Made by a program: the position numbers and the translations under genes. This document shows positions 1 to 64,000 of a stretch of DNA of 64,000 nucleotides, piece by piece. The notes beneath the pieces are model-generated. The model saw nothing but the letters and a program-made list of their open reading frames with translations, was not told the origin of the DNA and did no database searches. The first letter of the stretch is position 1; every line of letters begins with the position of its first letter. This DNA is from Stenotrophomonas maltophilia (GTDB taxonomy: Bacteria > Pseudomonadota > Gammaproteobacteria > Xanthomonadales > Xanthomonadaceae): NCBI RefSeq assembly GCF_039555535.1, contig NZ_CP154630.1, forward strand, positions 2,555,001-2,619,000, read 5' to 3'.

Positions 1-735
1 GGCGTCGGTACCGCGCGGCAGCCGTCGCCCTGCCGCTCCACCATGCAGGCGTCGATGTAATCCGCCCCACGCCGCGCTGGCCTCGAAATCACGGCTGCCC
101 TTCAGCGCCTCGTGCAGCACCAGCCCAAGCGCATAGATGTCACCGGATGCGCCCGCGCGCGCGCCCAGCAGGCGTTCGGGGGCCAGGTAAGCCAGCGTCC
201 CTGCCGCGCTCTGGGCAGTCACCGTGCTGACGGTCTGCTCGGGGTCGATGGCCGCAGCAGCACCGAAATCCAGGATGCGCACGTCCCCGCATTCGGTGAG
301 CATCACGTTGGAGGGCTTCAGGTCACCATGCGCCCAGCCATGGCGATGGGCCACAGCCAAGGCTTCGGCCACCGCCGCACCCAGACGCAGCACACGCTCG
401 GCGGGCAACGCGCCGGTCCGGTCCAACGCCTGCGCCAGAGTGATGCCGCGGATGCGCTCCATCACCATCGCCAGCTGACCGGCGTGCTCCTCCAATGCAT
501 AGACCGTTACAAAAGCACGGTGCGCCTGCGCGGCCAGCCGCTGGGCCTCGTAGCGCAGACCTCGTTGGCCGGATTCATCGCCTATCGAGAACTTGATCGC
601 GACTTCGCGCGCCAGCCGCTCATCCCAGGCCAGGCAAACCCGACCGAAGCCCCCCTCGCCCAGCGTGCCTCCGATCCGATAGTGACTGAACTGCTGTCCC
701 GCCCCCGTAGAGGGTTGCTCCACAACGTTGTCCAT
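1..735 (-). CDS. Serine/threonine protein kinase, 3' end cut by the window edge
   Basis: Only the N-terminal ~245 residues are inside the window. A Hanks-type kinase fold is clear: a glycine loop GEGGFGRV near residues 26-33, the VAIK lysine at 48, the catalytic loop HGDLKPSN at 136-143 with catalytic Asp138, DFG at 156-158, and APE near 185-187. The residue before the catalytic Asp is Gly instead of Arg, so this is a non-RD kinase that need not depend on activation-loop phosphorylation. The ATG at 735 follows an AGGAG ribosome site at a good distance. It presumably phosphorylates cytoplasmic proteins on Ser/Thr; the substrate is unknown. The last ~25 codons before the edge look atypical, and another frame reads more like protein there, so a frameshift near position 80 is possible. 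Confidence 0.85.
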   Translation of the reverse strand, partial: MDNVVEQPSTGAGQQFSHYRIGGTLGEGGFGRVCLAWDERLAREVAIKFSIGDESGQRGLRYEAQRLAAQAHRAFVTVYALEEHAGQLAMVMERIRGITLAQALDRTGALPAERVLRLGAAVAEALAVAHRHGWAHGDLKPSNVMLTECGDVRILDFGAAAAIDPEQTVSTVTAQSAAGTLAYLAPERLLGARAGASGDIYALGLVLHEALKGSRDFEASAAWGGLHRRLHGGAAGRRLPRGTDA

Positions 736-747
736 TCCCACTCCTGA

Positions 748-1287
748 TTGATTGAGAGGGAGCAAGGATCAGTCACTTTTCGCGACTTCACGGGGTTGAA
801 CGCGCGTGTGCGATTGCAGTCCTCCACGTGCCGGGTGCGTCACCCTACCGCAGCAGACACTGCCAGAAAATTGACAGGCGCCGCTGCACAGGCTGGCTGC
901 AGAAGCCACCAGCATTGCCACCGCCGCTGCACGCCATGGCTGCACCGATCAGGCGCACGCCACCCATGATCTTGTGCGATCGTGGCAGCGATGCCGCGCT
1001 GCGACTGGCGACCTCCTGGTACGTGGAAGCAGCGTGGGGGTGTCTGGGCCTGGAACCAATGCGTGCGAAACGTGCTGCCCTCAAAAGCGCCCGCGAATGG
1101 CCGTCTTGAAAAGGCAGCACATCCTGCGTCGCGCATGCCCCACATCACGTCGAAATCGCCTGCACGGGCGGGCCGGATCTCCATGCGTCTACTGCAGATC
1201 TGTGGTCGTGACCAGGCCGGGTACTAGCAGATTCCAGCAAGCGCCCCGCACCCGCTTCACGCGCCACCGCCATCGGTTCGGCAATAG
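748..1287. other. Gene-poor intergenic stretch of about 540 bases
   Basis: I see no convincing intact gene here. Several short open frames exist on both strands, but none has recognisable motifs or a good ribosome site. The only coding-like signal is the possible acetyltransferase remnant on the minus strand annotated separately. Confidence 0.5.
850..1184 (-). pseudogene. Possible degraded GNAT acetyltransferase remnant
   Basis: The minus strand from 1184 starts with MEIRPARAGDFDVMW, which is the usual opening of a GNAT-family N-acetyltransferase (M-IRPA---DFD-MW). After about 15 codons the similarity disappears. Short stretches in other frames further down resemble later GNAT segments only weakly. 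The simplest reading is a gene broken by several indels. I cannot align it without a search, and the 15-residue match could be chance. Confidence 0.3.
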
Positions 1288-1317
1288 TTGAGTGAATTCC
1301 GGCCCTTAGAGCAGTAC

Positions 1318-3501
1318 ATGCCCCCTACTTCCGCGCGCATCCCGCACCGGCTCCGCCGATGGCGCGTCGCTGGCTACGTCCTGCTGGGCATCTACCTGCT
1401 GTATCTGCTGGCCGGCAACATCTTCCTCAACACGCCACTGTTCGACCAGGTCACCAACCGCAAGCCGCACAAGTTCGTGATGACCACGGGCCCAGCCCTC
1501 ACCTTGCTGCCCGGCCACGTGATCGCCTGGAACGTGCACATGCGCGGCCACGTCAACCACACCGTCTACGTGCTGCATGCCGACCGGGCAAGCGCCAGGC
1601 TGGCAGTCCTGCCGCTGTTCCAGCGCGAAGTGCGGGTTCCGCGCCTGCAGGCCACGGGCGTCTCGGCCGAGATCAGCCGTGTTGAAGAGGCCATCCCGCC
1701 GCCCCCGCGCAGCGACCAGGGCTGGACGCTGCGGTTCGATGCCATCCACAGCGACAGCATCCGCAGCGCCCGTTTCGGCAAGCTGCTGATCATCGGCAAG
1801 GGCCAGGGCACGGTCGGCTTCGTCAAGCAGCTGCGCGGCGGTCCTTCGGAACTGCTGGATTCAACAGTCACATTCAAGGGTGCAGACACCAGTTTCGACG
1901 GCGTGCAGCTGCTGGGCGACATGAACCTGGCTGCGCGCTTCAGCTACCCACGCCACTACCGTGACCAGGCGCCTGGGCTGGCCAAACTGAAGATCCTGCA
2001 TGCCCAGCTGGACGTTGATGCACGCAGCCAGGGCCTGCGTATGGATACGGATGCCACCACCCCGAAGATCTCCAGCGCCCCGGTGCCGGGCCGCCTGCAG
2101 CTCTCGGCACACCTGATCGATGGTCAGCTGCAACCCGGCGACCGCGCTCTCTGGCAGGTGCCGCTCTATCTTGGCGACGGGGCTCCAGACCGCGGCGTGC
2201 TGGCCCTTCAGCTCAACGTGGCCAACGACCTGCGCCTGCAGGCACGCCTGCCACCACGGCCCGACTCAGGCAGCGAAGTGGACGCGGACCTGCACATCAC
2301 CGGCCGTGAAATCCCCTTCCAGGATCCGGGCCAGTTGCTGGAGCGCAGTTCAGGTACGGTACGCGGCGAATGGACATTCACCTCGCTCAACTGGATCCCT
2401 GCCCTGTTCGTCCGCAAGCCGTGGCTGCAACTGGACGGCGGCGGCACGCTGAAGGCCGACCTGCGGCTGCACAATGGCGAGCTGAGCGAAGGCAGCACGG
2501 TGGACATTCCCTCTGCCGAAGCAGTTGCCGAGGTCGCCGGCGTCCGGCTTGCCGGTACCGCCAGCGCGCATGGGGAACTGAAGTCAGGTACTCCGAATCA
2601 GGCGCTGCTTGCGGTCCGCCTGCCCCGCTTCACCGCGCGTCCCACCGATGCCAAGGACGTTCGGCTGTTCGACGGCCGCAATCTGGCGCTGGACCTGACC
2701 GGCGACGGTCGTCTGCAGGAACTGCGCAAGGGCGTGCGCGCGCACCTGAGCTTCAGCGAAGCCACCATTCCAGATCTGTCCGCCTACAACCGTTATCTCG
2801 GTTCAAAACAGGTGCGCCTGCTGCGCGGCACCGGCTTACTCAGCGGTGATGCCACCCTCGATACCGATGGCCGCGTTGGCCATGGCACGGCCCGCCTGCA
2901 GGGGCGCGGCACCAGTGCGAGGGTGGCAGGGCTGGACATGGGCGGCGATGTGGACGTGAACGCAACGCTGCGCCGGGGCGACTTCAACCAGCGTCATTTC
3001 GACCTGTCCGGCACCACGGTCGAGCTACGCAACGTGCAGGTGGCCGGCACGGAACGCTCGACGGCGTGGAAAGGGCGTGCCACCTTCAGACGCGGCCGCA
3101 TCGATGCGCAATCGCCCTTCCAGGTGGACGCCACCACCGACCTGGCGCTCAGTGATGCGCGCCCCTTGCTGGCGTTGTTCGCCGAGCGCACGGACTACCC
3201 GCGCTGGACCTTGTCGCTGCTGGACTCCGGCCAGGTGGATGCGCAGGCCAGGCTGCGCTGGCGCCCGGGCCATCTGGTGATTGATGGCCTGCAGGCCGAG
3301 AATGATCGGCTGTCGGTGCGCGCGCGACTGGATCTGCTGGAGCAGCGCAAGCGCGGCGACCTTTATCTGCGCTGGGGGCTGTTGGGCGCGGGCATCGAAC
3401 TGGATGGCGACCAGCGCCAGTGGCACCTGGCCAAGGCGCGCGAGTGGTTTGACGAGCGCCCTTCCCTGCTGCCAACAGGCACTGGCGGATCCTCAGACTG
3501 A
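1318..3501 (+). CDS. Large AsmA-like envelope protein of unknown function
   Basis: The protein has about 727 residues from the ATG at 1318; a TTG at 1288 would add ten residues. It has a short basic N-terminus, one hydrophobic segment near residues 18-38 (VLLGIYLLYLLAG) and then a long periplasmic part rich in beta-strand-like repeats with LRLHNGEL- and RLDLL-type stretches. That layout, one anchor plus an extended periplasmic beta domain, is typical of AsmA/TamB/YdbH-like proteins, which work in outer-membrane lipid transport or homeostasis. The family assignment is inference from layout; I do not recognise a specific orthologue. It stands alone and is followed by the tspO promoter region. 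Confidence 0.7.
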   Translation: MPPTSARIPHRLRRWRVAGYVLLGIYLLYLLAGNIFLNTPLFDQVTNRKPHKFVMTTGPALTLLPGHVIAWNVHMRGHVNHTVYVLHADRASARLAVLPLFQREVRVPRLQATGVSAEISRVEEAIPPPPRSDQGWTLRFDAIHSDSIRSARFGKLLIIGKGQGTVGFVKQLRGGPSELLDSTVTFKGADTSFDGVQLLGDMNLAARFSYPRHYRDQAPGLAKLKILHAQLDVDARSQGLRMDTDATTPKISSAPVPGRLQLSAHLIDGQLQPGDRALWQVPLYLGDGAPDRGVLALQLNVANDLRLQARLPPRPDSGSEVDADLHITGREIPFQDPGQLLERSSGTVRGEWTFTSLNWIPALFVRKPWLQLDGGGTLKADLRLHNGELSEGSTVDIPSAEAVAEVAGVRLAGTASAHGELKSGTPNQALLAVRLPRFTARPTDAKDVRLFDGRNLALDLTGDGRLQELRKGVRAHLSFSEATIPDLSAYNRYLGSKQVRLLRGTGLLSGDATLDTDGRVGHGTARLQGRGTSARVAGLDMGGDVDVNATLRRGDFNQRHFDLSGTTVELRNVQVAGTERSTAWKGRATFRRGRIDAQSPFQVDATTDLALSDARPLLALFAERTDYPRWTLSLLDSGQVDAQARLRWRPGHLVIDGLQAENDRLSVRARLDLLEQRKRGDLYLRWGLLGAGIELDGDQRQWHLAKAREWFDERPSLLPTGTGGSSD

Positions 3502-3515
3502 ATGCCGCGGCATCT

Positions 3516-3545
3516 GCATCCATATGCCGCGTTCATGCGTATGCA
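3516..3545 (+). promoter_or_regulatory. Putative RpoE (ECF, ChrR-controlled) promoter of tspO
   Basis: GCATCC at 3516-3521 and TATGCA at 3540-3545 are separated by exactly 18 nt. The same GCATCC-N18-TA layout lies before rpoE, the divergent gene at 11859 and the desaturase gene. It would place the transcript start about 25 nt upstream of the tspO ATG. The -35 resembles the TGATCC reported for Rhodobacter RpoE with two mismatches. Confidence 0.5.
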
Positions 3546-3575
3546 GGGGCATACGGAGCATGGAGCGGTATCGGG

Positions 3576-4061
3576 ATGAAGCGCGGCACACAGATTTCCG
3601 GGTTTCTGGGCTGGTTGGCGATCACCTTCGCTGCGGCCGCATTGGGCGCGTGGGCATCTTCATCGGCGGCCACCTTCTATACCACGCTTGCCCTGCCCGC
3701 GTGGGCGCCGCCGGCCGGCGTGTTCGGCCCGGTGTGGACGCTGCTCTATGCGCTGATGGCGGTTGCGGCTTGGCGGGTCTGGCGCGAGCGCGGCTGGCGC
3801 GGCGCGCAACCGGCACTGCGGCTCTATCTGTTGCAGTTGGCCGTCAACGCACTGTGGAGCTGGCTGTTCTTCGGCTGGAAACTTGGCGCCCTTGCGTTCG
3901 CGGACATTCTTCTGCTGATTGCGCTGGTGTGCGCCACGATCGTCAGGTTTGCGCGCGTCAGCCGCATTGCGGCAGTAATGCTGCTTCCCTACCTGGCCTG
4001 GATCGTGTTTGCCTGCGCGCTGAACTACGCGGTGTGGCGCGCCAATCCCGCACTGCTGTGA
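3576..4061 (+). CDS. tspO: TspO/MBR tryptophan-rich sensory protein
   Basis: This 161-residue integral membrane protein has five hydrophobic segments and the Trp/Pro-rich family signature, including ALPAWAPPAGVFGPVWTLLY (about residues 39-58) and NALWSWLFFGWKLG (near 90-103). TspO proteins bind porphyrins and other tetrapyrroles in the membrane. In Rhodobacter TspO modulates oxygen-regulated photosynthesis genes, and other bacterial TspOs are tied to porphyrin photodegradation and oxidative stress. The ATG at 3576 follows a purine-rich stretch. Its upstream region carries the proposed RpoE-type promoter, which would put it in the photo-oxidative stress response encoded at 11 kb. Confidence 0.9.
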   Translation: MKRGTQISGFLGWLAITFAAAALGAWASSSAATFYTTLALPAWAPPAGVFGPVWTLLYALMAVAAWRVWRERGWRGAQPALRLYLLQLAVNALWSWLFFGWKLGALAFADILLLIALVCATIVRFARVSRIAAVMLLPYLAWIVFACALNYAVWRANPALL

Positions 4062-4077
4062 GCGCAACAGATCTGAG

Positions 4078-4479
4078 TCAAGCCTGGGCAATGGCCTGCG
4101 GGCGCCACGCCCGCAACAGCGACGACTTGAAGGCCTGCTGACCACAGCCGGTGGGGCAGCGCACCACTCTGGCTGCAGAATGGCTCACCAACCCTTGGCC
4201 TTCCTCTGCCTTGAACACCGTTTCGCAGGAAAGGCAGCGGGCCACCAGCGAGTACAGGTGCAGAAGACGACCGCTGGCAGGATCCTGCAGGGCATCCACA
4301 TCCAGCAGTTCAAACTGGCAGCTGTCAGGCAGCATGCGGTACGGAAGAGGTGGGAGCGTCTGCAGGTTCACGGGCGTGGCAACGGTTGGAGGTGGATTCA
4401 CCCTAGGACAATCGCTGTCGAGCTGGCGTGCAGCCGATATGCATTGGATGCAAAACCTCTGCACGGGCGCCTTACACAT
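4078..4479 (-). CDS. Hypothetical small cysteine-rich protein
   Basis: The open frame is 133 residues long. A shorter and perhaps better start is the internal Met at 4335 (MLPDSCQFELLDVDAL). The C-terminal half has CLSCETVF and RCPTGCGQQ, two Cys pairs that could form one zinc ribbon. The part from 4335 reads like a compact domain, and the residues before it look low in complexity. Neither start has a clear ribosome site. I do not recognise a function. It runs convergent to tspO and divergent from the phytochrome gene. Confidence 0.5.
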   Translation of the reverse strand: MCKAPVQRFCIQCISAARQLDSDCPRVNPPPTVATPVNLQTLPPLPYRMLPDSCQFELLDVDALQDPASGRLLHLYSLVARCLSCETVFKAEEGQGLVSHSAARVVRCPTGCGQQAFKSSLLRAWRPQAIAQA

Positions 4480-4637
4480 CGTCCGCCGCTGTGTAGATGA
4501 AGAATTCAGGTTTGAATGAAACGGCCTTCACGGGCATCAGGTGGTAGGCGAATGCGCGATTTTGCTTCACCATCCCTGCTAGCCGGATGTATCGCTGGGC
4601 TTTTCCAGCCATCCATGAAACATGAGCCCCTCCGTTG

Positions 4638-6875
4638 ATGCCTTCTGCCCAGTCCACGCCCGACCTTGCGCTGTCCCGTTGTGCGCGCGAACCCATCCAC
4701 ACACCCGGCGCGATCCAGCCCTACGGTGTGCTTCTGGTGCTGGAGCCGCAGTCGTTGCGGGTGCGCGAGCGCGCCATCAGTCAGCCGAGCGTCCTTCAGC
4801 AGTTCGGCGAGCCGTTGCTTCAGCACGTCAGTGAGGTACTCGGTGGCGTGCTGGCGCCCTTCCAGGCGCTGCTCCGGCAGACCACCATCGGCAGCAGTGC
4901 GCATGTGGGCGCCGTGCACCTGGATGGCCACGGCCGCCATCAGCTGCTGGTGCATCGCTCCGCCACCGACCTCCTTGTCGAGCTGGAAGCGCCGGTTGCG
5001 GGCCAGCCCGGTTCTCTTGAAGAGCTGTATCCGGCCATCCGCGAGCTGATGACCGCCATCGAATCGGCCTCGACGGTGGAAGACCTGTGCCAGCTGGCCG
5101 CCGCGCACATGCGCCGGCTCACCGGCTTCGATCGCACCCTGGTCTATCAGTTCGACGCCGGCTGGAACGGCATCGTGGTGGCGGAAGAAGGCAATGGCCT
5201 GTTGCCCTCGTACCTGGACCTGCGTTTTCCTGAATCTGACATTCCCGCCCAGGCACGCGAACTCTACCGCCGCAACCGGGTGCGCCTGATCGCGGACAAC
5301 AACTACACCCCTGCCCCGTTGATGCGGGCCGAGGAGCATCGCGACGCACCGCCGACTGATCTGAGCCTGGCGGTGCTGCGCAGCGTATCCCCGGTGCACC
5401 TGCAGTACATGCGCAACATGGGCACCGGGGCGTCGATGTCGGTCTCGCTGGTCCATGAGGGCCAGTTGTGGGGGCTGATGTCGTGCCATACGGTGCAGCC
5501 GCGCCGCCTGCCCTACCACGTGCGCACGGCCTGCGAGTTCATGGGCCAGATCCTGTCGCTGCAGATTGCCCTGAAGGAGCGTGCGCGCGCGATCGAGGAA
5601 CGCGTGGTTCGCCGTTCCGTGCTGGTCAAGCTGCTGGGACGCATGGCCGGTGACGAGGACTTCATTGCCGCGCTGCGCCTGGATGAGACCAGCCTGCTGT
5701 CGCTGACCGGTGCCGCTGGCGCGGCCATCGTGCACAAGGGCGACTGCATGCGCGTTGGCCGGTGCCCTTCTGCCAGCGACGTCCTGGCGCTGACCGACTG
5801 GTTGTCCGCGCAGCATGCCGGCCAGGAAATCTACTGCACTGATCATCTGGCCGCCGACTGGGCGGAGGGCGCTCGCCTGGCGGAGGTGGCCAGTGGCCTG
5901 CTGGCGGTCTCCATCTCGCAGCTGCATGACAGCTACCTGATGTGGTTCCGCCCAGAGGTGGTGCGTACTGTCAGTTGGGGTGGCGATCCCCGAAAGACCG
6001 CAGCGCCGGATGTCGTGCTGTCTCCACGCCATTCCTTTGAGGCATGGAAGGAGACCGTGCAGCAGCGCAGCCTGCCATGGGGTGACGCCGATCGCGATGC
6101 CGCGCACGAGATGCGAACCGCCATCGTCGACGTCGTGTTGCGCAAGGCCGAGGAAATGGCCGAGCTGAACGAGCAGCTCCTGCGCAGCAACAAGGAACTG
6201 GAGGCATTCTCCTATTCGGTCAGCCACGACCTGCGCGCCCCCTTCCGCCATATCGTCGGTTATTCGGAGCTGCTGGGCAGCTCGGCCGGTGAACGCCTCA
6301 ACGAGACCGAGCGCCGCTTCCTGGACACCATCGTCGAGTCGGCAAAGTCCGCCGGAACGCTGGTGGACGACCTGCTCAGCTTCTCGCAGATGGGACGCTC
6401 CACGCTGGGACGGGTGCGGCTGGACATGGCTGCGCTGGTCGGGGATGTCCGCAAGAGCCTGGCGCTGGACTACGCCGGTCGCGATGTGCAGTGGACGATG
6501 GCGCCGCTGCCGGAGGTGGAAGCCGACCCGACCATGCTGCGCCTGGTCTGGCAGAACCTGTTGTCCAATGCGGTCAAGTTCACCCGCGAGCGCGACCAGG
6601 CGGTGATCGAGGTCGGCCACGAACGCAGCGACGATGAAGATCACTTCTTCGTGCGCGACAACGGCTGCGGCTTCGACATGCGCTATGTGGACAAACTGTT
6701 TGGCGTGTTCCAGCGCCTGCATCACGTCGAGGAATTCGAAGGCACCGGCATCGGCCTGGCCAACGTGCGTCGCATCATCGGCCGCCACGGCGGCCGCACC
6801 TGGGCCGAAGGCGAACCCGGCAAGGGCGCCACGATCCACTTCACCCTACCCCGTTCCACAGGAGATTACCCATGA
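4638..6875 (+). CDS. bphP: Bacteriophytochrome histidine kinase
   Basis: The 745-residue protein has the full PAS-GAF-PHY photosensory module plus a histidine kinase. Cys15, before the PAS domain (SRCAREPIHTPGAIQPYG), is the expected biliverdin attachment site of bacteriophytochromes. The GAF domain has the DIP motif at 201-203. The PHY tongue carries WGG and PRHSF (about 463-467), the PRxSF motif. The kinase has SHDLRAP with His530 and an ATPase domain with NLLSNAVKF, DNGCGFD and GTGIGLA. It would sense red/far-red light and phosphorylate the response regulator, whose ATG overlaps this stop (ATGA). A TTG lies directly before the ATG chosen. No haem oxygenase gene for biliverdin is in the window. 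Confidence 0.95.
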   Translation: MPSAQSTPDLALSRCAREPIHTPGAIQPYGVLLVLEPQSLRVRERAISQPSVLQQFGEPLLQHVSEVLGGVLAPFQALLRQTTIGSSAHVGAVHLDGHGRHQLLVHRSATDLLVELEAPVAGQPGSLEELYPAIRELMTAIESASTVEDLCQLAAAHMRRLTGFDRTLVYQFDAGWNGIVVAEEGNGLLPSYLDLRFPESDIPAQARELYRRNRVRLIADNNYTPAPLMRAEEHRDAPPTDLSLAVLRSVSPVHLQYMRNMGTGASMSVSLVHEGQLWGLMSCHTVQPRRLPYHVRTACEFMGQILSLQIALKERARAIEERVVRRSVLVKLLGRMAGDEDFIAALRLDETSLLSLTGAAGAAIVHKGDCMRVGRCPSASDVLALTDWLSAQHAGQEIYCTDHLAADWAEGARLAEVASGLLAVSISQLHDSYLMWFRPEVVRTVSWGGDPRKTAAPDVVLSPRHSFEAWKETVQQRSLPWGDADRDAAHEMRTAIVDVVLRKAEEMAELNEQLLRSNKELEAFSYSVSHDLRAPFRHIVGYSELLGSSAGERLNETERRFLDTIVESAKSAGTLVDDLLSFSQMGRSTLGRVRLDMAALVGDVRKSLALDYAGRDVQWTMAPLPEVEADPTMLRLVWQNLLSNAVKFTRERDQAVIEVGHERSDDEDHFFVRDNGCGFDMRYVDKLFGVFQRLHHVEEFEGTGIGLANVRRIIGRHGGRTWAEGEPGKGATIHFTLPRSTGDYP

Positions 6876-7279
6876 GGGACCTGCGGCCGATCCTCCTGGT
6901 CGAGGACAGCCCAAAGGATGCCGAACTGACACTGGCCGCGTTGTCGCGCTGCCAGCTGCTGAATGACGTCATCCATGTACGAGACGGCGCCGAAGCGCTG
7001 GACTACCTGCGCTGCGAGGGAAAGTTCGCCGGGGCCAACCATGGTGGCCCCGTGGTGGTGCTTCTGGACCTGAAGCTGCCCAAGGTCAACGGTCTGGAAG
7101 TGCTGGAACAGGTTCGCGGAGATCCGCAGCTGAGCAGCACCCCGATCGTCATGCTGACCTCTTCCCGCGAAGAGCAGGATCTCGTGCGCAGTTACGAACT
7201 GGGTGTGAATGCCTTCGTGGTGAAGCCTGTCGACTTCAAGGAATTCTTCGACGCGATCCAGGGGTTGGGCATGTTCTGA
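6872..7279 (+). CDS. Rcp1-type single-domain response regulator
   Basis: The 135-residue protein is a lone receiver domain with the acidic pair at 11-12 (LLVEDSPKDAEL), phospho-acceptor Asp66 (LLDLKLPKVNG), the Thr in VMLTSS and the conserved Lys in VVKPVDF. There is no output domain. Its start overlaps the bphP stop by four bases, so translation is coupled. This matches the phytochrome-partner regulators of the Rcp1 class, which dimerise when phosphorylated and pass the light signal to further proteins. The adjacent hybrid kinase, which has receiver domains of its own, may be in the same relay. Confidence 0.93.
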   Translation: MRDLRPILLVEDSPKDAELTLAALSRCQLLNDVIHVRDGAEALDYLRCEGKFAGANHGGPVVVLLDLKLPKVNGLEVLEQVRGDPQLSSTPIVMLTSSREEQDLVRSYELGVNAFVVKPVDFKEFFDAIQGLGMF

Positions 7280-7331
7280 GGCATCACCAACCAGCCACCG
7301 CCACATCGCCCCTCCGGTACGGGGCAGCACA

Positions 7332-9731
7332 ATGCATGATGGATCGCGCAGCAGCGAGCGCCTGCGCATCCTCATGCTGGAGGACAGTGCGCTCGATGCG
7401 GAGCTGATCACCGCACAGCTGCAGCGCGCCGGCCTGGACTTCGAGGCCGAGCGCCTGTGGACCCGCAACGCCTTCATCGAGGCAATCGACAGCCGACCGT
7501 TCGACGTGATCCTCGCCGATCATGTCCTGCCTGGCTTCGATGGCGACGCTGCACTTGCCCTGGCACGCGAGCGCGTGCCACAGACGCCTTTCATCTTTGT
7601 CTCCGGCACGCTGACCGAGGAGCTGGCGGTCCAGGCTCTCACGCGCGGTGCCCGCGACTATGTGGTGAAGCAACGCCTGCAACGCTTGCCCGATGCGATC
7701 CGCCGCGCCCGCCAGGAGGCGCACGAGCGCACCCAGCTTGCCAATGCGCAGGCCGCGCTGAACGACAGCCAGGCCCAGCTGCAGCAGGTGACCGACGCCG
7801 TTCCTGCACTGATCGCCCAGCTGGACAAGGACCATCGCTACAGGTTTGCCAACAAGGCGTTTCTGGACTGGCATGGCTTCAGCCTTGCCGAACTGCTGGG
7901 CCGCACCGCACGGGAAGTCAGTGGCATTTCTGCGTTTGAACATGCGTTGCCCAGCCTGGAGCGCGTGCTTCAGGGCGAGCGCTCCAGCTTCCAGGTGGAG
8001 CTGATCCATCGCAGTGGCCAGTCACGATTCGTGCAGATGGATTGCGTGCCGGAACATGCGGCCGACGGCAGTGTGGTTGGCTACATCTGCATGGCCAGCG
8101 ACGTATCCCTGCTGAAGCAGGCCGAACTGGCGCTGCGCGAAGACAACCAGGAACTGGAGCGGCAGGTCCAGGCGCGCACGGCCGAGTTGAGGGCCAGCAA
8201 GCGTCGCCTGCAGGCCATTTTCGAATCCAGCTTCCAGCACCAGGTACTGCTCGATCTTTCCGGCGGCGTGGTTGATGCCAACGTCGCCTCGCTGGCCGCC
8301 GTACTGGCCGACAAGAAGGATGTGGTGGGCCAGCCTTATGTGCAGTCGCCGTGGTTCGCCACGACCGACGAGGTTGCCACCACCGTTGATCAGGCCGTCA
8401 CCGATGCCGTGCACGGCCACAGCTCGCTGCATGCGCTGGATATCGAGCTGCCGACCGGGCGGCGCAGTTTCGACTTCTCGTTCCGCCCCCTGCTGGACGC
8501 AGACGGTGCGGTTACGGCCGTGGTCTCCGAAGCGGTGGAAACCACCGCCCGGCTGCAGGCCGAACACGCGCTGCGCCAGTCGCAGAAGATCGAGGCCGTG
8601 GGCCAACTGACCGGTGGCATCGCCCACGACTTCAACAACATCCTGACGGTCATCTCCGGCAACGTCGAACACGCCATGCTGCTCAGCGAGCGCGCTGGTG
8701 AACCGGCCGCGCTGGTCGGTCGCGCCCTGGACAATGCCCTGAAGGGCGTGGGACGTGCCGCCAGCCTCACCCAGCGGTTGCTGGCATTTGCCCGCCGCCA
8801 GCCGTTGCATAGCCAGGCGGCCAACCTCAACGACCGCCTGCTGGACATGCACGACATGCTGCAGCGTGCGTTGGGCGAACTGGTGCAACTGGAGATCCGC
8901 AGCGCCCAGGACATCTGGTGCGTGGAGATCGACGTCAGCCAGTTGGAGGCCTCTGTGCTCAACCTGGCGGTCAATGCCCGAGATGCAATGCCTCACGGTG
9001 GCCGGCTGGTCATCGAGGTCGACAACAGCCACCTGGACCATGACTACGCCGCGCTGTTCCCCGATGCCGAACCCGGCGAGTACGTGATGCTTCGCGTGCG
9101 CGACAACGGGCACGGCATGGATGCAGCCACGTTGGCGCGCGTGTTCGAACCGTTCTTCACCACCAAGCAGGTCGGCCGTGGCACTGGGCTGGGCTTGTCG
9201 ATGGTGCACGGCTTCGTCAAGCAGTCCGGCGGTCATGTCCTGATCGATTCGGTGGAAGGCGGCGGCACCAGCATCACCATGATGTTCCCGCGCTCGCCGC
9301 TGGCGCTGCCCAGCGAAGCGCGTGCGCCACAGTCTGGCTTGGCCGGCTACGCGCCGCGTGAGGAAACCATCCTGGTGGCCGAGGACAACGACGATGTGCG
9401 CGCGCACACGGTTGATTCACTGCGCCTGCTGGGCTACCGCGTACTGGAAGCGCATGACGGACCGTCCGCGCTGCGATTGCTGGAGCGCCCGGACACGAGG
9501 GTCGACCTGCTGTTCTCCGACGTGGTGATGCCCGGCATGTCGGGCTGGGAACTGGTCCGCGAGGTCCGCGAGCGCTGGCCTGAAGTTGCTGTGCTGTTCA
9601 CTTCGGGCTATCCACGCGACCACGAGGCGGTGGGTAGTCAGGGTCGGTTCGCTGCGCTGCTGCCGAAGCCGTTTACCCGCAGTGACCTTGCACAGGCGGT
9701 ACGCACCGCGCTGGACGCTGCCGCGCACTGA
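7332..9731 (+). CDS. Hybrid histidine kinase (REC-PAS-PAS-HisKA-HATPase-REC)
   Basis: The protein has 799 residues and no membrane segment. The N-terminal receiver has EDS at 17-19 and Asp63 (ILADHVLPGFDG). Two PAS-like regions follow (about 145-260 and 290-410), with a coiled stretch between them (LEREVQ-like, RTAELRASKRRL). The kinase has GGIAHDFNNIL with His432 and the ATPase motifs NLAVNARDAM, RDNGHGM and GTGLGLSM. The C-terminal receiver has Asp730 (LLFSDVVMPGMSG). The H-D-FNN box type is common in phytochrome-associated and PAS-type kinases. It begins 52 bases after the Rcp1-like regulator on the same strand, so it is probably co-transcribed and part of a light-responsive phosphorelay. 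Confidence 0.92.
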   Translation: MHDGSRSSERLRILMLEDSALDAELITAQLQRAGLDFEAERLWTRNAFIEAIDSRPFDVILADHVLPGFDGDAALALARERVPQTPFIFVSGTLTEELAVQALTRGARDYVVKQRLQRLPDAIRRARQEAHERTQLANAQAALNDSQAQLQQVTDAVPALIAQLDKDHRYRFANKAFLDWHGFSLAELLGRTAREVSGISAFEHALPSLERVLQGERSSFQVELIHRSGQSRFVQMDCVPEHAADGSVVGYICMASDVSLLKQAELALREDNQELERQVQARTAELRASKRRLQAIFESSFQHQVLLDLSGGVVDANVASLAAVLADKKDVVGQPYVQSPWFATTDEVATTVDQAVTDAVHGHSSLHALDIELPTGRRSFDFSFRPLLDADGAVTAVVSEAVETTARLQAEHALRQSQKIEAVGQLTGGIAHDFNNILTVISGNVEHAMLLSERAGEPAALVGRALDNALKGVGRAASLTQRLLAFARRQPLHSQAANLNDRLLDMHDMLQRALGELVQLEIRSAQDIWCVEIDVSQLEASVLNLAVNARDAMPHGGRLVIEVDNSHLDHDYAALFPDAEPGEYVMLRVRDNGHGMDAATLARVFEPFFTTKQVGRGTGLGLSMVHGFVKQSGGHVLIDSVEGGGTSITMMFPRSPLALPSEARAPQSGLAGYAPREETILVAEDNDDVRAHTVDSLRLLGYRVLEAHDGPSALRLLERPDTRVDLLFSDVVMPGMSGWELVREVRERWPEVAVLFTSGYPRDHEAVGSQGRFAALLPKPFTRSDLAQAVRTALDAAAH

Positions 9732-9733
9732 GC

Positions 9734-10426
9734 TCACGCCGCCGGATCACGCGTGCCTGCCGCGATCCGGTTGATGTCCGCGCACTCCACCGTGGCAGGC
9801 GGATGCTCTCTTCCTGCCAGTGCGATCATCGCCTGGCCCACCGCCAGATTGCTGGTGACCAGTGAAGGGACGAGTGCGCCCGCCAGTTTCATCAGCGGCG
9901 CGCCACCCCAGTACAGGGGCTTGAGCACCGCGTGGCGCGTGCCGGTTCCCGATACCGGCCGCACGCCTCCCGGGCGCAGCATCACGGTACGCACCGGCAT
10001 CCTGCGGAGCGCCAGTTCGATTTCGCCCTTGATCCGCAGCGGCATCACCCGGCTCTGCGGGTCCGCGCCGGCGCCGGACACATACAGAAAGCAACCGTCG
10101 GGATTCACTGCCGCCCACGCGCGGGCCACGGCCAGTGTGGTGTCCAGCGTCACCCGCCGGTACTCGGCTTCGGCGGTGCCCACCGGAGGCGCGCCCGCGC
10201 AATAGAAGCACGCGTTGAAGCCAGCCAGATCGTCACGCTGCTCATCGATGCGCAGGAAATCCGGCACGACCCGCTCGCTTCCCGCACCGCTGAGGCTGCC
10301 CGGACGCCGTACCAGCGCGGTCAGATGGCCGACCTGCGATGAGCGCTGGCAGGCCAACGCCACGCCCTGCCCCACCAACCCGGCGGCGCCGGTCAACAGA
10401 ACACGCAATGCTTCTGCCCTCGCCAT
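9734..10426 (-). CDS. NAD(P)-binding epimerase/dehydrogenase-like protein of the RpoE-ChrR operon
   Basis: The 230-residue product starts with LRVLLTGAAGLVGQGVALAC, a Rossmann nucleotide-binding motif (GxxGxxG), and has the conserved YVSGAGAD and MLRPGGVRP segments of atypical short-chain dehydrogenase/NmrA-like proteins. The ATG at 10426 is preceded by GGGAGA. It sits 17 bases downstream of chrR, so it is the third gene of the sigma-factor operon. Similar NAD(P)-binding genes accompany RpoE-ChrR modules in other proteobacteria, as far as I recall. Substrate unknown; a role in lipid or quinone redox chemistry is only a guess. Confidence 0.8.
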   Translation of the reverse strand: MARAEALRVLLTGAAGLVGQGVALACQRSSQVGHLTALVRRPGSLSGAGSERVVPDFLRIDEQRDDLAGFNACFYCAGAPPVGTAEAEYRRVTLDTTLAVARAWAAVNPDGCFLYVSGAGADPQSRVMPLRIKGEIELALRRMPVRTVMLRPGGVRPVSGTGTRHAVLKPLYWGGAPLMKLAGALVPSLVTSNLAVGQAMIALAGREHPPATVECADINRIAAGTRDPAA

Positions 10427-10443
10427 CACCGTCTCCCGCCCCG

Positions 10444-11115
10444 CTAGAGCTTCACGAAACGCTGCACCTTCCGCGCCAGCCAGCCACTGAACACCAGGGG
10501 TGCATCCAGCGCCGACACGCAGATACACGGCACCCCTGGCGCGGTCACCGGCTGGTGCTCCACGTCCCCATCCAGGTCCGCCACGTCGCCGGGCGCGAAC
10601 AACCCCAACGCATCATTGTACGAGCCCCGCAGGATCTGGGTCAGCTCGCTTCGGCCGTGGCTGTGCATCGGCAGGCACTTGCCCGGGGCAATCTTCAGCA
10701 TGATCAGCGAAGGCATCTGCTCGGCACGGATGCAGTGCACGCCCGGCGCCATCCAGCGCCAGCGCAGGCCACTGAGCGACGCGCCGAAATACGGGTGAAG
10801 TGACGCAGGAAGATGGTCCGGATCGGCTTCGGGGCGCTCTCTGGAAACGGTCCGTGATGACACTGCCGCGGCAGGCACATCCGTCGCCAGGCGCATCAAC
10901 ATCGCGTCGCGCAACTGCTCGCGGCGTAGATCGCCCGTGGATGGCTGGGTCTGTTCCAGCAAGACCGATCCGATCGCCTCGGCCTCGCGCAGGCGCTGGC
11001 GACAGTGCGGGCACTGCTCCAGATGGGCGCCCGCCACGATGCTCAACGGCGCCGGAAGCGCGCCTGCGGCGTAGCTCATCAGTGTGGATTCGTGCAGATG
11101 GTGGTGCGGATTCAC
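10444..11115 (-). CDS. chrR: ChrR-family zinc-binding anti-sigma factor
   Basis: The 223-residue protein has two parts. An N-terminal zinc-finger anti-sigma domain carries LEQCPHCRQRL (His/Cys ligands near 24-41). A C-terminal cupin domain carries MHSHGRSELTQILRGSY and DGDVEHQP, whose His/Glu residues would bind a second metal. In Rhodobacter ChrR holds RpoE inactive and releases it when singlet oxygen is present; the cupin is needed for that response. The start codon is GTG and overlaps the rpoE stop (GTGA), so sigma and anti-sigma are translationally coupled. Confidence 0.92.
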   Translation of the reverse strand: MNPHHHLHESTLMSYAAGALPAPLSIVAGAHLEQCPHCRQRLREAEAIGSVLLEQTQPSTGDLRREQLRDAMLMRLATDVPAAAVSSRTVSRERPEADPDHLPASLHPYFGASLSGLRWRWMAPGVHCIRAEQMPSLIMLKIAPGKCLPMHSHGRSELTQILRGSYNDALGLFAPGDVADLDGDVEHQPVTAPGVPCICVSALDAPLVFSGWLARKVQRFVKL

Positions 11116-11735
11116 AGCGCACCTCCCACTTTCGACTGCAGTTGCAGGAACGCACGCCGCAGGTGCGATTTCACCGTGCCCAGCGGCATGCCCAGTGCCT
11201 CGGCGATCTCGCTGTGGCTCTTGGCCTCGAAGTAGGACATGCGCACCAGCCGCGCCTGCACTGCCGGCAACTCATTGATGCGTTGGCGAAGCCGGGCCTG
11301 GTCGGCGAACTGTTCGGCGCTGCTGCGCTCGACCACGTCCATCGTTGCCGCGTCTTCCACCGCCACCTGTACCTGCATCCAGCTGCGCTCGCGGCGCACG
11401 CGGTCGATATGCAGGTTGCGGGCGATGCGGTACAGCCAGGTGCTCAACGCACCCTGCGCGGCATCATAGTCGGCCGCGCGCAGCCACAGGCGCAGCAGGC
11501 ACTCCTGCGCCAGCTCCTCGGCCACCGCCTCGGGCGCGCCCAGCCCGCGCAGATAGACGCACAGGCGCGGCATGAAATGGTCGTAGATCCGCATGAAACA
11601 GTCGCGGTCGCGCAGCCGCGCGACACCGTCCATGTCGCCGGCCCAGTTTTTCGGCTCGCTGCTGGGCTGCTGGGAGCTGGACACGATGCGTGCGCTGTTG
11701 AAGTTGGCGAGGGTGCTGGCGGCGTCAGGATACAT
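11112..11735 (-). CDS. rpoE: ECF sigma factor RpoE (ECF11-like, singlet-oxygen response)
   Basis: Region 2 of sigma is visible as RDCFMRIYDHFMPRLCVYL and AEELAQECLLRLW, and region 4 as LPAVQARLVRMSYFEAKSHSEIAEALGMPLGTVKSHLRRA. I chose the ATG at 11735 (207 residues) over upstream starts because the proposed autoregulated promoter (11769-11798) lies just before it. Even so, the first ~30 residues look poorly conserved, and an internal Met could be the start. It is followed by chrR with a GTGA overlap. The pairing with a cupin-type ChrR points to the singlet-oxygen class of ECF sigma factors and not to the envelope-stress RpoE of enterobacteria. Confidence 0.9.
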   Translation of the reverse strand: MYPDAASTLANFNSARIVSSSQQPSSEPKNWAGDMDGVARLRDRDCFMRIYDHFMPRLCVYLRGLGAPEAVAEELAQECLLRLWLRAADYDAAQGALSTWLYRIARNLHIDRVRRERSWMQVQVAVEDAATMDVVERSSAEQFADQARLRQRINELPAVQARLVRMSYFEAKSHSEIAEALGMPLGTVKSHLRRAFLQLQSKVGGAL

Positions 11736-11768
11736 CTGCGTTCGCGGCGGGCGGGTGAAGGTCTGTCC

Positions 11769-11798
11769 CCTGTACGCGCGGGAATGGCAATCGGATGC
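11769..11798 (-). promoter_or_regulatory. Putative autoregulated promoter of the rpoE-chrR operon
   Basis: On the minus strand GCATCC (11798-11793) is followed after exactly 18 nt by TACAGG (11774-11769). The same hexamers with the same spacing recur before the desaturase gene. Transcription would start about 28 nt before the rpoE ATG. It forms a divergent pair with the site at 11811-11840. Confidence 0.55.
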
Positions 11799-11810
11799 AG
11801 CCCGCATTGC

Positions 11811-11840
11811 GCATCCAACCCGCCCCGCCCGCCGTACGAC
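11811..11840 (+). promoter_or_regulatory. Putative RpoE promoter of the divergent gene at 11859
   Basis: GCATCC (11811-11816), an 18-nt spacer and TACGAC (11835-11840) face away from the rpoE promoter. The GCATCC boxes of the two promoters form an inverted repeat 12 bp apart. The leader would be very short, about 13 nt. Confidence 0.5.
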
Positions 11841-11858
11841 CTGGACCCGCCCTTACGG

Positions 11859-12635
11859 ATGAATGCCATGCGCATCGCCTGGCTGTTGTTGTGCCTGCCC
11901 CACGCCGGACTGGCGACCCCTTGGCTGCGCAGCGAGGGCGTGGCGACGTCCTCGCAGGGCCGGATCCTCTACCACGAAGTTCACTGGCGCCGCGACGCCA
12001 GCGAGGGGGCCGAGCACTGGGTGCTGTACCAGTGCCCCGGTGGCCAGCCGTTCGCCCGCAAGCACCTGCCGGCCAGCCCCCTGGCGCAGGCTCGTGGCTA
12101 TACGCTGCAGGACCGGCGCAGTGGCCAGACGGCCGAGATCGAGGCCGCCAGCGTCGCTGTGTCCGTCGTCTGGAAGGAGGATGCCGCCAGCCCGCCCCGG
12201 CAGCGCAGGCTTGATTTGCCGCCGGATGCGGTGATCGATGCGGGATTCGACGCGGCGGTGCGCCTGCACTGGACAGCGCTGATGCAGGGCGAGCGCGTGT
12301 CGATGCCGTTCCTGGTGCCCGGGCGGCAGCGCTACTTCCCGGTGCAGGTGCGGCATACCGGCGCCCTGCGCTGGCAAGGCATCGACGCCCAGTCGATCGA
12401 GGTCAGCCTCGACACCTGGTATGGCGGCGTCGCACCCCGCCTGTCGCTGGTCTATGCCAACGCCGACAGGCGCCTTCTGGAATTCAATGGCACCAGCAAC
12501 CTGCGCGATGCACGCGGCACCTATCCGCGGGTGACGGTGCGCTTCAGCGCACCTCCCGCGCAACGCCCCGCGTCTGAGTGGCAACAGGCATGGGCGCAGC
12601 CACTGGTCGACCGCTGCCCTGTTACGAACACGTGA
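11859..12635 (+). CDS. Secreted hypothetical protein divergent from rpoE
   Basis: The 258-residue product has a signal peptide (MRIAWLLLCLPHAGLA) followed by a mature domain with no catalytic motif I recognise. ATG at 11859 or 11868 are both possible; the second gives a cleaner signal sequence. Sequences such as WHTALMQGERVSMPFLVPGR-like blocks and YANADRRLLEFNGTSNLRD suggest a beta-rich periplasmic protein. The gene is divergent from rpoE behind its own RpoE-like promoter and precedes the lipid operon. A role in the membrane response to photo-oxidative stress is inferred from context only. Confidence 0.75.
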   Translation: MNAMRIAWLLLCLPHAGLATPWLRSEGVATSSQGRILYHEVHWRRDASEGAEHWVLYQCPGGQPFARKHLPASPLAQARGYTLQDRRSGQTAEIEAASVAVSVVWKEDAASPPRQRRLDLPPDAVIDAGFDAAVRLHWTALMQGERVSMPFLVPGRQRYFPVQVRHTGALRWQGIDAQSIEVSLDTWYGGVAPRLSLVYANADRRLLEFNGTSNLRDARGTYPRVTVRFSAPPAQRPASEWQQAWAQPLVDRCPVTNT

Positions 12636-12659
12636 AGCCAACATTCACCGCAACACGTC

Positions 12660-12689
12660 GCATCCATTGCGCATTCTGGTGCGTACAGG
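12660..12689 (+). promoter_or_regulatory. Putative RpoE promoter of the lipid-modification operon
   Basis: GCATCC (12660-12665), an 18-nt spacer ending in GCG, and TACAGG (12684-12689) match the rpoE promoter hexamers exactly, including the GCG before TA. Transcription would begin about 22 nt before the desaturase ATG at 12717. Confidence 0.6.
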
Positions 12690-12716
12690 AAGACACGACA
12701 CCCGCCGAGATCCGCC

Positions 12717-13667
12717 ATGGCCTCTGTATCGCCCCTCCCCCGTCGACGCTGGCGCCTGCTGCGCACCCTGCAGCGCTGGGTTGATACCGGCGAAGCCGCG
12801 GACGTTGGCGCGGAACAGTCGGGCCGCATCGACTGGCTGCGTGCGGTGCCGTTCGCACTGATGCATGTGGCGTGCATCGCGGTGATCTGGGTAGGTGTCT
12901 CATGGACGGCTGTCATCGTGGCCGCAGCGCTCTACGCGGTGCGCATGTTCGCCATCACCGCGTTCTATCACCGCTACTTCTCACACCGCACCTTCCAGGC
13001 ACCGCGCGCGGTGCAGTTCGTGTTCGCGGTGATCGGCGCGGCCAGCGTGCAGCGCGGCCCGCTGTGGTGGGCGGCTCATCATCGCCACCATCACCGCCAC
13101 GCAGACCAGCCACTGGACCCGCATTCGCCGCGCGAGGGAGGCTTCTGGCGCAGCCACATGGGCTGGTTCCTGACCCGCGAAGCCTTCGCCACCGACCTGT
13201 CGCGGGTGCCGGACCTGGCGCGCTTCCCGGAACTGCGCTGGCTGGACCGCTTCGACACCGCCATTCCCGTGCTGCTGGCCATCGGCCTCTATGCATTGGG
13301 CGCAGCACTGGAACACTGGGCGCCGGGCCTGCACACCTCCGGCCCGCAGTTGCTGGTGTGGGGATTCTTCATTTCCACCATCGTGCTGTTCCACGCCACG
13401 GTCACCATCAACTCGCTGGCCCACCGCTTCGGTCGTCGCCGCTTCGAGACCCGCGACGACAGCCGCAACAACCTCTGGCTGGCCCTGCTGACGTTCGGCG
13501 AAGGCTGGCACAACAACCATCACTTCTTCCCCGGCACCGTACGCCAGGGCTTCCGCTGGTGGGAGATCGACCTGACCTGGTACGGGCTGCGCGTGATGGC
13601 GGCGTTCGGCCTGGTCAAGGGACTCAAGCCCATCCCCGAATGGGTGCTGGCAAAGGCGAGGTACTGA
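12717..13667 (+). CDS. Membrane fatty-acid desaturase (stearoyl-CoA desaturase type)
   Basis: The 316-residue protein has the three histidine clusters of di-iron membrane desaturases: HRYFSH at 85-90, HHRHHH near 121-126, and HNNHH near 265-269. Four hydrophobic helices surround them. Such enzymes introduce a double bond, usually at delta-9, into a fatty acyl chain using oxygen and an electron donor. It is the first gene of an eight-gene plus-strand operon; the next start is only one base after its stop. The likely job is to make or alter an unsaturated acyl chain that the downstream methyltransferases then modify. Confidence 0.9.
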   Translation: MASVSPLPRRRWRLLRTLQRWVDTGEAADVGAEQSGRIDWLRAVPFALMHVACIAVIWVGVSWTAVIVAAALYAVRMFAITAFYHRYFSHRTFQAPRAVQFVFAVIGAASVQRGPLWWAAHHRHHHRHADQPLDPHSPREGGFWRSHMGWFLTREAFATDLSRVPDLARFPELRWLDRFDTAIPVLLAIGLYALGAALEHWAPGLHTSGPQLLVWGFFISTIVLFHATVTINSLAHRFGRRRFETRDDSRNNLWLALLTFGEGWHNNHHFFPGTVRQGFRWWEIDLTWYGLRVMAAFGLVKGLKPIPEWVLAKARY

Positions 13668-13668
13668 C

Positions 13669-14946
13669 ATGCGCATCGCCATCATCGGTTCAGGCATCTC
13701 GGGGCTGGCCAGCGCCTGGTGGCTGCAGGAGCGGCACCAGGTGACGCTGTTCGAGGCCAACGATTACCTGGGCGGCCACACCCATACCCACGACGTGCAG
13801 ATAGACGGCACGCGCATGGCCGTGGACACCGGCTTCATTGTCTTCAATCCCCGGCACTACCCGCTGCTGACGGCACTGTTCGATGAGCTGGGCGTGGCCT
13901 CGCAGCCGACCACCATGAGCTTTTCGATGCACAGCGAGCGCAGCGGCGTGGAGTACAACGCCACCTCGCTGGATGGCCTGTTCTGCCAGCGACGCAACCT
14001 GGTATCGCCGCGCTTCTGGGGCATGCTGGCCGACCTGCGCCGCTTCTATCGGGATGCCCCGCTGTTGCTGGGCGAGGACGAAGGCCCAACGCTGGGCCAG
14101 TACCTGCGCGATCAGCGCTACGGCGAGGCCTTCATTGAAGAGCACCTTCTGCCGATGGCCTCGGCACTGTGGTCGTCTCCCACCGCCACGGTGCAGGACT
14201 TCCCCGCGCGCTATCTGGCCCAGTTCATGGCCAACCACCAGATGCTGCAGATGACCGGGCGGTCCTCCTGGCGGGTCGTTACCGGCGGGTCGGCCCGTTA
14301 CGTGGATGCACTGCGCCGCCGTTGGCGGGTGCATGAGCGCCTGCAGTGCCCGGTGCAGCGGGTGGAGCGCACGCCTGAGGGCGCACGCGTGCACAGTGCC
14401 GCCGGCGTCGAAGCCTTCGACGAAGTCATCCTGGCCTGCCATAGCGACCAGGCCCTGGCCCTGCTGGGTGATGCCGACCCCGTCGAGCGCGAGGTGCTGG
14501 GTGCCATCCGCTACCAATCCAACGAAGCGGTACTGCATACCGATGCCTCGCTGCTGCCACGCAACCGCAAGGCCTGGGCCGCCTGGAATGCACATGTACC
14601 GCGGGATCCAACCGCGCCCTGCACGGTCAGTTACTGCATGAACCTGCTGCAGGGCCTGCCCGGCAGCACGCCATTGGTGGTCACCCTCAACCGCAGCGAA
14701 GCCATCGACCCGGCCAGGGTGCTGCGCACGCTGCACTATGCACACCCGGTGCACGATCATGCTGCGGTTCGCGCGCAGCAGCGATGGGCAGACCTGCAGG
14801 GCCATCGCCACACCTGGTTCGCAGGGGCCTACTGGGGCTGGGGCTTCCATGAGGATGGTATTCGCAGCGCCCGCCGCGTGGTGGATGCGCTGTTGGCCTG
14901 CGCACCGCATCGCCAGGTATCGCTGGCGCGCGAGGTGGCGGCATGA
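13669..14946 (+). CDS. FAD-dependent amine-oxidase-like oxidoreductase
   Basis: The 425-residue protein opens with an FAD-binding motif, IAIIGSGISGLASAWWL, then E at the end of strand 2 and YLGGHTHTH, typical of the NAD(P)-binding/flavin amine oxidase superfamily (desaturase/isomerase types). WWGWGFHEDGIRSARRVVDAL-like residues near the C-terminus complete the FAD site. The family occurs next to DUF1365 and cyclopropane synthases in many bacteria, and related flavoproteins act on fatty-acyl chains. Its stop overlaps the DUF1365 start (ATGA). Confidence 0.9.
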   Translation: MRIAIIGSGISGLASAWWLQERHQVTLFEANDYLGGHTHTHDVQIDGTRMAVDTGFIVFNPRHYPLLTALFDELGVASQPTTMSFSMHSERSGVEYNATSLDGLFCQRRNLVSPRFWGMLADLRRFYRDAPLLLGEDEGPTLGQYLRDQRYGEAFIEEHLLPMASALWSSPTATVQDFPARYLAQFMANHQMLQMTGRSSWRVVTGGSARYVDALRRRWRVHERLQCPVQRVERTPEGARVHSAAGVEAFDEVILACHSDQALALLGDADPVEREVLGAIRYQSNEAVLHTDASLLPRNRKAWAAWNAHVPRDPTAPCTVSYCMNLLQGLPGSTPLVVTLNRSEAIDPARVLRTLHYAHPVHDHAAVRAQQRWADLQGHRHTWFAGAYWGWGFHEDGIRSARRVVDALLACAPHRQVSLAREVAA

Positions 14947-15710
14947 GCGCCAGCGCACTCTATTTCGGGCAGGTGATGCATCGCCGGCATCACCCGCATC
15001 CGCATACGTTCCGTTATCCGGTTGCACAACTGCTGCTCGACCTGGATGAACTAGAGACCGTGTTTGCCGGGCGCTGGCTGTGGTCGGTCAATCGGCGCAA
15101 CCTTGCCGAGTTCCGGCGCAGCGACTATTTCGGCGATCCCGCACAGCCTCTGGCCGACGCCGTGCGCGACCATGCCGCGCAGACGCTTGGCCATCGACCT
15201 TCGGGGCCGGTACGCCTGCTGACGCACCTTCGCTTTGCCGGGCATGTGTTCAACCCGGTCAGTTTCTACTACTGCTACCAGGCCGACGGCAGCTCGCTGG
15301 ACTGCATCGTGGCCGAGATCACCAATACGCCCTGGAAGGAGCGGCACGCGTACGTGCTGCCGGTCGCCACGGCCGTCCACGAAGGTGCGTCACTGCGTTG
15401 GCAGTTCGACAAGCGATTCCACGTCTCGCCGTTCATGCCGATGGACTGCCGTTACGACTGGCGCTTCAACAGCCCCGATGAGGACCTGCGTGTGCACATG
15501 CAGGTCTGGCGAGACGGCATTCGCCAGTTCGATGCCACCCAGACGCTGCAACGCCGCCCTCTGGATGGCCGCGGCCTGGCGCGGGTTCTGGCCTGCTATC
15601 CACTGATGACCACCCAGGTGGTGGCCGCCATCCACTGGCACGCACTGCGGCTGTGGCTGAAGCGCAACCCCGTACACGACCACCCCACCCTTGCCGGGAA
15701 ACCGCGATGA
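14943..15710 (+). CDS. DUF1365 family protein
   Basis: The 255-residue protein starts with ALYFGQVMHRRHHPHPHTF and contains FNPVSFYYCY, HVSPFMPMDCRYDW and LKRNPVHDHP, the hallmark blocks of DUF1365. The biochemical role of the family is not settled. It nearly always sits between an amine-oxidase-like flavoprotein and a cyclopropane-fatty-acid synthase, as it does here, so a step in the same acyl-chain modification is likely. Both ends overlap neighbouring genes by four bases (ATGA). Confidence 0.9.
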   Translation: MSASALYFGQVMHRRHHPHPHTFRYPVAQLLLDLDELETVFAGRWLWSVNRRNLAEFRRSDYFGDPAQPLADAVRDHAAQTLGHRPSGPVRLLTHLRFAGHVFNPVSFYYCYQADGSSLDCIVAEITNTPWKERHAYVLPVATAVHEGASLRWQFDKRFHVSPFMPMDCRYDWRFNSPDEDLRVHMQVWRDGIRQFDATQTLQRRPLDGRGLARVLACYPLMTTQVVAAIHWHALRLWLKRNPVHDHPTLAGKPR

Positions 15711-16966
15711 ACTCGATGACACCTTCGGTGACCCTGCCGCGCCCCAGCGCGCTGGACGCCTTCCTGCGCCGCCGGCTGCTGGCACAGCTTGCCCCCCTGC
15801 GTGACGGCCACCTGTGCGTGCGCGATGCCCTTGGCGAGGTCCGGCTGGGCAACGCCCATGCCGGGCTGCAGGTGACGGTGACCATTGATGACCCGGCGTT
15901 CTACCGGAAGGTCGCTGCGCAGGGCAGCGTCGGCGCCGGCGAGAGCTACATCCAGGGCGAATGGCACTGCGATGATCTGGTGGCTCTGATACGCCTGCTG
16001 GTCCGCAACCGCGACCTGCTTGATGGCATGGAGCAGGGCCCGGCCCGTGTGGCTGGCTGGCTGCTGCGCGGCTGGAACCGGCTGCACCGCAACAGCCGCG
16101 AGGGCAGCCGGCGCAACATCGCCGCCCACTACGACCTGGGCAACGATTTCTTCGCCCTGTTCCTGTCGCCGGACCTGATGTACTCGTCGGCGCTGTTCAC
16201 CAGCGAATCCGAATCGCTGGAGTCTGCCTCGCGCCGCAAGCTGGACCGCATCTGCCAGCAGCTGCAACTCACGCCGGGTGACCGGGTGGTGGAAATCGGT
16301 ACCGGCTGGGGTGGCTTCGCGGTGCACGCGGCGCAGCACTATGGCTGCCACGTCACCACCACCACCATCTCCGCCGAACAGCATGCGCTGGCCGTCGAGC
16401 GCGTTCGGGCCGCCGGCCTGCAGGACCGGGTCACGTTGCTGATGCAGGACTACCGTGACCTGCAGGGCCGGTTCGACAAGCTGGTTTCGATCGAAATGAT
16501 CGAAGCGATCGGCGCCGAGTACCTGGACACCTACATGGCCACGCTGCAGCGGCTGCTGAAGCCCGATGGCGTTGCCCTGCTGCAGGCCATCACCATCGAG
16601 GACCATCGCTACGAGCAGGCCCGGCGCAGCGTCGACTACATCAAGCGCTACGTGTTCCCCGGCAGCTTCATTCCCTCCATCAACGCGATCATGGCGGCCA
16701 AGACGCGGTCCAGCGACCTTCAGCTGATCGCCCAGCAGGATTTCGGCCATTCCTACGCGCTGACCCTGCGCACCTGGCGCCAGCGCTTCCTCGCCCAGCT
16801 GCCCGCCGTGCAGGCACAGGGGTTCGATGCGCGCTTCTGCCGCCTGTGGGACTTCTACCTGGCCTACTGCGAAGGCGGCTTCCTGGAGCGTTCGATCGGT
16901 GTTTCGCATCTGCTGCTGGCGCGCCCGGGCCATCGACCCGCGGTCCCGGCTGGCGAAGGCAACTGA
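15707..16966 (+). CDS. cfa: Cyclopropane-fatty-acyl-phospholipid synthase
   Basis: The 419-residue protein has the family layout: an N-terminal lipid-binding region with GVGAGESYIQGEW-like residues, YDLGNDFFALFLSPDLMYSSALF, the SAM motif VVEIGTGWGGFA (near 193-204), SIEMIEAIG and YCEGGF near the C-terminus. The enzyme uses SAM to methylenate or methylate double bonds of phospholipid acyl chains at the membrane. The ATG overlaps the DUF1365 stop. A related gene is an RpoE target in Rhodobacter. Whether this one makes cyclopropane, a branched methyl or a furan-acid precursor cannot be told from sequence. Confidence 0.92.
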   Translation: MNSMTPSVTLPRPSALDAFLRRRLLAQLAPLRDGHLCVRDALGEVRLGNAHAGLQVTVTIDDPAFYRKVAAQGSVGAGESYIQGEWHCDDLVALIRLLVRNRDLLDGMEQGPARVAGWLLRGWNRLHRNSREGSRRNIAAHYDLGNDFFALFLSPDLMYSSALFTSESESLESASRRKLDRICQQLQLTPGDRVVEIGTGWGGFAVHAAQHYGCHVTTTTISAEQHALAVERVRAAGLQDRVTLLMQDYRDLQGRFDKLVSIEMIEAIGAEYLDTYMATLQRLLKPDGVALLQAITIEDHRYEQARRSVDYIKRYVFPGSFIPSINAIMAAKTRSSDLQLIAQQDFGHSYALTLRTWRQRFLAQLPAVQAQGFDARFCRLWDFYLAYCEGGFLERSIGVSHLLLARPGHRPAVPAGEGN

Positions 16967-16967
16967 A

Positions 16968-17516
16968 ATGCGCCGGTTCTGGGCCAACCTGCTTGGCAAC
17001 CAGCTGGTCTGGCTGTGCGCGGTGGCTGGTGCCGGGCGCGGCTGGCAGTGGCCCGCGTTGCTGGCCGCGTCGCTGTATATCGGCAGCCAGCTGCTGACGT
17101 CGGCGCATCCCCGACTGGACCTGCGGCTGCTGCTGCTAGCGTTGGCCTGCGCCTGGCTGGTCGACGCCAGCGCCGCCGCCAGCGGCACCGTGCGCTACGC
17201 CGCTGCCCCGCTGGGATGGGCGCCGCCGCCCTGGATCATGGCCTTGTGGGCTTCATTCGCCATGACCCTGAGCACCTCGATGCGCTTCCTGCAGCGACAC
17301 CCTGCCCTGCCGCCCCTCTTCGGCCTGGTGCTGGCGCCACTGGCCTACCTGTCGGCCGCGCGTGGATTCGGCGCGGTGCAGTTCAACAGCCCGACGTGGC
17401 ATGGCGTCCTGGTCCTCGGCACGGGCTGGGGCATTGCGCTTTCCCTCCTGTGCCGCGCCGCCCTTGGCGGCACGCGTACTACGCCACACCCCCCTCTCGC
17501 CGGAGCGTCATCATGA
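16968..17516 (+). CDS. DUF2878 membrane protein
   Basis: The 182-residue protein begins MRRFWANLLGNQLVWLCAVAGAGRGW, the typical DUF2878 start, and has five to six hydrophobic helices. Function unknown. It starts one base after the cyclopropane synthase stop and overlaps the next start by ATGA. DUF2878 genes recur in similar ChrR/cyclopropane-synthase clusters, so it is probably a membrane partner of the modification pathway. Confidence 0.88.
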   Translation: MRRFWANLLGNQLVWLCAVAGAGRGWQWPALLAASLYIGSQLLTSAHPRLDLRLLLLALACAWLVDASAAASGTVRYAAAPLGWAPPPWIMALWASFAMTLSTSMRFLQRHPALPPLFGLVLAPLAYLSAARGFGAVQFNSPTWHGVLVLGTGWGIALSLLCRAALGGTRTTPHPPLAGASS

Positions 17517-18298
17517 TCAACCTGCTCTGGGTGCTGCTCTACGCGCTACTGGTGATGAGCTGGGGTTGGGCCTGGCAGCGCCGCCACCACAACATCGGCG
17601 TTGTGGATGTGCTCTGGGCCAAAGGCGTGGCTGCCGCCGCGCTGTTGCTGGCGCTGCTGGGCGATGGTGCGGTGACGCCACGGGTGGCGCTGGCTGTGCT
17701 CGGCGGCCTGTGGGGCGGTCGCCTGGCCCTTCATCTCTGGCATCGGGTCCGGCACGAAGCAGAGGACGGGCGCTATCGCTACCTCCGAGAGCACTGGCAG
17801 GGACACCAGGGAAAGATCTTCGCGTTCTTCATGGCGCAGGCACTGCTGGTGGTGCTGTTTGCGCTGCCCTTCGTCGCGGTCGCTGCCAATCAAGCCGCTG
17901 GCACCCCCCCCTGGGCGTTGGCGGCCGCGTTCGTCTGGCTGCTGAGCGTGGGCGGAGAAGCGCTGGCCGACCGCCAGCTGGCCCGGTTCCGCGCGAACCC
18001 GGCCAACAAAGGCCGTACCTGCCGTGATGGGCTCTGGCGGTATTCCCGCCACCCCAACTACTTCTTCGAGTGGCTGCACTGGTTCACCTACGTGCTGCTG
18101 GCCGTCGGCTCCCCGCTGTGGTGGCTGGCCTGGCTCGGCCCCGTGCTGATGTATGTATTCCTGCGCTATCTGAGCGGCATCCCGTTCACCGAAAAGCAGG
18201 CCCTGCGCAGCCGCGGCGACGACTACCGCGCCTACCAGCGCAGCACGCCGATGTTCTTCCCCTGGTTCCCCCACCCTTCCAAGGAGCATTCCGCATGA
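17513..18298 (+). CDS. DUF1295 steroid-5-alpha-reductase-like membrane protein
   Basis: The 261-residue membrane protein has about seven hydrophobic helices and a C-terminal signature with FRANPANKGRTC, LWRYSRHPNYFFEW and YRAYQRSTPMFFPW. This region is shared with steroid 5-alpha reductases and isoprenylcysteine methyltransferases, and it binds NADPH or SAM near the membrane surface. A reductase acting on an acyl or enone intermediate is plausible but unproven. Start and stop both overlap neighbours by ATGA. Confidence 0.88.
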   Translation: MINLLWVLLYALLVMSWGWAWQRRHHNIGVVDVLWAKGVAAAALLLALLGDGAVTPRVALAVLGGLWGGRLALHLWHRVRHEAEDGRYRYLREHWQGHQGKIFAFFMAQALLVVLFALPFVAVAANQAAGTPPWALAAAFVWLLSVGGEALADRQLARFRANPANKGRTCRDGLWRYSRHPNYFFEWLHWFTYVLLAVGSPLWWLAWLGPVLMYVFLRYLSGIPFTEKQALRSRGDDYRAYQRSTPMFFPWFPHPSKEHSA

Positions 18299-19368
18299 GC
18301 GCGATACCGTCACTGAATCCGGCCGAGGAAGCAGAAACCGGGCTGACCGCCTGGGCCGAACGCGGCCTGGTGCCGGACGCTGCGCTGCGTGCCGGTATCC
18401 GACGGCTGTGCGCGCAGCGCCTGCAGGAAGAATCGGCAGGTGGTATCGAAGCGCAGTCCGCGCGCTTCAGCCGCCGCATCGCCGAACTGGCCGACAGCCC
18501 GCTGGCACTGCATACCGATGCAGCCAATCGCCAGCATTACGAAGTGCCTGCGGCGTTCTTCCAGGCCTGCCTGGGCAAGCGTTTGAAGTACAGCAGCTGC
18601 TACTACCCCAACGGCCACGAAACGCTGGACCAGGCTGAAGAGGCGATGCTGGAGCTGTACGGCCAGCGCGCTGGCCTGGCCGATGGACAGCACATTCTCG
18701 AACTGGGCTGTGGCTGGGGCTCGCTGACGCTGTGGATGGCCGAGCGCTACCCGCGCGCAACGATCACGGCCGTGTCCAACTCACACAGCCAGCGCGAACA
18801 CATCATGGCCCAATGCCAGGCGCGCGGACTGCCCAATGTGGAAGTGCTCACCCGTGACGTGAACCAGCTGGAACTGCCCACCGCGCAGTTTGATCGCTGC
18901 GTTTCGGTCGAGATGTTCGAGCACGTGCGCAACTACGAGCGCCTGCTGGCGCGCATTGCACAGTGGCTGAAGCCGGACGGTGCGTTGTTCGCGCACATCT
19001 TCGCCCACCGCACGCTGATGTACCCGTTCGAAACCGAGGGCGGCGACAACTGGATGGGCCGCCACTTCTTCACCGGCGGCCTGATGCCCGCCGCCGATAC
19101 CTTGCTGCATTTCCAGCGCGACCTGCGGCTGGATCAGCGCTGGTTGCTGGACGGCACCCACTACCAGCGCACTGCCGAACACTGGCTGGCCAATCAGGAC
19201 GCGGCACGCGATCGGGTGATGCCGGTGCTGGCGGCGACCTATGGGCCTGCGGCTGCGCGCATCTGGTGGCAACGCTGGCGGATGTTCTGGATGGCGTGTG
19301 CCGAGTTGTTCGGTTACGACGATGGCCAGCAATGGCTGGTGGCCCATTACCTGTTCCGTCCCCGCTGA
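18295..19368 (+). CDS. Second cyclopropane-synthase-like SAM methyltransferase
   Basis: This 357-residue protein belongs to the same superfamily as the enzyme at 15707 but is shorter at the N-terminus and diverged: KRLKYSSCYYPNGHETLDQAEEAML, the SAM motif ILELGCGWGSLTLW (near 134-147), SVEMFEHVRNYE and MYPFETEGGDNWMGRHFFTGGLMP. The presence of two different enzymes of this family in one operon suggests two successive methyl transfers or two substrates. Its ATG overlaps the DUF1295 stop. Confidence 0.9.
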   Translation: MSAIPSLNPAEEAETGLTAWAERGLVPDAALRAGIRRLCAQRLQEESAGGIEAQSARFSRRIAELADSPLALHTDAANRQHYEVPAAFFQACLGKRLKYSSCYYPNGHETLDQAEEAMLELYGQRAGLADGQHILELGCGWGSLTLWMAERYPRATITAVSNSHSQREHIMAQCQARGLPNVEVLTRDVNQLELPTAQFDRCVSVEMFEHVRNYERLLARIAQWLKPDGALFAHIFAHRTLMYPFETEGGDNWMGRHFFTGGLMPAADTLLHFQRDLRLDQRWLLDGTHYQRTAEHWLANQDAARDRVMPVLAATYGPAAARIWWQRWRMFWMACAELFGYDDGQQWLVAHYLFRPR

Positions 19369-19376
19369 GGTGTGAC

Positions 19377-19910
19377 ATGCGCATGTTCTCGCTGCTTCCG
19401 CTGATCGCGGTCGGCCTGTTCGGCTCGGGCTGCTCGTCCAGCGACACCCGGCCACTTCCGCGTGCGCCCTCGGTGGATGTGCCGCGCTTCATGGGCGACT
19501 GGTATGTGATCGCCCATATTCCGTCCTGGCCCGAGCGCGAGGCCTACGATGCGGTGGAAAGCTATGCCCTGAAGCCGGACGGGCGCATCCAGACCACCTT
19601 CACCTATCGCAAGGGCAGCTTCGATGCCCCGCCGAAGTCGATGCACCCCATCGGCCGTGTCGAAGAGGAAGGCCATGGGGCGGTCTGGGGCATGCAGTTC
19701 ATCTGGCCGATCCAGGCCGAGTACATCATCGCCTGGCTGGATGACGACTACCGACAGACCATCGTGGCACGCAGCAAGCGCGATTACGTGTGGTACATGG
19801 CGCGCACGCCCCAGGTGTCCGACGGCGACTACCAGAAAGCCGTGCAGCGCATCGCCGACATGGGTTACGACATCCACCGGCTGCGGCGTGTGCCGCAGTC
19901 CATCCGGTAG
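19377..19910 (+). CDS. blc: Lipocalin-family outer membrane lipoprotein (Blc-like)
   Basis: The 177-residue protein has a lipoprotein signal (LLPLIAVGLFGSGC, with Cys near 18) and then the lipocalin signature FMGDWYVIAHIPSWPER, followed by a YRKGSFD loop and a final RRVPQSIR tail. Blc-type lipocalins bind fatty acids or lysophospholipids and sit in the outer membrane. The gene starts eight bases after the methyltransferase stop and ends the operon. It may carry or scavenge damaged or modified lipids made by the preceding enzymes. Confidence 0.9.
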   Translation: MRMFSLLPLIAVGLFGSGCSSSDTRPLPRAPSVDVPRFMGDWYVIAHIPSWPEREAYDAVESYALKPDGRIQTTFTYRKGSFDAPPKSMHPIGRVEEEGHGAVWGMQFIWPIQAEYIIAWLDDDYRQTIVARSKRDYVWYMARTPQVSDGDYQKAVQRIADMGYDIHRLRRVPQSIR

Positions 19911-20003
19911 TGCATGGCAGCGAAGTGCCGATTGCGTTCTTCGTCATGCATCGCCCGGCAGAGGGTGCCAGAATTGCCGGACAGACCTGAGCCGGGGATC
20001 AGC

Positions 20004-20513
20004 ATGATGGGCAGCCACGCAGAGGCGACATGGAACGGGCTTGAAGTGCGGCAGATCCGTGCGGGCGACCTGGATGCAATCTGCGCCCACCGCGAAGCCA
20101 TGTTCCGCGATAGCGGGCGAACCGAGGAGGTCCTGCGGGCGATGGCGGCTCCTTTCCGTTCCTGGCTGGCGCCGCGCCTGGCCTCTGGCGAGTACTTCGG
20201 CCATGTCCTTGCAGACCACGGCAGAACCATCGCCGGCATCGGCCTGATGCTGATCGACTGGCCGCCCCACCCTGCCCATCCGGACCAGGGCTACCGCGGC
20301 TACGTCCTCAACGTCTACGTGGAACCGGAGTATCGCCGCCGCGGTATCGCCCGGAAGCTGATGGCCCTGGCAGACGACGCCTTCACCGAACGTGGCGCCA
20401 CTTACGCAGTCCTGCATGCCACCGCGCAGGGGGCGCCACTGTACGCCGACCTTGGCTGGGCTGGAACCAGCGAGATGGCGCGCAGCCTGCACGGCAACGA
20501 TCAGACACCATGA
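20004..20513 (+). CDS. GNAT family N-acetyltransferase
   Basis: The ~169-residue protein has the GNAT core: VRQIRAGDLDAICAHREAMF at the start, LNVYVEPEYRRRGIARKLM (the acetyl-CoA loop, R-x-x-G-I-A) and a C-terminal LYADLGWAGTSEM strand. It transfers an acetyl group from acetyl-CoA to an amine; the substrate is unknown. The ATG at 20004 follows GGGGAT; a second ATG is at 20007. It is separate from the lipid operon, about 95 bases away. Confidence 0.85.
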   Translation: MMGSHAEATWNGLEVRQIRAGDLDAICAHREAMFRDSGRTEEVLRAMAAPFRSWLAPRLASGEYFGHVLADHGRTIAGIGLMLIDWPPHPAHPDQGYRGYVLNVYVEPEYRRRGIARKLMALADDAFTERGATYAVLHATAQGAPLYADLGWAGTSEMARSLHGNDQTP

Positions 20514-20632
20514 AGTCGATCCCGGTGGGCGCGGATCGGCGCCGTGCTGCCCCAGATGTTTCCCGATGACATCCGCACCAGGCGCCATCTCGCTTGCGGA
20601 AACGGATTGCCCCCGGCCTGGCAATCCATACC

Positions 20633-20660
20633 ATCGATGGATAGCCCGGAATCGATGGAT
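20633..20660 (+). repeat. Two direct copies of ATCGATGGAT before the response regulator gene
   Basis: ATCGATGGAT occurs at 20633-20642 and again at 20651-20660, with an 18-bp start-to-start distance. The pair lies about 115 bases upstream of the LuxR-type regulator gene at 20775. It could be an operator; nothing else shows binding. Confidence 0.3.
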
Positions 20661-20774
20661 GCAGCACATCGACTCTTAGGAATAATCGCAAAAATCAAGC
20701 AATTTCGATGTTCGACGCGACAGCAGCGCCAGAATGATCATCACGCCCCACGGGCGCCGATCACCTCCCAGCGC

Positions 20775-21401
20775 ATGAATGGAATTCCTGCACCGCGTCG
20801 GCTGCGGCTGGCGCTCCTGGACGACCATGAAGTCGTTCGTCGTGGTACCGCCCTGCACCTGTCCGGCGATGACCGTTTCAGCATCGTCGCCAGCCATGCG
20901 TGCAGCGACGAATTCATCGGCAGCCTGCGGAAGATGTCCGTGGACGTCGCAATCATCGACCTTGCACTGGGCCGCGAAGACCGCAGTGCCACAGAACTGG
21001 TAAGCCTGCTGCGTGACTGCTTCGCTCGCGTGCCCCTGCTCGCCTTCGCCACCCTCTCGCCCACCACGCACGTCAGCCAGCTGATCGCCAGCGGCATCAG
21101 TGGCATTGTCAGCAAGGCCGAACCGCTGGCAATGCTTTCGGATGCCATCGTGCGGGTGTCGCAGGGGTTGTCACGACTGCCTCCCGATTGCACGCTGCCG
21201 GCCGCTTTCGACGAACTCAGCCGCAACGAGCGTGAAGTGCTCGATCTGCTGCTCGCAGGCCTGACCGTCTCCGAGATTGCGCTTCAACGCCATCGCAGCG
21301 TAAAGACGATCAGCACGCAGAAGACCGCGGCCCTGCGAAAGCTCGGGCTGCGCAACGATGCCGAGATCTACGCCATGCGACGACAGCTGGAGGCGATGTG
21401 A
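20775..21401 (+). CDS. NarL/FixJ (LuxR-type) response regulator
   Basis: The 208-residue protein has a receiver domain (DDH near 13-15, phospho-acceptor Asp62 in AIIDLALG) and a LuxR helix-turn-helix (LSRNEREVLDLLLAGLTVSEIALQRHRSVKTISTQKTAALRKLG-like, about 145-190). The ATG at 20775 leaves a normal receiver start; the frame is open further upstream but reads as noise. The stop overlaps the next start (GTGA), which couples it to the hybrid kinase. The layout matches BvgA/EvgA-type regulators paired with a periplasmic-sensing hybrid kinase. Confidence 0.9.
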   Translation: MNGIPAPRRLRLALLDDHEVVRRGTALHLSGDDRFSIVASHACSDEFIGSLRKMSVDVAIIDLALGREDRSATELVSLLRDCFARVPLLAFATLSPTTHVSQLIASGISGIVSKAEPLAMLSDAIVRVSQGLSRLPPDCTLPAAFDELSRNEREVLDLLLAGLTVSEIALQRHRSVKTISTQKTAALRKLGLRNDAEIYAMRRQLEAM

Positions 21402-23722
21402 GAACGACCAGTCGAATGCGCCTGCACATGCCGGCCCTGCTGCTGGCGCTGCTTCTGTTGCCTGTGGCTTCCGCAGAAGACGCGCCAATCCGGCCATGGG
21501 AGTCCGGCCGCGAGGTCCGGGTGGCCACCGCACCCGCCCTGCGCCAGATGCCCGCCACCCTCGCTGATTCGGCGCCGATGCCGAGCCTTGCACATGGCTA
21601 TGCCAGCCTTGTGGAACGACACGCACGGCTGCGCTTCCTGGAGCAGGCCTATCCCAGCGGCAGCGCCTCGGTTGTCGCGGTCTGCCAGCACAAGGCCGAT
21701 CTGGTACTGGTAATGGGGCAGTCCCGCCAGCAGCCACGCCCGTGCCCCGGGCTGCTGGAGTCGGTCGCGTTTCCCGGAGGAAGAACCATGCTGGCCGGAC
21801 GCGCCGGCCAACCCCTGCCGCACGATATCGTGGAGTTGGGAACAAGGGTGCTGGCCGTCGTCGAAGGCGGGCCCTACGCCGATTGGCTTGCCCTGCACCA
21901 TCCCAGCATCAAGCGGCTGCACCTGGCCGATCGGCATGCCGCGCTGGCGGCGGTCGAGAGCGGCATCGCCGACGTCGCAATCGGCCTGGAAACGACCTTG
22001 CGGCCCCTGATCCGCCATCACTTCCGCGGGCAACTGCAGCTTCAGCGGTTCGACAGCGACTTTTCCACCGACCTTCACCTGCTTACGCGCAACGAGGACC
22101 GGCAACTGCTGTTGCGCATCGAGCAGGGCCTGCGCGACATCACACTGGAAGAACATGCCAGTCTGTTGCAGGCATGGGCTCAGCAGGCAGTGCCAGCGAC
22201 CGTCGAGCGCGCGTTGGACTGGATGCGCGCGCCCTCTTCGCCCTGGCTGCTCACCCTGCTTGCCACGCTGGCCGGCACCCCTCTGCTGTGGCGCGCGGTG
22301 CACAGCCACCGGGCCCGCAAGGGACGGAGCCACGCGCGCGCAGTCGGCATGATCAGCCACGAGATGCGCAATGCTGCGCAGGCCGTGCTGGCCTCGATCG
22401 ACCTGCTCGGCCAGTCTCCATCGCCCAAGCGGCAGCGTGAGCTACTCGCGGCCGCGCATGCGGCTGGGCATTCGCTGCGTGGCCTGCTGAATCGATCGCT
22501 GGAATTCTCACGATTGGCCAGCGGAACCTACAGACCCCAGGCACAACCCTGCGACATTGCCCGGCTCTGCCGTCAATCGCTGGATGCCCTGCGGCCACAC
22601 GCGCGACAGAAGGGGTTGGCGCTTCGCTTCGAGTGCCAGCCCGACCCCGCCCCGGCTGTTGCGCTTGATCGGGAGGGGTTTCGCCAGATTGTCGGCAACC
22701 TGCTTGGCAATGCGTTGAAGTTCACCGATATCGGCGGCATCGAGCTACGCCTGCAATTGACACCGCCTGACCATCCGCAGGAGCTGCTGCTGGATGTGAT
22801 CGACAGTGGCATCGGCATCCCGGCCAGGCAGATGCCCCTTCTTTTTCGCCCGTTCGAACAGAGTGAAGGCGGGCAGGCGCGCGGCGGTAGCGGGCTGGGC
22901 CTGATGATCGCGCATGAACTCAGCCGGGCGATGGGCGGCAATCTGTCCGCGCACAGCGTGCATGGGCGTGGCAGTCGCTTCACCCTGCGCCTGCCGGTGC
23001 AGGCAGTCAGCAAGAGCGAAGGGCCGGTCGGCACGCCCGAAAGCGACACGCCACTGGCTGGACTCGACCTGCTGCTGGTCGAGGACCATGCGCTCAATCG
23101 CCGGATCATCGGCGAGCAGCTGCGACGGCTGGGCGCCGACGTGCGCGCGCTTGCCGACGGCGCCAGCGCGCTCGCCGAGCAGGCCGCACAACCGCGCAGC
23201 GTGGTGCTGCTCGACATCGGGCTGCAGGACATGGACGGCTATGCATTGGCCACACAGCTGCGCCGTCAGGCACAACAGCCATTGCGACTGATTGCGCTAT
23301 CAGCAAGGAAGGGGCCCCGGCACGCAATACGCGCCCGCAAGGCTGGCTTCGATGCCAGCCTGGCCAAGCCGTTGCAGGTCGCGGACCTGCTGCTGGCACT
23401 GGACCTGCCCATTGACGGCTACACCGAGCGGTCCGTAGCCCCTGCCTGCCGGGATCTGATCTATCGGGAAGACATCCGCCACGAACTGGCGCAGATTGAA
23501 CAGGCCGTGGAAGCCGCTGATGCAGCCTCCCTCTGCCACCATGCCCATCGCCTGCAGGGCGCACTGCAGATGTGCGGCGCCGCCGCGCAGGCCGACACTG
23601 CGGCCGACCTGTGGGACCTGGCTGGCGAGCCCACGCCCGACTGGGTCGATGCGCGACGCCTGCTGCAAGCCCTGCAGCAATGGCATGGCTCCCGCACTGC
23701 GGAAGCCATGCCCAGGGCCTGA
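21398..23722 (+). CDS. BvgS/EvgS-like hybrid histidine kinase
   Basis: The 774-residue protein has a signal peptide (LLLALLLLPVASA), a periplasmic domain of about 230 residues resembling a single bacterial solute-binding (SBP_bac_3) module, and one membrane segment near 286-303. Then follow HisKA with His321 (MISHEMRN), an ATPase domain (NLLGNALKF, DSGIGI, GSGLGLM), a receiver with Asp606 (VLLDIGLQDMDG) and an HPt domain with His717 (HAHRLQG). It would sense a small periplasmic ligand and pass phosphate His-Asp-His to the regulator encoded just upstream. Start codon is GTG. Only one solute-binding module is present, against two in BvgS. Confidence 0.9.
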   Translation: MRTTSRMRLHMPALLLALLLLPVASAEDAPIRPWESGREVRVATAPALRQMPATLADSAPMPSLAHGYASLVERHARLRFLEQAYPSGSASVVAVCQHKADLVLVMGQSRQQPRPCPGLLESVAFPGGRTMLAGRAGQPLPHDIVELGTRVLAVVEGGPYADWLALHHPSIKRLHLADRHAALAAVESGIADVAIGLETTLRPLIRHHFRGQLQLQRFDSDFSTDLHLLTRNEDRQLLLRIEQGLRDITLEEHASLLQAWAQQAVPATVERALDWMRAPSSPWLLTLLATLAGTPLLWRAVHSHRARKGRSHARAVGMISHEMRNAAQAVLASIDLLGQSPSPKRQRELLAAAHAAGHSLRGLLNRSLEFSRLASGTYRPQAQPCDIARLCRQSLDALRPHARQKGLALRFECQPDPAPAVALDREGFRQIVGNLLGNALKFTDIGGIELRLQLTPPDHPQELLLDVIDSGIGIPARQMPLLFRPFEQSEGGQARGGSGLGLMIAHELSRAMGGNLSAHSVHGRGSRFTLRLPVQAVSKSEGPVGTPESDTPLAGLDLLLVEDHALNRRIIGEQLRRLGADVRALADGASALAEQAAQPRSVVLLDIGLQDMDGYALATQLRRQAQQPLRLIALSARKGPRHAIRARKAGFDASLAKPLQVADLLLALDLPIDGYTERSVAPACRDLIYREDIRHELAQIEQAVEAADAASLCHHAHRLQGALQMCGAAAQADTAADLWDLAGEPTPDWVDARRLLQALQQWHGSRTAEAMPRA

Positions 23723-24478
23723 TCAGGCCGCCAGACGCTCGACCTGGCGACGGGTCAGGTCGTTGAAGCGACCCAGCGACATCAGGTGCTGGTGGATCAG
23801 GGCCAGCCAGCCGCTGCGGTGCCACTCGACCACGGTGGCTTCCGGCAGCGCGACGAACTTCTCGACGTCGACGACCTGGAAGCCATTGAGGTTGAACTCA
23901 CGGCCATCCGGGGTACGCACGGTTGCATTGCGCTCGACCAGCAGGCCGTTGTCGATCAGGGCCTTGGAGAAGGCCTGGGTCTGTTCGTGCTCACGGGTGA
24001 ACTGGCCACAGAACTCAAGCGCCTGCTGCACCATGTCGGTGGCCTTGCCGTCGACGAACAGCGGCTGGCCTTCGTCACCGCCCTTGACCACGCGCGAGCT
24101 CTCTTCGTCGATGCCCAGCAGGAAATCATTGTCCGAGCCGGTGTCGATGAAGATGAAGGGATGGCGACGCAGATAGGCCGGGATATAGGCCTCGTCTTCC
24201 CACAGGCCGTCCTTGATGAACAGGTTCTGGTCGGACACGCCAACGGCGGCCATCGGCACCGCGGTCGGGCCAGCGAACAGGATCGGGAAGTGGTGCAGTG
24301 CCAGCGAGAACTCGCCGAGCACCAGCGGAATGGCGTTGTTGCCCGCGGCAAACTCGAGCCTGCCCGGCAGGATGCGCAGGTCGGCATGCACATCGGCCTG
24401 CAGCGGCACCGGACGGGTGTAGAACAGGGGGGCGTTGCTCGGCGCCGCTTCGGTGGTGGTGTCGCTGGTGGTGGTCAT
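23723..24478 (-). CDS. sapC: SapC family protein
   Basis: The 251-residue protein begins MTTTSDTTTEAAPSNAPLFY and contains FPILFAGP, YIPAYLRRHPFIF and FQVVDVEKF, which are the blocks of the SapC family named after a Campylobacter S-layer-associated gene. Function in Stenotrophomonas is unknown. I chose the ATG at 24478; the frame is open further upstream to 24511 but no ribosome site supports it. It ends one base after the BvgS-like gene's stop, in convergent orientation. Confidence 0.85.
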   Translation of the reverse strand: MTTTSDTTTEAAPSNAPLFYTRPVPLQADVHADLRILPGRLEFAAGNNAIPLVLGEFSLALHHFPILFAGPTAVPMAAVGVSDQNLFIKDGLWEDEAYIPAYLRRHPFIFIDTGSDNDFLLGIDEESSRVVKGGDEGQPLFVDGKATDMVQQALEFCGQFTREHEQTQAFSKALIDNGLLVERNATVRTPDGREFNLNGFQVVDVEKFVALPEATVVEWHRSGWLALIHQHLMSLGRFNDLTRRQVERLAA

Positions 24479-24588
24479 CTTGGGAACCGTTCGATCATGC
24501 GCGCCTGCCATCCCGGGCGCGCCAGCGGGAACAACCTGAATCCCGCATTATCAACAAGCTCGATGACAACGGCCACCCCATCGTTGGC

Positions 24589-24861
24589 CTATTTCAGCTG
24601 CAGGGGGTACCGCTGCCAGAGCACATGCACTAGGAAACCGGCCAGCTCAGTGTCGCGGGCGCTGACCGCCGCGCGGATCTTGTCCAGCAGCACCATGTCC
24701 GAGCAGGAACGCACATCGGCATGGTTGGCCTGCCCCGCCCGGCGCGCGCGATAGCGTGCGGCCCGCTGCGCATCACTCATGGCGTACCCGAACTTGGGCG
24801 GACGACCGCGCTTTCGCGGCAGGGTCAGCTCCAGGGTTCCGGGGTCTTTGTCATCACGCAT
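24589..24861 (-). CDS. Small basic protein with an AT-hook-like motif
   Basis: The 90-residue product from the Met at 24861 has LPRKRGRPPKFG near residues 15-26, an AT-hook-like element, and MSDAQRAARYRARRAGQ, a basic helix. A longer start at 24888 is possible. Proteins of this kind probably bind DNA, but I do not recognise a specific family with known function. It is divergent from nothing and sits between sapC and the fusA terminator. Confidence 0.65.
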   Translation of the reverse strand: MRDDKDPGTLELTLPRKRGRPPKFGYAMSDAQRAARYRARRAGQANHADVRSCSDMVLLDKIRAAVSARDTELAGFLVHVLWQRYPLQLK

Positions 24862-24987
24862 GAGAGGGGTGCGGGCGGCGGCGAGCAACGGGGGGTGCGC
24901 AATTTATCGTGAGGCATCACTTTAATCCAGCTTTTTCTGCAGTTTTGTTGCAGTGCAGTGCAAAAAAGAAAGCGACCCGACGAATTC

Positions 24988-25005
24988 ATCCACGCATGGC
25001 GTGGA
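24988..25005. repeat. SMAG-like solo half element (TCCACGC family)
   Basis: TCCACGC ATG GCGTGGA forms a 7-bp stem, the same sequence as the complete SMAG elements at 55.5 kb, but the GTAG/CTAC end is missing. It reads as a worn copy. Confidence 0.6.
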
Positions 25006-25028
25006 CACGAAACGCCATCAACACCCAC

Positions 25029-25056
25029 AAAAAAGGGAGCCCGCGCACGGGCTCCC
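25029..25056 (-). terminator. Rho-independent terminator of the EF-G paralogue
   Basis: On the minus strand GGGAGCCC and GGGCTCCC enclose GTGCGC, followed by six T residues (25034-25029). It lies 11 bases after the stop of the EF-G gene. Confidence 0.9.
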
Positions 25057-25066
25057 CTCGCCTTCC

Positions 25067-27103
25067 TCATGCAACCCGCACCGGCTCGTAGCCATGCAGG
25101 TGCGCTTCGCTGCTGGCGCGTCCCTGGCTGAGCGAACGCAGCGAGGTGGTGTAACCCACCAGCTGCGCCAACGGCGCGAAGCCACTGACCTCAGCCCGAC
25201 CTTCCTGGTCGTCGATGCGGGTGATGCGGCCGTGGCGGCGGTTGAGGTCGCCAACAACGTCACCCACCGACGCCGACGGCGAATGCACCGTCACCGCCAT
25301 CACCGGCTCCAGCAGCTGCGTGCCACCCTCGGCCAGCGCCGCCTTGATCGCCTCGGCACCCGCGCGATGGAACGCCATTTCGGAGGAGTCCTTCGCATGG
25401 GTCTGGCCATCGACAAGACTGACCTCGATACCGACCACCGGATGGCCCTGCGGACCCTCCGACAGCGCGGCACGCACGCCCTTCTCCACCGCTGCAATGA
25501 AGCTGCGCGGCACCACGCCACCGACGATGCGGTCGTTGAACACCACCTGGTCGTCGTCGCGCGGCGCCACATCCAGCACCACGTGCGCGAACTGGCCCTG
25601 GCCGCCGGTCTGCTTGACCAGCCGCCCGACTACACCGGACATCGCGCGCATCGGTGTCTCCTGGTAGGCCACGCGCGGCGCACCCACGCCCACATCAACC
25701 TTCCACTCGCTGCGCAGGCGCTCGACCATCACCTCCAGGTGCAGCTCACCCATACCCCAGACCAGGGTCTCCGCCGTGTCGCGGTCGGTTTCGACGCGGA
25801 ACGAGGGATCTTCCTGGGCCAGGCTGGCCAGGCCCTGCGCCATCCGGATCAGGTCGGCCGCACGCGCCGGCTCCAGCCGCCACGCCAGCACCGGCGCCTG
25901 AGCCTGGATGTTCTCCAGGCGCAGCGGCTGTGCACGGCCGCTCAGCGTTTCACCGCTGACTGCATCCTTCCAGCCCAGCACCGCCACGATGTCGCCGGCC
26001 ACGGCCTGTTCGATGTCATGGGTCTGGTCGGCCTGCACCCGCACCAGCCGGCTGACACGCCTGCCCTGCGGATGCTGCGAGCTGGCCACCGCGTCGCCCA
26101 CCTTCAAGGTGCCCGAGTACAGCCGCACGAAGCTGAGGGCGCCGTGCTGCTGATGGGTGATCTTGAACAGCAAGCCTGCCAGCGGACCATCCGGGTCCGG
26201 CGGCAGTACCACCTCGCCGCGCTCGCTTTCAGCGGTCACCGCAGGCCGGTCCAACGGCGATGGCAGGTAATCGACCACGGCGTCCAGCAGCGTCTCGATG
26301 CCCTTGTCCTTGAACGCGGCACCGGCCAGAACAGGCACGCCCGCACCCGCCAGCGTCGCCCGACGGATCGCTGCGCGCAGCTGTTCGGCATCGATAACGC
26401 GCCCTTCCAGCCAGGCATCGGCCAGCTGCTCGTCGTGATCAGCCACGGCTTCGACCAGCGCATCGCGCTGTGCCTGCCACTGGGCGCGCACCGCGTCGTC
26501 CCACGGGGTCATCGTGGTTGCGTCGCCCTCCTGCCACTGCAGCACGCGCTCATCGACCAGATCGACCCAGCCGTTGAACGCGCTTTCGCTGCCCAGCGGT
26601 ACGCCCAGCGCCCACGGGCGTGCCTGCAGCTTGCCCTGCAACTGCTCCAGCACGCGCTCGAACGAGGCGCCGACGCGATCCATCTTGTTGACGAAGGCGA
26701 TCAGCGGCACGCGATGGCGGCGCGCCTGGCGCCACACCGTCTCCGACTGCGGCTGCACGCCGTCTACGGCCGAGAACACGGCCACGGCGCCGTCGAGCAC
26801 GCGCAGCGAACGCTCGACTTCAATGGCGAAGTCGATGTGGCCGGGCGTATCGATCAGGGTCAGCCGATGCGGCGGCAGGTCGCGCGGCGCCCACTGCGCC
26901 TGCACGGCGGCCGCGCCGATGGTGATGCCACGTTCTCGCTCGATCGCCGAGAAATCGGTGGTCGCGTTGCCGTCGTGTACTTCGCCGACACGATGGATCT
27001 CGCCGCTTTTCCACAGCAGGCGTTCGGTCAGCGTGGTCTTGCCGGCGTCGATGTGGGCAATGATGCCAAGGTTGCGACGGCGGGAAAGGACTTGGGTGTT
27101 CAT
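25067..27103 (-). CDS. fusA2: Elongation factor G paralogue
   Basis: The 678-residue GTPase has G1 AHIDAGKT (16-23), the switch region with RGITIGAA, DTPGH (85-89), NKMD (139-142), and the later EF-G domains with GMGELHLEV and a C-terminal SLSQGRASSE region. The order of domains matches EF-G, which catalyses translocation or, with RRF, ribosome recycling. It is not part of an rpsL-rpsG-fusA-tuf operon and differs from the canonical sequence at several places, so it is likely a second EF-G of the FusA2 kind, specialised for recycling or stress. The ATG at 27103 follows AGGAA; upstream lies a structured leader. Confidence 0.88.
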   Translation of the reverse strand: MNTQVLSRRRNLGIIAHIDAGKTTLTERLLWKSGEIHRVGEVHDGNATTDFSAIERERGITIGAAAVQAQWAPRDLPPHRLTLIDTPGHIDFAIEVERSLRVLDGAVAVFSAVDGVQPQSETVWRQARRHRVPLIAFVNKMDRVGASFERVLEQLQGKLQARPWALGVPLGSESAFNGWVDLVDERVLQWQEGDATTMTPWDDAVRAQWQAQRDALVEAVADHDEQLADAWLEGRVIDAEQLRAAIRRATLAGAGVPVLAGAAFKDKGIETLLDAVVDYLPSPLDRPAVTAESERGEVVLPPDPDGPLAGLLFKITHQQHGALSFVRLYSGTLKVGDAVASSQHPQGRRVSRLVRVQADQTHDIEQAVAGDIVAVLGWKDAVSGETLSGRAQPLRLENIQAQAPVLAWRLEPARAADLIRMAQGLASLAQEDPSFRVETDRDTAETLVWGMGELHLEVMVERLRSEWKVDVGVGAPRVAYQETPMRAMSGVVGRLVKQTGGQGQFAHVVLDVAPRDDDQVVFNDRIVGGVVPRSFIAAVEKGVRAALSEGPQGHPVVGIEVSLVDGQTHAKDSSEMAFHRAGAEAIKAALAEGGTQLLEPVMAVTVHSPSASVGDVVGDLNRRHGRITRIDDQEGRAEVSGFAPLAQLVGYTTSLRSLSQGRASSEAHLHGYEPVRVA

Positions 27104-27219
27104 GTAAGGATTCCTGCAAAGCCAACTTCGGGGGCCGCGCACCCCGGTTGGCGACAGGGTGCGCGGCTAGCGTTCGGTCTCGGCGATCTGGTGCATGGCA
27201 CGTTCTCCTTGGGTACTGG

Positions 27220-27242
27220 GTAGAGTCGACTGTTGGTCGACT
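27220..27242 (+). repeat. SMAG (GTAG) palindromic repeat
   Basis: GTAG followed by AGTCGAC-TGTTG-GTCGACT, a 7-bp stem with a 5-nt loop. It lies between the leader terminator and the EF-G start. Confidence 0.85.
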
Positions 27243-27260
27243 TCCGGGAAAGCAGAAACG

Positions 27261-27285
27261 AAAAGAGCGCCCCGGAGGGCGCTCT
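27261..27285 (-). terminator. Strong terminator-like hairpin in the EF-G leader
   Basis: On the minus strand AGAGCGCCC and GGGCGCTCT form a perfect 9-bp stem with a 4-nt loop, followed by TTTT. It lies between the proposed leader promoter (27434-27407) and the EF-G gene, so it would end a transcript of about 140 nt unless read through. Confidence 0.75.
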
Positions 27286-27309
27286 GTCGAAGGTCCATCG
27301 ATGGCCGTT

Positions 27310-27399
27310 TCAACGGCCCCGTGGGGCTCCAGGCAGACACGCCCGTTCCGCGCTTGCGCGGGTCAGGGTGAAAAACTTCAGGAGCGGCATCCGGTTCAT
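27310..27399 (-). CDS. Possible 29-codon leader peptide upstream of fusA2
   Basis: A minus-strand ATG at 27399 opens a 29-residue frame (MNRMPLLKFFTL...) that ends with TGA at 27312-27310, 25 bases before the terminator hairpin. It begins about 8 nt after the predicted -10 element, so the message would be nearly leaderless, and there is no clear ribosome site. Several stem-forming segments follow (GGCCGTT/AACGGCC at 27317-27302). It may be a ribosome-sensing attenuator; it may also be non-coding sequence of a small RNA. Confidence 0.35.
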   Translation of the reverse strand: MNRMPLLKFFTLTRASAERACLPGAPRGR

Positions 27400-27406
27400 G
27401 GGGTGC

Positions 27407-27434
27407 ATTCTAGACCTGCCAATCTGGCGCGCAA
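27407..27434 (-). promoter_or_regulatory. Sigma-70-like promoter of the fusA2 leader
   Basis: On the minus strand TTGCGC (27434-27429), a 16-nt spacer and TAGAAT (27412-27407) fit a housekeeping promoter well. It would start transcription near 27400, just at the mini-ORF. Confidence 0.6.
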
Positions 27435-27479
27435 GTGGATATTGCAAACATAAATAGAACGATGAGGCCGACAACGATC

Positions 27480-27520
27480 GGGGTCAGATCCCTTTGCCTC
27501 TGGCAAAGGGATCTGACCCC
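27480..27520. repeat. Perfect 19-bp inverted repeat with a 3-base loop
   Basis: GGGGTCAGATCCCTTTGCC (27480-27498) and its exact complement (27502-27520) flank TCT. A related but imperfect copy is at 53829-53868. It lies 10 bases after the stop of the gene at 27530 and could act as a terminator, though no T-run follows; it may also be an intergenic repeat family of its own. Confidence 0.85.
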
Positions 27521-27529
27521 TGGCAGCCC

Positions 27530-28279
27530 TCACTTGCAGCCGTGCAGCTTGCGCGCCTCGGCCACCGTTGCAGCCCGGTCATCCCCCATCGAGACCCAGC
27601 CCTGCAGCGACATCGCCGGATCCACATGCGGCTGGCGCGCGCCACCGCGCACCACTACTTCGGTCCAGCTGCCCACCGGCGCCAGTTCGGACAAGCGCGC
27701 CGCCTGGTCGTCCTCGGTGCTGAACATATCGTCCGGGCCCGCCGGAGGCGTGGTATTCACGGCTTCTGTCTTGCGGGTCCGGACCCGAAGTGCACCGTCC
27801 GGCAGCCGCTGGGTGATCACCTCGTATCGCTCAACACCGTAGGCCCAGCTATTTTCGCCAACGCTGCGGGTCTCGCTACCGTCATCCGCCACGGCCACCA
27901 CTTCGCCTGCCGGCCCGACAATGCCCGCGACAGCCCCCAGACCGGACATCAGCGCCTGATAGACGATCATCTGCCGCTGCTCGGTGGTCAGCGCACCGCC
28001 CTCCAGTTTGGCAGCAGGAATCTTCAGGTACGCCGCCTCCTTGCACAGCACCAGCACCTGCTGGTCGTCCCAGCTCACCGACATTTCCTCGTTGGCGAAG
28101 TACTGCGTCCTGATCGAGGTGACGGCAGCGCCCTCGCCAGTGGCATGCCGGGTCTCGATCAGCGAGGCGTTCTCGGCCGCATTGGCCAGCGAAACCTGGG
28201 AGGTCGACGCTGCATTGGCAGCGCACACCGAAGCAACCATCGCAGCAAGCAGCACGCCGCGCGTAACGGTACGGATCAT
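27530..28279 (-). CDS. Secreted hypothetical protein
   Basis: The 249-residue product from the Met at 28279 has a signal peptide (VTRGVLLAAMVASVCAANA) and an otherwise unfamiliar mature region with paired Cys (VLCKEAA and the C-terminal HGCK). No catalytic motif is recognisable. A start at 28309 is also open. It lies about 30 bases downstream of hmuV on the same strand and could be co-transcribed with it, but nothing ties it to haem. Confidence 0.75.
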   Translation of the reverse strand: MIRTVTRGVLLAAMVASVCAANAASTSQVSLANAAENASLIETRHATGEGAAVTSIRTQYFANEEMSVSWDDQQVLVLCKEAAYLKIPAAKLEGGALTTEQRQMIVYQALMSGLGAVAGIVGPAGEVVAVADDGSETRSVGENSWAYGVERYEVITQRLPDGALRVRTRKTEAVNTTPPAGPDDMFSTEDDQAARLSELAPVGSWTEVVVRGGARQPHVDPAMSLQGWVSMGDDRAATVAEARKLHGCK

Positions 28280-28341
28280 GGCATCAGTCCATTGAAGAAA
28301 ACGAAGCAACCATGATACCGGAGCAACTTGGCGACCTTCGC

Positions 28342-29103
28342 TCAGGCAACCACCACCAGCGGCACCCCGCGCCGAGGATGCTCCAGCACCACTACATCCT
28401 GCTGGTAGACGCGCTGCAGGTTGTCTTCGGTCAGCACCTGCAAGGGCGTGCCATCGGCCGCCACCCTGCCCTGCTCCAGCAGCACGATGCGATCGGCATA
28501 GCCGGCCGCCAGATTCAGGTCATGCAGCACCACGATCACGCAGGCACCTGCCTCGGCACAGGCACGCACACTGCGCAGCGTACGCTCCTGATGGCGCAGG
28601 TCCAATGCGGCGGTCGGCTCATCCAGCAGCAGCAACGGGGTGTCCTGCGCCAGCACGCGCGCGAACGTGGTCCGCGCGGATTCGCCACCGGACAGCTGCT
28701 GCACTTCGCGCAGCCGCAATGCCTGCAGTTCAGCGGCATCGATCGCCGCTTCCACCTGGGCATCATCGGCCACCGCGTCCGGCGGGTGCGGTAGGCGCCC
28801 CATCGCCACCACCTCTTCGACACTGAAGGCAAACCGCACGCCGTGCTCCTGTGGCATCACCGCGCGCTCACGTGCCAGTGGCCCGGCCTTGTAGCTGGCC
28901 AGCGGCTTGCCCAGAAGGCTCACCTCGCCCGCATCGGCGCGCAGATCGCCGGCCGCAACCGCCAGCAACGTGGATTTGCCTGCGCCATTCGGGCCAACCA
29001 GCGCCGTCACCGTACCCGGCTCGAACGCCAGCGAAATGCCATGCAGGATCACGCGCTGCTGGCGACGCACCACCACGTCGTGCAGCTTCAGCAACACGCT
29101 CAT
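28342..29103 (-). CDS. hmuV: Haem ABC transporter ATP-binding protein HmuV
   Basis: The 253-residue ATPase has Walker A GPNGAGKST (about 37-45), the signature QLSGGESART, Walker B LLLLDEPTAALD and a switch His in VIVVLHDLNLA. The sequence type is that of the FecE/HmuV class, which powers import of haem or siderophores. Its start overlaps the hmuU stop (ATGA). Confidence 0.92.
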   Translation of the reverse strand: MSVLLKLHDVVVRRQQRVILHGISLAFEPGTVTALVGPNGAGKSTLLAVAAGDLRADAGEVSLLGKPLASYKAGPLARERAVMPQEHGVRFAFSVEEVVAMGRLPHPPDAVADDAQVEAAIDAAELQALRLREVQQLSGGESARTTFARVLAQDTPLLLLDEPTAALDLRHQERTLRSVRACAEAGACVIVVLHDLNLAAGYADRIVLLEQGRVAADGTPLQVLTEDNLQRVYQQDVVVLEHPRRGVPLVVVA

Positions 29104-30143
29104 GGCGTCGCCTTGCGGCGCTGCTGCAGCACCAGCCAGAGGAAGAACGGCGCGCCGAGCGCAGCCGAGAACAGGCCCAGCGGAATCTCCGCCGGCGGAT
29201 CAAGCGTGCGGGCTGCAGTATCGGCCACCACGATCAGCAGCGCGCCGAGCAGGCCGGACAGTGGCAGCAGCCAGCGATGGCCGGGGCCGACCAGGAGGCG
29301 CGCCACGTGCGGCACCACCAGGCCAACGAAGCTGATCGAACCGGCAAAGGCCACCGCCGCGCCCACCAGCAGCGCACTGAACGCCACCAGGCGACGACGC
29401 GTGCGGGCCACATCCAGCCCGAGGTGCTGTGCCTGGCGCTCGCCCAGCGCCAGCATGTCCAGCGGCGTGGCCAGCCGCTGCAATGCGCACACGCCAATGG
29501 CGAACAACGGCACCACCGCCGCCACGTCGGCCCAGTTGGCACGCGCCAGCGAGCCCATCTGCCAGAACACCAGCGACTGCAGTTCGCTTTCGCTGGCGAT
29601 GTAAGTGAGGAAACCAATCAGCGCCGAGCAGAACGCGGCCATCGCGATGCCGACCAGCAGCAGCGTGGCGTTACCCATGCCCTTGCCGGGCCGGGCCAAC
29701 GCATACGTCAGGCCGATCGCCAGCGCACCGCCGGCGAACGCGGCCACCGGCACCAGCCAACCCGCAGCGCCCGCCGCGCCCAGCACGATGGCGGCCACCG
29801 CACCCAATGCAGCACCCTGGCTGACACCGACGATGCCCGGATCCGCCAGCGGGTTACCGAACAGGCCCTGCAGGCTGGCACCGGCCATCGCCAGCGACGC
29901 GCCCACCATCGCACCCAGCAGGGCACGCGGAATGCGCAGTTGCCAGACCACGGCCAGATCGCGGCTGCTGATTGCCTGCGGATCCAGCAGGCCCAGCTTC
30001 ACCGCCAGCGCCTGCATCACCTCCAGCGGCGGCAAGCGCAGCGGCCCCACGGCAAACGACGCCAGCACTGCCCCCAGCAGTGCCAGCAACGCCACCATCA
30101 ACATCGTCCGCCCGCGACGGCGGCGCCGATCCGCCGGACTCAT
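29100..30143 (-). CDS. hmuU: Haem ABC transporter permease HmuU
   Basis: The 347-residue FecCD-type permease has about ten hydrophobic helices and family blocks RIPRALLGAMVGASLAMAG and FVGLVVPHVARLLVGPGHRW. It would form the inner-membrane channel for haem delivered by HmuT. I chose the ATG at 30143, which overlaps the hmuT stop and follows the ChrR-like purine region; the frame is open upstream but antisense-like there. Confidence 0.92.
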   Translation of the reverse strand: MSPADRRRRRGRTMLMVALLALLGAVLASFAVGPLRLPPLEVMQALAVKLGLLDPQAISSRDLAVVWQLRIPRALLGAMVGASLAMAGASLQGLFGNPLADPGIVGVSQGAALGAVAAIVLGAAGAAGWLVPVAAFAGGALAIGLTYALARPGKGMGNATLLLVGIAMAAFCSALIGFLTYIASESELQSLVFWQMGSLARANWADVAAVVPLFAIGVCALQRLATPLDMLALGERQAQHLGLDVARTRRRLVAFSALLVGAAVAFAGSISFVGLVVPHVARLLVGPGHRWLLPLSGLLGALLIVVADTAARTLDPPAEIPLGLFSAALGAPFFLWLVLQQRRKATP

Positions 30144-31186
30144 GCCTTCGGCAACGCCGCCAGGGCCTTGGCCAGCGCCAGTGCGCCAGCACCGGAACCG
30201 ACACTGGTGTACTTCAGCTGCACATCCGGCATCACCCAGACCCGGTTGGCCTGCCCGGCCGGCGTCTGCTTCAACGTCGGGTACGCCTTCCACAGGCCCT
30301 CGGCGCCGCCGAACAGCTGCAGGTCATGCTCGGTCACCAGGATCACCTCCGGTGCCGCAGCGACTACGCCCTCGTTGCTCAGCTGCGAGTAGTTCTTCAC
30401 CCCGGCTTCGGTGCCGATGTTGACGCCACCGGCCAGTGCGATCAGCTGCGCCGACGCACTGTCGGCACCGGCGACGGTCGGAGAGCCACCGGCGCCGGTG
30501 GCCGAGACGTGGATCACTCGCGGCGCATGGCCCAGGCCCTTGCCAATCGCTGCAGCCTCGTCCAGCTGCCGCTGCACCTGCGTGGCCAGTGTTTGCCCCG
30601 CTTCGGCCAGCCCTAGTGCCGCGGCGACCTTGCGCACCTTGTCCGGCGCCGGCTGCAGGTCATCGATGACCACCGCCGGCTCGCCCACCTCGCGCAGCTT
30701 TTTCGCCAGCTCGGTGTGGCGGCGCAGGCTGTTGCCAAGGAACAGCGAGCCCTTCAGGCTCAGCACGCCTTCCACGCCCGTGGTGCGGTTGAACAGGAAC
30801 TGGTGCGGCGCGGCGAGGCCAGCCTGGGTGGTGGTGTTGGTGGGCGCAGCGAACACCTGCCTGCCCAGCCCCAGCGCCTCGATCACCGCGATGACATCGT
30901 CGCCACCGGCAATGATCCGGCTGGTGTCGGTCACTTGGACGTCGGCGCCATCATCGGAATGCACCTTGGCCGGCAGCACGGCCTTCTGGTCGTGCACCGC
31001 CGGCATCTTGGCACCGGCCACGCGCTGCCAGCCTGCCGGCAACGCGGTTTCCGCAGCCGACGCTGTGGCCGACGGCTCGACAGGCTTCGCGGCATCCGAA
31101 GGAGCCGAGGGTCCGCCACAGGCAGCCAGCGCCAACGAAACAGCCAGCGGAAGCGCACACAGGCGCAGACGGGACGCGATGTTCAT
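30140..31186 (-). CDS. hmuT: Haem ABC transporter substrate-binding lipoprotein HmuT
   Basis: The 348-residue product has a lipobox (SLALAACGG), a Ser/Ala-rich linker and then a class III periplasmic binding fold with TDTSRIIAGGDDVIAVIEALGLGRQV, a GVEGVLSLKGSLFLGNS segment and VWVMPDVQ near the end. HmuT proteins capture haem in the periplasm and hand it to HmuUV. The ATG at 31186 follows a GGAG-type ribosome site. Confidence 0.9.
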   Translation of the reverse strand: MNIASRLRLCALPLAVSLALAACGGPSAPSDAAKPVEPSATASAAETALPAGWQRVAGAKMPAVHDQKAVLPAKVHSDDGADVQVTDTSRIIAGGDDVIAVIEALGLGRQVFAAPTNTTTQAGLAAPHQFLFNRTTGVEGVLSLKGSLFLGNSLRRHTELAKKLREVGEPAVVIDDLQPAPDKVRKVAAALGLAEAGQTLATQVQRQLDEAAAIGKGLGHAPRVIHVSATGAGGSPTVAGADSASAQLIALAGGVNIGTEAGVKNYSQLSNEGVVAAAPEVILVTEHDLQLFGGAEGLWKAYPTLKQTPAGQANRVWVMPDVQLKYTSVGSGAGALALAKALAALPKA

Positions 31187-31237
31187 GGAGGTTCTCCTTG
31201 CTGGCGGGGCGACGTGCACGCCGCCCCGCCGGATGAC

Positions 31238-32614
31238 TTACTGCTTGGGGGTGATGCGGGTGATGCGATCACCCTTCGGATCTTCGGCGCCGCGCGACTT
31301 GTTCACCGCGAACACATTGCCCTTGCCATCGGCACGGACATGGTTCGGCAGCGTGCCGCCGTCGAGGTTGGCGACCACCTTGCCGTCGCCGTTCACCACG
31401 GTGACGGTACCGGCGCCGCGGTTGCTGACATAGGCCAGGCCGGAGGCATCATCGAAGGCGACGTTCAGCGCACCGGCGCCGACCGGGACATCGTGCAGCA
31501 CCTTGCCGGCGGCCACATCGACGATCAGCAGGTTGTCGGTGCCCTGCGAAGCCACGTACAGGCGGTTGCGCGCCGCATCGAAGGCCACGCCCGAGGCGCT
31601 GATCGAATTACCCAGGTCGATGACCTTGTCGACCTTCCCGCTGGCCACATCAATCACCGCTGCTTCCGGCGTACCGATGCTGACGGTGAACAGCTTGCCG
31701 CTTCTCTCGTCCAGCACCAGGCTCATCGGGGTGAACTTGCCGTCATCGACGCCGGATTCCAGCGTCACCTGCGGCAGCTCCTTGAAGGTCCTGGCGTCGA
31801 ACACCGACAGGTGGTCCTCACCCGTGGCCGAGGCGAACACCTTGCCGCGGGCGCCGTCGACCACCACGTCGCGCGCGTGCGGCACGGTGTCGACCGGGAA
31901 CTGGTGGACCAGCGACAGGTCCTTCTGGCGATAGACCGCGATCGAGTTCTGGCGGGTATTGGTGACCCAGACATTGCCGTTGGTGTCATCCACGCCCACG
32001 CCATAGACCGCGTACACCGCACCGTTGGTGCTGCCTGGCACCTGCGCCGGGGTGATCGCCTTGGTCACCTTCAGGGTCTTCGGGTCCAGCTTCAGCAGCT
32101 GCGACTGGGTCACCGGCGGGCGGCCCACGGCCGAGGTGACGAACACGGCATTGCTGGCCGCGCTGTAGGCGGACTGGTACAGGCCCGGCACCAGCTTGTT
32201 GGACTGGGTGGCGAACTGCGCCTGGCCCGACAGCGGCAGCTGCGGCGACACACGCAGCTTCAGCAGCGTGGCCGCGGCCGGCTGGCTGGCGCGCACCACC
32301 ACCGGGTGGGTACCAGGTACCGCATCGGCCGGAATGCTCAGCTGGGTCTTGAAGTTGCCATCGGCATCGACCACCACCGGCTGTGCGTTGAGCACGCTGT
32401 CGCCACGCAGCAGGCTGACCTTCTGGCCGGGCACGAAGCCACGACCGACCACTTCGGCGGTGCTTCCGGGAACCACGTTCTCACCGCGTGAGACGACCTC
32501 ACCCTTGAAGGTGGCGTTGGCCGGCTGATCGAACACCGGTTGCGCGGTGGCAGTCACCGCCAGCAACAGGCCGGCGGCGAGAGAGGTGAGACGGAAAGAC
32601 GGACGGAACGACAT
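31238..32614 (-). CDS. YncE-like beta-propeller protein, secreted
   Basis: The 458-residue product has a signal peptide (LTSLAAGLLLAVTATAQ), an N-terminal Ig-like region (VVPGSTAEVVGRGFVPGQKV) and a seven-bladed beta-propeller built of repeats like VDDTNGNVWVTNTRQNSIAVYR and FDAARNRLYVASQGTDNLLIVD. The family includes YncE, which is iron-regulated in E. coli. The ATG at 32614 follows AAGGAG. Its place between the esterase and hmuT suggests a role in haem or iron handling in the periplasm, inferred from context. Confidence 0.85.
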   Translation of the reverse strand: MSFRPSFRLTSLAAGLLLAVTATAQPVFDQPANATFKGEVVSRGENVVPGSTAEVVGRGFVPGQKVSLLRGDSVLNAQPVVVDADGNFKTQLSIPADAVPGTHPVVVRASQPAAATLLKLRVSPQLPLSGQAQFATQSNKLVPGLYQSAYSAASNAVFVTSAVGRPPVTQSQLLKLDPKTLKVTKAITPAQVPGSTNGAVYAVYGVGVDDTNGNVWVTNTRQNSIAVYRQKDLSLVHQFPVDTVPHARDVVVDGARGKVFASATGEDHLSVFDARTFKELPQVTLESGVDDGKFTPMSLVLDERSGKLFTVSIGTPEAAVIDVASGKVDKVIDLGNSISASGVAFDAARNRLYVASQGTDNLLIVDVAAGKVLHDVPVGAGALNVAFDDASGLAYVSNRGAGTVTVVNGDGKVVANLDGGTLPNHVRADGKGNVFAVNKSRGAEDPKGDRITRITPKQ

Positions 32615-32736
32615 GGAAGGCTCCTTGCACACGTAGGCCGCGCCACATGGCGCGGGATTCATCGGTTGCCTGGGCCGCTGCACGCCGGCAGCCTCGCCTG
32701 GGTAGTGGGGACGCACGGCATTGCGTGCGAAGGGAT

Positions 32737-33765
32737 TCATTCGGCGGCGTTGTCACCGCCCGGGGCGGCGCCGTCACCGGCACTGCGATCGGTCACGCCG
32801 TACAGCTCGTGCAGCGCCGCGTGGAACGAGGCCGGCAGCATCGGGCCGTGGCCCAGACCCTCGAACTCGCGGTACTGCACGCTCAGTCCCGGCACCCTGG
32901 CCAGCCGCTCGGACAACTGCATGGCTGCATCCGGCGTGGCACCGCCAATGCGGCGCAGGTGCGCGACCACGCGCGGGTTGTTCATGTCGCGCTTGCCGCG
33001 ATCACCAACGCGCTCGGCACCGCCGAGCATCAGCCACAGCTTCGCCGGCTGGCCATGCACGTTCTGCACGAACTGCTGCTCTGGATCGCCCAGCGCAGCG
33101 CTGTGGCTCCACCACAGCGACGGGCTGGCGGCCAGATAGGACTGGAACGCGGCAGGACGGGTGTACAGCGCATTGAGCACGAACAGTCCCCCCAGCGAGT
33201 GGCCCCACAGCGCTTGCTGCTGCGCATCGATGCGTGCGCGGCGCTCGACTTCCGGCTTGATGCGGCGCTCGATCACATCGAGGAAGGCCGCTGCACCGCC
33301 GCCAACTGCCTGCGTGCTGCCGCTCTCGTCGTCGGCGCGGTCGATCCACGCGGTGTAGTCACGGGTGCGCGCCTTCGAATCGATGCGCAGATCGTTGTCG
33401 TAGCCGATGAGCACCAGCACCGGCGGCGCCTTGCGCGCGGCCAGCTCGGCCAGGATCGGCTGGTCCAGCACCATCGCCACGGCATTGCCATCCAGCGCGT
33501 ACAGCACCGGCAGCGGCGCCTTGCCGGCCTTGGCAGGGATCGCCACATTCACCCGCCAGCGGCGTTGCTGGTCGGGGCTGTCCACCACGAACTGCTCGAA
33601 GCGATAGCTGGCCGCCGGCTCGTCGAGCACGGTGTGGCCGATCTTCTGCAGCGGATTGCGCTGCTGCGCATGGGCGTAGGGGGTGGCCAGGAGCAGACCC
33701 ATCATCAAGGCGGCCAAGCCGCGGGCCAGCGGACCACGGCACGAAAGCGGGACGAAATGCTTCAT
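32737..33765 (-). CDS. Alpha/beta hydrolase, Fes/IroE-like esterase, secreted
   Basis: The 342-residue product has a signal peptide (LAALMMGLLLATPYAHA) and a hydrolase domain with the nucleophile elbow WGHSLGGLF and an acidic/His pair near the C-terminus (FEGLGHGPMLPASFH). It resembles enterobactin-type esterases (IroE, Fes, DUF-esterase D family) that cut ferric siderophores. The first gene of the operon, it lies behind the Fur-like site. Confidence 0.85.
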   Translation of the reverse strand: MKHFVPLSCRGPLARGLAALMMGLLLATPYAHAQQRNPLQKIGHTVLDEPAASYRFEQFVVDSPDQQRRWRVNVAIPAKAGKAPLPVLYALDGNAVAMVLDQPILAELAARKAPPVLVLIGYDNDLRIDSKARTRDYTAWIDRADDESGSTQAVGGGAAAFLDVIERRIKPEVERRARIDAQQQALWGHSLGGLFVLNALYTRPAAFQSYLAASPSLWWSHSAALGDPEQQFVQNVHGQPAKLWLMLGGAERVGDRGKRDMNNPRVVAHLRRIGGATPDAAMQLSERLARVPGLSVQYREFEGLGHGPMLPASFHAALHELYGVTDRSAGDGAAPGGDNAAE

Positions 33766-33826
33766 CAGCGGCGGCAGGAGCGGCCCACGGCCGCCGGTTC
33801 ACAAGGGACCGCAGTCTACCTTAAAC

Positions 33827-33845
33827 GCGAATGATTATCACATCG
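33827..33845 (-). promoter_or_regulatory. Putative Fur box of the haem/iron operon
   Basis: On the minus strand the 19-mer from 33845 to 33827 contains TGATAATCATT, the full core of the Fur consensus, with 12 of 19 positions matching overall. It lies about 62 bases upstream of the esterase ATG, where a Fur repressor would block transcription in iron-replete cells. Confidence 0.6.
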
Positions 33846-33960
33846 ATCAAACGTCACGCTATGTATCACGCGCGCGCACGGCCAGTTGCACAGGAGGCGG
33901 CACTTCCCCTATTTTGCCGGCCACCGGGGCATTGGATCGCCCCGCTTCCAGCGCAGCCAT

Positions 33961-33985
33961 GGATGGCGGGCACTTCCCGCCATCC
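33961..33985. repeat. Perfect 10-bp hairpin in the intergenic region
   Basis: GGATGGCGGG and CCCGCCATCC flank CACTT. A second hairpin (CATGGGAT-TGG-ATCCCATG, 34013-34031) follows just before the next gene. The first may be a worn repeat element or the end of an RNA; no T-run follows. Confidence 0.5.
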
Positions 33986-34045
33986 GGGTCGCGCTCATCT
34001 GCACACAAGCGCCATGGGATTGGATCCCATGATTGTGAGACCCCC

Positions 34046-34420
34046 TTGAAGCACACCGCACTGATCGCCCTTACCTTCGGCCTGCTTGCACCGTTGGCCG
34101 CCCACGCCGCGCAGGATCTGCCGTCGCTCTACCAGGCCTTTGAAGAGGCCGGCAATTCGACGTTGAGCATGGACCAACTCAACCAGACGGTGACGTTCAC
34201 CGCCGTGGCGCTGGGCGTTTCCAGCAACCTGGCGGGCGAACCGCTGATCGAGGCCGGCGATGACCAGGGCAATGTCCTGGCCCGGCTGACCACCGACGAC
34301 GAGCAGCAGGCGGCCAAGCTGGGCGCCCTGGAAGAAGGCGCAACGTTCACCGCCAGCTGCACGCTGCAGTTCAGCTCCGGCACGGACTACCTGTCCTTCG
34401 GCGATTGCACCGTCAAGTAA
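34046..34420 (+). CDS. Small secreted OB-fold-like protein
   Basis: The 124-residue product has a signal peptide (MKHTALIALTFGLLAPLAAHA) and a domain with VTFTAVALGVSSN, GNVLARLTTDDE and TFTASCTLQFSSG-D-LSFGDCTVK, which resembles the tRNA_anti-like OB-fold family. The only sensible start is a TTG at 34046, because upstream codons do not read as protein. The family's role is unknown. It is followed at once by a terminator. Confidence 0.75.
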   Translation: MKHTALIALTFGLLAPLAAHAAQDLPSLYQAFEEAGNSTLSMDQLNQTVTFTAVALGVSSNLAGEPLIEAGDDQGNVLARLTTDDEQQAAKLGALEEGATFTASCTLQFSSGTDYLSFGDCTVK

Positions 34421-34425
34421 AAACG

Positions 34426-34446
34426 AAGCCGGCAAGATGCCGGCTT
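34426..34446 (+). terminator. Terminator after the OB-fold-like gene
   Basis: AAGCCGGC and GCCGGCTT flank AAGAT, followed by CTCTTCCTT. Confidence 0.75.
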
Positions 34447-34461
34447 CTCTTCCTTGCCTCT

Positions 34462-34485
34462 GTAGAGTCGAGCCATGCTCGACTC
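34462..34485 (+). repeat. SMAG (GTAG) palindromic repeat
   Basis: GTAG precedes a 9-bp stem GAGTCGAGC-CAT-GCTCGACTC sharing the G. It lies between the terminator and the DUF805 stop at 34494. Confidence 0.9.
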
Positions 34486-34493
34486 GCACAGCG

Positions 34494-34874
34494 TCACGGC
34501 CCCGAAGGCACCGGACCATAGACATTCTCGTGCGGCGTGCCCGGCAGCAGCGAGAAGATCATGATCACGATTCCACCGCCCGGCACCAGCGCCAGCAGGA
34601 ACAGCCAGCCCGACTGATTGCAGTCATGCAGGCGCCGTACGGTCACTGCGATCAGAGGAACGATCGTCGCCAGCCACATCACACACAGCAGTACCACCAT
34701 GCCGATCAGGATGCCGGCCAGCGCATCGGGACTGTTGCGCAGCAGGATCGCCAGCACGCCGGCCAGCAGCATCACCGCCGTCGCCACCAGGAACAGGAAC
34801 AGCTGGTACATCCAATATTCGCGGCGGTTGGCGCGGCCCTCGAACTGGGCATAGCGCTTCAACGGCAGAATCAT
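34494..34874 (-). CDS. DUF805 membrane protein
   Basis: The 126-residue product starts MILPLKRYAQFEGRANRREYWMYQLF, the DUF805 signature (R-x-R-R-E-Y-W), has three hydrophobic helices and ends with VRRLHDCNQSGWLFLLALVPG, the second conserved block. It is an inner-membrane protein of unknown function. The ATG at 34874 follows AGGAA. The frame is open upstream into the SMAG repeats but not coding there. Confidence 0.88.
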   Translation of the reverse strand: MILPLKRYAQFEGRANRREYWMYQLFLFLVATAVMLLAGVLAILLRNSPDALAGILIGMVVLLCVMWLATIVPLIAVTVRRLHDCNQSGWLFLLALVPGGGIVIMIFSLLPGTPHENVYGPVPSGP

Positions 34875-34978
34875 TTCCTGCACGGCATCAATCCTTGAAA
34901 AAGTGGCCGCGCAGTGTGCCAAATGCACGCGCACAGAACAATGTGGCGACGAACCATGCTCGACTGCCATTGCCCTCT

Positions 34979-35062
34979 GTAGAGCCGAGCCATGCTCGGC
35001 TGCTGTTCCAGAAGGCACCCGTAACCGGCGCAGGAGCGAAGTCGAGCATGGCTCGACTCTAC
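34979..35062. repeat. Facing pair of SMAG (GTAG) repeats
   Basis: The first (34979-35001) is GTAG plus the AGCCGAGC/GCTCGGCT stem on the plus strand. The second (35040-35062) is AGTCGAGC/GCTCGACT plus CTAC, that is GTAG on the minus strand. The copies differ in one stem base pair and point toward each other. It lies between the rarA stop and the DUF805 gene. Confidence 0.9.
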
Positions 35063-35072
35063 AGAAGCTGGG

Positions 35073-36434
35073 TCAGCGGCCCTTCGCGGCCCTTGCCGCC
35101 TCGCGCTCGGCGCGCAGCCGGTCCAGCTTTTCCTTCAGCTTGATTTCCAGGCCACGCGGCACCGGGTTGTAGTACACGCGCTCGCCCATCGCGTCCGGGA
35201 AACCGGTCTGGTCCAGCGCGATGCCCCCTTCGGCATCATGGTCGTACTGGTACTCAGCGCCGTAGCCGAGCTCTTTCATCAGTTTGGTCGGCGCGTTGCG
35301 CAGGTGCAGCGGCACCTCTTCGGTACCACTCTCGCGCACGTCGGCCTTGGCCTGGTTGAAGGCCGCGTAGCCAGCGTTCGACTTGGCGGTGCTGGCCAGA
35401 TAGAGCACCAGCTGCGCGAACGCCAGCTCGCCCTCCGGGCTGCCCAGCCGCTCGTAGATGTCCCAGGCCTCCAGCGCCATGCTCTGCGCACGCGGATCAG
35501 CCAGGCCGATATCCTCGATGGCCATGCGGGTCAGCCGGCGCGCCAGATACGACGGATCGCAACCGCCATCGAGCATGCGGGTCAGCCAGTACAGCGCTGC
35601 ATCGGGGTTGGAGCTGCGTACCGATTTGTGCAGCGCCGAGATCTGGTCGTAGAACTGCTCACCGCCCTTGTCGAAGCGACGGGTACGATCGGCCAACACC
35701 TGGGTCAGGGTCTGCGGCGTGATGCGCCCGCCCTCCCCGCCTGCCAGCTCGGCGGCGATTTCCAGCAACGTCAGCGCACGGCGCACATCACCGTCGGCAG
35801 CGGTGGCGATTTCCAGCAGCAGCTCGGGCGCGACCTCGATGCCCTCTTCGCCCAGTCCCCGCTCGCGGTCACCCAGTGCACGCTCCAGCGCCTCGACGAT
35901 ATCGGTTGGCGAGACCGCCTCCAGCACATGCACGCGGCAACGCGACAGCAGCGCCGAGTTCAGTTCGAACGATGGATTCTCAGTGGTGGCACCAACGAAC
36001 AGGATGGTGCCGCGTTCAATGTGCGGCAGGAACGCATCCTGCTGCGCCTTGTTGAAGCGGTGCACCTCGTCTACGAACAGCACGGTGCGGCGGCCTTCGG
36101 CGAAGCGCTGCGCGGCCTCGGCCAGCACCTGGCGCACTTCCGGCAGACCGGACAGCACGGCGGAGATGGCACGGAATTCAGCGTCGGAGTACTCGGCCAG
36201 CAGCAGCGCCAGCGTGGTCTTGCCGCAGCCGGGCGGCCCCCACAGGATCATCGAATGCACGCGGCCGGATTCGACCGCGCGACGCAGCGCGCTGTCCGGC
36301 GCCAGCAGGCGCTTCTGCCCGACCATCTCGTCGAGGGTTCGCGGGCGCATGCGCTCGGCCAGCGGGCGCAGGTGATCCCGATCGACGCTCAGCAGATCGG
36401 GGCCGGGGAAGGAAGTTGAACGATGTCTTGCCAC
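35073..36434 (-). CDS. rarA: Replication-associated recombination protein A
   Basis: The 453-residue AAA+ ATPase has RMRPRTLDEMVGQKRLL, Walker A LWGPPGCGKTT, VDEVHRFNKAQQDAFLP, sensor 1 FVGATTENPSFELNSALLSRCRV and the C-terminal MgsA/RarA tetramerisation domain (RMLDGGCDPSYLARRL, LHLRNAPTKLMKELGYG). It acts at stalled replication forks. I chose the GTG at 36434; longer starts run into a palindromic repeat and are not credible. In E. coli the order trxB-lrp-ftsK-lolA-rarA-serS is the same, minus lrp and serS here. Confidence 0.93.
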   Translation of the reverse strand: MARHRSTSFPGPDLLSVDRDHLRPLAERMRPRTLDEMVGQKRLLAPDSALRRAVESGRVHSMILWGPPGCGKTTLALLLAEYSDAEFRAISAVLSGLPEVRQVLAEAAQRFAEGRRTVLFVDEVHRFNKAQQDAFLPHIERGTILFVGATTENPSFELNSALLSRCRVHVLEAVSPTDIVEALERALGDRERGLGEEGIEVAPELLLEIATAADGDVRRALTLLEIAAELAGGEGGRITPQTLTQVLADRTRRFDKGGEQFYDQISALHKSVRSSNPDAALYWLTRMLDGGCDPSYLARRLTRMAIEDIGLADPRAQSMALEAWDIYERLGSPEGELAFAQLVLYLASTAKSNAGYAAFNQAKADVRESGTEEVPLHLRNAPTKLMKELGYGAEYQYDHDAEGGIALDQTGFPDAMGERVYYNPVPRGLEIKLKEKLDRLRAEREAARAAKGR

Positions 36435-36456
36435 CTGCCCATTGTACCGTGAGAGC

Positions 36457-36561
36457 GTGCCAACCAAGGTTGGCACCCACCAGGGCGGTGCTGGTCGACA
36501 CCCACCAAGGCGGTGCCGGTTGGCACCCCCAGAGCAGGTAGCGCCGGGCCAGGCCCGGCGT
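36457..36561. repeat. Cluster of three palindromic repeats between rarA and lolA
   Basis: GTGCCAACC-AA-GGTTGGCAC (36457-36476), a looser run of CCACCAAGGCGGTGC-type copies (about 36477-36530) and GTAG plus CGCCGGGC-CAG-GCCCGGCG (36538-36561). The last is a GC-rich SMAG subtype; the GTGCC family recurs at 44129 and 56182. Confidence 0.8.
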
Positions 36562-36567
36562 CACCCA

Positions 36568-37206
36568 TCAATTGCCGATGACGTCGGTGCCCTTCGGCGG
36601 GGTGAAACTGAAGGTGCCGGCGGCGAAGCCCGGGTTGCGCTTCCAGCCACTGAAGCTGATCACGGTACGCTGGCCCACGGCGTCGGTGATCTCCATCTTC
36701 GCCAGGCCCTGGGCGTTGAAGCCCAGCGCGGCGTACTGGAAGCTGGCCTCGGTTTCGCGCTTCGGCGACAGCGACAGCCACTGCAGGCCATCACGCTGTG
36801 CGGCCTCTTCGCTGACGTCGTACTGCTGTTCCAGCAGCGCCGGGTTGATCAGCGCGGTCAGCGGGCTGTTCTGCTCTTCCTTGCCCTGCTCGCGCACGGT
36901 GGCCTGCTCCAGGTCCGGCTCGTACATCCAGACCTTCTTGCCGTCGGCCACGATCAGCTGCTCGTGCGGGCGCACGTACTCCCAACGGAACAGGCGCGGC
37001 GCCGACAGCGCCACACGGCCACTGGTCGATTCCTTCACCTTGCCGCGGCTGTCGAACACCTGCTGGTTGAACTGCCCATCCAGGCCCTTCAGGCCACTGG
37101 TGAAGGTCTTCAGGTCATCGCGGGCGCCGGCCCAGGCGCTGCCGGCGGCGGCGCAGGCCACGGCCAGGGTGGTGGTGGCAAGGAAACGGCGGAAGCGGAA
37201 GTTCAT
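36568..37206 (-). CDS. lolA: Outer-membrane lipoprotein carrier protein LolA
   Basis: The 212-residue product has a signal peptide (FLATTTLAVACAAAGSAWA) and the LolA fold: GRVALSAPRLFRWEY, a DGKKVWMYEPDLEQATV block and the C-terminal YAALGFNAQGLAKMEITDAVGQRTVISFSG. It shuttles lipoproteins from LolCDE across the periplasm to LolB. It sits between rarA and a DUF3857 gene, on the conserved ftsK-lolA-rarA stretch. Confidence 0.93.
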   Translation of the reverse strand: MNFRFRRFLATTTLAVACAAAGSAWAGARDDLKTFTSGLKGLDGQFNQQVFDSRGKVKESTSGRVALSAPRLFRWEYVRPHEQLIVADGKKVWMYEPDLEQATVREQGKEEQNSPLTALINPALLEQQYDVSEEAAQRDGLQWLSLSPKRETEASFQYAALGFNAQGLAKMEITDAVGQRTVISFSGWKRNPGFAAGTFSFTPPKGTDVIGN

Positions 37207-37317
37207 GCGGAAATCCTGTGGGCGCGGGCGCCAGGAAAGGTGGTTGCCAGTGTGGCCGGGTAAAGATGAATGGGCGATCAGGGCGACATTATGCCGCCCC
37301 TAACGTCCATCGGCGAT

Positions 37318-39261
37318 TCAGCCGCCCGAGCCGGGCAGCTTGCCGTACAGCACCTGGCCACGGAAGCCGCGCCGCACTTCGCGATACAGCGCGCGGAACG
37401 CCGGATAGTCCTGCGGCTGGCACAACGCCTCCGGCCCGCGCACCGCGTTCTGCTGCAGGCGATGATGCACGGTGACCTCCTGGCCTTCGCGGCTCCAGTC
37501 CACCCGATACTCGCCGGCCGCGTTGGCGAAGCGCTGGCTGGCCGGAATGGCGATGATCGGTGCATTGGCCGGGAACTGCAGGCGGTAGGTTTCCTCGCGC
37601 AGGCTGGCATTGCAGTAGAACGGCGTCTCGTTGGCGGGCGCCGAGGCGGTGGCGTACAGGCCGCGCACCGACTCCCCACCTGGCGGATCCGGCACCGCCA
37701 TGCCACCGGCCACGCTGAAGTCGGCGTAGTCCTCGGCCTGGAACGCCATGCGATAGCCGAACGGCCGGGTCAGGTCGACCGGCACGCCCTGGATCTGCAG
37801 CTGTCCTCGCCCGTCGAAACCGGACGCGGCCATGATCTGCTCTTCAGCGCGCGCACGGTTCTGTGCGTTGAGCTGGGAGAACTGGGCGCGCATGCCGATC
37901 TCGGCGTTCTCGCCAAGCTTCGGAATGGTCTCGCCGCGCAGGTTGCCGTTGGCGTCGAAGGTGAAACGCACGTCCATCGAGGTGGCATTGCGTTCCGGCG
38001 TATTGGCCGGGGTGCGCGCCAGCGTGGCATCGCGCGTGCGCATCACCGGCGCACCGAGGTCACCTTCCGGCAGCTGGCCGAAACGCGCCCACGCGGTGGT
38101 CGAATCCAGGTACAGATCGAACTCGGGAATGTAGGTGATGGCGTGGTTGAAGCGGCCCAGCACCGGGATCTTCGGCAGCGTCGGTCCACCACCGGCACCG
38201 ATCAGCACCGGCGAACTGGCGATGCCCTTGGCCGCCAGCAGCGCCTCCAGGATCGTGACGTGATCCTTGCAGTCACCGTAGTGGTTGTCGAGGATGCTCT
38301 GCGCACTGTTCGGCTCCAGGCCGCCATTGCCCAGGTACACCGCCACATAGCGGATGTTCTGCGCAACCCAGCGGTACAGCGCGTCCGCCTGCTCGCGGCG
38401 GTCGCTGATACCAGCGGTGATCTCATCAGCCAGCGCCTGCAGCGCCGGGGTCACCTCGGCCGCCGGGCCCGCCTTGAGCTGGTAGGCGCGACCCATCTGC
38501 GACCAGTCACGATAGGTACTGGCCATGATGTTCGGGCCGAACTCCCAGCCCGCCGCCGACCAGTTCTGTGCCGGCATGGCTTCGCGACGCTGGTAGCGCC
38601 AGCGCCACTGCGCCTGGCCGTTCTTCACCGTCGGGCGATCACTGCCCTGCACGCCACGGCTGTCGACGAACATGGGCAGGTTGGCCGGCGCACTCAGGGT
38701 GACCTCGGCGTCCTCGTACTCGGTAAACACATTGAACGTCTCCCACAGGCCGAAGTAGCCCGGGAAGTACGGCGTGGCCTGCGTGCGGCGCACCTGGTAG
38801 TACAGGCGCGTGCCCGGGGCCAGGTTGGGGAACACGATCACCCGCACCTTGCGATCGGCGTACATCGCCGCCGAAGCGCTGGAGTAGCTCTCCTGGGTGT
38901 AGATGCGATCGGCCGGCACGTCGCGGCGCTGGCCGTCGGCGGTGATGGTGTAGGCGCCGAGCACTTCCAGCGTTTCCATCTTCTCGCTGTAGCTCAGCCG
39001 CACCTGGCTGAACTGCTCGACGGAGGCCTTGGTCTTGAGCAGCACTTCGTAGGTTTCGGTCTGCACATTGCCCGCATCGGGCCGCACCTGGTAGTCGGCG
39101 CGGTAACGGACAATGCTGAAATTATTGCTGGCTTCGGTATCGCCGCGGGTGGAAGGCGGCGCCGTGGCGGGCGCGGAGGTGGCGGTGTCTGCCAGTGCCG
39201 GGCCGGCAGCCAGGAAGGCTGCCAGCGCCAGCGCCAGCGCGCTTGGTACGGGGTGAAGCAT
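37318..39261 (-). CDS. DUF3857/transglutaminase-like secreted protein
   Basis: The 647-residue product has a signal peptide (ALALALAAFLAAGPALA), an N-terminal DUF3857 region (VRLSYSEKMETLEVLGAYT, RIYTQESYSS) and a transglutaminase-like domain with HYGDCKDHVTILEALLAAKGI (Cys), NHAITYI (His) and LDSTT (Asp), a full catalytic triad. The C-terminal part is beta-rich. Such proteins act in the periplasm; substrates are unknown, and both peptidase and amidase roles have been suggested for the fold. It is inserted between ftsK and lolA, which are neighbours in E. coli. Confidence 0.9.
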   Translation of the reverse strand: MLHPVPSALALALAAFLAAGPALADTATSAPATAPPSTRGDTEASNNFSIVRYRADYQVRPDAGNVQTETYEVLLKTKASVEQFSQVRLSYSEKMETLEVLGAYTITADGQRRDVPADRIYTQESYSSASAAMYADRKVRVIVFPNLAPGTRLYYQVRRTQATPYFPGYFGLWETFNVFTEYEDAEVTLSAPANLPMFVDSRGVQGSDRPTVKNGQAQWRWRYQRREAMPAQNWSAAGWEFGPNIMASTYRDWSQMGRAYQLKAGPAAEVTPALQALADEITAGISDRREQADALYRWVAQNIRYVAVYLGNGGLEPNSAQSILDNHYGDCKDHVTILEALLAAKGIASSPVLIGAGGGPTLPKIPVLGRFNHAITYIPEFDLYLDSTTAWARFGQLPEGDLGAPVMRTRDATLARTPANTPERNATSMDVRFTFDANGNLRGETIPKLGENAEIGMRAQFSQLNAQNRARAEEQIMAASGFDGRGQLQIQGVPVDLTRPFGYRMAFQAEDYADFSVAGGMAVPDPPGGESVRGLYATASAPANETPFYCNASLREETYRLQFPANAPIIAIPASQRFANAAGEYRVDWSREGQEVTVHHRLQQNAVRGPEALCQPQDYPAFRALYREVRRGFRGQVLYGKLPGSGG

Positions 39262-39300
39262 GCGTCGGTTCCTTGGACGTCGTGGGGGATACGTCGGTTC

Positions 39301-41661
39301 TTACTTCGGCGGCGGCGGTGCCAGCACCGTGCGGTCGCCGTTGTGCTCGGGCGGGCTGACCACCCCGGCCGCTTCCATGGCCTCGATCAGTCGCGCTGCA
39401 CGGTTGTAGCCGATCTTCAGCCGGCGCTGCACGCCGGAAATCGAGGCACGGCGGGTCTCGGTCACCACCCGCAGTGCTTCGTCATACAACGGGTCGGACT
39501 CGTCGCCGGACGAACTGTTCTCCGGCAGCCCGGTGGCGCCGACGACCACGCCGTCGCCCATTGTCTGCACTTCGTCCAGCACGCCGTCGACATAGTCGGC
39601 CGGACCCATCGCCTTGAGGTGCTCGACCACGCGATGCACTTCATCGTCGGACACGAACGCACCATGCACGCGCTCGGGCAGCGCGGTGCCCGGCGGCAGG
39701 TACAGCATGTCGCCGTGGCCGAGCAGGGTTTCCGCGCCGGACTGGTCGAGGATGGTGCGCGAGTCGATCTTGGAGCTGACCTGGAAGGCGATGCGGGTCG
39801 GGATGTTGGCCTTGATCAGGCCGGTGATCACGTCCACCGACGGGCGCTGCGTGGCCAGGATCAGGTGGATGCCGGCCGCACGCGCCTTCTGTGCCAGTCG
39901 CGCGATCAGCTCTTCCACCTTCTTGCCGACGATCATCATCATGTCGGCGAATTCGTCGATGAAGATGACGATGAACGGCAGCGTTTCCAGCGGGCGCGGC
40001 GCCTCGCCCAGCTCGGGGTTCGGCTTGAACAGTGGGTCCATCAACGGCTGGCCGGCATCCTGGGCTTCCTTCACCTTCTTGTTGAAGCCGGCCAGGTTGC
40101 GCACGCCCACCGCGCTCATCAGCTTGTAGCGGCGCTCCATCTCGGCCACGCACCAGCGCAGGCCGTTGGCGGCCTCCTTCATGTCGGTGACCACCGGCGC
40201 CAGCAGGTGCGGAATGCCCTGGTAGACGCTCAGTTCGAGCATCTTCGGGTCGATCATCAGCATCCGCAGGTCTTTCGGCGAGGCCTTGAACAGCAGGCTC
40301 AGCACCATCGCGTTGACCGCCACCGACTTGCCCGAACCGGTGGTACCGGCCACCAGCAGGTGCGGCATGCGCGCCAGGTCGGCCACGGTCGAGCGGCCGG
40401 CAATGTCCTTGCCCAGCGCCAGGGTCAGCACGCTGGCCGACTTGTCGTATTCCTTGGAACGCAGCAGCTCGGACAGGTAGATCATCTCGCGGGTGACGTT
40501 CGGGATTTCCAGGCCGATCACCGACTTGCCCGGAATCACGTCCACCACGCGCACCGACTTCACCGACAGGCCACGCGCGATGTCCTTGTCCAGCGAACTG
40601 ATCTGGCTGACCTTGATGCCCGGCGCGGGCTCGATCTCGAAGCGGGTGATGACCGGGCCGGGGTTGGCGCCGACCACCTGGGCGTCGATGCGGAAGTCCT
40701 TCAGCTTGAACTCGATCTGTCGCGACAGCGCGTCCAGGGTTTCCTTGTCGTAGCCCACCGGCTGCGGCTTGGGGTCGTCCAGCAGGGCCAGCGGCGGCAG
40801 GTCCGAACCATCGCCGTTGACGCCACGGAACATCGGAATCTGCGTATCGCGCTTGGCCCGGTCACTCTTCTCGATCACCGGTTCCGGGCGCGGCTCGATC
40901 TTCACCGGCTCGCGCTTGGCGCGCACCTCGGCGTCGGCCTTGCGCACTTCCTGGCGCTCCTCGCGCATCACCCGGGTCTGCTGCCACTCGGTGACTTCTT
41001 CCTTCTTGCGCGCCAGCAGCGGCGCCAGCGACATCACGCCGCGGCCGATCTTCTCCATCACCGTGAACCAGGACAGCCCGGTGGCCAGGGTGATCGAGGC
41101 CAGCAGCAGCACCAGCACGAACAGGTTCGCACCCAGCGCGCCGAAGCCCACCGTGAGCGAATTGCCGACCAGCTTGCCGAGGATGCCGCCGGCACTGGAG
41201 ACATCGCCACTGAACAGGCGCACATGCAGGAAGCCGGTGCCGGCAATCAGGAAACCGACCAGGCCGACCAGGCGCAGCGCCGGGTCCAGGTCGTTCTCGC
41301 CCTTGCTCTCGCGCTTGAGGCCGAACATGGCGATCCACGCCAGTGCGCCGAGCACCACCGGCAGCAGGAAGGCGATGTAGCCGAACAGCTGCAGCAGCAC
41401 GTCGGCGATCCAGGCCCCGGCGCGGCCGCCGAGGTTGTGAACCGGTGCGACCACGCTGCCGGTGTGCGACCAGCCCGGGTCGGTTGCTGAATAGGTGAAC
41501 AGACTGGCCGCCAGATACAGCAGCGCTGGCGCGATGGCGATAAGGCCAAGGTCGCGCCAGAGGCGTTGGCGGCGTGGATTGTCGGTCGTCACCGCCGCGG
41601 CCGTGCGACGTGACGCCTTGCTGTCGTCGGACTTGGAGCGTTCGGGGACCTGCTTCGCCAC
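39301..41661 (-). CDS. ftsK: DNA translocase FtsK
   Basis: The 786-residue protein has about four N-terminal membrane helices (FtsK_4TM), a short charged linker, Walker [11 protein letters not shown] near 450, Walker [36 protein letters not shown] and a C-terminal gamma winged-helix ([30 protein letters not shown]) that reads KOPS. It couples chromosome dimer resolution to division at the septum. The linker is short compared with E. coli FtsK (1329 residues) but normal for many proteobacteria. Confidence 0.95.
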
Positions 41662-41801
41662 CTTAGACCATACCTTTGGAATGCGCTGTTAGTGATTGAT
41701 AATAAATGAGACGGCGTCAGTTTTCAGTTATGCGACATCTGACAGGGTCTGCGGAGGGCCGGAACCACCGCGGGATGACGGCGTTCTGTTCATCGGCTTG
41801 A

Positions 41802-42866
<1,065 letters not shown>

Positions 42867-42883
42867 GAGGCTGACCCGCTCCT

Positions 42884-42906
42884 GTAGGGTCGAGCCACGC
42901 CCGACT
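42884..42906 (+). repeat. Worn SMAG (GTAG) repeat after trxB
   Basis: GTAG followed by GGTCGAGC-CAC-GCCCGACT, with mismatches in the stem. Confidence 0.75.
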
Positions 42907-42916
42907 CCGGATGATA

Positions 42917-42947
42917 GGCCGACGCCAGTGCGTCGGCCTTTCTGTTT
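42917..42947 (+). terminator. Terminator of trxB
   Basis: GGCCGACGC (42917-42925) and GCGTCGGCC (42930-42938) enclose CAGT, followed by TTTCTGTTT: a perfect 9-bp stem with a T-rich tail. Confidence 0.9.
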
Positions 42948-42968
42948 CATCTGCCCTATCCTTCCCCC

Positions 42969-44093
42969 ATGTCTTCCCCCCGCTTCCTCGACTCCCTGCA
43001 GTCCATTGCCGCGACCGACTGGGATGCCCTGCACGACGGCCGCAACCCCTTCGTCAGCCACGCCTTCCTCTCGGGCCTGGAACAGCATGGCTGCCTGCGC
43101 GAGGACTGGGGCTGGCAGCCCCGGCACTTCACACTGTGGGAAGGCGGGACGCTGGTCGGCGCCATTCCCGGCTACCTGAAAACCAATTCGCACGGCGAAT
43201 TCGTGTTCGACCATGCCTGGGCCAACGCGTATGCCCGTCATGGCCGCGACTACTATCCGAAGTGGCTGGGCGCGGTGCCGTACTCGCCGGTCACCGGCCC
43301 GCGGTTGCTGGCCCGTCACCATTCAGGGCGCGCCACGGTGCTGTCGGCATTGCGCGAGGCGCTGCCAACGCTGGACGTGTCCTCGGCCCATATCAACTTC
43401 CACACCGCAGTGGACGAGGCGCTTTTCGGCGATGACTGGCTGCTGCGCGAAGACGTGCAGTTCCAGTGGCAGAACCCCGGTGACTGGACGACATTCGACC
43501 AGTTCCTCGGTGCGATGAACCACAAGCACCGCAAGAACATCCGCCAGGAACGCGCCAAGGTCACCCGCCAGGGCATCACCTTCCGCGTGGTGCATGGCGA
43601 CGAGGCCAGCCGCGCCGACCTGCAGGCGATGTACCGCTTCTATCTGCAGACGTTCCTCGAGTACGGCAACGCCCCGGCGCTGACCGAGGCCTTCCTGCGC
43701 CATCTGGCCATTTCATTGGGCCGCGGGCTGGTGCTGTTCCTGGCCGAACAGGACGGCGAGCCGATTGCCGGCGCGCTGTGCCTGCGCGGTGGCGACACCC
43801 TGTACGGCCGCTATTGGGGCGGCGCCACCCTGCCCGGCCTGCACTTCGAAGCCTGCTACTACCAGGGCATCGAATACTGCCTGCGCGAAGGGTTGATCCG
43901 TTTCGAGCCGGGCGCGCAGGGCGAGCACAAGCTGGCGCGGGGCTTCCTGCCGACGCTGGTACGCAGCCGGCACTGGGTGGCTGATGCGGACTTTGCAGAA
44001 GCACTTCAGGACTGGTGCCGGCAGGAGCGTCGCGATGTGCGTCGCTACCAGCAGGAGTTGCAGGGGCATGGGCCGTTCCGCGTAGAGCCGTAG
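42969..44093 (+). CDS. FemAB-like (DUF482) GNAT-fold protein
   Basis: The 374-residue product has the PF04339 blocks NPFVSHAFLSGLE, YVPYSPVTGPRLL-like GAVPYSPVTGPRL, NHKHRKNIRQERAKV, the central AGALCLRGGDTLYGRYWG and the end FEPGAQGEHKLARGFLPT. Related FemAB-fold proteins attach amino acids to peptidoglycan precursors, but the role of this branch in Gram-negatives is not known. The TAG stop is part of a GTAG repeat (44090-44111), so the C-terminus abuts the element. Confidence 0.9.
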   Translation: MSSPRFLDSLQSIAATDWDALHDGRNPFVSHAFLSGLEQHGCLREDWGWQPRHFTLWEGGTLVGAIPGYLKTNSHGEFVFDHAWANAYARHGRDYYPKWLGAVPYSPVTGPRLLARHHSGRATVLSALREALPTLDVSSAHINFHTAVDEALFGDDWLLREDVQFQWQNPGDWTTFDQFLGAMNHKHRKNIRQERAKVTRQGITFRVVHGDEASRADLQAMYRFYLQTFLEYGNAPALTEAFLRHLAISLGRGLVLFLAEQDGEPIAGALCLRGGDTLYGRYWGGATLPGLHFEACYYQGIEYCLREGLIRFEPGAQGEHKLARGFLPTLVRSRHWVADADFAEALQDWCRQERRDVRRYQQELQGHGPFRVEP

Positions 44094-44148
44094 AGTCGAG
44101 CTTGCTCGACTTGGGCACAGCCAAAAGCGTGCCAACCAAGGGTGGCAC
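44090..44148. repeat. SMAG repeat carrying a gene's stop codon, plus a GTGCC palindrome
   Basis: GTAG at 44090-44093 is followed by AGTCGAGC-TT-GCTCGACT (to 44111). GTGCCAACC-AAG-GGTGGCAC lies at 44129-44148. A further GTAGAGTCG start at 44182 has a decayed stem. Confidence 0.85.
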
Positions 44149-44214
44149 CCACCAGAGCAATAGCGAGAGCCGCACGCATTCGTAGAGTCGCGAGCGATGG
44201 CGAGGACGCTGTAC

Positions 44215-45483
44215 TCAGGTGCACTGCCAGAAGTGCCCGCTCACCCGGCACTTCGCACACCAGAACGTGTAGAGCATGCCGCCACTGCCCCATAGCAGCG
44301 CGCCTCCACCGGTGGTCGGCAGCGTCGAGTCCAGCTGCATCACGAAGTGCATTTCCTCGCCGCAATCGATGCACGCCGGATACCAGGCACTCTGCACCCA
44401 GCTCGGTGCGCCGCCCACGCGCGACAGGTTCTGCCGATGATTGGACTGTCCCCAGTCCTGCTGCCGCCAGCGCGAGGTATCCATGGCGGCCAGGCCGACC
44501 TCGGCCTGCATCAGGTCACCGCTGTCGGTCGGCGTCGCCGGCACCTCCAGACGCTGGCTGGGGTGGCAGCTGGGCAGGCCGCTGGCATCGTGGCGATAGA
44601 AACGCACGGGCGGATCTTCCCAGCCGCAGCAGTCCAGGCACAGGCCCAGCGTGATCTCACCCGCCGCGCCTGGCTGCAGCGCGGCAGCGTCGGTTCGCAA
44701 CAGGCGCTGCAGCGGCGCATCGCAGCTGCCACACAGCGCCTCCAGCGGTCCTCCCATGTGCCCAGCATGATGCACCCGTCCCCCATTCCAGGTCGGGTGC
44801 AGGCGCCAGATGCGCTTGCGCCAGCTCGGTTCGTCCGCCTGCTGCGCGCGATGCTGCTCGCGGCCGAAGCGGATGTGCAGCGGCCGCTCCCCATGCAGGC
44901 GCCGCGGCTGCGGTCCGTCGGCGACGCCGGCCCAGTGCGCCCAGACCTCGGCATCCAGCCGCCCCCAGTCGACCACGTAGCCGCGGGCAACGGCGTAGGT
45001 CTCTGGCTGGTCGGCCAACAGCAACGCCCTGGCCCTCGCCATTTCGCGATCATCGTCGGCTTCGGCCAGGACCTGCGCCCAGTGTGCGGCAATGGCAGGG
45101 GGCAAGCCCTGCCACACCTGTGAGGCCAGCTGCAGCTCATCTTCAATGGCCACCGCCAGCAACGCCTCCCAGTCATCCTGCAGCACCTGCGGCGCCTGGT
45201 AGCTGGCGAACTCCAGCACGCTGGCCAGCAGTTCACCGCGCTCGCCGTCACGATAGCGGCGCCAGGCGTCTGCACAGACCGGCTCGACAGCTTCATCGGG
45301 CAGCAGGTCCAACGCCATGTCGAGAAAGGCTGAAGCCGGTGAGCGACGCGCCAGCGCAACCCGGATCAGTTCGCCGAGCTGATCCGGCGCCTCGCCGGCC
45401 AGCGACAGCAGCATGTTCTGGCTGTCGTTGCGGGTGCGCGGGGTGTCGTGCACATCGAGGATGGCACTGATCGACTCACTCAT
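44215..45483 (-). CDS. Hypothetical protein with zinc-ribbon-like Cys pairs
   Basis: The 422-residue product begins with an alpha-helical N-terminal half and has several Cys pairs in the second half: CGSCDAPL, CLDCCG, CIDCGEEM and FWCAKCRVSGHFWQC. It resembles DUF1963-type proteins in having a MQLDS and a final beta-rich half, but I cannot name a family. The Cys pairs would suit one or two zinc sites. It lies on the minus strand between the FemAB-like gene and aat, without an obvious operon partner. Confidence 0.75.
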   Translation of the reverse strand: MSESISAILDVHDTPRTRNDSQNMLLSLAGEAPDQLGELIRVALARRSPASAFLDMALDLLPDEAVEPVCADAWRRYRDGERGELLASVLEFASYQAPQVLQDDWEALLAVAIEDELQLASQVWQGLPPAIAAHWAQVLAEADDDREMARARALLLADQPETYAVARGYVVDWGRLDAEVWAHWAGVADGPQPRRLHGERPLHIRFGREQHRAQQADEPSWRKRIWRLHPTWNGGRVHHAGHMGGPLEALCGSCDAPLQRLLRTDAAALQPGAAGEITLGLCLDCCGWEDPPVRFYRHDASGLPSCHPSQRLEVPATPTDSGDLMQAEVGLAAMDTSRWRQQDWGQSNHRQNLSRVGGAPSWVQSAWYPACIDCGEEMHFVMQLDSTLPTTGGGALLWGSGGMLYTFWCAKCRVSGHFWQCT

Positions 45484-45554
45484 GCGGGGCTCCTTGCCGA
45501 TGGAGACTGATGGTGCCAGACATCGCCGATCACCACGACGAATACAATGCCGGC

Positions 45555-46295
45555 ATGACCCGCCAGCTGCCCTGGCGCCTGGCCGATACGCCGGACGCCC
45601 CCTTTCCTCCGGCCGAGACCGCGCTGCGCCAGCCTGATGGCCTGCTCGCCATCGGTGGTGACCTGCACCCTGTGCGCCTGCTCAATGCCTACGCTGGCGG
45701 CATCTTCCCATGGTTCAGCGAGGGCGAGCCGATCCTGTGGTGGTCACCGGACCCGCGCGTGGTGTTCCGCACCGAGGGCGTGCATCTGTCCAGCCGGTTC
45801 CGCCGCCAGCTGCGTAGCAGTACGTGGGAGGTCACCGCCGACACCGCTTTCAGCCGCGTGATGCGTGCCTGCGCGGCGGCACCACGGCCCGGCCAGGATG
45901 GCACCTGGATCAGCCCGGCGATGGTCGAGGCCTACAGCCAGCTGCACGACCTGGGCTTCGCCCATTCGTTCGAAGTCTGGGACCGGCAGACCCTGGTCGG
46001 TGGCATCTACGGGGTGGCAATCGGGTCGATGTTCTTTGGCGAGAGCATGTTCAGTGGCGCCAGCGGCGGCTCCAAGATCGCCCTGGCCGCCCTGGCCTCC
46101 ACTCTGCATGGTTGGGGCTGGGAACTGATCGATGCCCAGGTGGAGAATCCGCACCTGCTGCGGATGGGTGCCGAGCACCTTCCGCGCGCGGAATTCCTGC
46201 AGCACGTGCGCCGGGCCGTGCGCGGTGACGGCCGGGAAGGCCCATGGACCCAGGCGGTCGGGCGCTTGCCAGCACGGGGTTTGGCCGGGGGTTAA
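45555..46295 (+). CDS. aat: Leucyl/phenylalanyl-tRNA--protein transferase
   Basis: The 246-residue product has DGLLAIGGDLHPVRLLNAYAGGIFPWF, WWSPDPRVV, GGIYGVAIGSMFFGESMFSGASG-SK and HLLRMGAEHLPRAEFL, diagnostic of Aat. It adds Leu or Phe to N-terminal Arg/Lys and so makes N-degrons for ClpS-ClpAP, both also encoded in this window. The ATG at 45555 gives the usual MTRQLPWRL start. Confidence 0.95.
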   Translation: MTRQLPWRLADTPDAPFPPAETALRQPDGLLAIGGDLHPVRLLNAYAGGIFPWFSEGEPILWWSPDPRVVFRTEGVHLSSRFRRQLRSSTWEVTADTAFSRVMRACAAAPRPGQDGTWISPAMVEAYSQLHDLGFAHSFEVWDRQTLVGGIYGVAIGSMFFGESMFSGASGGSKIALAALASTLHGWGWELIDAQVENPHLLRMGAEHLPRAEFLQHVRRAVRGDGREGPWTQAVGRLPARGLAGG

Positions 46296-46303
46296 CACAA
46301 ACT

Positions 46304-46332
46304 TTGCAAGCTGGCGCCGTCACGCGTAAAAT
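46304..46332 (+). promoter_or_regulatory. Sigma-70 promoter of infA
   Basis: TTGCAA (46304-46309), a 17-nt spacer and TAAAAT (46327-46332) are a strong housekeeping promoter match. The start would be about 43 nt before the infA ATG. Confidence 0.75.
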
Positions 46333-46381
46333 ACTGCGCCTTAGGCCCAGCGTGGCCGTTTTCTGAACCGCACAGGACTAC

Positions 46382-46600
46382 ATGTCGAAAGACGATTCCA
46401 TCGAGTTCGAGGGCACCGTCAGCGAGACGCTGCCGAACACCACTTTCCGCGTTCGCCTGGAAAATGGGCACGAAATCATCGCCCATATCTCCGGCCGCAT
46501 GCGCAAGAACTACATCCGCATCCTCACCGGTGACCGGGTCAAGGTTGAAATGACCCCGTACGACCTGACCAAGGGCCGTATCACCTACCGCATGAAGTAA
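46382..46600 (+). CDS. infA: Translation initiation factor IF-1
   Basis: The 72-residue OB-fold protein ([20 protein letters not shown]..., then [20 protein letters not shown]) is IF-1 at full length. It binds the 30S A site during initiation. It lies next to aat and near clpA, a neighbourhood shared with E. coli, and is followed by its own terminator. Confidence 0.97.
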
Positions 46601-46627
46601 GCGGTCGGCGCCTGGCGCCATTTCGAC

Positions 46628-46654
46628 AAGGCCAGCCCTGGTTGCTGGCCTTTT
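46628..46654 (+). terminator. Terminator of infA
   Basis: AAGGCCAGC (46628-46636) and GCTGGCCTT (46644-46652) form a 9-bp stem with tail TTTT (46651-46654 shared). Confidence 0.9.
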
Positions 46655-46802
46655 GTCATGTCCGCAATCCGGCCCTGCCGGAGGTCACAGTGACCGAGCT
46701 CACCGTGGCGTCGGTCAGCCCTGCTTGCGGCAGATTCGCGCTTGCAGCCGCCGCGGCATCGTGGGATCCGATCCAGTCCGGATCGCCACCCCCCGCCCGA
46801 TC

Positions 46803-47186
46803 ATGAACGCCCTGCTCCCGCACGTCCTGCTGCCGGCAGTTCTGCTGGTCAGCCTGCCCCTGGCGGCATTCGCCGCTGAACCCACAAAGCCCTCCAATGC
46901 ATCCGAGTGCATCGCTCTCGGCGCCAATCGCGATATCCGCCCTTCCAGCACGGAACGCGAGGTGCTGCTGCGCGACGGTGACAGCCACTATCGGGTGCAT
47001 CTGCAGAAGCGCTGCCTGGGCGCTGCCGCCTCGGCCAGCTACGTCTTCTTCACCCCCAGTACCCCTGAACGGATCTGCGGTGACGCCCGCAGTACGCTGA
47101 AGACAGACAGCAACCACTGCACTGTGACCCGGATCGAGCCGATCGACGCGGCAACCTTCAGGCGGCTGGCACAGCAGGGGCGGTGA
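46803..47186 (+). CDS. DUF6491-like secreted hypothetical protein
   Basis: The 127-residue product has a signal peptide (LLPAVLLVSLPLAAFA) and the blocks ECIALGANRDIRPSSTEREVLLRDG, HYRVHLQKRCLG and ERICGDARSTLKT-NHCTVTRI, with four Cys that could form two disulfides. This matches the DUF6491 family, function unknown, common in Xanthomonadaceae. It runs convergent to clpA behind a shared hairpin. Confidence 0.8.
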   Translation: MNALLPHVLLPAVLLVSLPLAAFAAEPTKPSNASECIALGANRDIRPSSTEREVLLRDGDSHYRVHLQKRCLGAAASASYVFFTPSTPERICGDARSTLKTDSNHCTVTRIEPIDAATFRRLAQQGR

Positions 47187-47201
47187 GTTTTGGTACATGC
47201 A

Positions 47202-47227
47202 ACAAGGGCGGCCGAAGCCGCCCTTGT
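47202..47227. terminator. Hairpin between convergent DUF6491-like gene and clpA
   Basis: ACAAGGGCGGC and GCCGCCCTTGT form a perfect 11-bp stem around CGAA. It could end transcripts from both sides; the T/A runs are short. Confidence 0.65.
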
Positions 47228-47261
47228 CGCTGCCCACATCGGGCACCGGCCCGACGTGGAA

Positions 47262-49547
<2,286 letters not shown>

Positions 49548-49685
49548 GGATTACTCCGGCGGCAGATGGGGACAATATGCGGCCTGACTACGCGTTTTCC
49601 ATCACCCTAGCGGATTGCTGCGTTCAGATGGCGTTAGCAGTACACATCGCTTGATCTTCATTCACTCCAGGACAGCCCGCCCAGC

Positions 49686-50498
49686 ATGAGCGAACCCTAC
49701 CTGAGCCTCTGGCGATTGCGGCGTGATGGCGAGGCCATCGAAACGCCGCGCGCCCACCTCTGGCCGGTGCTGACCGCCGCCGGCGAACCGGCGATGCTGA
49801 AGGTCAGCGACGAACCCGAGGAACAGAACGCCCATCGGCTGCTGCGCTGGTGGGCTGGCGACGGCGCTGCCCAACTGCTGGCCCACGAGGGGCCGGCAAT
49901 CCTGATCGAGCGTGCCGGTGGCGACTCGCTGCGGCAACGTTCGATCCAGGGCGACGACGACGCCTGCACGACGATCCTGTGCGAGGTCCTGCAGCGGCTG
50001 CACCGGCCACGGAGCGCAACGCCAGCGGAACTGGTCTGCCTGCGTACATGGTTCGCCGACCTGCTGCAGCCAAGGGCTGCGCTGCCGCCACTGCTGGAAC
50101 AGTGCAGATCACTGGCGGAGGGGCTGCTGCAGGACGAACGGGAGATCAGGCCACTGCATGGCGACCTGCACCACGACAACGTGCTGGATTTCGGCGCGCG
50201 CGGCTGGCTGGCGATCGACCCGAAGCGACTGCTGGGCGACCGGGCCTTCGACTACACCACGCTGTTCAGCAACCCGGACCTGTGCGGTCCCGGCATCCAT
50301 GTCGCGACGCGATCGGAGCGCTTTGCCGCCCGGCTGCAACAGGTCAGTGCGCTGGCTGGGCTGGAACGCACGCGCCTGCTGCGCTGGATCGCAGCCAGCA
50401 CGGGATTGTCGGCGGTCTGGTTCCGGGATGACGGCGACCCCGCCGACATCGATGAGACGGTGGCGCAAATGGCGTTGGAGGCACTCGCGGAAGCGTGA
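49686..50498 (+). CDS. APH(6)-like aminoglycoside/hydroxyurea phosphotransferase
   Basis: The 270-residue protein has the kinase-like brackets of APH(6) enzymes: LRRDGEAIETPRAHLWPVL near the start, MLKVSDEPEEQNAH, HGDLHHDNVL (catalytic loop, Asp), AIDPKRLLGDRAFDYTTLFSNPD (metal-binding Asp). The family phosphorylates streptomycin at position 6 or hydroxyurea, but chromosomal copies may have other substrates. Whether it gives resistance here is not shown by sequence. It sits between clpS and clpA in opposite orientation. Confidence 0.85.
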   Translation: MSEPYLSLWRLRRDGEAIETPRAHLWPVLTAAGEPAMLKVSDEPEEQNAHRLLRWWAGDGAAQLLAHEGPAILIERAGGDSLRQRSIQGDDDACTTILCEVLQRLHRPRSATPAELVCLRTWFADLLQPRAALPPLLEQCRSLAEGLLQDEREIRPLHGDLHHDNVLDFGARGWLAIDPKRLLGDRAFDYTTLFSNPDLCGPGIHVATRSERFAARLQQVSALAGLERTRLLRWIAASTGLSAVWFRDDGDPADIDETVAQMALEALAEA

Positions 50499-50505
50499 CC
50501 CAGCT

Positions 50506-50638
50506 GTAGAGCCGAGCCTGCGCTCGGCTGCTTCTGGCTGAAATCTGGCTGAAATCTGGATGCCTGGGCGAACAGCAGCCGAGCGCGGGCTCGGCTCTAC
50601 AGGCTCCTGCCCTGGTAGGTGCCCACCTTGGTGGGCAC
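50506..50638. repeat. Facing SMAG pair and a third GTAG element after the phosphotransferase
   Basis: GTAG with AGCCGAGC/GCTCGGCT at 50506-50529, its facing partner at 50577-50600 (ending CTAC), and GTAG with GTGCCCACC-TT-GGTGGGCAC at 50615-50638. Between the pair, TGGCTGAAATC is tandemly repeated. The array fills the gap between the phosphotransferase and clpS. Confidence 0.9.
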
Positions 50639-50699
50639 GATGCGTCAGGCGTCGGAACGCCTTGACGATCGGTGTACCCGGACGAGAACCGGCAGCCGG

Positions 50700-51026
50700 T
50701 CAGGCCTTTTCCATCGTGCACAGCAACGGATGCTGGTTCATCCGCGAGTACTCGTTGACCTGGGCAACCTTGGTCTCGGCCACCTCGCGGGTGAACACAC
50801 CGCACACGCCGCGGCCGCGGGTATGGACGTGCAGCATCACCTGCGTGGCCTTGTCCAGGTCCATGCTGAAGAACTGCTGCAGGACGTCCACCACGAAATC
50901 CATCGGGGTGTAGTCGTCGTTGAGCAGCATCACCTGGTAGAACGGCGGCGGCGCCACTTCCGGGTGCGCGGCCTCTACGGCGACGCCGTGCTCGTGCTGG
51001 GAATCGGGGGAAGACTCATGGGGCAT
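50700..51026 (-). CDS. clpS: ATP-dependent Clp protease adaptor ClpS
   Basis: The 108-residue product has [21 protein letters not shown] and [21 protein letters not shown], the ClpS fold with its N-end residue pocket. It delivers proteins with N-terminal Leu, Phe, Trp or Tyr to ClpAP. aat, which makes such ends, and clpA are both close by. Confidence 0.96.
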
Positions 51027-51138
51027 CGGGTCATTATAGAGGCTCGGGCGAGCCTGCGTCGGCCCGCCGCAGATTGGACGGCACGCACGCCCGCCGTCAC
51101 AATTGCACCCTCTCTCAGTAATGTTTCACAGGATCTTC

Positions 51139-51609
51139 ATGAAAAGGACGCTTCTCTCCACCCTGCTGATCGCCCTGGCTGCATCCGGCTCCGCCGCTGC
51201 CGCAGACGCCGACAAGGCCGTGGCCCGCCACCTGGACAAGCTGGGCTACACCTATGAAGTCGACGAGGACGGCGACTACCGCATGGTCTTCGACGTCGAG
51301 GGTGACCGCACCCAGATGGTCTACGTACGCTCGGCGGTGGAAGATTTCGGCACCCACAACATCCGCGAGATCTGGTCGCCGGCTTACAGCGCCAAGACCA
51401 AGCAGTTCCCGGTGGCCGTGGCCAACCGCCTGCTGGAAGATTCGCAGGACGCCAAGATGGGCGGCTGGGTAAAGCAGGACACCACCGCCATGTTCGTGGT
51501 GAAGATCGACGCCGATGCCACGGCCGACCAGCTCAGCGACGCCATCGATGCGGCCATCCGCACCGCCGACGCCATGGAGCTGGAACTGACCAAGAAGGAC
51601 GAGTTCTGA
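51139..51609 (+). CDS. Secreted YbjN-like protein
   Basis: The 156-residue product has a signal peptide (LLSTLLIALAASGSAAA) and a domain reading ARHLDKLGYTYEVDEDGDYRMVF, TQMVYVRSAVEDFG and MFVVKIDADATADQLSDAIDAAI, which resembles the YbjN / secretion-chaperone fold. The ATG at 51139 follows AGGA; an upstream ATG at 51121 is possible. It starts a short operon with nudJ-mnmA-hflD only two bases later, but nothing shows a shared function. Confidence 0.75.
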   Translation: MKRTLLSTLLIALAASGSAAAADADKAVARHLDKLGYTYEVDEDGDYRMVFDVEGDRTQMVYVRSAVEDFGTHNIREIWSPAYSAKTKQFPVAVANRLLEDSQDAKMGGWVKQDTTAMFVVKIDADATADQLSDAIDAAIRTADAMELELTKKDEF

Positions 51610-51610
51610 G

Positions 51611-52072
51611 TTGAACGCCACGCCGGACCCGCGCTGGGCACCGCACGCCACCGTCGCCACCGTGGTGGTCGACGGCGGCCGCGTGCTGCTGGTTGAAGAG
51701 ACCATTGACGGCCGGCAGGTGCTCAACCAGCCGGCCGGCCACCTCGAGCCCGGCGAAAGCCTGGCCGAGGCAGCCCTGCGCGAGACCCGCGAGGAAACCG
51801 GCTGGACGGTGCAGCTGACCCATTTCATCGGCTGCTACCAGTGGACTGCCGGCGACGGCACGACCTTCCTGCGCTTCTGCTATGCGGCGCGCCCGGTCTC
51901 GCACGACCCGGCGCAGCCGCTGGACACCGGCATCGACCGCGCGCTGTGGCTGACCCCGGCAGAACTGCAGGCCGCAGGCGAGCGCCAGCGCAGCCCGCTG
52001 GTATGGCAGGTAGTAGCGGATTACCTGGGTGGCCAGCGCCACCCGCTTTCGCTGGTCCGGGAGGTTGCATGA
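51611..52072 (+). CDS. nudJ: NUDIX hydrolase NudJ-like
   Basis: The 153-residue product has the Nudix box [23 protein letters not shown] (G-x5-E-x7-REUxEExGU). The gene order nudJ-mnmA-hflD matches E. coli, where NudJ hydrolyses thiamine pyrophosphate and nucleoside phosphates. The start is a TTG one base after the previous stop. The stop overlaps mnmA (ATGA). Confidence 0.9.
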
Positions 52073-53211
52073 GCACTCCGCGCGTGATGGTGGGCGTCTC
52101 TGGTGGTGTCGACTCTTCGGTCGCCGCCTGGCGCCTTGTACATCAGGGTGAGGCCGTGGCCGGCCTGTTCATGCAGAACTGGGCCGACGATGGCAGCGGC
52201 GACTGCCGCGCCGAGGACGACCGCCGCGATGCGGTGGCGGTATGCGGCCTGCTCGGCATTCCCTTCCACTTCCGAGATTTCTCCAGCGAGTACTGGCAGG
52301 GCGTGTTCGAACACTTCCTGGCCGAGTACGCGGCCGGCCGTACGCCGAACCCGGACGTGCTGTGCAACCGCGAAGTGAAGTTCAAGCACTTCCTGGATGC
52401 CGCCCGCGAGCTGGGCGCCGAGCGCATCGCCACCGGCCACTATGCACGGGTGACCCAGCGCGGCCACCAGTGGCTGCTGCTGCGTGGTGCCGACCGTTCC
52501 AAGGACCAGAGCTACTTCCTGCACCAGCTGGGCCAGGAGCAGCTGGCGGCCACCCTGTTCCCGATCGGCGACCTGGAAAAGAGCGACCTGCGCCGGATCG
52601 CGCGCGACGTTGGCCTGCCGACCCACGCCAAGAAGGATTCCACCGGCATCTGCTTCATCGGTGAGCGCGATTTCCGCGAGTTCCTTGGACGCTATTTGCC
52701 GGCCAAGCCGGGCCAGATCCTCGACCCGGCCGACGGCAGCGTCATCGCCGAACATCCGGGCGTGTTCTATTTCACCCTTGGCCAGCGCGAAGGTCTGAAC
52801 ATCGGCGGCGTGCGCGGCCGCCCGGCCGCACCGTGGTACGTGGTCGGCAAGGATGTGGCCAGCAACGTGCTGTACGTGGACCAGGACCGCGACAGCAAGT
52901 GGATGCTGTCCGATCGCCTGCGCTCGGAGACCGCACACTGGATTGCCGGCGCCCCTCCGGCCCGCCGTTTTGAGTGCACGGCACAGACCCGCTACCGCCA
53001 GCCCGATGAGCCGTGTACGGTCGAGGTGCTGGACGACGGCAGCGTGCTGGTCACCTTCGCGCGCCCGCAACGCGCCGTTACCCCCGGTCAATCGCTGGTG
53101 CTGTATGACGGTGAAGTGTGCCTGGGTGGCGCGGTGATCGCCGCCACCGATGCGCCGCTGGAGCAGCGCCTGCGCACCACCCCTTCCCCTTTTGAGGTAA
53201 TCGCTGCATGA
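52069..53211 (+). CDS. mnmA: tRNA 2-thiouridine synthase MnmA
   Basis: The 380-residue enzyme has the PP-loop [12 protein letters not shown], the first catalytic Cys in [12 protein letters not shown], the second in [12 protein letters not shown], and the C-terminal beta-barrel. It puts sulfur on U34 of Lys, Glu and Gln tRNAs with help from the Tus relay. Its start overlaps nudJ and its stop overlaps hflD. Confidence 0.96.
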
Positions 53212-53822
53212 GTTTCACTGTCGACGACCGCGTCCTGGCCTTGGCCGGCATTGCCCAGGCCCTGCAGCAGGTACGCCGCATCGCCGATACCGGCCATTCC
53301 GACGCCGCCGCCGTGCGCACCGCCGTGGACAGCGTGTTCCGTGTCGATGCGTCCTCGCCGCAGGAGGTGTTCGGTGACCGTCATGCACTGAAGGCCGGGT
53401 TGCGCCTGCTGCACAACTACTTCCGCAGCCAGGGCCAGGACCCGATCCTGCCCAAGCTGGCCCTGTCGGTGCTGCAGCTGGAGCGCCGCTTCGTGCAGGA
53501 CGGCGCCACCGTGAACAAGGTCGCCTCGGGCATCGAGCGCGCCCAGCGCCAGGCCACCGAACTGGGCGACAGCGGCCACCCGGACGTGCTGGCCAACCTG
53601 GGCGGCCTGTATGCCGACACCATCAGCCACCTGAAGCCGCGGGTGATGGTGCAGGGCAACCCGCATTACCTGGGCCAGGCCGGCGTGGTCGCCGAGATCC
53701 GCGCCCTGCTGCTGGCGGCGGTGCGCTCGGCGGTGCTGTGGCGCCAGCTGGGCGGCAGCTACTGGGACTTCCTGTTCAGCCGCAGGGCGATGATCGAGGC
53801 CGTGGACCGCCTGCTGGCCTGA
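53208..53822 (+). CDS. hflD: HflD family protein
   Basis: The 204-residue all-helical product has [47 protein letters not shown], a mid region and [27 protein letters not shown], as in HflD, a peripheral inner-membrane protein that in E. coli affects lambda lysogenisation. The name does not imply a prophage; none is seen. Coupled to mnmA by ATGA; purB, next in E. coli, is absent here. Confidence 0.93.
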
Positions 53823-53828
53823 GGGTGT

Positions 53829-53868
53829 GGGGTCGGATCCCTTTCCGGCACGGAAAGGGCTCTGACCC
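53829..53868. repeat. Imperfect copy of the GGGGTC palindrome
   Basis: GGGGTCGGATCCCTTTCCG and a near-complement with two mismatches form a hairpin after hflD; the perfect version is at 27480-27520. It probably terminates the hflD transcript or belongs to a repeat family. Confidence 0.75.
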
Positions 53869-53985
53869 TGAAGCCGCCAGAGCGCCGGAAAACCGGCGCA
53901 TTCAGAATGCACTTCGAGGCACATCGACGTTAAAGAGAAAGGGGGTACGGCCGATACATCCTCCGTGCACCTCCCGAGAACGTCC

Positions 53986-55176
53986 ATGTACTCACGCATT
54001 TTCATCCGTCTGGCCGCCCCCCTGGCTCTGACCCTGCTGCTCCCCATCGCCATCGGTTTCGAATGGCCGGCCGCCCTGCGCTGGGCGATCCTGACCACGA
54101 TGACGCTGAGCTGGCTCGGCTTTGCGTGGTGGACCACCCGCGCCCAGGCGCACCGTTCCCCGGAACATGCCCGTGTCCTGCGTGAGCAGGACCAGCTGCT
54201 GACCGAACTGCGCAACTTCGTCGGCAACGAGATCGACGGTTCGCGCGGCGAAGTGGAACGCGCCCGTGACCTGATCCGCCAGGCCGTCTCCAGCCTCGGT
54301 GGCAGCTTCGATGCGATGAACCGCAAGTCGCGCCAGCAGAGCCAGGCCCTGTCGCGCATCGTCGACCGCGCTGGTGATGAAGGCAATGCCGGCCTCGACG
54401 TTGCCCGTTTCGCCCAGCACGCCAGCCACCGCATGGAACAGCTGGTGGAAGCGCTGGAACAGGTCAGCGGCCAGAGCAGCACCACCGTGCAGCACATCGA
54501 CCAGATGGCGCAGCACCTGGATGGCATCTTCGCGCTGCTGGAAGACGTCAAGTCGATCGCCGACCAGACCAACCTGCTGGCGCTGAATGCTGCCATTGAA
54601 GCGGCGCGTGCCGGTGAAGCCGGTCGTGGCTTCGCGGTGGTCGCCGACGAAGTGCGCAACCTGTCCGAGCGCTCGACCACGTTCAACGAGCAGATCCGCA
54701 AGCTGGCGCACAGCTCCAAGGACGCCATCGCCAAGGTGCGCGAGACGGTCTCGCACATGGCGTCGCGTGACATGGATCGCTCCCGCGAAGCGCGCCTGGA
54801 AGCCGCGGCGATGCTCGACAACGTCGCGCAGATCAATGCTTCGCTGGGCGACGGGATGCGCGAAGTCTCCGAGTGCGCCCGTTCGATCGATGGCAGCGTG
54901 GCCGAAGCCGTGCGCGCCCTGCAGTTCGAAGACATCGCCACCCAGGCCCTGGGCGGCGTGCACACCCACCTGGACCGCCTGACCGCGATCAACCGTGAAG
55001 CGGTGGCCCTGCAGGAGCTGCTGCACCGCAATGGCGGCGTGTTCGACGAAGAGATCGCCACCGCCCTGCAGCGCACCGGCAGCCGCCTGCGCGAACTGCG
55101 CAGCGAGTGGGAACGCCCGCCGCACAAGCCGGTTGCCCAGCAGAGCATGGGCGCCGGCACCGTCGAGCTGTTCTGA
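53986..55176 (+). CDS. Methyl-accepting chemotaxis-type signalling protein
   Basis: The ~396-residue protein has two N-terminal membrane helices with almost no periplasmic loop ([31 protein letters not shown]), a coiled linker, and the MCP signalling tip [34 protein letters not shown]. It has no clear ligand domain, so it may sense membrane state or a cytoplasmic partner. A C-terminal extension ([19 protein letters not shown]) is unusual for a chemoreceptor. It stands alone with its own terminator. Confidence 0.9.
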
Positions 55177-55209
55177 TCCTGATGTCCGCTGCCGTTGCCG
55201 GCAGCCCGC

Positions 55210-55235
55210 AAGGCCCCGGTCATCCCGGGGCCTTT
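55210..55235 (+). terminator. Terminator of the chemoreceptor-like gene
   Basis: AGGCCCCGG and CCGGGGCCT pair over a 5-nt loop, followed by TTTGCC. Confidence 0.8.
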
Positions 55236-55274
55236 GCCTGTACCCTGCCGTTGGATGCATCCTGTACGCGCACC

Positions 55275-55490
55275 ATGACCCTGATCCGTGCCCTGCCCTC
55301 CCTCACCGACACCGAGCGCCCGCGCAACGCGAGCGTGCGTGAGCAGCTGCAACAGCTGGAAGAGGTCGCCCGCGAAGAGATCCGCGAACTGCAGCAGCTG
55401 GCCGATGCACGTCCGGCGCCGTCCCGCGCGGACGAGGAACTGCTGGGGCTGGCGTGGGACCTGGGGCTGGATGGCGAAGCCCTGAGGTAG
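55275..55490 (+). CDS. Small hypothetical helical protein
   Basis: The 71-residue product from the ATG at 55275 (MTLIRALPSLTDTERPRN) is predicted mostly helical (VREQLQQLEEVAREEIRELQQLA). Longer upstream starts run through non-coding sequence. The TAG stop is part of a GTAG repeat element. Function unknown. Confidence 0.6.
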   Translation: MTLIRALPSLTDTERPRNASVREQLQQLEEVAREEIRELQQLADARPAPSRADEELLGLAWDLGLDGEALR

Positions 55491-55560
55491 ATCCACGCCA
55501 TGCGTGGATGGCGTCCGGGAACACGCGCTGCCACATCATCCACGCATGGCGTGGATCTAC
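55487..55560. repeat. Facing SMAG pair (TCCACGC family) whose first copy holds a stop codon
   Basis: GTAG plus ATCCACGCCATGCGTGGAT at 55487-55509 and its facing partner ending CTAC at 55538-55560. The first GTAG gives the TAG stop of the upstream small gene. Confidence 0.9.
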
Positions 55561-55614
55561 CAGATGGGCTGAATCTCTGTGGCATGATGCGCGGGTCCCG
55601 CTCATGGAAGACCG

Positions 55615-56142
55615 ATGGCCATCGCCCTGATCGCATTGATGCTGTTGGAGCTGCTGCTTCTGTTGTTCTGGGCACCGTTCTTCTTCCGAACCGGCATCGT
55701 CCTGTTCAACCAGCGCATCGCCGCCTCTCCGGCTGAACTGACCCAACTGTCACTGATCGGGCTGGAGCACGACCTTCCTACCGACAAGTGGCTGAGCTTT
55801 GTGTTCCGTGTACTGCCCGACCGCAGCGTGGCGTTCCGTGAGAGCTTCGCACCGGGCTATGGCGGCCGCTATTTTCCGTTGATGCACGGCCAGCTGTTGG
55901 TCGACAAGCGACGCCGCGAAGTGCGTGTGGTCGGGCGATGCAGCTGGTTCGCGCTGGCCCTGACCGTGCTGGTGCTGCCCATCATTCTGGTGCGCCCGGT
56001 GGCATGGCCGATGCTGGGCATGCTGCTGGTGTTCTATATGGGGTATCGCATCCAGCTGCGGCGCTATGCCGAGGTTGTCGAGGCAGTGCGGGCGCGGGTG
56101 CGGTCGGAGTTCCCGCAGCGATTCGTTGACCCAAGGCGGTAG
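55615..56142 (+). CDS. Hypothetical membrane protein
   Basis: The 175-residue product has an N-terminal hydrophobic helix (ALIALMLLELLLLLFWAPFFF) and a C-terminal pair of helices (WFALALTVLVLPIILV, WPMLGMLLVFYMGY), with a soluble middle part. No family recognised. Its TAG stop (56140-56142) is again part of a GTAG repeat, so this gene and the previous one share that oddity. Confidence 0.75.
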   Translation: MAIALIALMLLELLLLLFWAPFFFRTGIVLFNQRIAASPAELTQLSLIGLEHDLPTDKWLSFVFRVLPDRSVAFRESFAPGYGGRYFPLMHGQLLVDKRRREVRVVGRCSWFALALTVLVLPIILVRPVAWPMLGMLLVFYMGYRIQLRRYAEVVEAVRARVRSEFPQRFVDPRR

Positions 56143-56206
56143 ATCCACGCCATGCGTAGATGGTCGCGCGCGCAGGCATTCGTGCCGACCAACGGTCGGC
56201 ACCTAC
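56139..56206. repeat. Worn SMAG repeat with a gene's stop codon, facing a GTGCC-type element
   Basis: GTAG plus a decayed TCCACGCC palindrome at 56139-56161, and GTGCCGACC-AAC-GGTCGGCAC followed by CTAC at 56182-56206 pointing toward it. Confidence 0.85.
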
Positions 56207-56218
56207 CAGAGCGCGCTT

Positions 56219-58978
56219 TCAGCGCACCAGCACCACTTCCCCACTAGCATCGGTGCGCAGCGAAACCGGCTGTGGCTGGCGCAGCCACTGCGCCAGATCG
56301 CGAGGGCTGAGCGGGCGTGAGTAGAGGTAGCCCTGGATCTCGTCGCAGCCCTGGCGGCGCAGCATGTCTTCCTCCTGGTGCGTTTCCACGCCCTCGGCCA
56401 CCACCTTCATGCCCAGCGCGTGGCCCAGGTGCACGATGGCCTGGGTCACTTCGGCCGTGCCCGAATCGTGCAGCATGCCCTGCACGAAACTGCGGTCGAT
56501 CTTGAGGCGCCCCACCGGGAAGCGGTTGAGGTAGTTGAGGTTGGAGAAGCCGGTCCCGAAGTCATCCACCGCCAGCGGCACGCCGTGACGTTCCAGCACG
56601 TCGAAGCAATGCCGCAGGATGTCGGTGTCACGGATCAACGCCGACTCGGTCAGTTCCAGCTCCAGCCGCTGCGGCGGCCAGCCATGGGCGTGGCAGATCT
56701 CGATCACGCGCTCGGCAAAGCCGCGGTCACGCAGCTGCACCGCCGAGACATTCACGGCGATGCGGTCGAAGCGCAGGCCGGCGCGGTCCCAGGCGGTGGC
56801 CTGGCGGCAGGCCTCGTTCAGTACCCAGTCGCCGATCCGTACGATCTCGCCGCACTTCTCGGCGATGGGGATGAACTCGGCCGGGCTGCAGTAGCCGATC
56901 CCGGGCCGGTGCCAGCGCAGCAGCGCCTCGATCGCCGGCGGCTCGCCGTGATGGGCGTGCAGCAGCGGCTGGTAGGCCAGGCTGAACTCTTCGCGCTCGA
57001 TGGCGCCGTGCAGGGCGTGCTCGAGCTCCAGCTTGCGCTGGATGCGGGCCAGCGCGTCCTGGCTGTAGTACTGGTAGGTATTGCGGCCGGCTTCCTTGGC
57101 CGCGTACATCGCCGCATCGGCGGCACGCAGCAGGGAGTCGAAGTCGGTCTGCGCGTCACCCAGCATCGCGATGCCGACACTGGCGCCCACTTTCAAGGTG
57201 GTTTCGCCCCGGCGCAGCGGTTCGGCCAACGAAGCGATCAGTTTGCGTGCCACATGGCCGGCGTCTTCCGGCTCGGCCAGATCGCGCAGCACCACGATGA
57301 ATTCATCGCCACTGAAGCGCCCGAACAGATCGTTGTTGCGCAGGTTCTGGTGCAGCCGGGTGGCGGCCGCCTTCAGCAGGGCGTCGCCGGTGGCGTGGCC
57401 GAAACTGTCGTTGATGGTCTTGAAGCCATCCAGATCGATGAACAGCATCGCCAGCGATGTCCCGCGGTCGCGCGCTTCCTCGATGGCTTCGGCGGTCTGT
57501 TCGCCGAGCAGCACGCGATTGGGCAGGCCAGTGAGCAGATCGTAATGCGCCAGCAGCTCGATACGCTCGTTGGCCTCGCGTTCGCGGGTGATGTCACGGA
57601 ACAGCACCACGAAGCGCGGCGGCAGCCCATCACGACGGTCCAGTTCGATCAGCACCTGCACCCAGACGCGCAGGCCGGACTGGCGGTAGAAGCACAGGTC
57701 CAGCTGCTCGGGCAGCCCGCCATCGGCGATGCGCCCCAACGCCGCTTCGAAAGCGTTGCGTGAGTCCTCGGTGTACAACGCCAGCGCCTGGTCGAGGGTG
57801 ATGGGTTCCTTGCGCAGGCCGTGGATGCGATAGCACTCCTCGGTCCACTGCATGTGCCGGGCCTGCACCTCGATCTCGCAGCCGCCGATGCGGCCCAGCG
57901 CAGAGACGCGGTTGAGCAGTTCGGTACGCCAGCGGATCAGCGCATCGGTCTGGTGCTGCTCGGTGATGTTCTGCACCTGTCCGAGCAGCCGCTTGGGCTG
58001 TCCGTCCATGTCCAGCAGCGGCTGCATCCACAGCCGCAGGTGCTGCGACGGTTCATGGCCGCGGGTCAGTTCCAGCTCGAGATTGGCGGCGCGGCCATCG
58101 CGCCACAACCGTCGCCAGGCTGCACGCAGTGCACCACGTGAACGCGGGTGCAGCTGCTTCAGCCAGCGGCGCTGGCCGGGCACGGCGCCCTGCTCCAGCG
58201 CCAGCAGCGAACGCAGCTCCGGCGACCACCAGAAGTGACCGCTGTTGGGATCGAACGACCAGCTGCCCATGCTAGCGATGCGCTGGGCCTCGCTCAGGTG
58301 CAGCTGCTGTTCCTGAAGCAGCCCTTCCAGCTGCTTCTGCTGTTCGATATCGGTATGGGTGCCGACCATGCGCAACGGCTGGCCATCGGCGGTGCGTGCG
58401 ACCACGCGGCCCCGGTCCAGCACCCAGCGCCACTGGCCATCGGCCTGGCGGAAACGGAACTGTGCGCTGTACTGCTCGCTCAGTCCACGCAGATGCTCGT
58501 CCAGTGCGCCCCGTACCTGGGCGATGTCCTCGCTGTGCACGCGCGCCAGTATCTCGGTGGCGGTTTCATCGCCCAGTGCGGGAGTCCGCACCACACGGTC
58601 GCTGGGAATGTCCCAGTCCCACAGGCTGTGGCCGGCACTGTCCAGCGCCAGCTCCCAGCGCCCACCGCCGCCGAGCGGCACCGGTTCGGGAATGCTCAGC
58701 GTGAAGGCCAGCAGATTGCCGGCGCCATCATGCACGGCGCGCAGGTGGCCGTCGTAGTGCCCGTGCGGGCCACCCGGCAGCGTGCAGGCCACGATGCCGC
58801 CATCGGCCGCCATCAGGCGCAGATCCTCCAGCATCGGCGCATAGGCGGCCACGGTGGCCGGCAGGCCATGCTCGCGCGCAGCCGGATTGGCCGCCAGCGG
58901 GCGGCCCGTGCGGTCGACGATGACCAGCGCCGACGCAAGCGGGTGCTGCAGCAGGCTGGCGATGATCCCTTGGTCCAC
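56219..58978 (-). CDS. PAS-GGDEF-EAL protein, cyclic-di-GMP phosphodiesterase
   Basis: The 919-residue cytoplasmic protein has several PAS-like regions in the first ~500 residues, a GGDEF domain with FGRFSGDEFIVVL (SGDEF variant) and a complete EAL domain: EALLRW, NVSAVQL, ELTES, DDFGTG, KIDRSF, AEGVET and IQGYLYS. All the metal and catalytic positions of active EAL enzymes are kept, so it should hydrolyse c-di-GMP. The GGDEF part may be a weak cyclase or a GTP-binding regulator. Compare the degenerate EAL at 61217. Confidence 0.93.
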   Translation of the reverse strand: MDQGIIASLLQHPLASALVIVDRTGRPLAANPAAREHGLPATVAAYAPMLEDLRLMAADGGIVACTLPGGPHGHYDGHLRAVHDGAGNLLAFTLSIPEPVPLGGGGRWELALDSAGHSLWDWDIPSDRVVRTPALGDETATEILARVHSEDIAQVRGALDEHLRGLSEQYSAQFRFRQADGQWRWVLDRGRVVARTADGQPLRMVGTHTDIEQQKQLEGLLQEQQLHLSEAQRIASMGSWSFDPNSGHFWWSPELRSLLALEQGAVPGQRRWLKQLHPRSRGALRAAWRRLWRDGRAANLELELTRGHEPSQHLRLWMQPLLDMDGQPKRLLGQVQNITEQHQTDALIRWRTELLNRVSALGRIGGCEIEVQARHMQWTEECYRIHGLRKEPITLDQALALYTEDSRNAFEAALGRIADGGLPEQLDLCFYRQSGLRVWVQVLIELDRRDGLPPRFVVLFRDITREREANERIELLAHYDLLTGLPNRVLLGEQTAEAIEEARDRGTSLAMLFIDLDGFKTINDSFGHATGDALLKAAATRLHQNLRNNDLFGRFSGDEFIVVLRDLAEPEDAGHVARKLIASLAEPLRRGETTLKVGASVGIAMLGDAQTDFDSLLRAADAAMYAAKEAGRNTYQYYSQDALARIQRKLELEHALHGAIEREEFSLAYQPLLHAHHGEPPAIEALLRWHRPGIGYCSPAEFIPIAEKCGEIVRIGDWVLNEACRQATAWDRAGLRFDRIAVNVSAVQLRDRGFAERVIEICHAHGWPPQRLELELTESALIRDTDILRHCFDVLERHGVPLAVDDFGTGFSNLNYLNRFPVGRLKIDRSFVQGMLHDSGTAEVTQAIVHLGHALGMKVVAEGVETHQEEDMLRRQGCDEIQGYLYSRPLSPRDLAQWLRQPQPVSLRTDASGEVVLVR

Positions 58979-59109
58979 GCGATCTTGCTCCGGATGACAC
59001 GCCCGTCAGCGGGGCACGCAGTGGTTAACGGCGCCTGCGGCGGATAATTGAGTGGTCAGGGCACACCCGCGCGGTAAGATGGCCGGCACCCCTTTCATCC
59101 AGCCCGTCC

Positions 59110-61212
59110 ATGCCTGCAGAACCGACCTGCATCGCCCCTGTTCCCGACCCGCGGATGGCGCAGGCGCTGAGCCGCGACCGGCGGCGGGTCGTGCTGAGCT
59201 ACCTGGTGATGGCATTGGCCTGGATGATCGCCTCCGACAGTGCCGTGCAGGCGCTGGTGCCGGATCCGCAGCAGGCGGCGATGTGGCAGAGCGTGAAGGG
59301 CTCGTTCTTCGCACTGGCCAGTGCCGGCCTGCTGTACCTGCTGCTGCGGCCGCTGGCCGAGCACGTGCTGCACACCCATGCGCGCCAGCAGGCATCGGAG
59401 CTGCGCCTGCGGCAGATGTTCGAGGGCAACCCCGGCCCGATCCTGGTCTACGACCTGGACACGCTGGCGATCCTCGACGCGAATCCGGCGGCCTGCAGCG
59501 CATTCGGCTGGGAGCGCGATGAACTGCTTGAGCAGACCATCGACTCGCTGTGGCCGCCCGGCCAGGACCAGGCGTTGCAGACCAAGCTGGAGGCGATCCG
59601 CGAGGCACCCGAGGAGCTCTGCATCCTGCGGACACAGCTGCAGCTGCGCGACGGCTCGCTGCGGCAGATGGAACTGCGCTCCAACGCCATCAGCTATGAC
59701 GGCCACAATGCCCGGTTGCTGATCGCCATCGACCGCACCGCGGAAGACCTGGCCCAGCTGCGCCGCGACCAGGCGCTGGCGCGGGTCGAGGAAGCGCACG
59801 AGCTGGCGCGCATCGGCGCCTGGGAACTGGATCCATCCACCGGCATGGGCCGCTATTCCAACCAGGTCTACCGCCTGCTTGGCCGCCGGCCGCCGGAAGC
59901 CCGCCGCTGGCACCGCTTCGACGAGCTGCTGGTGCCCGCCGACCCCACCACCTCCACGCAGACTGAGCAGCTGCTGGCCGACCTCTGCTCGGGTGATCCG
60001 GTGCAGGTGGACGTACTGCTGCCCCTGCTGTCGATGGACGGCCGCGCCCTGATGGTGCACCTGCGTGCCGCCAGTGGTGTCGATGAGTCCGGCCGCAGCC
60101 GCGTACTGGGTACCCTGCAGGACGTGACCGAGCGGGAGCAATCGCGACGCCTGCTGCGCGAGCGCGAAGAACAGTTCCGCGAGCTGGTGCGGGTGCTGCC
60201 CGATGGCGTGGTGATCCTCTCCGACGAGCACGTGCTGTACACCAATGCCTGGGCGGCCAGCCTGTTCGGCTATGGCAGCCACACCCTGCTCGGTGAGCCG
60301 TTGTCGGCGCTGGTCGCTGCCGATGACCTGGCCCGCGTCCGCAGCCAGCTGCGCGCCGGGAAGCCACATCTGGGCCCCGGCCACAGCAGTGTGGTGGCCA
60401 TGCAGCGCGCAGACGGACGCAGCTTCCATGCCGGCCTGGCGGTGGGCGAGGTGCGCTACGGCGGCCGCGACTGCAAGCTGCTGATCGTGCGTGACCTGAG
60501 CGATTCCGAACGGACGCGCAGTGCACTGGAAACCAGCAACCGCGAATTGCAGGCGATGGCTGGCCGGCTGTTCTCGCTGCAGGAGGACGAGCGCCGCGCG
60601 ATCTCGCGCGACCTGCATGACGACATCGGCCAGGCGATCACTGCGATCAAGCTGTCCGCCCATGCGGCGCAGGACGAGCACGATCCACAGCGCCGCAGCG
60701 AGGACCTGGCACAGATCGTCAGCCTGGCCGATACCACGGTGGCAAAGCTGCGCGACATCTCCACCCTGCTGCGCCCGCCGCAGCTGGACGCGCTGGGCCT
60801 GGAAGCGGCCCTCAGCTGGCAGGCACGGGTGCTGTTCCGTTCTTCGCCGGTGGAGCTGATGGCCGAAATCGAGCCCCTGCCGCACCGCCCTGACAACAGC
60901 ATCGAACAGGCCTGCTTCCGCATCGCGCAGGAGAGCCTGACCAATGTGCTGCGGCACGCGCGCGCCAGCCAGGTACAACTGCAGCTGCGCGACGTCGGCA
61001 AACGCGGCCTGCACCTGCAGATCCGCGACGACGGCGAGGGTTTCGACCCGGACGGTCCGCGCGGCCTGGGCCTGATCGTGATGCGCGAGCGCGCGCAGAG
61101 TGTCGGCGGCCATGTGCGGATCGAGTCCGCACATGGCGAGGGCACCCTGATCGACGTCCACCTCCCCTACCAGGCGGCCAGCATGGCTGCCGTCGATTCA
61201 CCGGAATACTGA
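59110..61212 (+). CDS. PAS-containing NarL-type (HisKA_3) sensor histidine kinase
   Basis: The 700-residue protein has two N-terminal membrane helices (VVLSYLVMALAWMI, GSFFALASAGLLYLLL), about three PAS regions and a HisKA_3 domain with ISRDLHDDIGQAITAIKLS, then RGLGLIVMRERAQSVGG of the ATPase. HisKA_3 kinases normally pair with a LuxR-type response regulator, but none follows. The next gene, four bases away, ends in a receiver domain and could be its target. Confidence 0.92.
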   Translation: MPAEPTCIAPVPDPRMAQALSRDRRRVVLSYLVMALAWMIASDSAVQALVPDPQQAAMWQSVKGSFFALASAGLLYLLLRPLAEHVLHTHARQQASELRLRQMFEGNPGPILVYDLDTLAILDANPAACSAFGWERDELLEQTIDSLWPPGQDQALQTKLEAIREAPEELCILRTQLQLRDGSLRQMELRSNAISYDGHNARLLIAIDRTAEDLAQLRRDQALARVEEAHELARIGAWELDPSTGMGRYSNQVYRLLGRRPPEARRWHRFDELLVPADPTTSTQTEQLLADLCSGDPVQVDVLLPLLSMDGRALMVHLRAASGVDESGRSRVLGTLQDVTEREQSRRLLREREEQFRELVRVLPDGVVILSDEHVLYTNAWAASLFGYGSHTLLGEPLSALVAADDLARVRSQLRAGKPHLGPGHSSVVAMQRADGRSFHAGLAVGEVRYGGRDCKLLIVRDLSDSERTRSALETSNRELQAMAGRLFSLQEDERRAISRDLHDDIGQAITAIKLSAHAAQDEHDPQRRSEDLAQIVSLADTTVAKLRDISTLLRPPQLDALGLEAALSWQARVLFRSSPVELMAEIEPLPHRPDNSIEQACFRIAQESLTNVLRHARASQVQLQLRDVGKRGLHLQIRDDGEGFDPDGPRGLGLIVMRERAQSVGGHVRIESAHGEGTLIDVHLPYQAASMAAVDSPEY

Positions 61213-61216
61213 GCCT

Positions 61217-62989
61217 ATGTGGAATCCCAACCAGCCCCCGGTCAGCATCGACGATGCACCCGACCGCCTCGGTGCCGGCAACCCCGAGCTGCAGGCGATG
61301 GTCGCCGAGGCGGCCTCCGGTGGCACCGCGCTGATGCTGATGCACGTGGACATCGACCACTTCGCTTCGGTCAACGAAAACATGAGCGCCGAGGTGGGCG
61401 ACCAGGCGCTGGTGCTGGTGGCGCAGCGGCTGCAGTCCTACCTGCGCGGGCGAGGCAAGCTGTGGCGCCACGGCAGTGACGAGTTCCTGATCGCGGTGCC
61501 GCGCGCCGCCGACGTGCCGCTGCCGGAGGACTTCGCCGAGGAAATCCGCCAGCAGATGGAGCTGCCGCTGTCGGTGCTGCCGTACACGCTGTTCATGACC
61601 GGAAAGCTGGGCGTGAGCCTGTGCCCGGAGCATGCCAGCAGCACGTCGCGCCTGCTCGATCACGCCGAAGATGCGCTGTACCAGGCGGCCCGCGAGGGAG
61701 GCAACGCAGTGCGCATCCATGCGGTGGACACCCCGCCCAGTGCGCACAGCGAGAGCATCATCGCGCGCCAGATCGTGGATGCCATTCCCAATGGCGAGCT
61801 GAAGCTGCGCTACCAGCCGCTGGTCAGTGCCCGCGATGGCCACGTGGTGGGCATGGAAGCGCTGCTGCGATGGCAGTCCCCTACCCTGGGCATGCTGGTG
61901 CCGGAGCGCTTCATGCGCACCGCCGAGCGCCTGGGCATCATCGTGCAGATCGGCACCTGGGTGCTGGAAGGCGCACTGAAGCAGGCCCGCCTGTGGCGCG
62001 ACCAGGGCTTCGACGACTTCACCATCGCCGTGAACGTGTCGACCCTGCAGCTGCTGCGGCCCAATTTCTTCGCCGAAGTGATGGGCCTGATCCAGGCGGC
62101 AGGCGTGCCGGCGCAGATGCTGACGCTGGAGATCAACGAGAGCGCGCTGACCAACAACGTCAACTTCGTGCACGAGACGCTGGCCAACCTGCGCAACGAA
62201 GGCATCAGCCTCAGCCTGGACAACTTCGGCACCGGCGATTCCAGCCTGAGCGCGCTGGTACGCTATCCGGTGGACAAGCTGAAAATCGACCGCAGCTTCA
62301 TCAAGAGCGCGCCCGCCGGCAACCGCGAGGCCGCCATCGCCCGCGCGATCATTGCCATGGGCCACCAGCTGGGCATGACCGTGATTGCCAACGGCGTGGA
62401 ATCGCAGGCCCAGCTGGGCTTCCTGAGGCGCAACGACTGTGACGTGTTCCAGGGTTACTTGTTCGGCGAGCCGATGTCAGCCGATGCCGCCGGCATGACC
62501 CTGCGCCGCCGCTACCTGCGTCCGGAGGCGTTCGCCGAAACCCGCCCGGACCGTACTTTGCTGCTGCTGGACGACGAGGAGAACGTGCTGCGCTCGCTGG
62601 TGCGCCTGTTCCGCCGTGATGGCTACCGCATCCTGGCGGCCGGCAACGTGCGCGATGCGTTCGACCTGCTGGCGATCAACGATGTGCAGGTGATCCTGTC
62701 CGACCAGCGCATGAGCGACATGAGCGGCACCGAGTTCCTGGGCCGGGTGAAGATGCTCTACCCCGATACGATCCGCCTGGTGCTGTCCGGCTACACCGAT
62801 CTGAACACGGTGACCGACGCGATCAACCGTGGTGCGATCTACCGCTTCCTGACCAAGCCCTGGAACGACGATGAGCTGCGCAAGCACATCCACCAGGCCT
62901 TCCGCACCTACGAGGAACAGCGCCGCAGCAATGCGGGGCCGGCGCCGGTGGAAAGCGGAGATGGTGGCGAGGACCGCCCGTTGCGGTAA
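61217..62989 (+). CDS. GGDEF-EAL-receiver protein with a degenerate EAL site
   Basis: The 590-residue protein has a GGDEF-type domain with HGSDEF in place of GGDEF, an EAL domain and a C-terminal receiver (ILLLDDEEN, phospho-acceptor Asp in VILSDQRMSDMSG, Lys in FLTKPW). In the EAL domain EALLRW, NVS, EINES, KIDRSF and the FQG glutamine are kept, but the DD pair reads DNFGTG and AEGVE reads ANGVE. Loss of the second metal Asp and the catalytic Glu should abolish c-di-GMP hydrolysis, so a binding or signal-relay role is likely. A phospho-signal could come from the kinase just upstream. Confidence 0.92.
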   Translation: MWNPNQPPVSIDDAPDRLGAGNPELQAMVAEAASGGTALMLMHVDIDHFASVNENMSAEVGDQALVLVAQRLQSYLRGRGKLWRHGSDEFLIAVPRAADVPLPEDFAEEIRQQMELPLSVLPYTLFMTGKLGVSLCPEHASSTSRLLDHAEDALYQAAREGGNAVRIHAVDTPPSAHSESIIARQIVDAIPNGELKLRYQPLVSARDGHVVGMEALLRWQSPTLGMLVPERFMRTAERLGIIVQIGTWVLEGALKQARLWRDQGFDDFTIAVNVSTLQLLRPNFFAEVMGLIQAAGVPAQMLTLEINESALTNNVNFVHETLANLRNEGISLSLDNFGTGDSSLSALVRYPVDKLKIDRSFIKSAPAGNREAAIARAIIAMGHQLGMTVIANGVESQAQLGFLRRNDCDVFQGYLFGEPMSADAAGMTLRRRYLRPEAFAETRPDRTLLLLDDEENVLRSLVRLFRRDGYRILAAGNVRDAFDLLAINDVQVILSDQRMSDMSGTEFLGRVKMLYPDTIRLVLSGYTDLNTVTDAINRGAIYRFLTKPWNDDELRKHIHQAFRTYEEQRRSNAGPAPVESGDGGEDRPLR

Positions 62990-62997
62990 CCGGCCAT

Positions 62998-63024
62998 GTA
63001 GAGTCGAGCCATGCTCGACTCTAC
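62998..63024. repeat. SMAG repeat with GTAG at both ends
   Basis: The 27-mer GTAG-AGTCGAGC-CAT-GCTCGACT-CTAC is a perfect palindrome around CAT between convergent genes. Confidence 0.9.
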
Positions 63025-63033
63025 AGAATCGCC

Positions 63034-64000
63034 TTAGCGCGGCTGCTTCACCGGCAGTACCACGCGGAAGCGCGAACCGACGCCTGGAGTACTGTCCAGA
63101 TCGATGCGGCCATGGTGCTTGTTGATGATGCTGTAGGAGATCGACAGGCCCAGGCCGGTGCCGCTGCCAACGGGCTTGGTGGTGAAGAACGGATCGAAGA
63201 TGCGCTGGCGCAGTTCCGGCGAGATGCCGCCGCCGGTGTCTTCGAACTCGACCCACACCTGGTCACCATCGACACCGGTACGCACAGTGATCGTGCCGCG
63301 CTCGGCAATGGCGTGGCCGGCATTGAGCAGCAGGTTCATGTAGACCTGGTTCAACTCCGACGGCAGGCACTCCACCAGCGGCAGCTGGCCGAACTCGCGG
63401 TGCAGGGTGACCTTGTACTTGAGCTCGTTCCAGATGATGTTGATGGTCGATTCCAGGCCTGCGTGCAGGTCGACCAGCTTCCACGATTCGTCGCGGCCGG
63501 AATATGAGAAGTCCTTCAGGTCACGCACGATGCGGGTGACCCGCTCGATGCCCTCGCGCGATTCGGCCATCAGCTGCGGCAGGTCGCGGCTGATGAAATC
63601 GATGTCCAGGCGGTCACGTATATCGTCGATTTCCGGAATCAACGCCTTCGGGTCCGGCGCGCGCAGGGCGCGCTCGTACGCCTCAATCACGGTGAAAAGG
63701 CTGCGCAGGTATTCCTGCAGGCTGCCCAGGTTGGAGTGCACGTAGCCGATCGGGTTGTTGATCTCGTGCGCGACACCCGCCGCAAGCTGGCCGATCGAGG
63801 CCATCTTTTCCGACTGCAGCAGCTTCTCCTGGGTACCGTTGAGGCGCAGGTAGGCCTGGCGCAGCTCGGCGTGGCGCTGCTGCAGCTCGCGCTCGTAGTC
63901 TTCCTGTCCTTCGATATGGCGGAACAACGCCAGGAAGTGCCCCTGGCCCACCGGACCGTGGTGGTACAGGTGGGCAATGACCACGCCCTCGCCCAGCGGC
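63034..64000 (-). CDS. Sensor histidine kinase, 5' end cut by the window edge
   Basis: Only the C-terminal part lies inside the window. It has a coiled region ([19 protein letters not shown]), a HisKA with [16 protein letters not shown] and an ATPase with [17 protein letters not shown] and [11 protein letters not shown]. The reading frame stays open through the edge, and the visible N-terminal piece (VVIAHLYHH) reads like the end of a PAS domain. It is on the minus strand, convergent to the degenerate EAL gene. Confidence 0.9.

Follow-up and report, generated by a model that had tools for sequence, protein, structure and literature searches.

The locus analyzed here lies in a window of 64,000 nucleotides of Stenotrophomonas maltophilia (contig NZ_CP154630.1, positions 2,555,001 to 2,619,000; by the window we mean this whole stretch), and its features are collected in Table 1. 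A preliminary description had recognized an RpoE-ChrR pair opposite an operon of eight closely spaced genes, and these genes and their order proved to be right. The ends of the FAD gene and the DUF1365 gene, of the DUF1365 gene and CFA1, of the DUF2878 and DUF1295 genes, and of the DUF1295 gene and CFA2 overlap by 4 bp each; 1 bp separates the desaturase gene from the FAD gene (as read from the open reading frames) and CFA1 from the DUF2878 gene; and the widest spacing, between CFA2 and the lipocalin gene, is 8 bp. An additional gene between rpoE and the desaturase gene, here called gene 1, had been overlooked, and the range given for the locus, which began at 11112, left chrR outside, together with chrA, the third gene, which comes after chrR. 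A search for terminator-like sites at 19300-20100 gave none, and the 3' end of the operon is therefore taken from the published S. maltophilia cluster considered below. The same gene blocks recur in distant proteobacteria, and thus the arrangement is beyond chance.

Table 1. Features of the sigma-Ec/ChrR locus (positions in the window)
Feature	Position	Strand	Evidence
ChrA, 230 aa, resembling NAD(P)-binding oxidoreductases, third sigma-operon gene	9734..10426	-	ORF
ChrR anti-sigma factor, cupin-like C-terminal domain	10444..11115	-	TIGR02451
RpoE-type ECF sigma factor, corrected start, 207 aa	11112..11735	-	Sigma70_r2 and r4_2 above cut-off
Sigma-Ec box GCATCC-N16-CGTAC before rpoE	11772..11798	-	motif scan
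Sigma-Ec box before gene 1	11811..11837	+	motif scan
Gene 1, 258 aa, probably exported, beta-barrel resembling DUF1849/LolA/RseB folds	11859..12635	+	
Internal sigma-Ec box, 31 bp ahead of the desaturase ATG	12660..12686	+	motif scan
Membrane fatty-acid desaturase	12717..13667	+	PF00487, 91.2 bits
UfaD-like FAD amine-oxidase-family desaturase	13669..14946	+	PF01593
UfaO-like DUF1365 protein, putative furan-ring-forming step	14943..15710	+	PF07103, 289.6 bits
CFA1, UfaM-type fatty-acyl methyltransferase	15707..16966	+	diagnostic residues, UfaM clade
DUF2878 protein	16968..17516	+	PF11086, 112.7 bits
DUF1295 membrane protein, predicted ene-reductase-like fold, candidate CFA2 partner	17513..18298	+	
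CFA2, FufM-type methyltransferase, coclaurine N-methyltransferase-like	18295..19368	+	identity, clade, structure match
Probably exported lipocalin (Lipocalin_2), final gene in the published cluster	19377..19910	+	PF08212, 147.1 bits

The sigma operon encodes a ChrR-family anti-sigma factor together with an ECF sigma factor, the pairing expected of ECF11 RpoE-ChrR systems. ChrR scored 159.6 bits against the ChrR-family model TIGR02451 (cut-off 124.5) and carries an HxxxCxxC motif, as judged by eye; it scored 143.1 bits against the narrower equivalog model NF051881, under the cut-off of 300, and 26 bits against Cupin_7, just under the cut-off of 27. The sigma factor scored 83.4 bits against the sigma70-ECF model TIGR02937 (cut-off 42.9). 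ChrA had no match in the Pfam search, and its length is consistent with that of smlt2379 (693 bp). The start previously proposed for RpoE, at 11807, would be upstream of the gene's own promoter box; it is ruled out by the box at 11798-11772, provided that this box is the rpoE promoter. The ATG at 11735 follows the box by 37 bp, and rpoE homology begins at the residue of this ATG in four other genomes (G094, G526, G302, and G393).

The sequence GCATCC-N16-CGTA was found upstream of rpoE, gene 1, and the desaturase gene in nine of the nine Stenotrophomonas genomes counted, with a constant 31 bp between the desaturase box and the ATG. The relatives were not a random sample: six (G094, G526, G540, G529, G533, and G531) were located through an exact box match, one locating hit in G540 being the desaturase box itself and the box in the other five being at rpoE or gene 1, and for the other two (G302 and G393) CFA2 served to find the locus. 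A further genome (G545) was left out, as its fetched stretch held no gene 1 or desaturase match, and 17 of the 26 genomes of the genus scanned for boxes were taken no further, among them one (G530) with no box match. The 9000 shuffles in this comparison were simple base shuffles. Genome-wide, the exact form GCATCC-N16-CGTAC occurs six times, and the three occurrences outside the locus are all within open frames. The CGTA form, which was fixed after the relatives had been inspected, has 16 matches (reversed control: 2 on one strand and 0 on the other); many of the 16 fall within long open frames and could have arisen by chance. When one mismatch was allowed, the window held 4 matches, a number reached in 10 of 100 shuffles and hence not significant, so we place weight only on the exact form and its conservation. 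The boxes would be used as promoters, and the one ahead of the desaturase gene is, on its sequence, probably an internal promoter.

The locus is almost certainly orthologous, judged by gene types and layout, to the rpoEc-chrR-chrA operon and nine-gene cluster smlt2375-smlt2367 of S. maltophilia KJ (PMC11832516). The types of gene, their order, the divergent layout, and the adjoining sensor-kinase genes (smlt2382-2380 in KJ) are all shared. The cluster, its switch, its regulation, and its phenotype are already known in S. maltophilia from that work, and what is new here is the assignment of a product. The nine genes are induced 165- to 697-fold in a chrR mutant, and the system affects superoxide tolerance and ceftazidime susceptibility (PMC11832516). 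Singlet-oxygen tolerance was unchanged (PMC11832516), an observation that we counted against the assignment proposed below; the label "singlet-oxygen-type" given earlier to the sigma/anti-sigma pair thus suits its family but not the KJ phenotype. The KJ paper treats the nine genes as one operon, and its section 3.6 places boxes only before rpoEc and smlt2375; its text calls both methyltransferases CFA synthases (CfaS1 and CfaS2), and the word furan does not occur in it.

Homologs of all four members of the furan fatty acid (FuFA) pathway of Rhodobacter sphaeroides and Rhodopseudomonas palustris, UfaM, UfaD, UfaO, and FufM, are present at the locus. Their chemistry has been shown in Rhodobacter and Rhodopseudomonas, and control in Rhodobacter is likewise by sigma-E/ChrR (PMC7380195). 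For the known products, ions of 322/165/109 are given for the 9M5 ester and a mass of 336.5 is reported for 9D5 (PMC7380195). In those organisms ufaM (RSP2144 of Rhodobacter) and fufM (RPA0924 of R. palustris) stand apart from ufaD-ufaO (PMC7380195), whereas here all four types occur in a single gene run, along with the desaturase, DUF2878, DUF1295, and lipocalin genes. The role of DUF1365 had been called open, a view outdated by Rhodobacter UfaO, which belongs to DUF1365 and has been shown to form the furan ring (PMC7380195). Our references for identity were the UfaM-, UfaD-, UfaO-, and FufM-type proteins of Rhodopseudomonas, in place of those of R. sphaeroides. The FAD and DUF1365 genes are adjacent and were assigned by Pfam and by identity: the FAD enzyme is 42% identical to a Rhodopseudomonas protein adjoining the UfaO and UfaM types, and the DUF1365 protein, encoded by the single gene of its kind found in the genome, is 43% identical to the UfaO type. 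Among 76 UfaO rows (near-duplicates kept), H13, R15, H21, and K157 (window numbering) were 100% conserved and H135 was 99% conserved. Since identity to the UfaM, UfaD, and UfaO types is only 41-43%, substrate and chain length may differ. Among CFA2 loci of at least 18 kb in alphaproteobacterial relatives (the best 80 of 582), 29 of 54 contained UfaD, UfaO, DUF1295, and CFA2 homologs; 20 of these 29 also contained RpoE and ChrR and 19 a CFA1 homolog.

CFA1 and CFA2 had both been described as cyclopropane synthases. The canonical cyclopropane fatty acid synthase residues are C139, G236, and H266 (E. coli numbering), which we take to be catalytically important. Neither protein has this set: CFA1 carries S/E/Q at these positions, and CFA2 carries S/E/H, with F in place of I268. 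The Rhodopseudomonas UfaM-type proteins (19 rows from 15 distinct loci) carry S/E/Q or A/E/Q, with S at position 139 in 18 and A in 1, as do 35 of 35 other DUF1365-adjacent rows (S in 32, A in 3; near-duplicates kept); C/G/H was found in 5 of 5 canonical rows and in 9 of 9 rows of a third Rhodopseudomonas type. Methyltransferase rows shorter than 280 aa were removed from the residue counts, as were cfa1 rows that contained a stop, and the window's own copies (L003, L004, L025, and L040) were excluded from these and from the locus-content counts. In a tree of 66 rows CFA1 fell within the UfaM clade (support 100/99). Its identity to the UfaM type (41.0%) and to the third type (42.2%, with canonical residues and from a shorter extracted stretch) does not separate its relatives, so the assignment to UfaM rests on residues, tree, and neighbors. 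A gammaproteobacterial UfaM, that of Halomonas, yields 11-methyloctadec-12-enoate in E. coli (PMC12089945).

CFA2 is 52% identical to the Rhodopseudomonas FufM-type protein and forms one clade with it (support 100/100 in the same tree). Among solved structures it is closer to coclaurine-type N-methyltransferases (6gkv, E 1.2e-74) than to E. coli CFA (6bqc, E 1.2e-25), and so the earlier label of a second cyclopropane-synthase-like enzyme does not fit. Within Rhodopseudomonas, identity to the local UfaM type is 26.4% for the FufM type and 35.5% for the third type; the reported identities to Rhodobacter UfaM are 26% for RPA0924 (FufM) and 38% for RPA3082 (PMC7380195). We likened the FufM type to RPA0924 by this identity to UfaM alone (26.4% versus 26%). 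The FufM-type gene, by score class, is present in 16 of 16 Rhodopseudomonas genomes; R. palustris CGA009 was not found by name among the best 80 of 582 relatives, and R. palustris JSC-3b was. In Stenotrophomonas, no CFA2 match was obtained in at least one genome (G090). The Arabidopsis protein AtFUFM1/LIME1 was named for its similarity to FufM (PMC10940516).

Structure prediction was run on DUF1295 and gene 1. The predicted DUF1295 structure resembles sterol and steroid reductases, of the delta14-sterol reductase or 5-alpha-reductase fold, which makes the protein a candidate membrane C=C reductase partnering CFA2. Its gene often adjoins CFA2 and was absent beside it in 9 of 26 loci in one count and in 16 of 79 in another (own-genus loci removed; these separate counts are given because a count of 135 loci holds duplicates). 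DUF1295 is not obviously required, as FufM alone sufficed for the dimethyl product in Rhodobacter (PMC7380195). We think it rather unlikely that DUF1295 is instead an ICMT- or PEMT-like methyltransferase. A CFA1 homolog shares a short locus with DUF2878 in 13 of 19 loci, one being this genome and one from the same genus. Gene 1 has a signal-peptide-like start (by eye); it had no Pfam or NCBIfam match, and its resemblance to DUF1849 is purely structural. A more distant likeness is found in Chlamydomonas, in which a single list of SAK1-dependent genes induced by singlet oxygen includes CFA1, CFA2, DUF1365, and DUF1295, with the CFA2 gene id listed also as the coclaurine N-methyltransferase CPLD27 (PMC4067076). 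That case differs in being from a eukaryote, with a long gene list and no common regulator, and was likened by gene names.

Taken with the UfaD, UfaO, and UfaM matches, the FufM-like CFA2 and DUF1295 make the cluster look like a complete set for a dimethyl FuFA. We consider it probable that this is a sigma-Ec/ChrR-controlled FuFA cluster, whose product, to go by sequence, is most likely an oxidant-trapping furan fatty acid in the membrane. The preliminary description had guessed at such a product, and homology, tree, diagnostic residues, and synteny support that guess apart from its two cyclopropane synthases. Upon release of sigma-Ec by ChrR, the three boxes would fire, giving three outputs: rpoE-chrR-chrA, and with it autoregulation; gene 1; and the eight-gene run that starts with the desaturase and ends with the lipocalin. 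The substrate would be membrane phospholipids, in which the desaturase would provide a monounsaturated chain. CFA1 (UfaM) would add a methyl group from SAM and shift the double bond, with no cyclopropane ring being closed, the FAD enzyme (UfaD) would introduce a second, conjugated double bond, and the DUF1365 protein (UfaO) would insert an oxygen atom from O2 and close the furan ring. CFA2 (FufM) would then add the second ring methyl, with DUF1295 acting alongside it as a membrane C=C reductase, and gene 1 and the lipocalin would be exported lipid-binding proteins.

That both CFA-family enzymes instead make cyclopropane fatty acids from the desaturase products is the interpretation of the S. 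maltophilia paper itself (PMC11832516), and PF02353 scores above cut-off for both. We regard it as very improbable: neither protein has the full canonical residue set, CFA1 lies in the UfaM clade, and two further CFA genes elsewhere in the genome (L001 and L002) keep those residues. Most likely, then, CFA1 and CFA2 do something other than their annotation states. The coclaurine-type structural matches of CFA2 would fit a cluster whose product goes no further than a monomethyl FuFA or an incomplete methyl-branched acid, with CFA2 and DUF1295 acting on another substrate such as an amine lipid or a quinone, and FufM homologs are reported in only a subset of FuFA organisms (PMC7380195). Such an outcome seems to us unlikely, given the identity and shared clade of CFA2 with the Rhodopseudomonas FufM type. 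Moreover, the FufM-named AtFUFM1/LIME1 presumably belongs to the same N-methyltransferase-like family as CFA2.

If the cluster is indeed a FuFA cluster, DUF1295 could conceivably be a fifth, unrecognized FuFA enzyme in proteobacteria and green algae, a membrane NADPH ene-reductase acting on the reactive enedione that arises as the furan traps an oxidant, or on a double bond left at the FufM step; we put this forward tentatively. Were it true, the cluster would both make a dimethyl furan shield and detoxify or recycle its spent form; as the Stenotrophomonas shield would draw its chains from the operon's own desaturase, its FuFA may differ in chain length from 9M5/9D5. In an opportunistic pathogen, a stress cluster with very strong induction now has a named candidate product, the cyclopropane annotation of two of its genes is argued against, and a probable internal promoter has been placed. 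For genome annotation, the S/E/Q signature may separate UfaM proteins from cyclopropane synthases, and the uncharacterized DUF1295 family is tied, as a candidate, to furan lipid methylation.

The locus is most likely a furan fatty acid (FuFA) cluster under the control of σEc and ChrR, with a dimethyl FuFA as its product. The window covers positions 2555001–2619000 of a single-contig genome of 4.83 Mb. All eight lipid-modification genes of the preliminary description were found in place, joined by gaps of 1–8 bp or overlaps of 4 bp, but a ninth gene (gene 1; see table) had been overlooked. The facing RpoE–ChrR module is indeed a sigma operon, but one comprising rpoE, chrR and chrA, with rpoE starting at 11735 rather than 11807. 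Named homologs of gene 1 are mostly from Stenotrophomonas, with one entry each from Pseudoxanthomonas, Thermomonas and Luteimonas among the best 120 of 169, which would place the organism in or very near Stenotrophomonas.

This arrangement is described for S. maltophilia KJ in the available text of PMC11832516: a three-gene rpoEc–chrR–chrA set, a divergent nine-gene cluster (smlt2375–2367) and a two-component cluster (smlt2382–2380). As judged by one RNA-seq run and qRT-PCR of selected genes, smlt2375–2367 rises 165- to 697-fold in a chrR mutant and falls back without rpoEc. Removing the nine genes from the chrR mutant reverts almost completely both its menadione tolerance and its susceptibility to ceftazidime; tolerance of singlet oxygen is unaffected. 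The authors write of membrane lipid modification and of cyclopropane (CFA) synthases, naming no product, and the word "furan" is absent from the main text as available. In the literature searched, which covers few subscription papers, no paper joined furan fatty acids with Stenotrophomonas, and smlt2375 and smlt2374 appeared only in PMC11832516. Section 3.1 of that report also puts the identity of S. maltophilia ChrR to a "P. aeruginosa" ChrR entry at 94%, a value high enough to suggest mislabelling or transfer of that entry.

The chemistry is known from other organisms. According to the accessible portions of PMC7380195, UfaM methylates cis-vaccenate and UfaD introduces a conjugated double bond. 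Ring closure to the furan, with an oxygen derived from O2, is the work of UfaO (DUF1365), and FufM (RPA0924) adds a second methyl group; RPA0923 deletions appear in the strain table of the paper. In a Halomonas genome ufaM, ufaD and ufaO stand one after another, and that ufaM yielded 11-methyloctadec-12-enoate in E. coli (PMC12089945, in part). Across 76 DUF1365 rows, H13, R15, H21, K157 and Y171 (window UfaO numbering) are invariant and H135 is 99% conserved; these residues could possibly form the metal or oxygen site of an oxygenase. FuFA-type clusters also occur on plasmids, typed conjugative in Burkholderia and Rhizobium, mobilizable in Acinetobacter and non-mobilizable in Cupriavidus, the last two with photolyase genes nearby.

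Is the first methyltransferase, CFA1, a cyclopropane synthase, as annotated? Its identity is 41.0% to the Rhodopseudomonas UfaM-type protein versus 42.2%, over a shorter stretch, to a third type of CFA-like Rhodopseudomonas protein, and 37% to both CFA genes of its own genome; plain identity does not settle its class. A 220-row methyltransferase alignment was read at positions 139, 236 and 266 of the E. coli enzyme. C/G/H stands there in 9/9 third-type rows and in five canonical synthases, two of them from this genome and the others from E. coli, S. meliloti and Lactiplantibacillus. CFA1 carries S/E/Q; S or A, E, Q are found in Rhodopseudomonas UfaM-type proteins (19 rows, read here as 15 distinct loci) and in 35/35 other DUF1365-adjacent rows. 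In a 66-row maximum-likelihood tree, CFA1 falls together with 29 further rows, among them each of the six UfaM-type rows included (100/99); the canonical rows of this tree form no single group, and long branches are seen for two rows. From its sequence, then, CFA1 is predicted to be UfaM-type.

CFA2, in turn, is predicted to be FufM-type. By sequence, the solved structures closest to it are those of coclaurine and related N-methyltransferases (6gkv, E 1.2e-74), with E. coli CFA synthase far behind (E 1.2e-25), and it is 52% identical to a FufM-type gene of G499, a genome whose genus we take as Rhodopseudomonas. A gene of this score class is present in 16/16 genomes of that genus. The Rhodopseudomonas FufM-type gene and the remaining CFA-like gene are 26.4% and 35.5% identical to the local UfaM-type; PMC7380195, as available, measures against a different reference, Rhodobacter UfaM, and lists FufM at 26% and RPA3082 at 38%. 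The single contig of G514 carries FufM-type, UfaM-type and third-type (fragments) at 1.04, 2.88 and 3.40 Mb, which, we infer, fits locus numbers 0924, 2569 and 3082. A FufM-like gene of Arabidopsis is named AtFUFM1/LIME1 (PMC10940516, in part).

The predicted σEc box GCATCC-N16-CGTAC has six matches genome-wide, three of them within 0.92 kb at this locus (reversed control, 0); the relaxed GCATCC-N16-CGTA has 16 (reversed control, 2). All three boxes, before rpoE, gene 1 and the desaturase gene, are perfect to the relaxed form in 9/9 Stenotrophomonas genomes, namely the window's and eight relatives (six picked by exact box match, two, G302 and G393, by CFA2; G545 was left out). The desaturase box lies 31 bp from the ATG in all nine, and 0/9000 base-shuffled gene 1–desaturase spacers had zero mismatches. 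Given this internal box, gene 1 can be transcribed separately from the eight-gene block, with which TPM values of 744 for smlt2375 versus 2088 for smlt2374 (PMC11832516, available text) agree.

Features of the window
Feature	Position	Strand	Remark
σEc box GCATCC-N16-CGTA	3516-3541	+	before TspO/MBR gene
TspO/MBR gene	3576-4061	+	3' of σEc box
Bacteriophytochrome-type histidine kinase	4635-6875	+	then response regulator, hybrid kinase; whole stretch from the σEc box, 3516-9731
Gene 1	11859-12635	+	ninth gene
UfaO (DUF1365)	14943-15710

Further relaxed matches precede a YceI-like/cytochrome b561 pair (L229, another locus of this genome, 1562-2777, +), which fits the regulon member yceA–cybB–yceB of PMC11832516 as available, and a fasciclin-like exported protein (locus L221, 895-1494, −); these names were assigned by eye. 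The stretch from TspO to the hybrid kinase fits the co-regulated smlt2382–2380 of strain KJ; the words TspO and phytochrome are absent from the available text of PMC11832516. On Rhizobium johnstonii plasmid pRL12, a TspO gene (L035, 9166-9633) adjoins a sigma–ChrR/DUF1295/CFA2 module. A single regulon may serve both light sensing and photo-oxidative defence. FuFA clusters as such are already known; the dimethyl furan fatty acid predicted here is a directly testable product.
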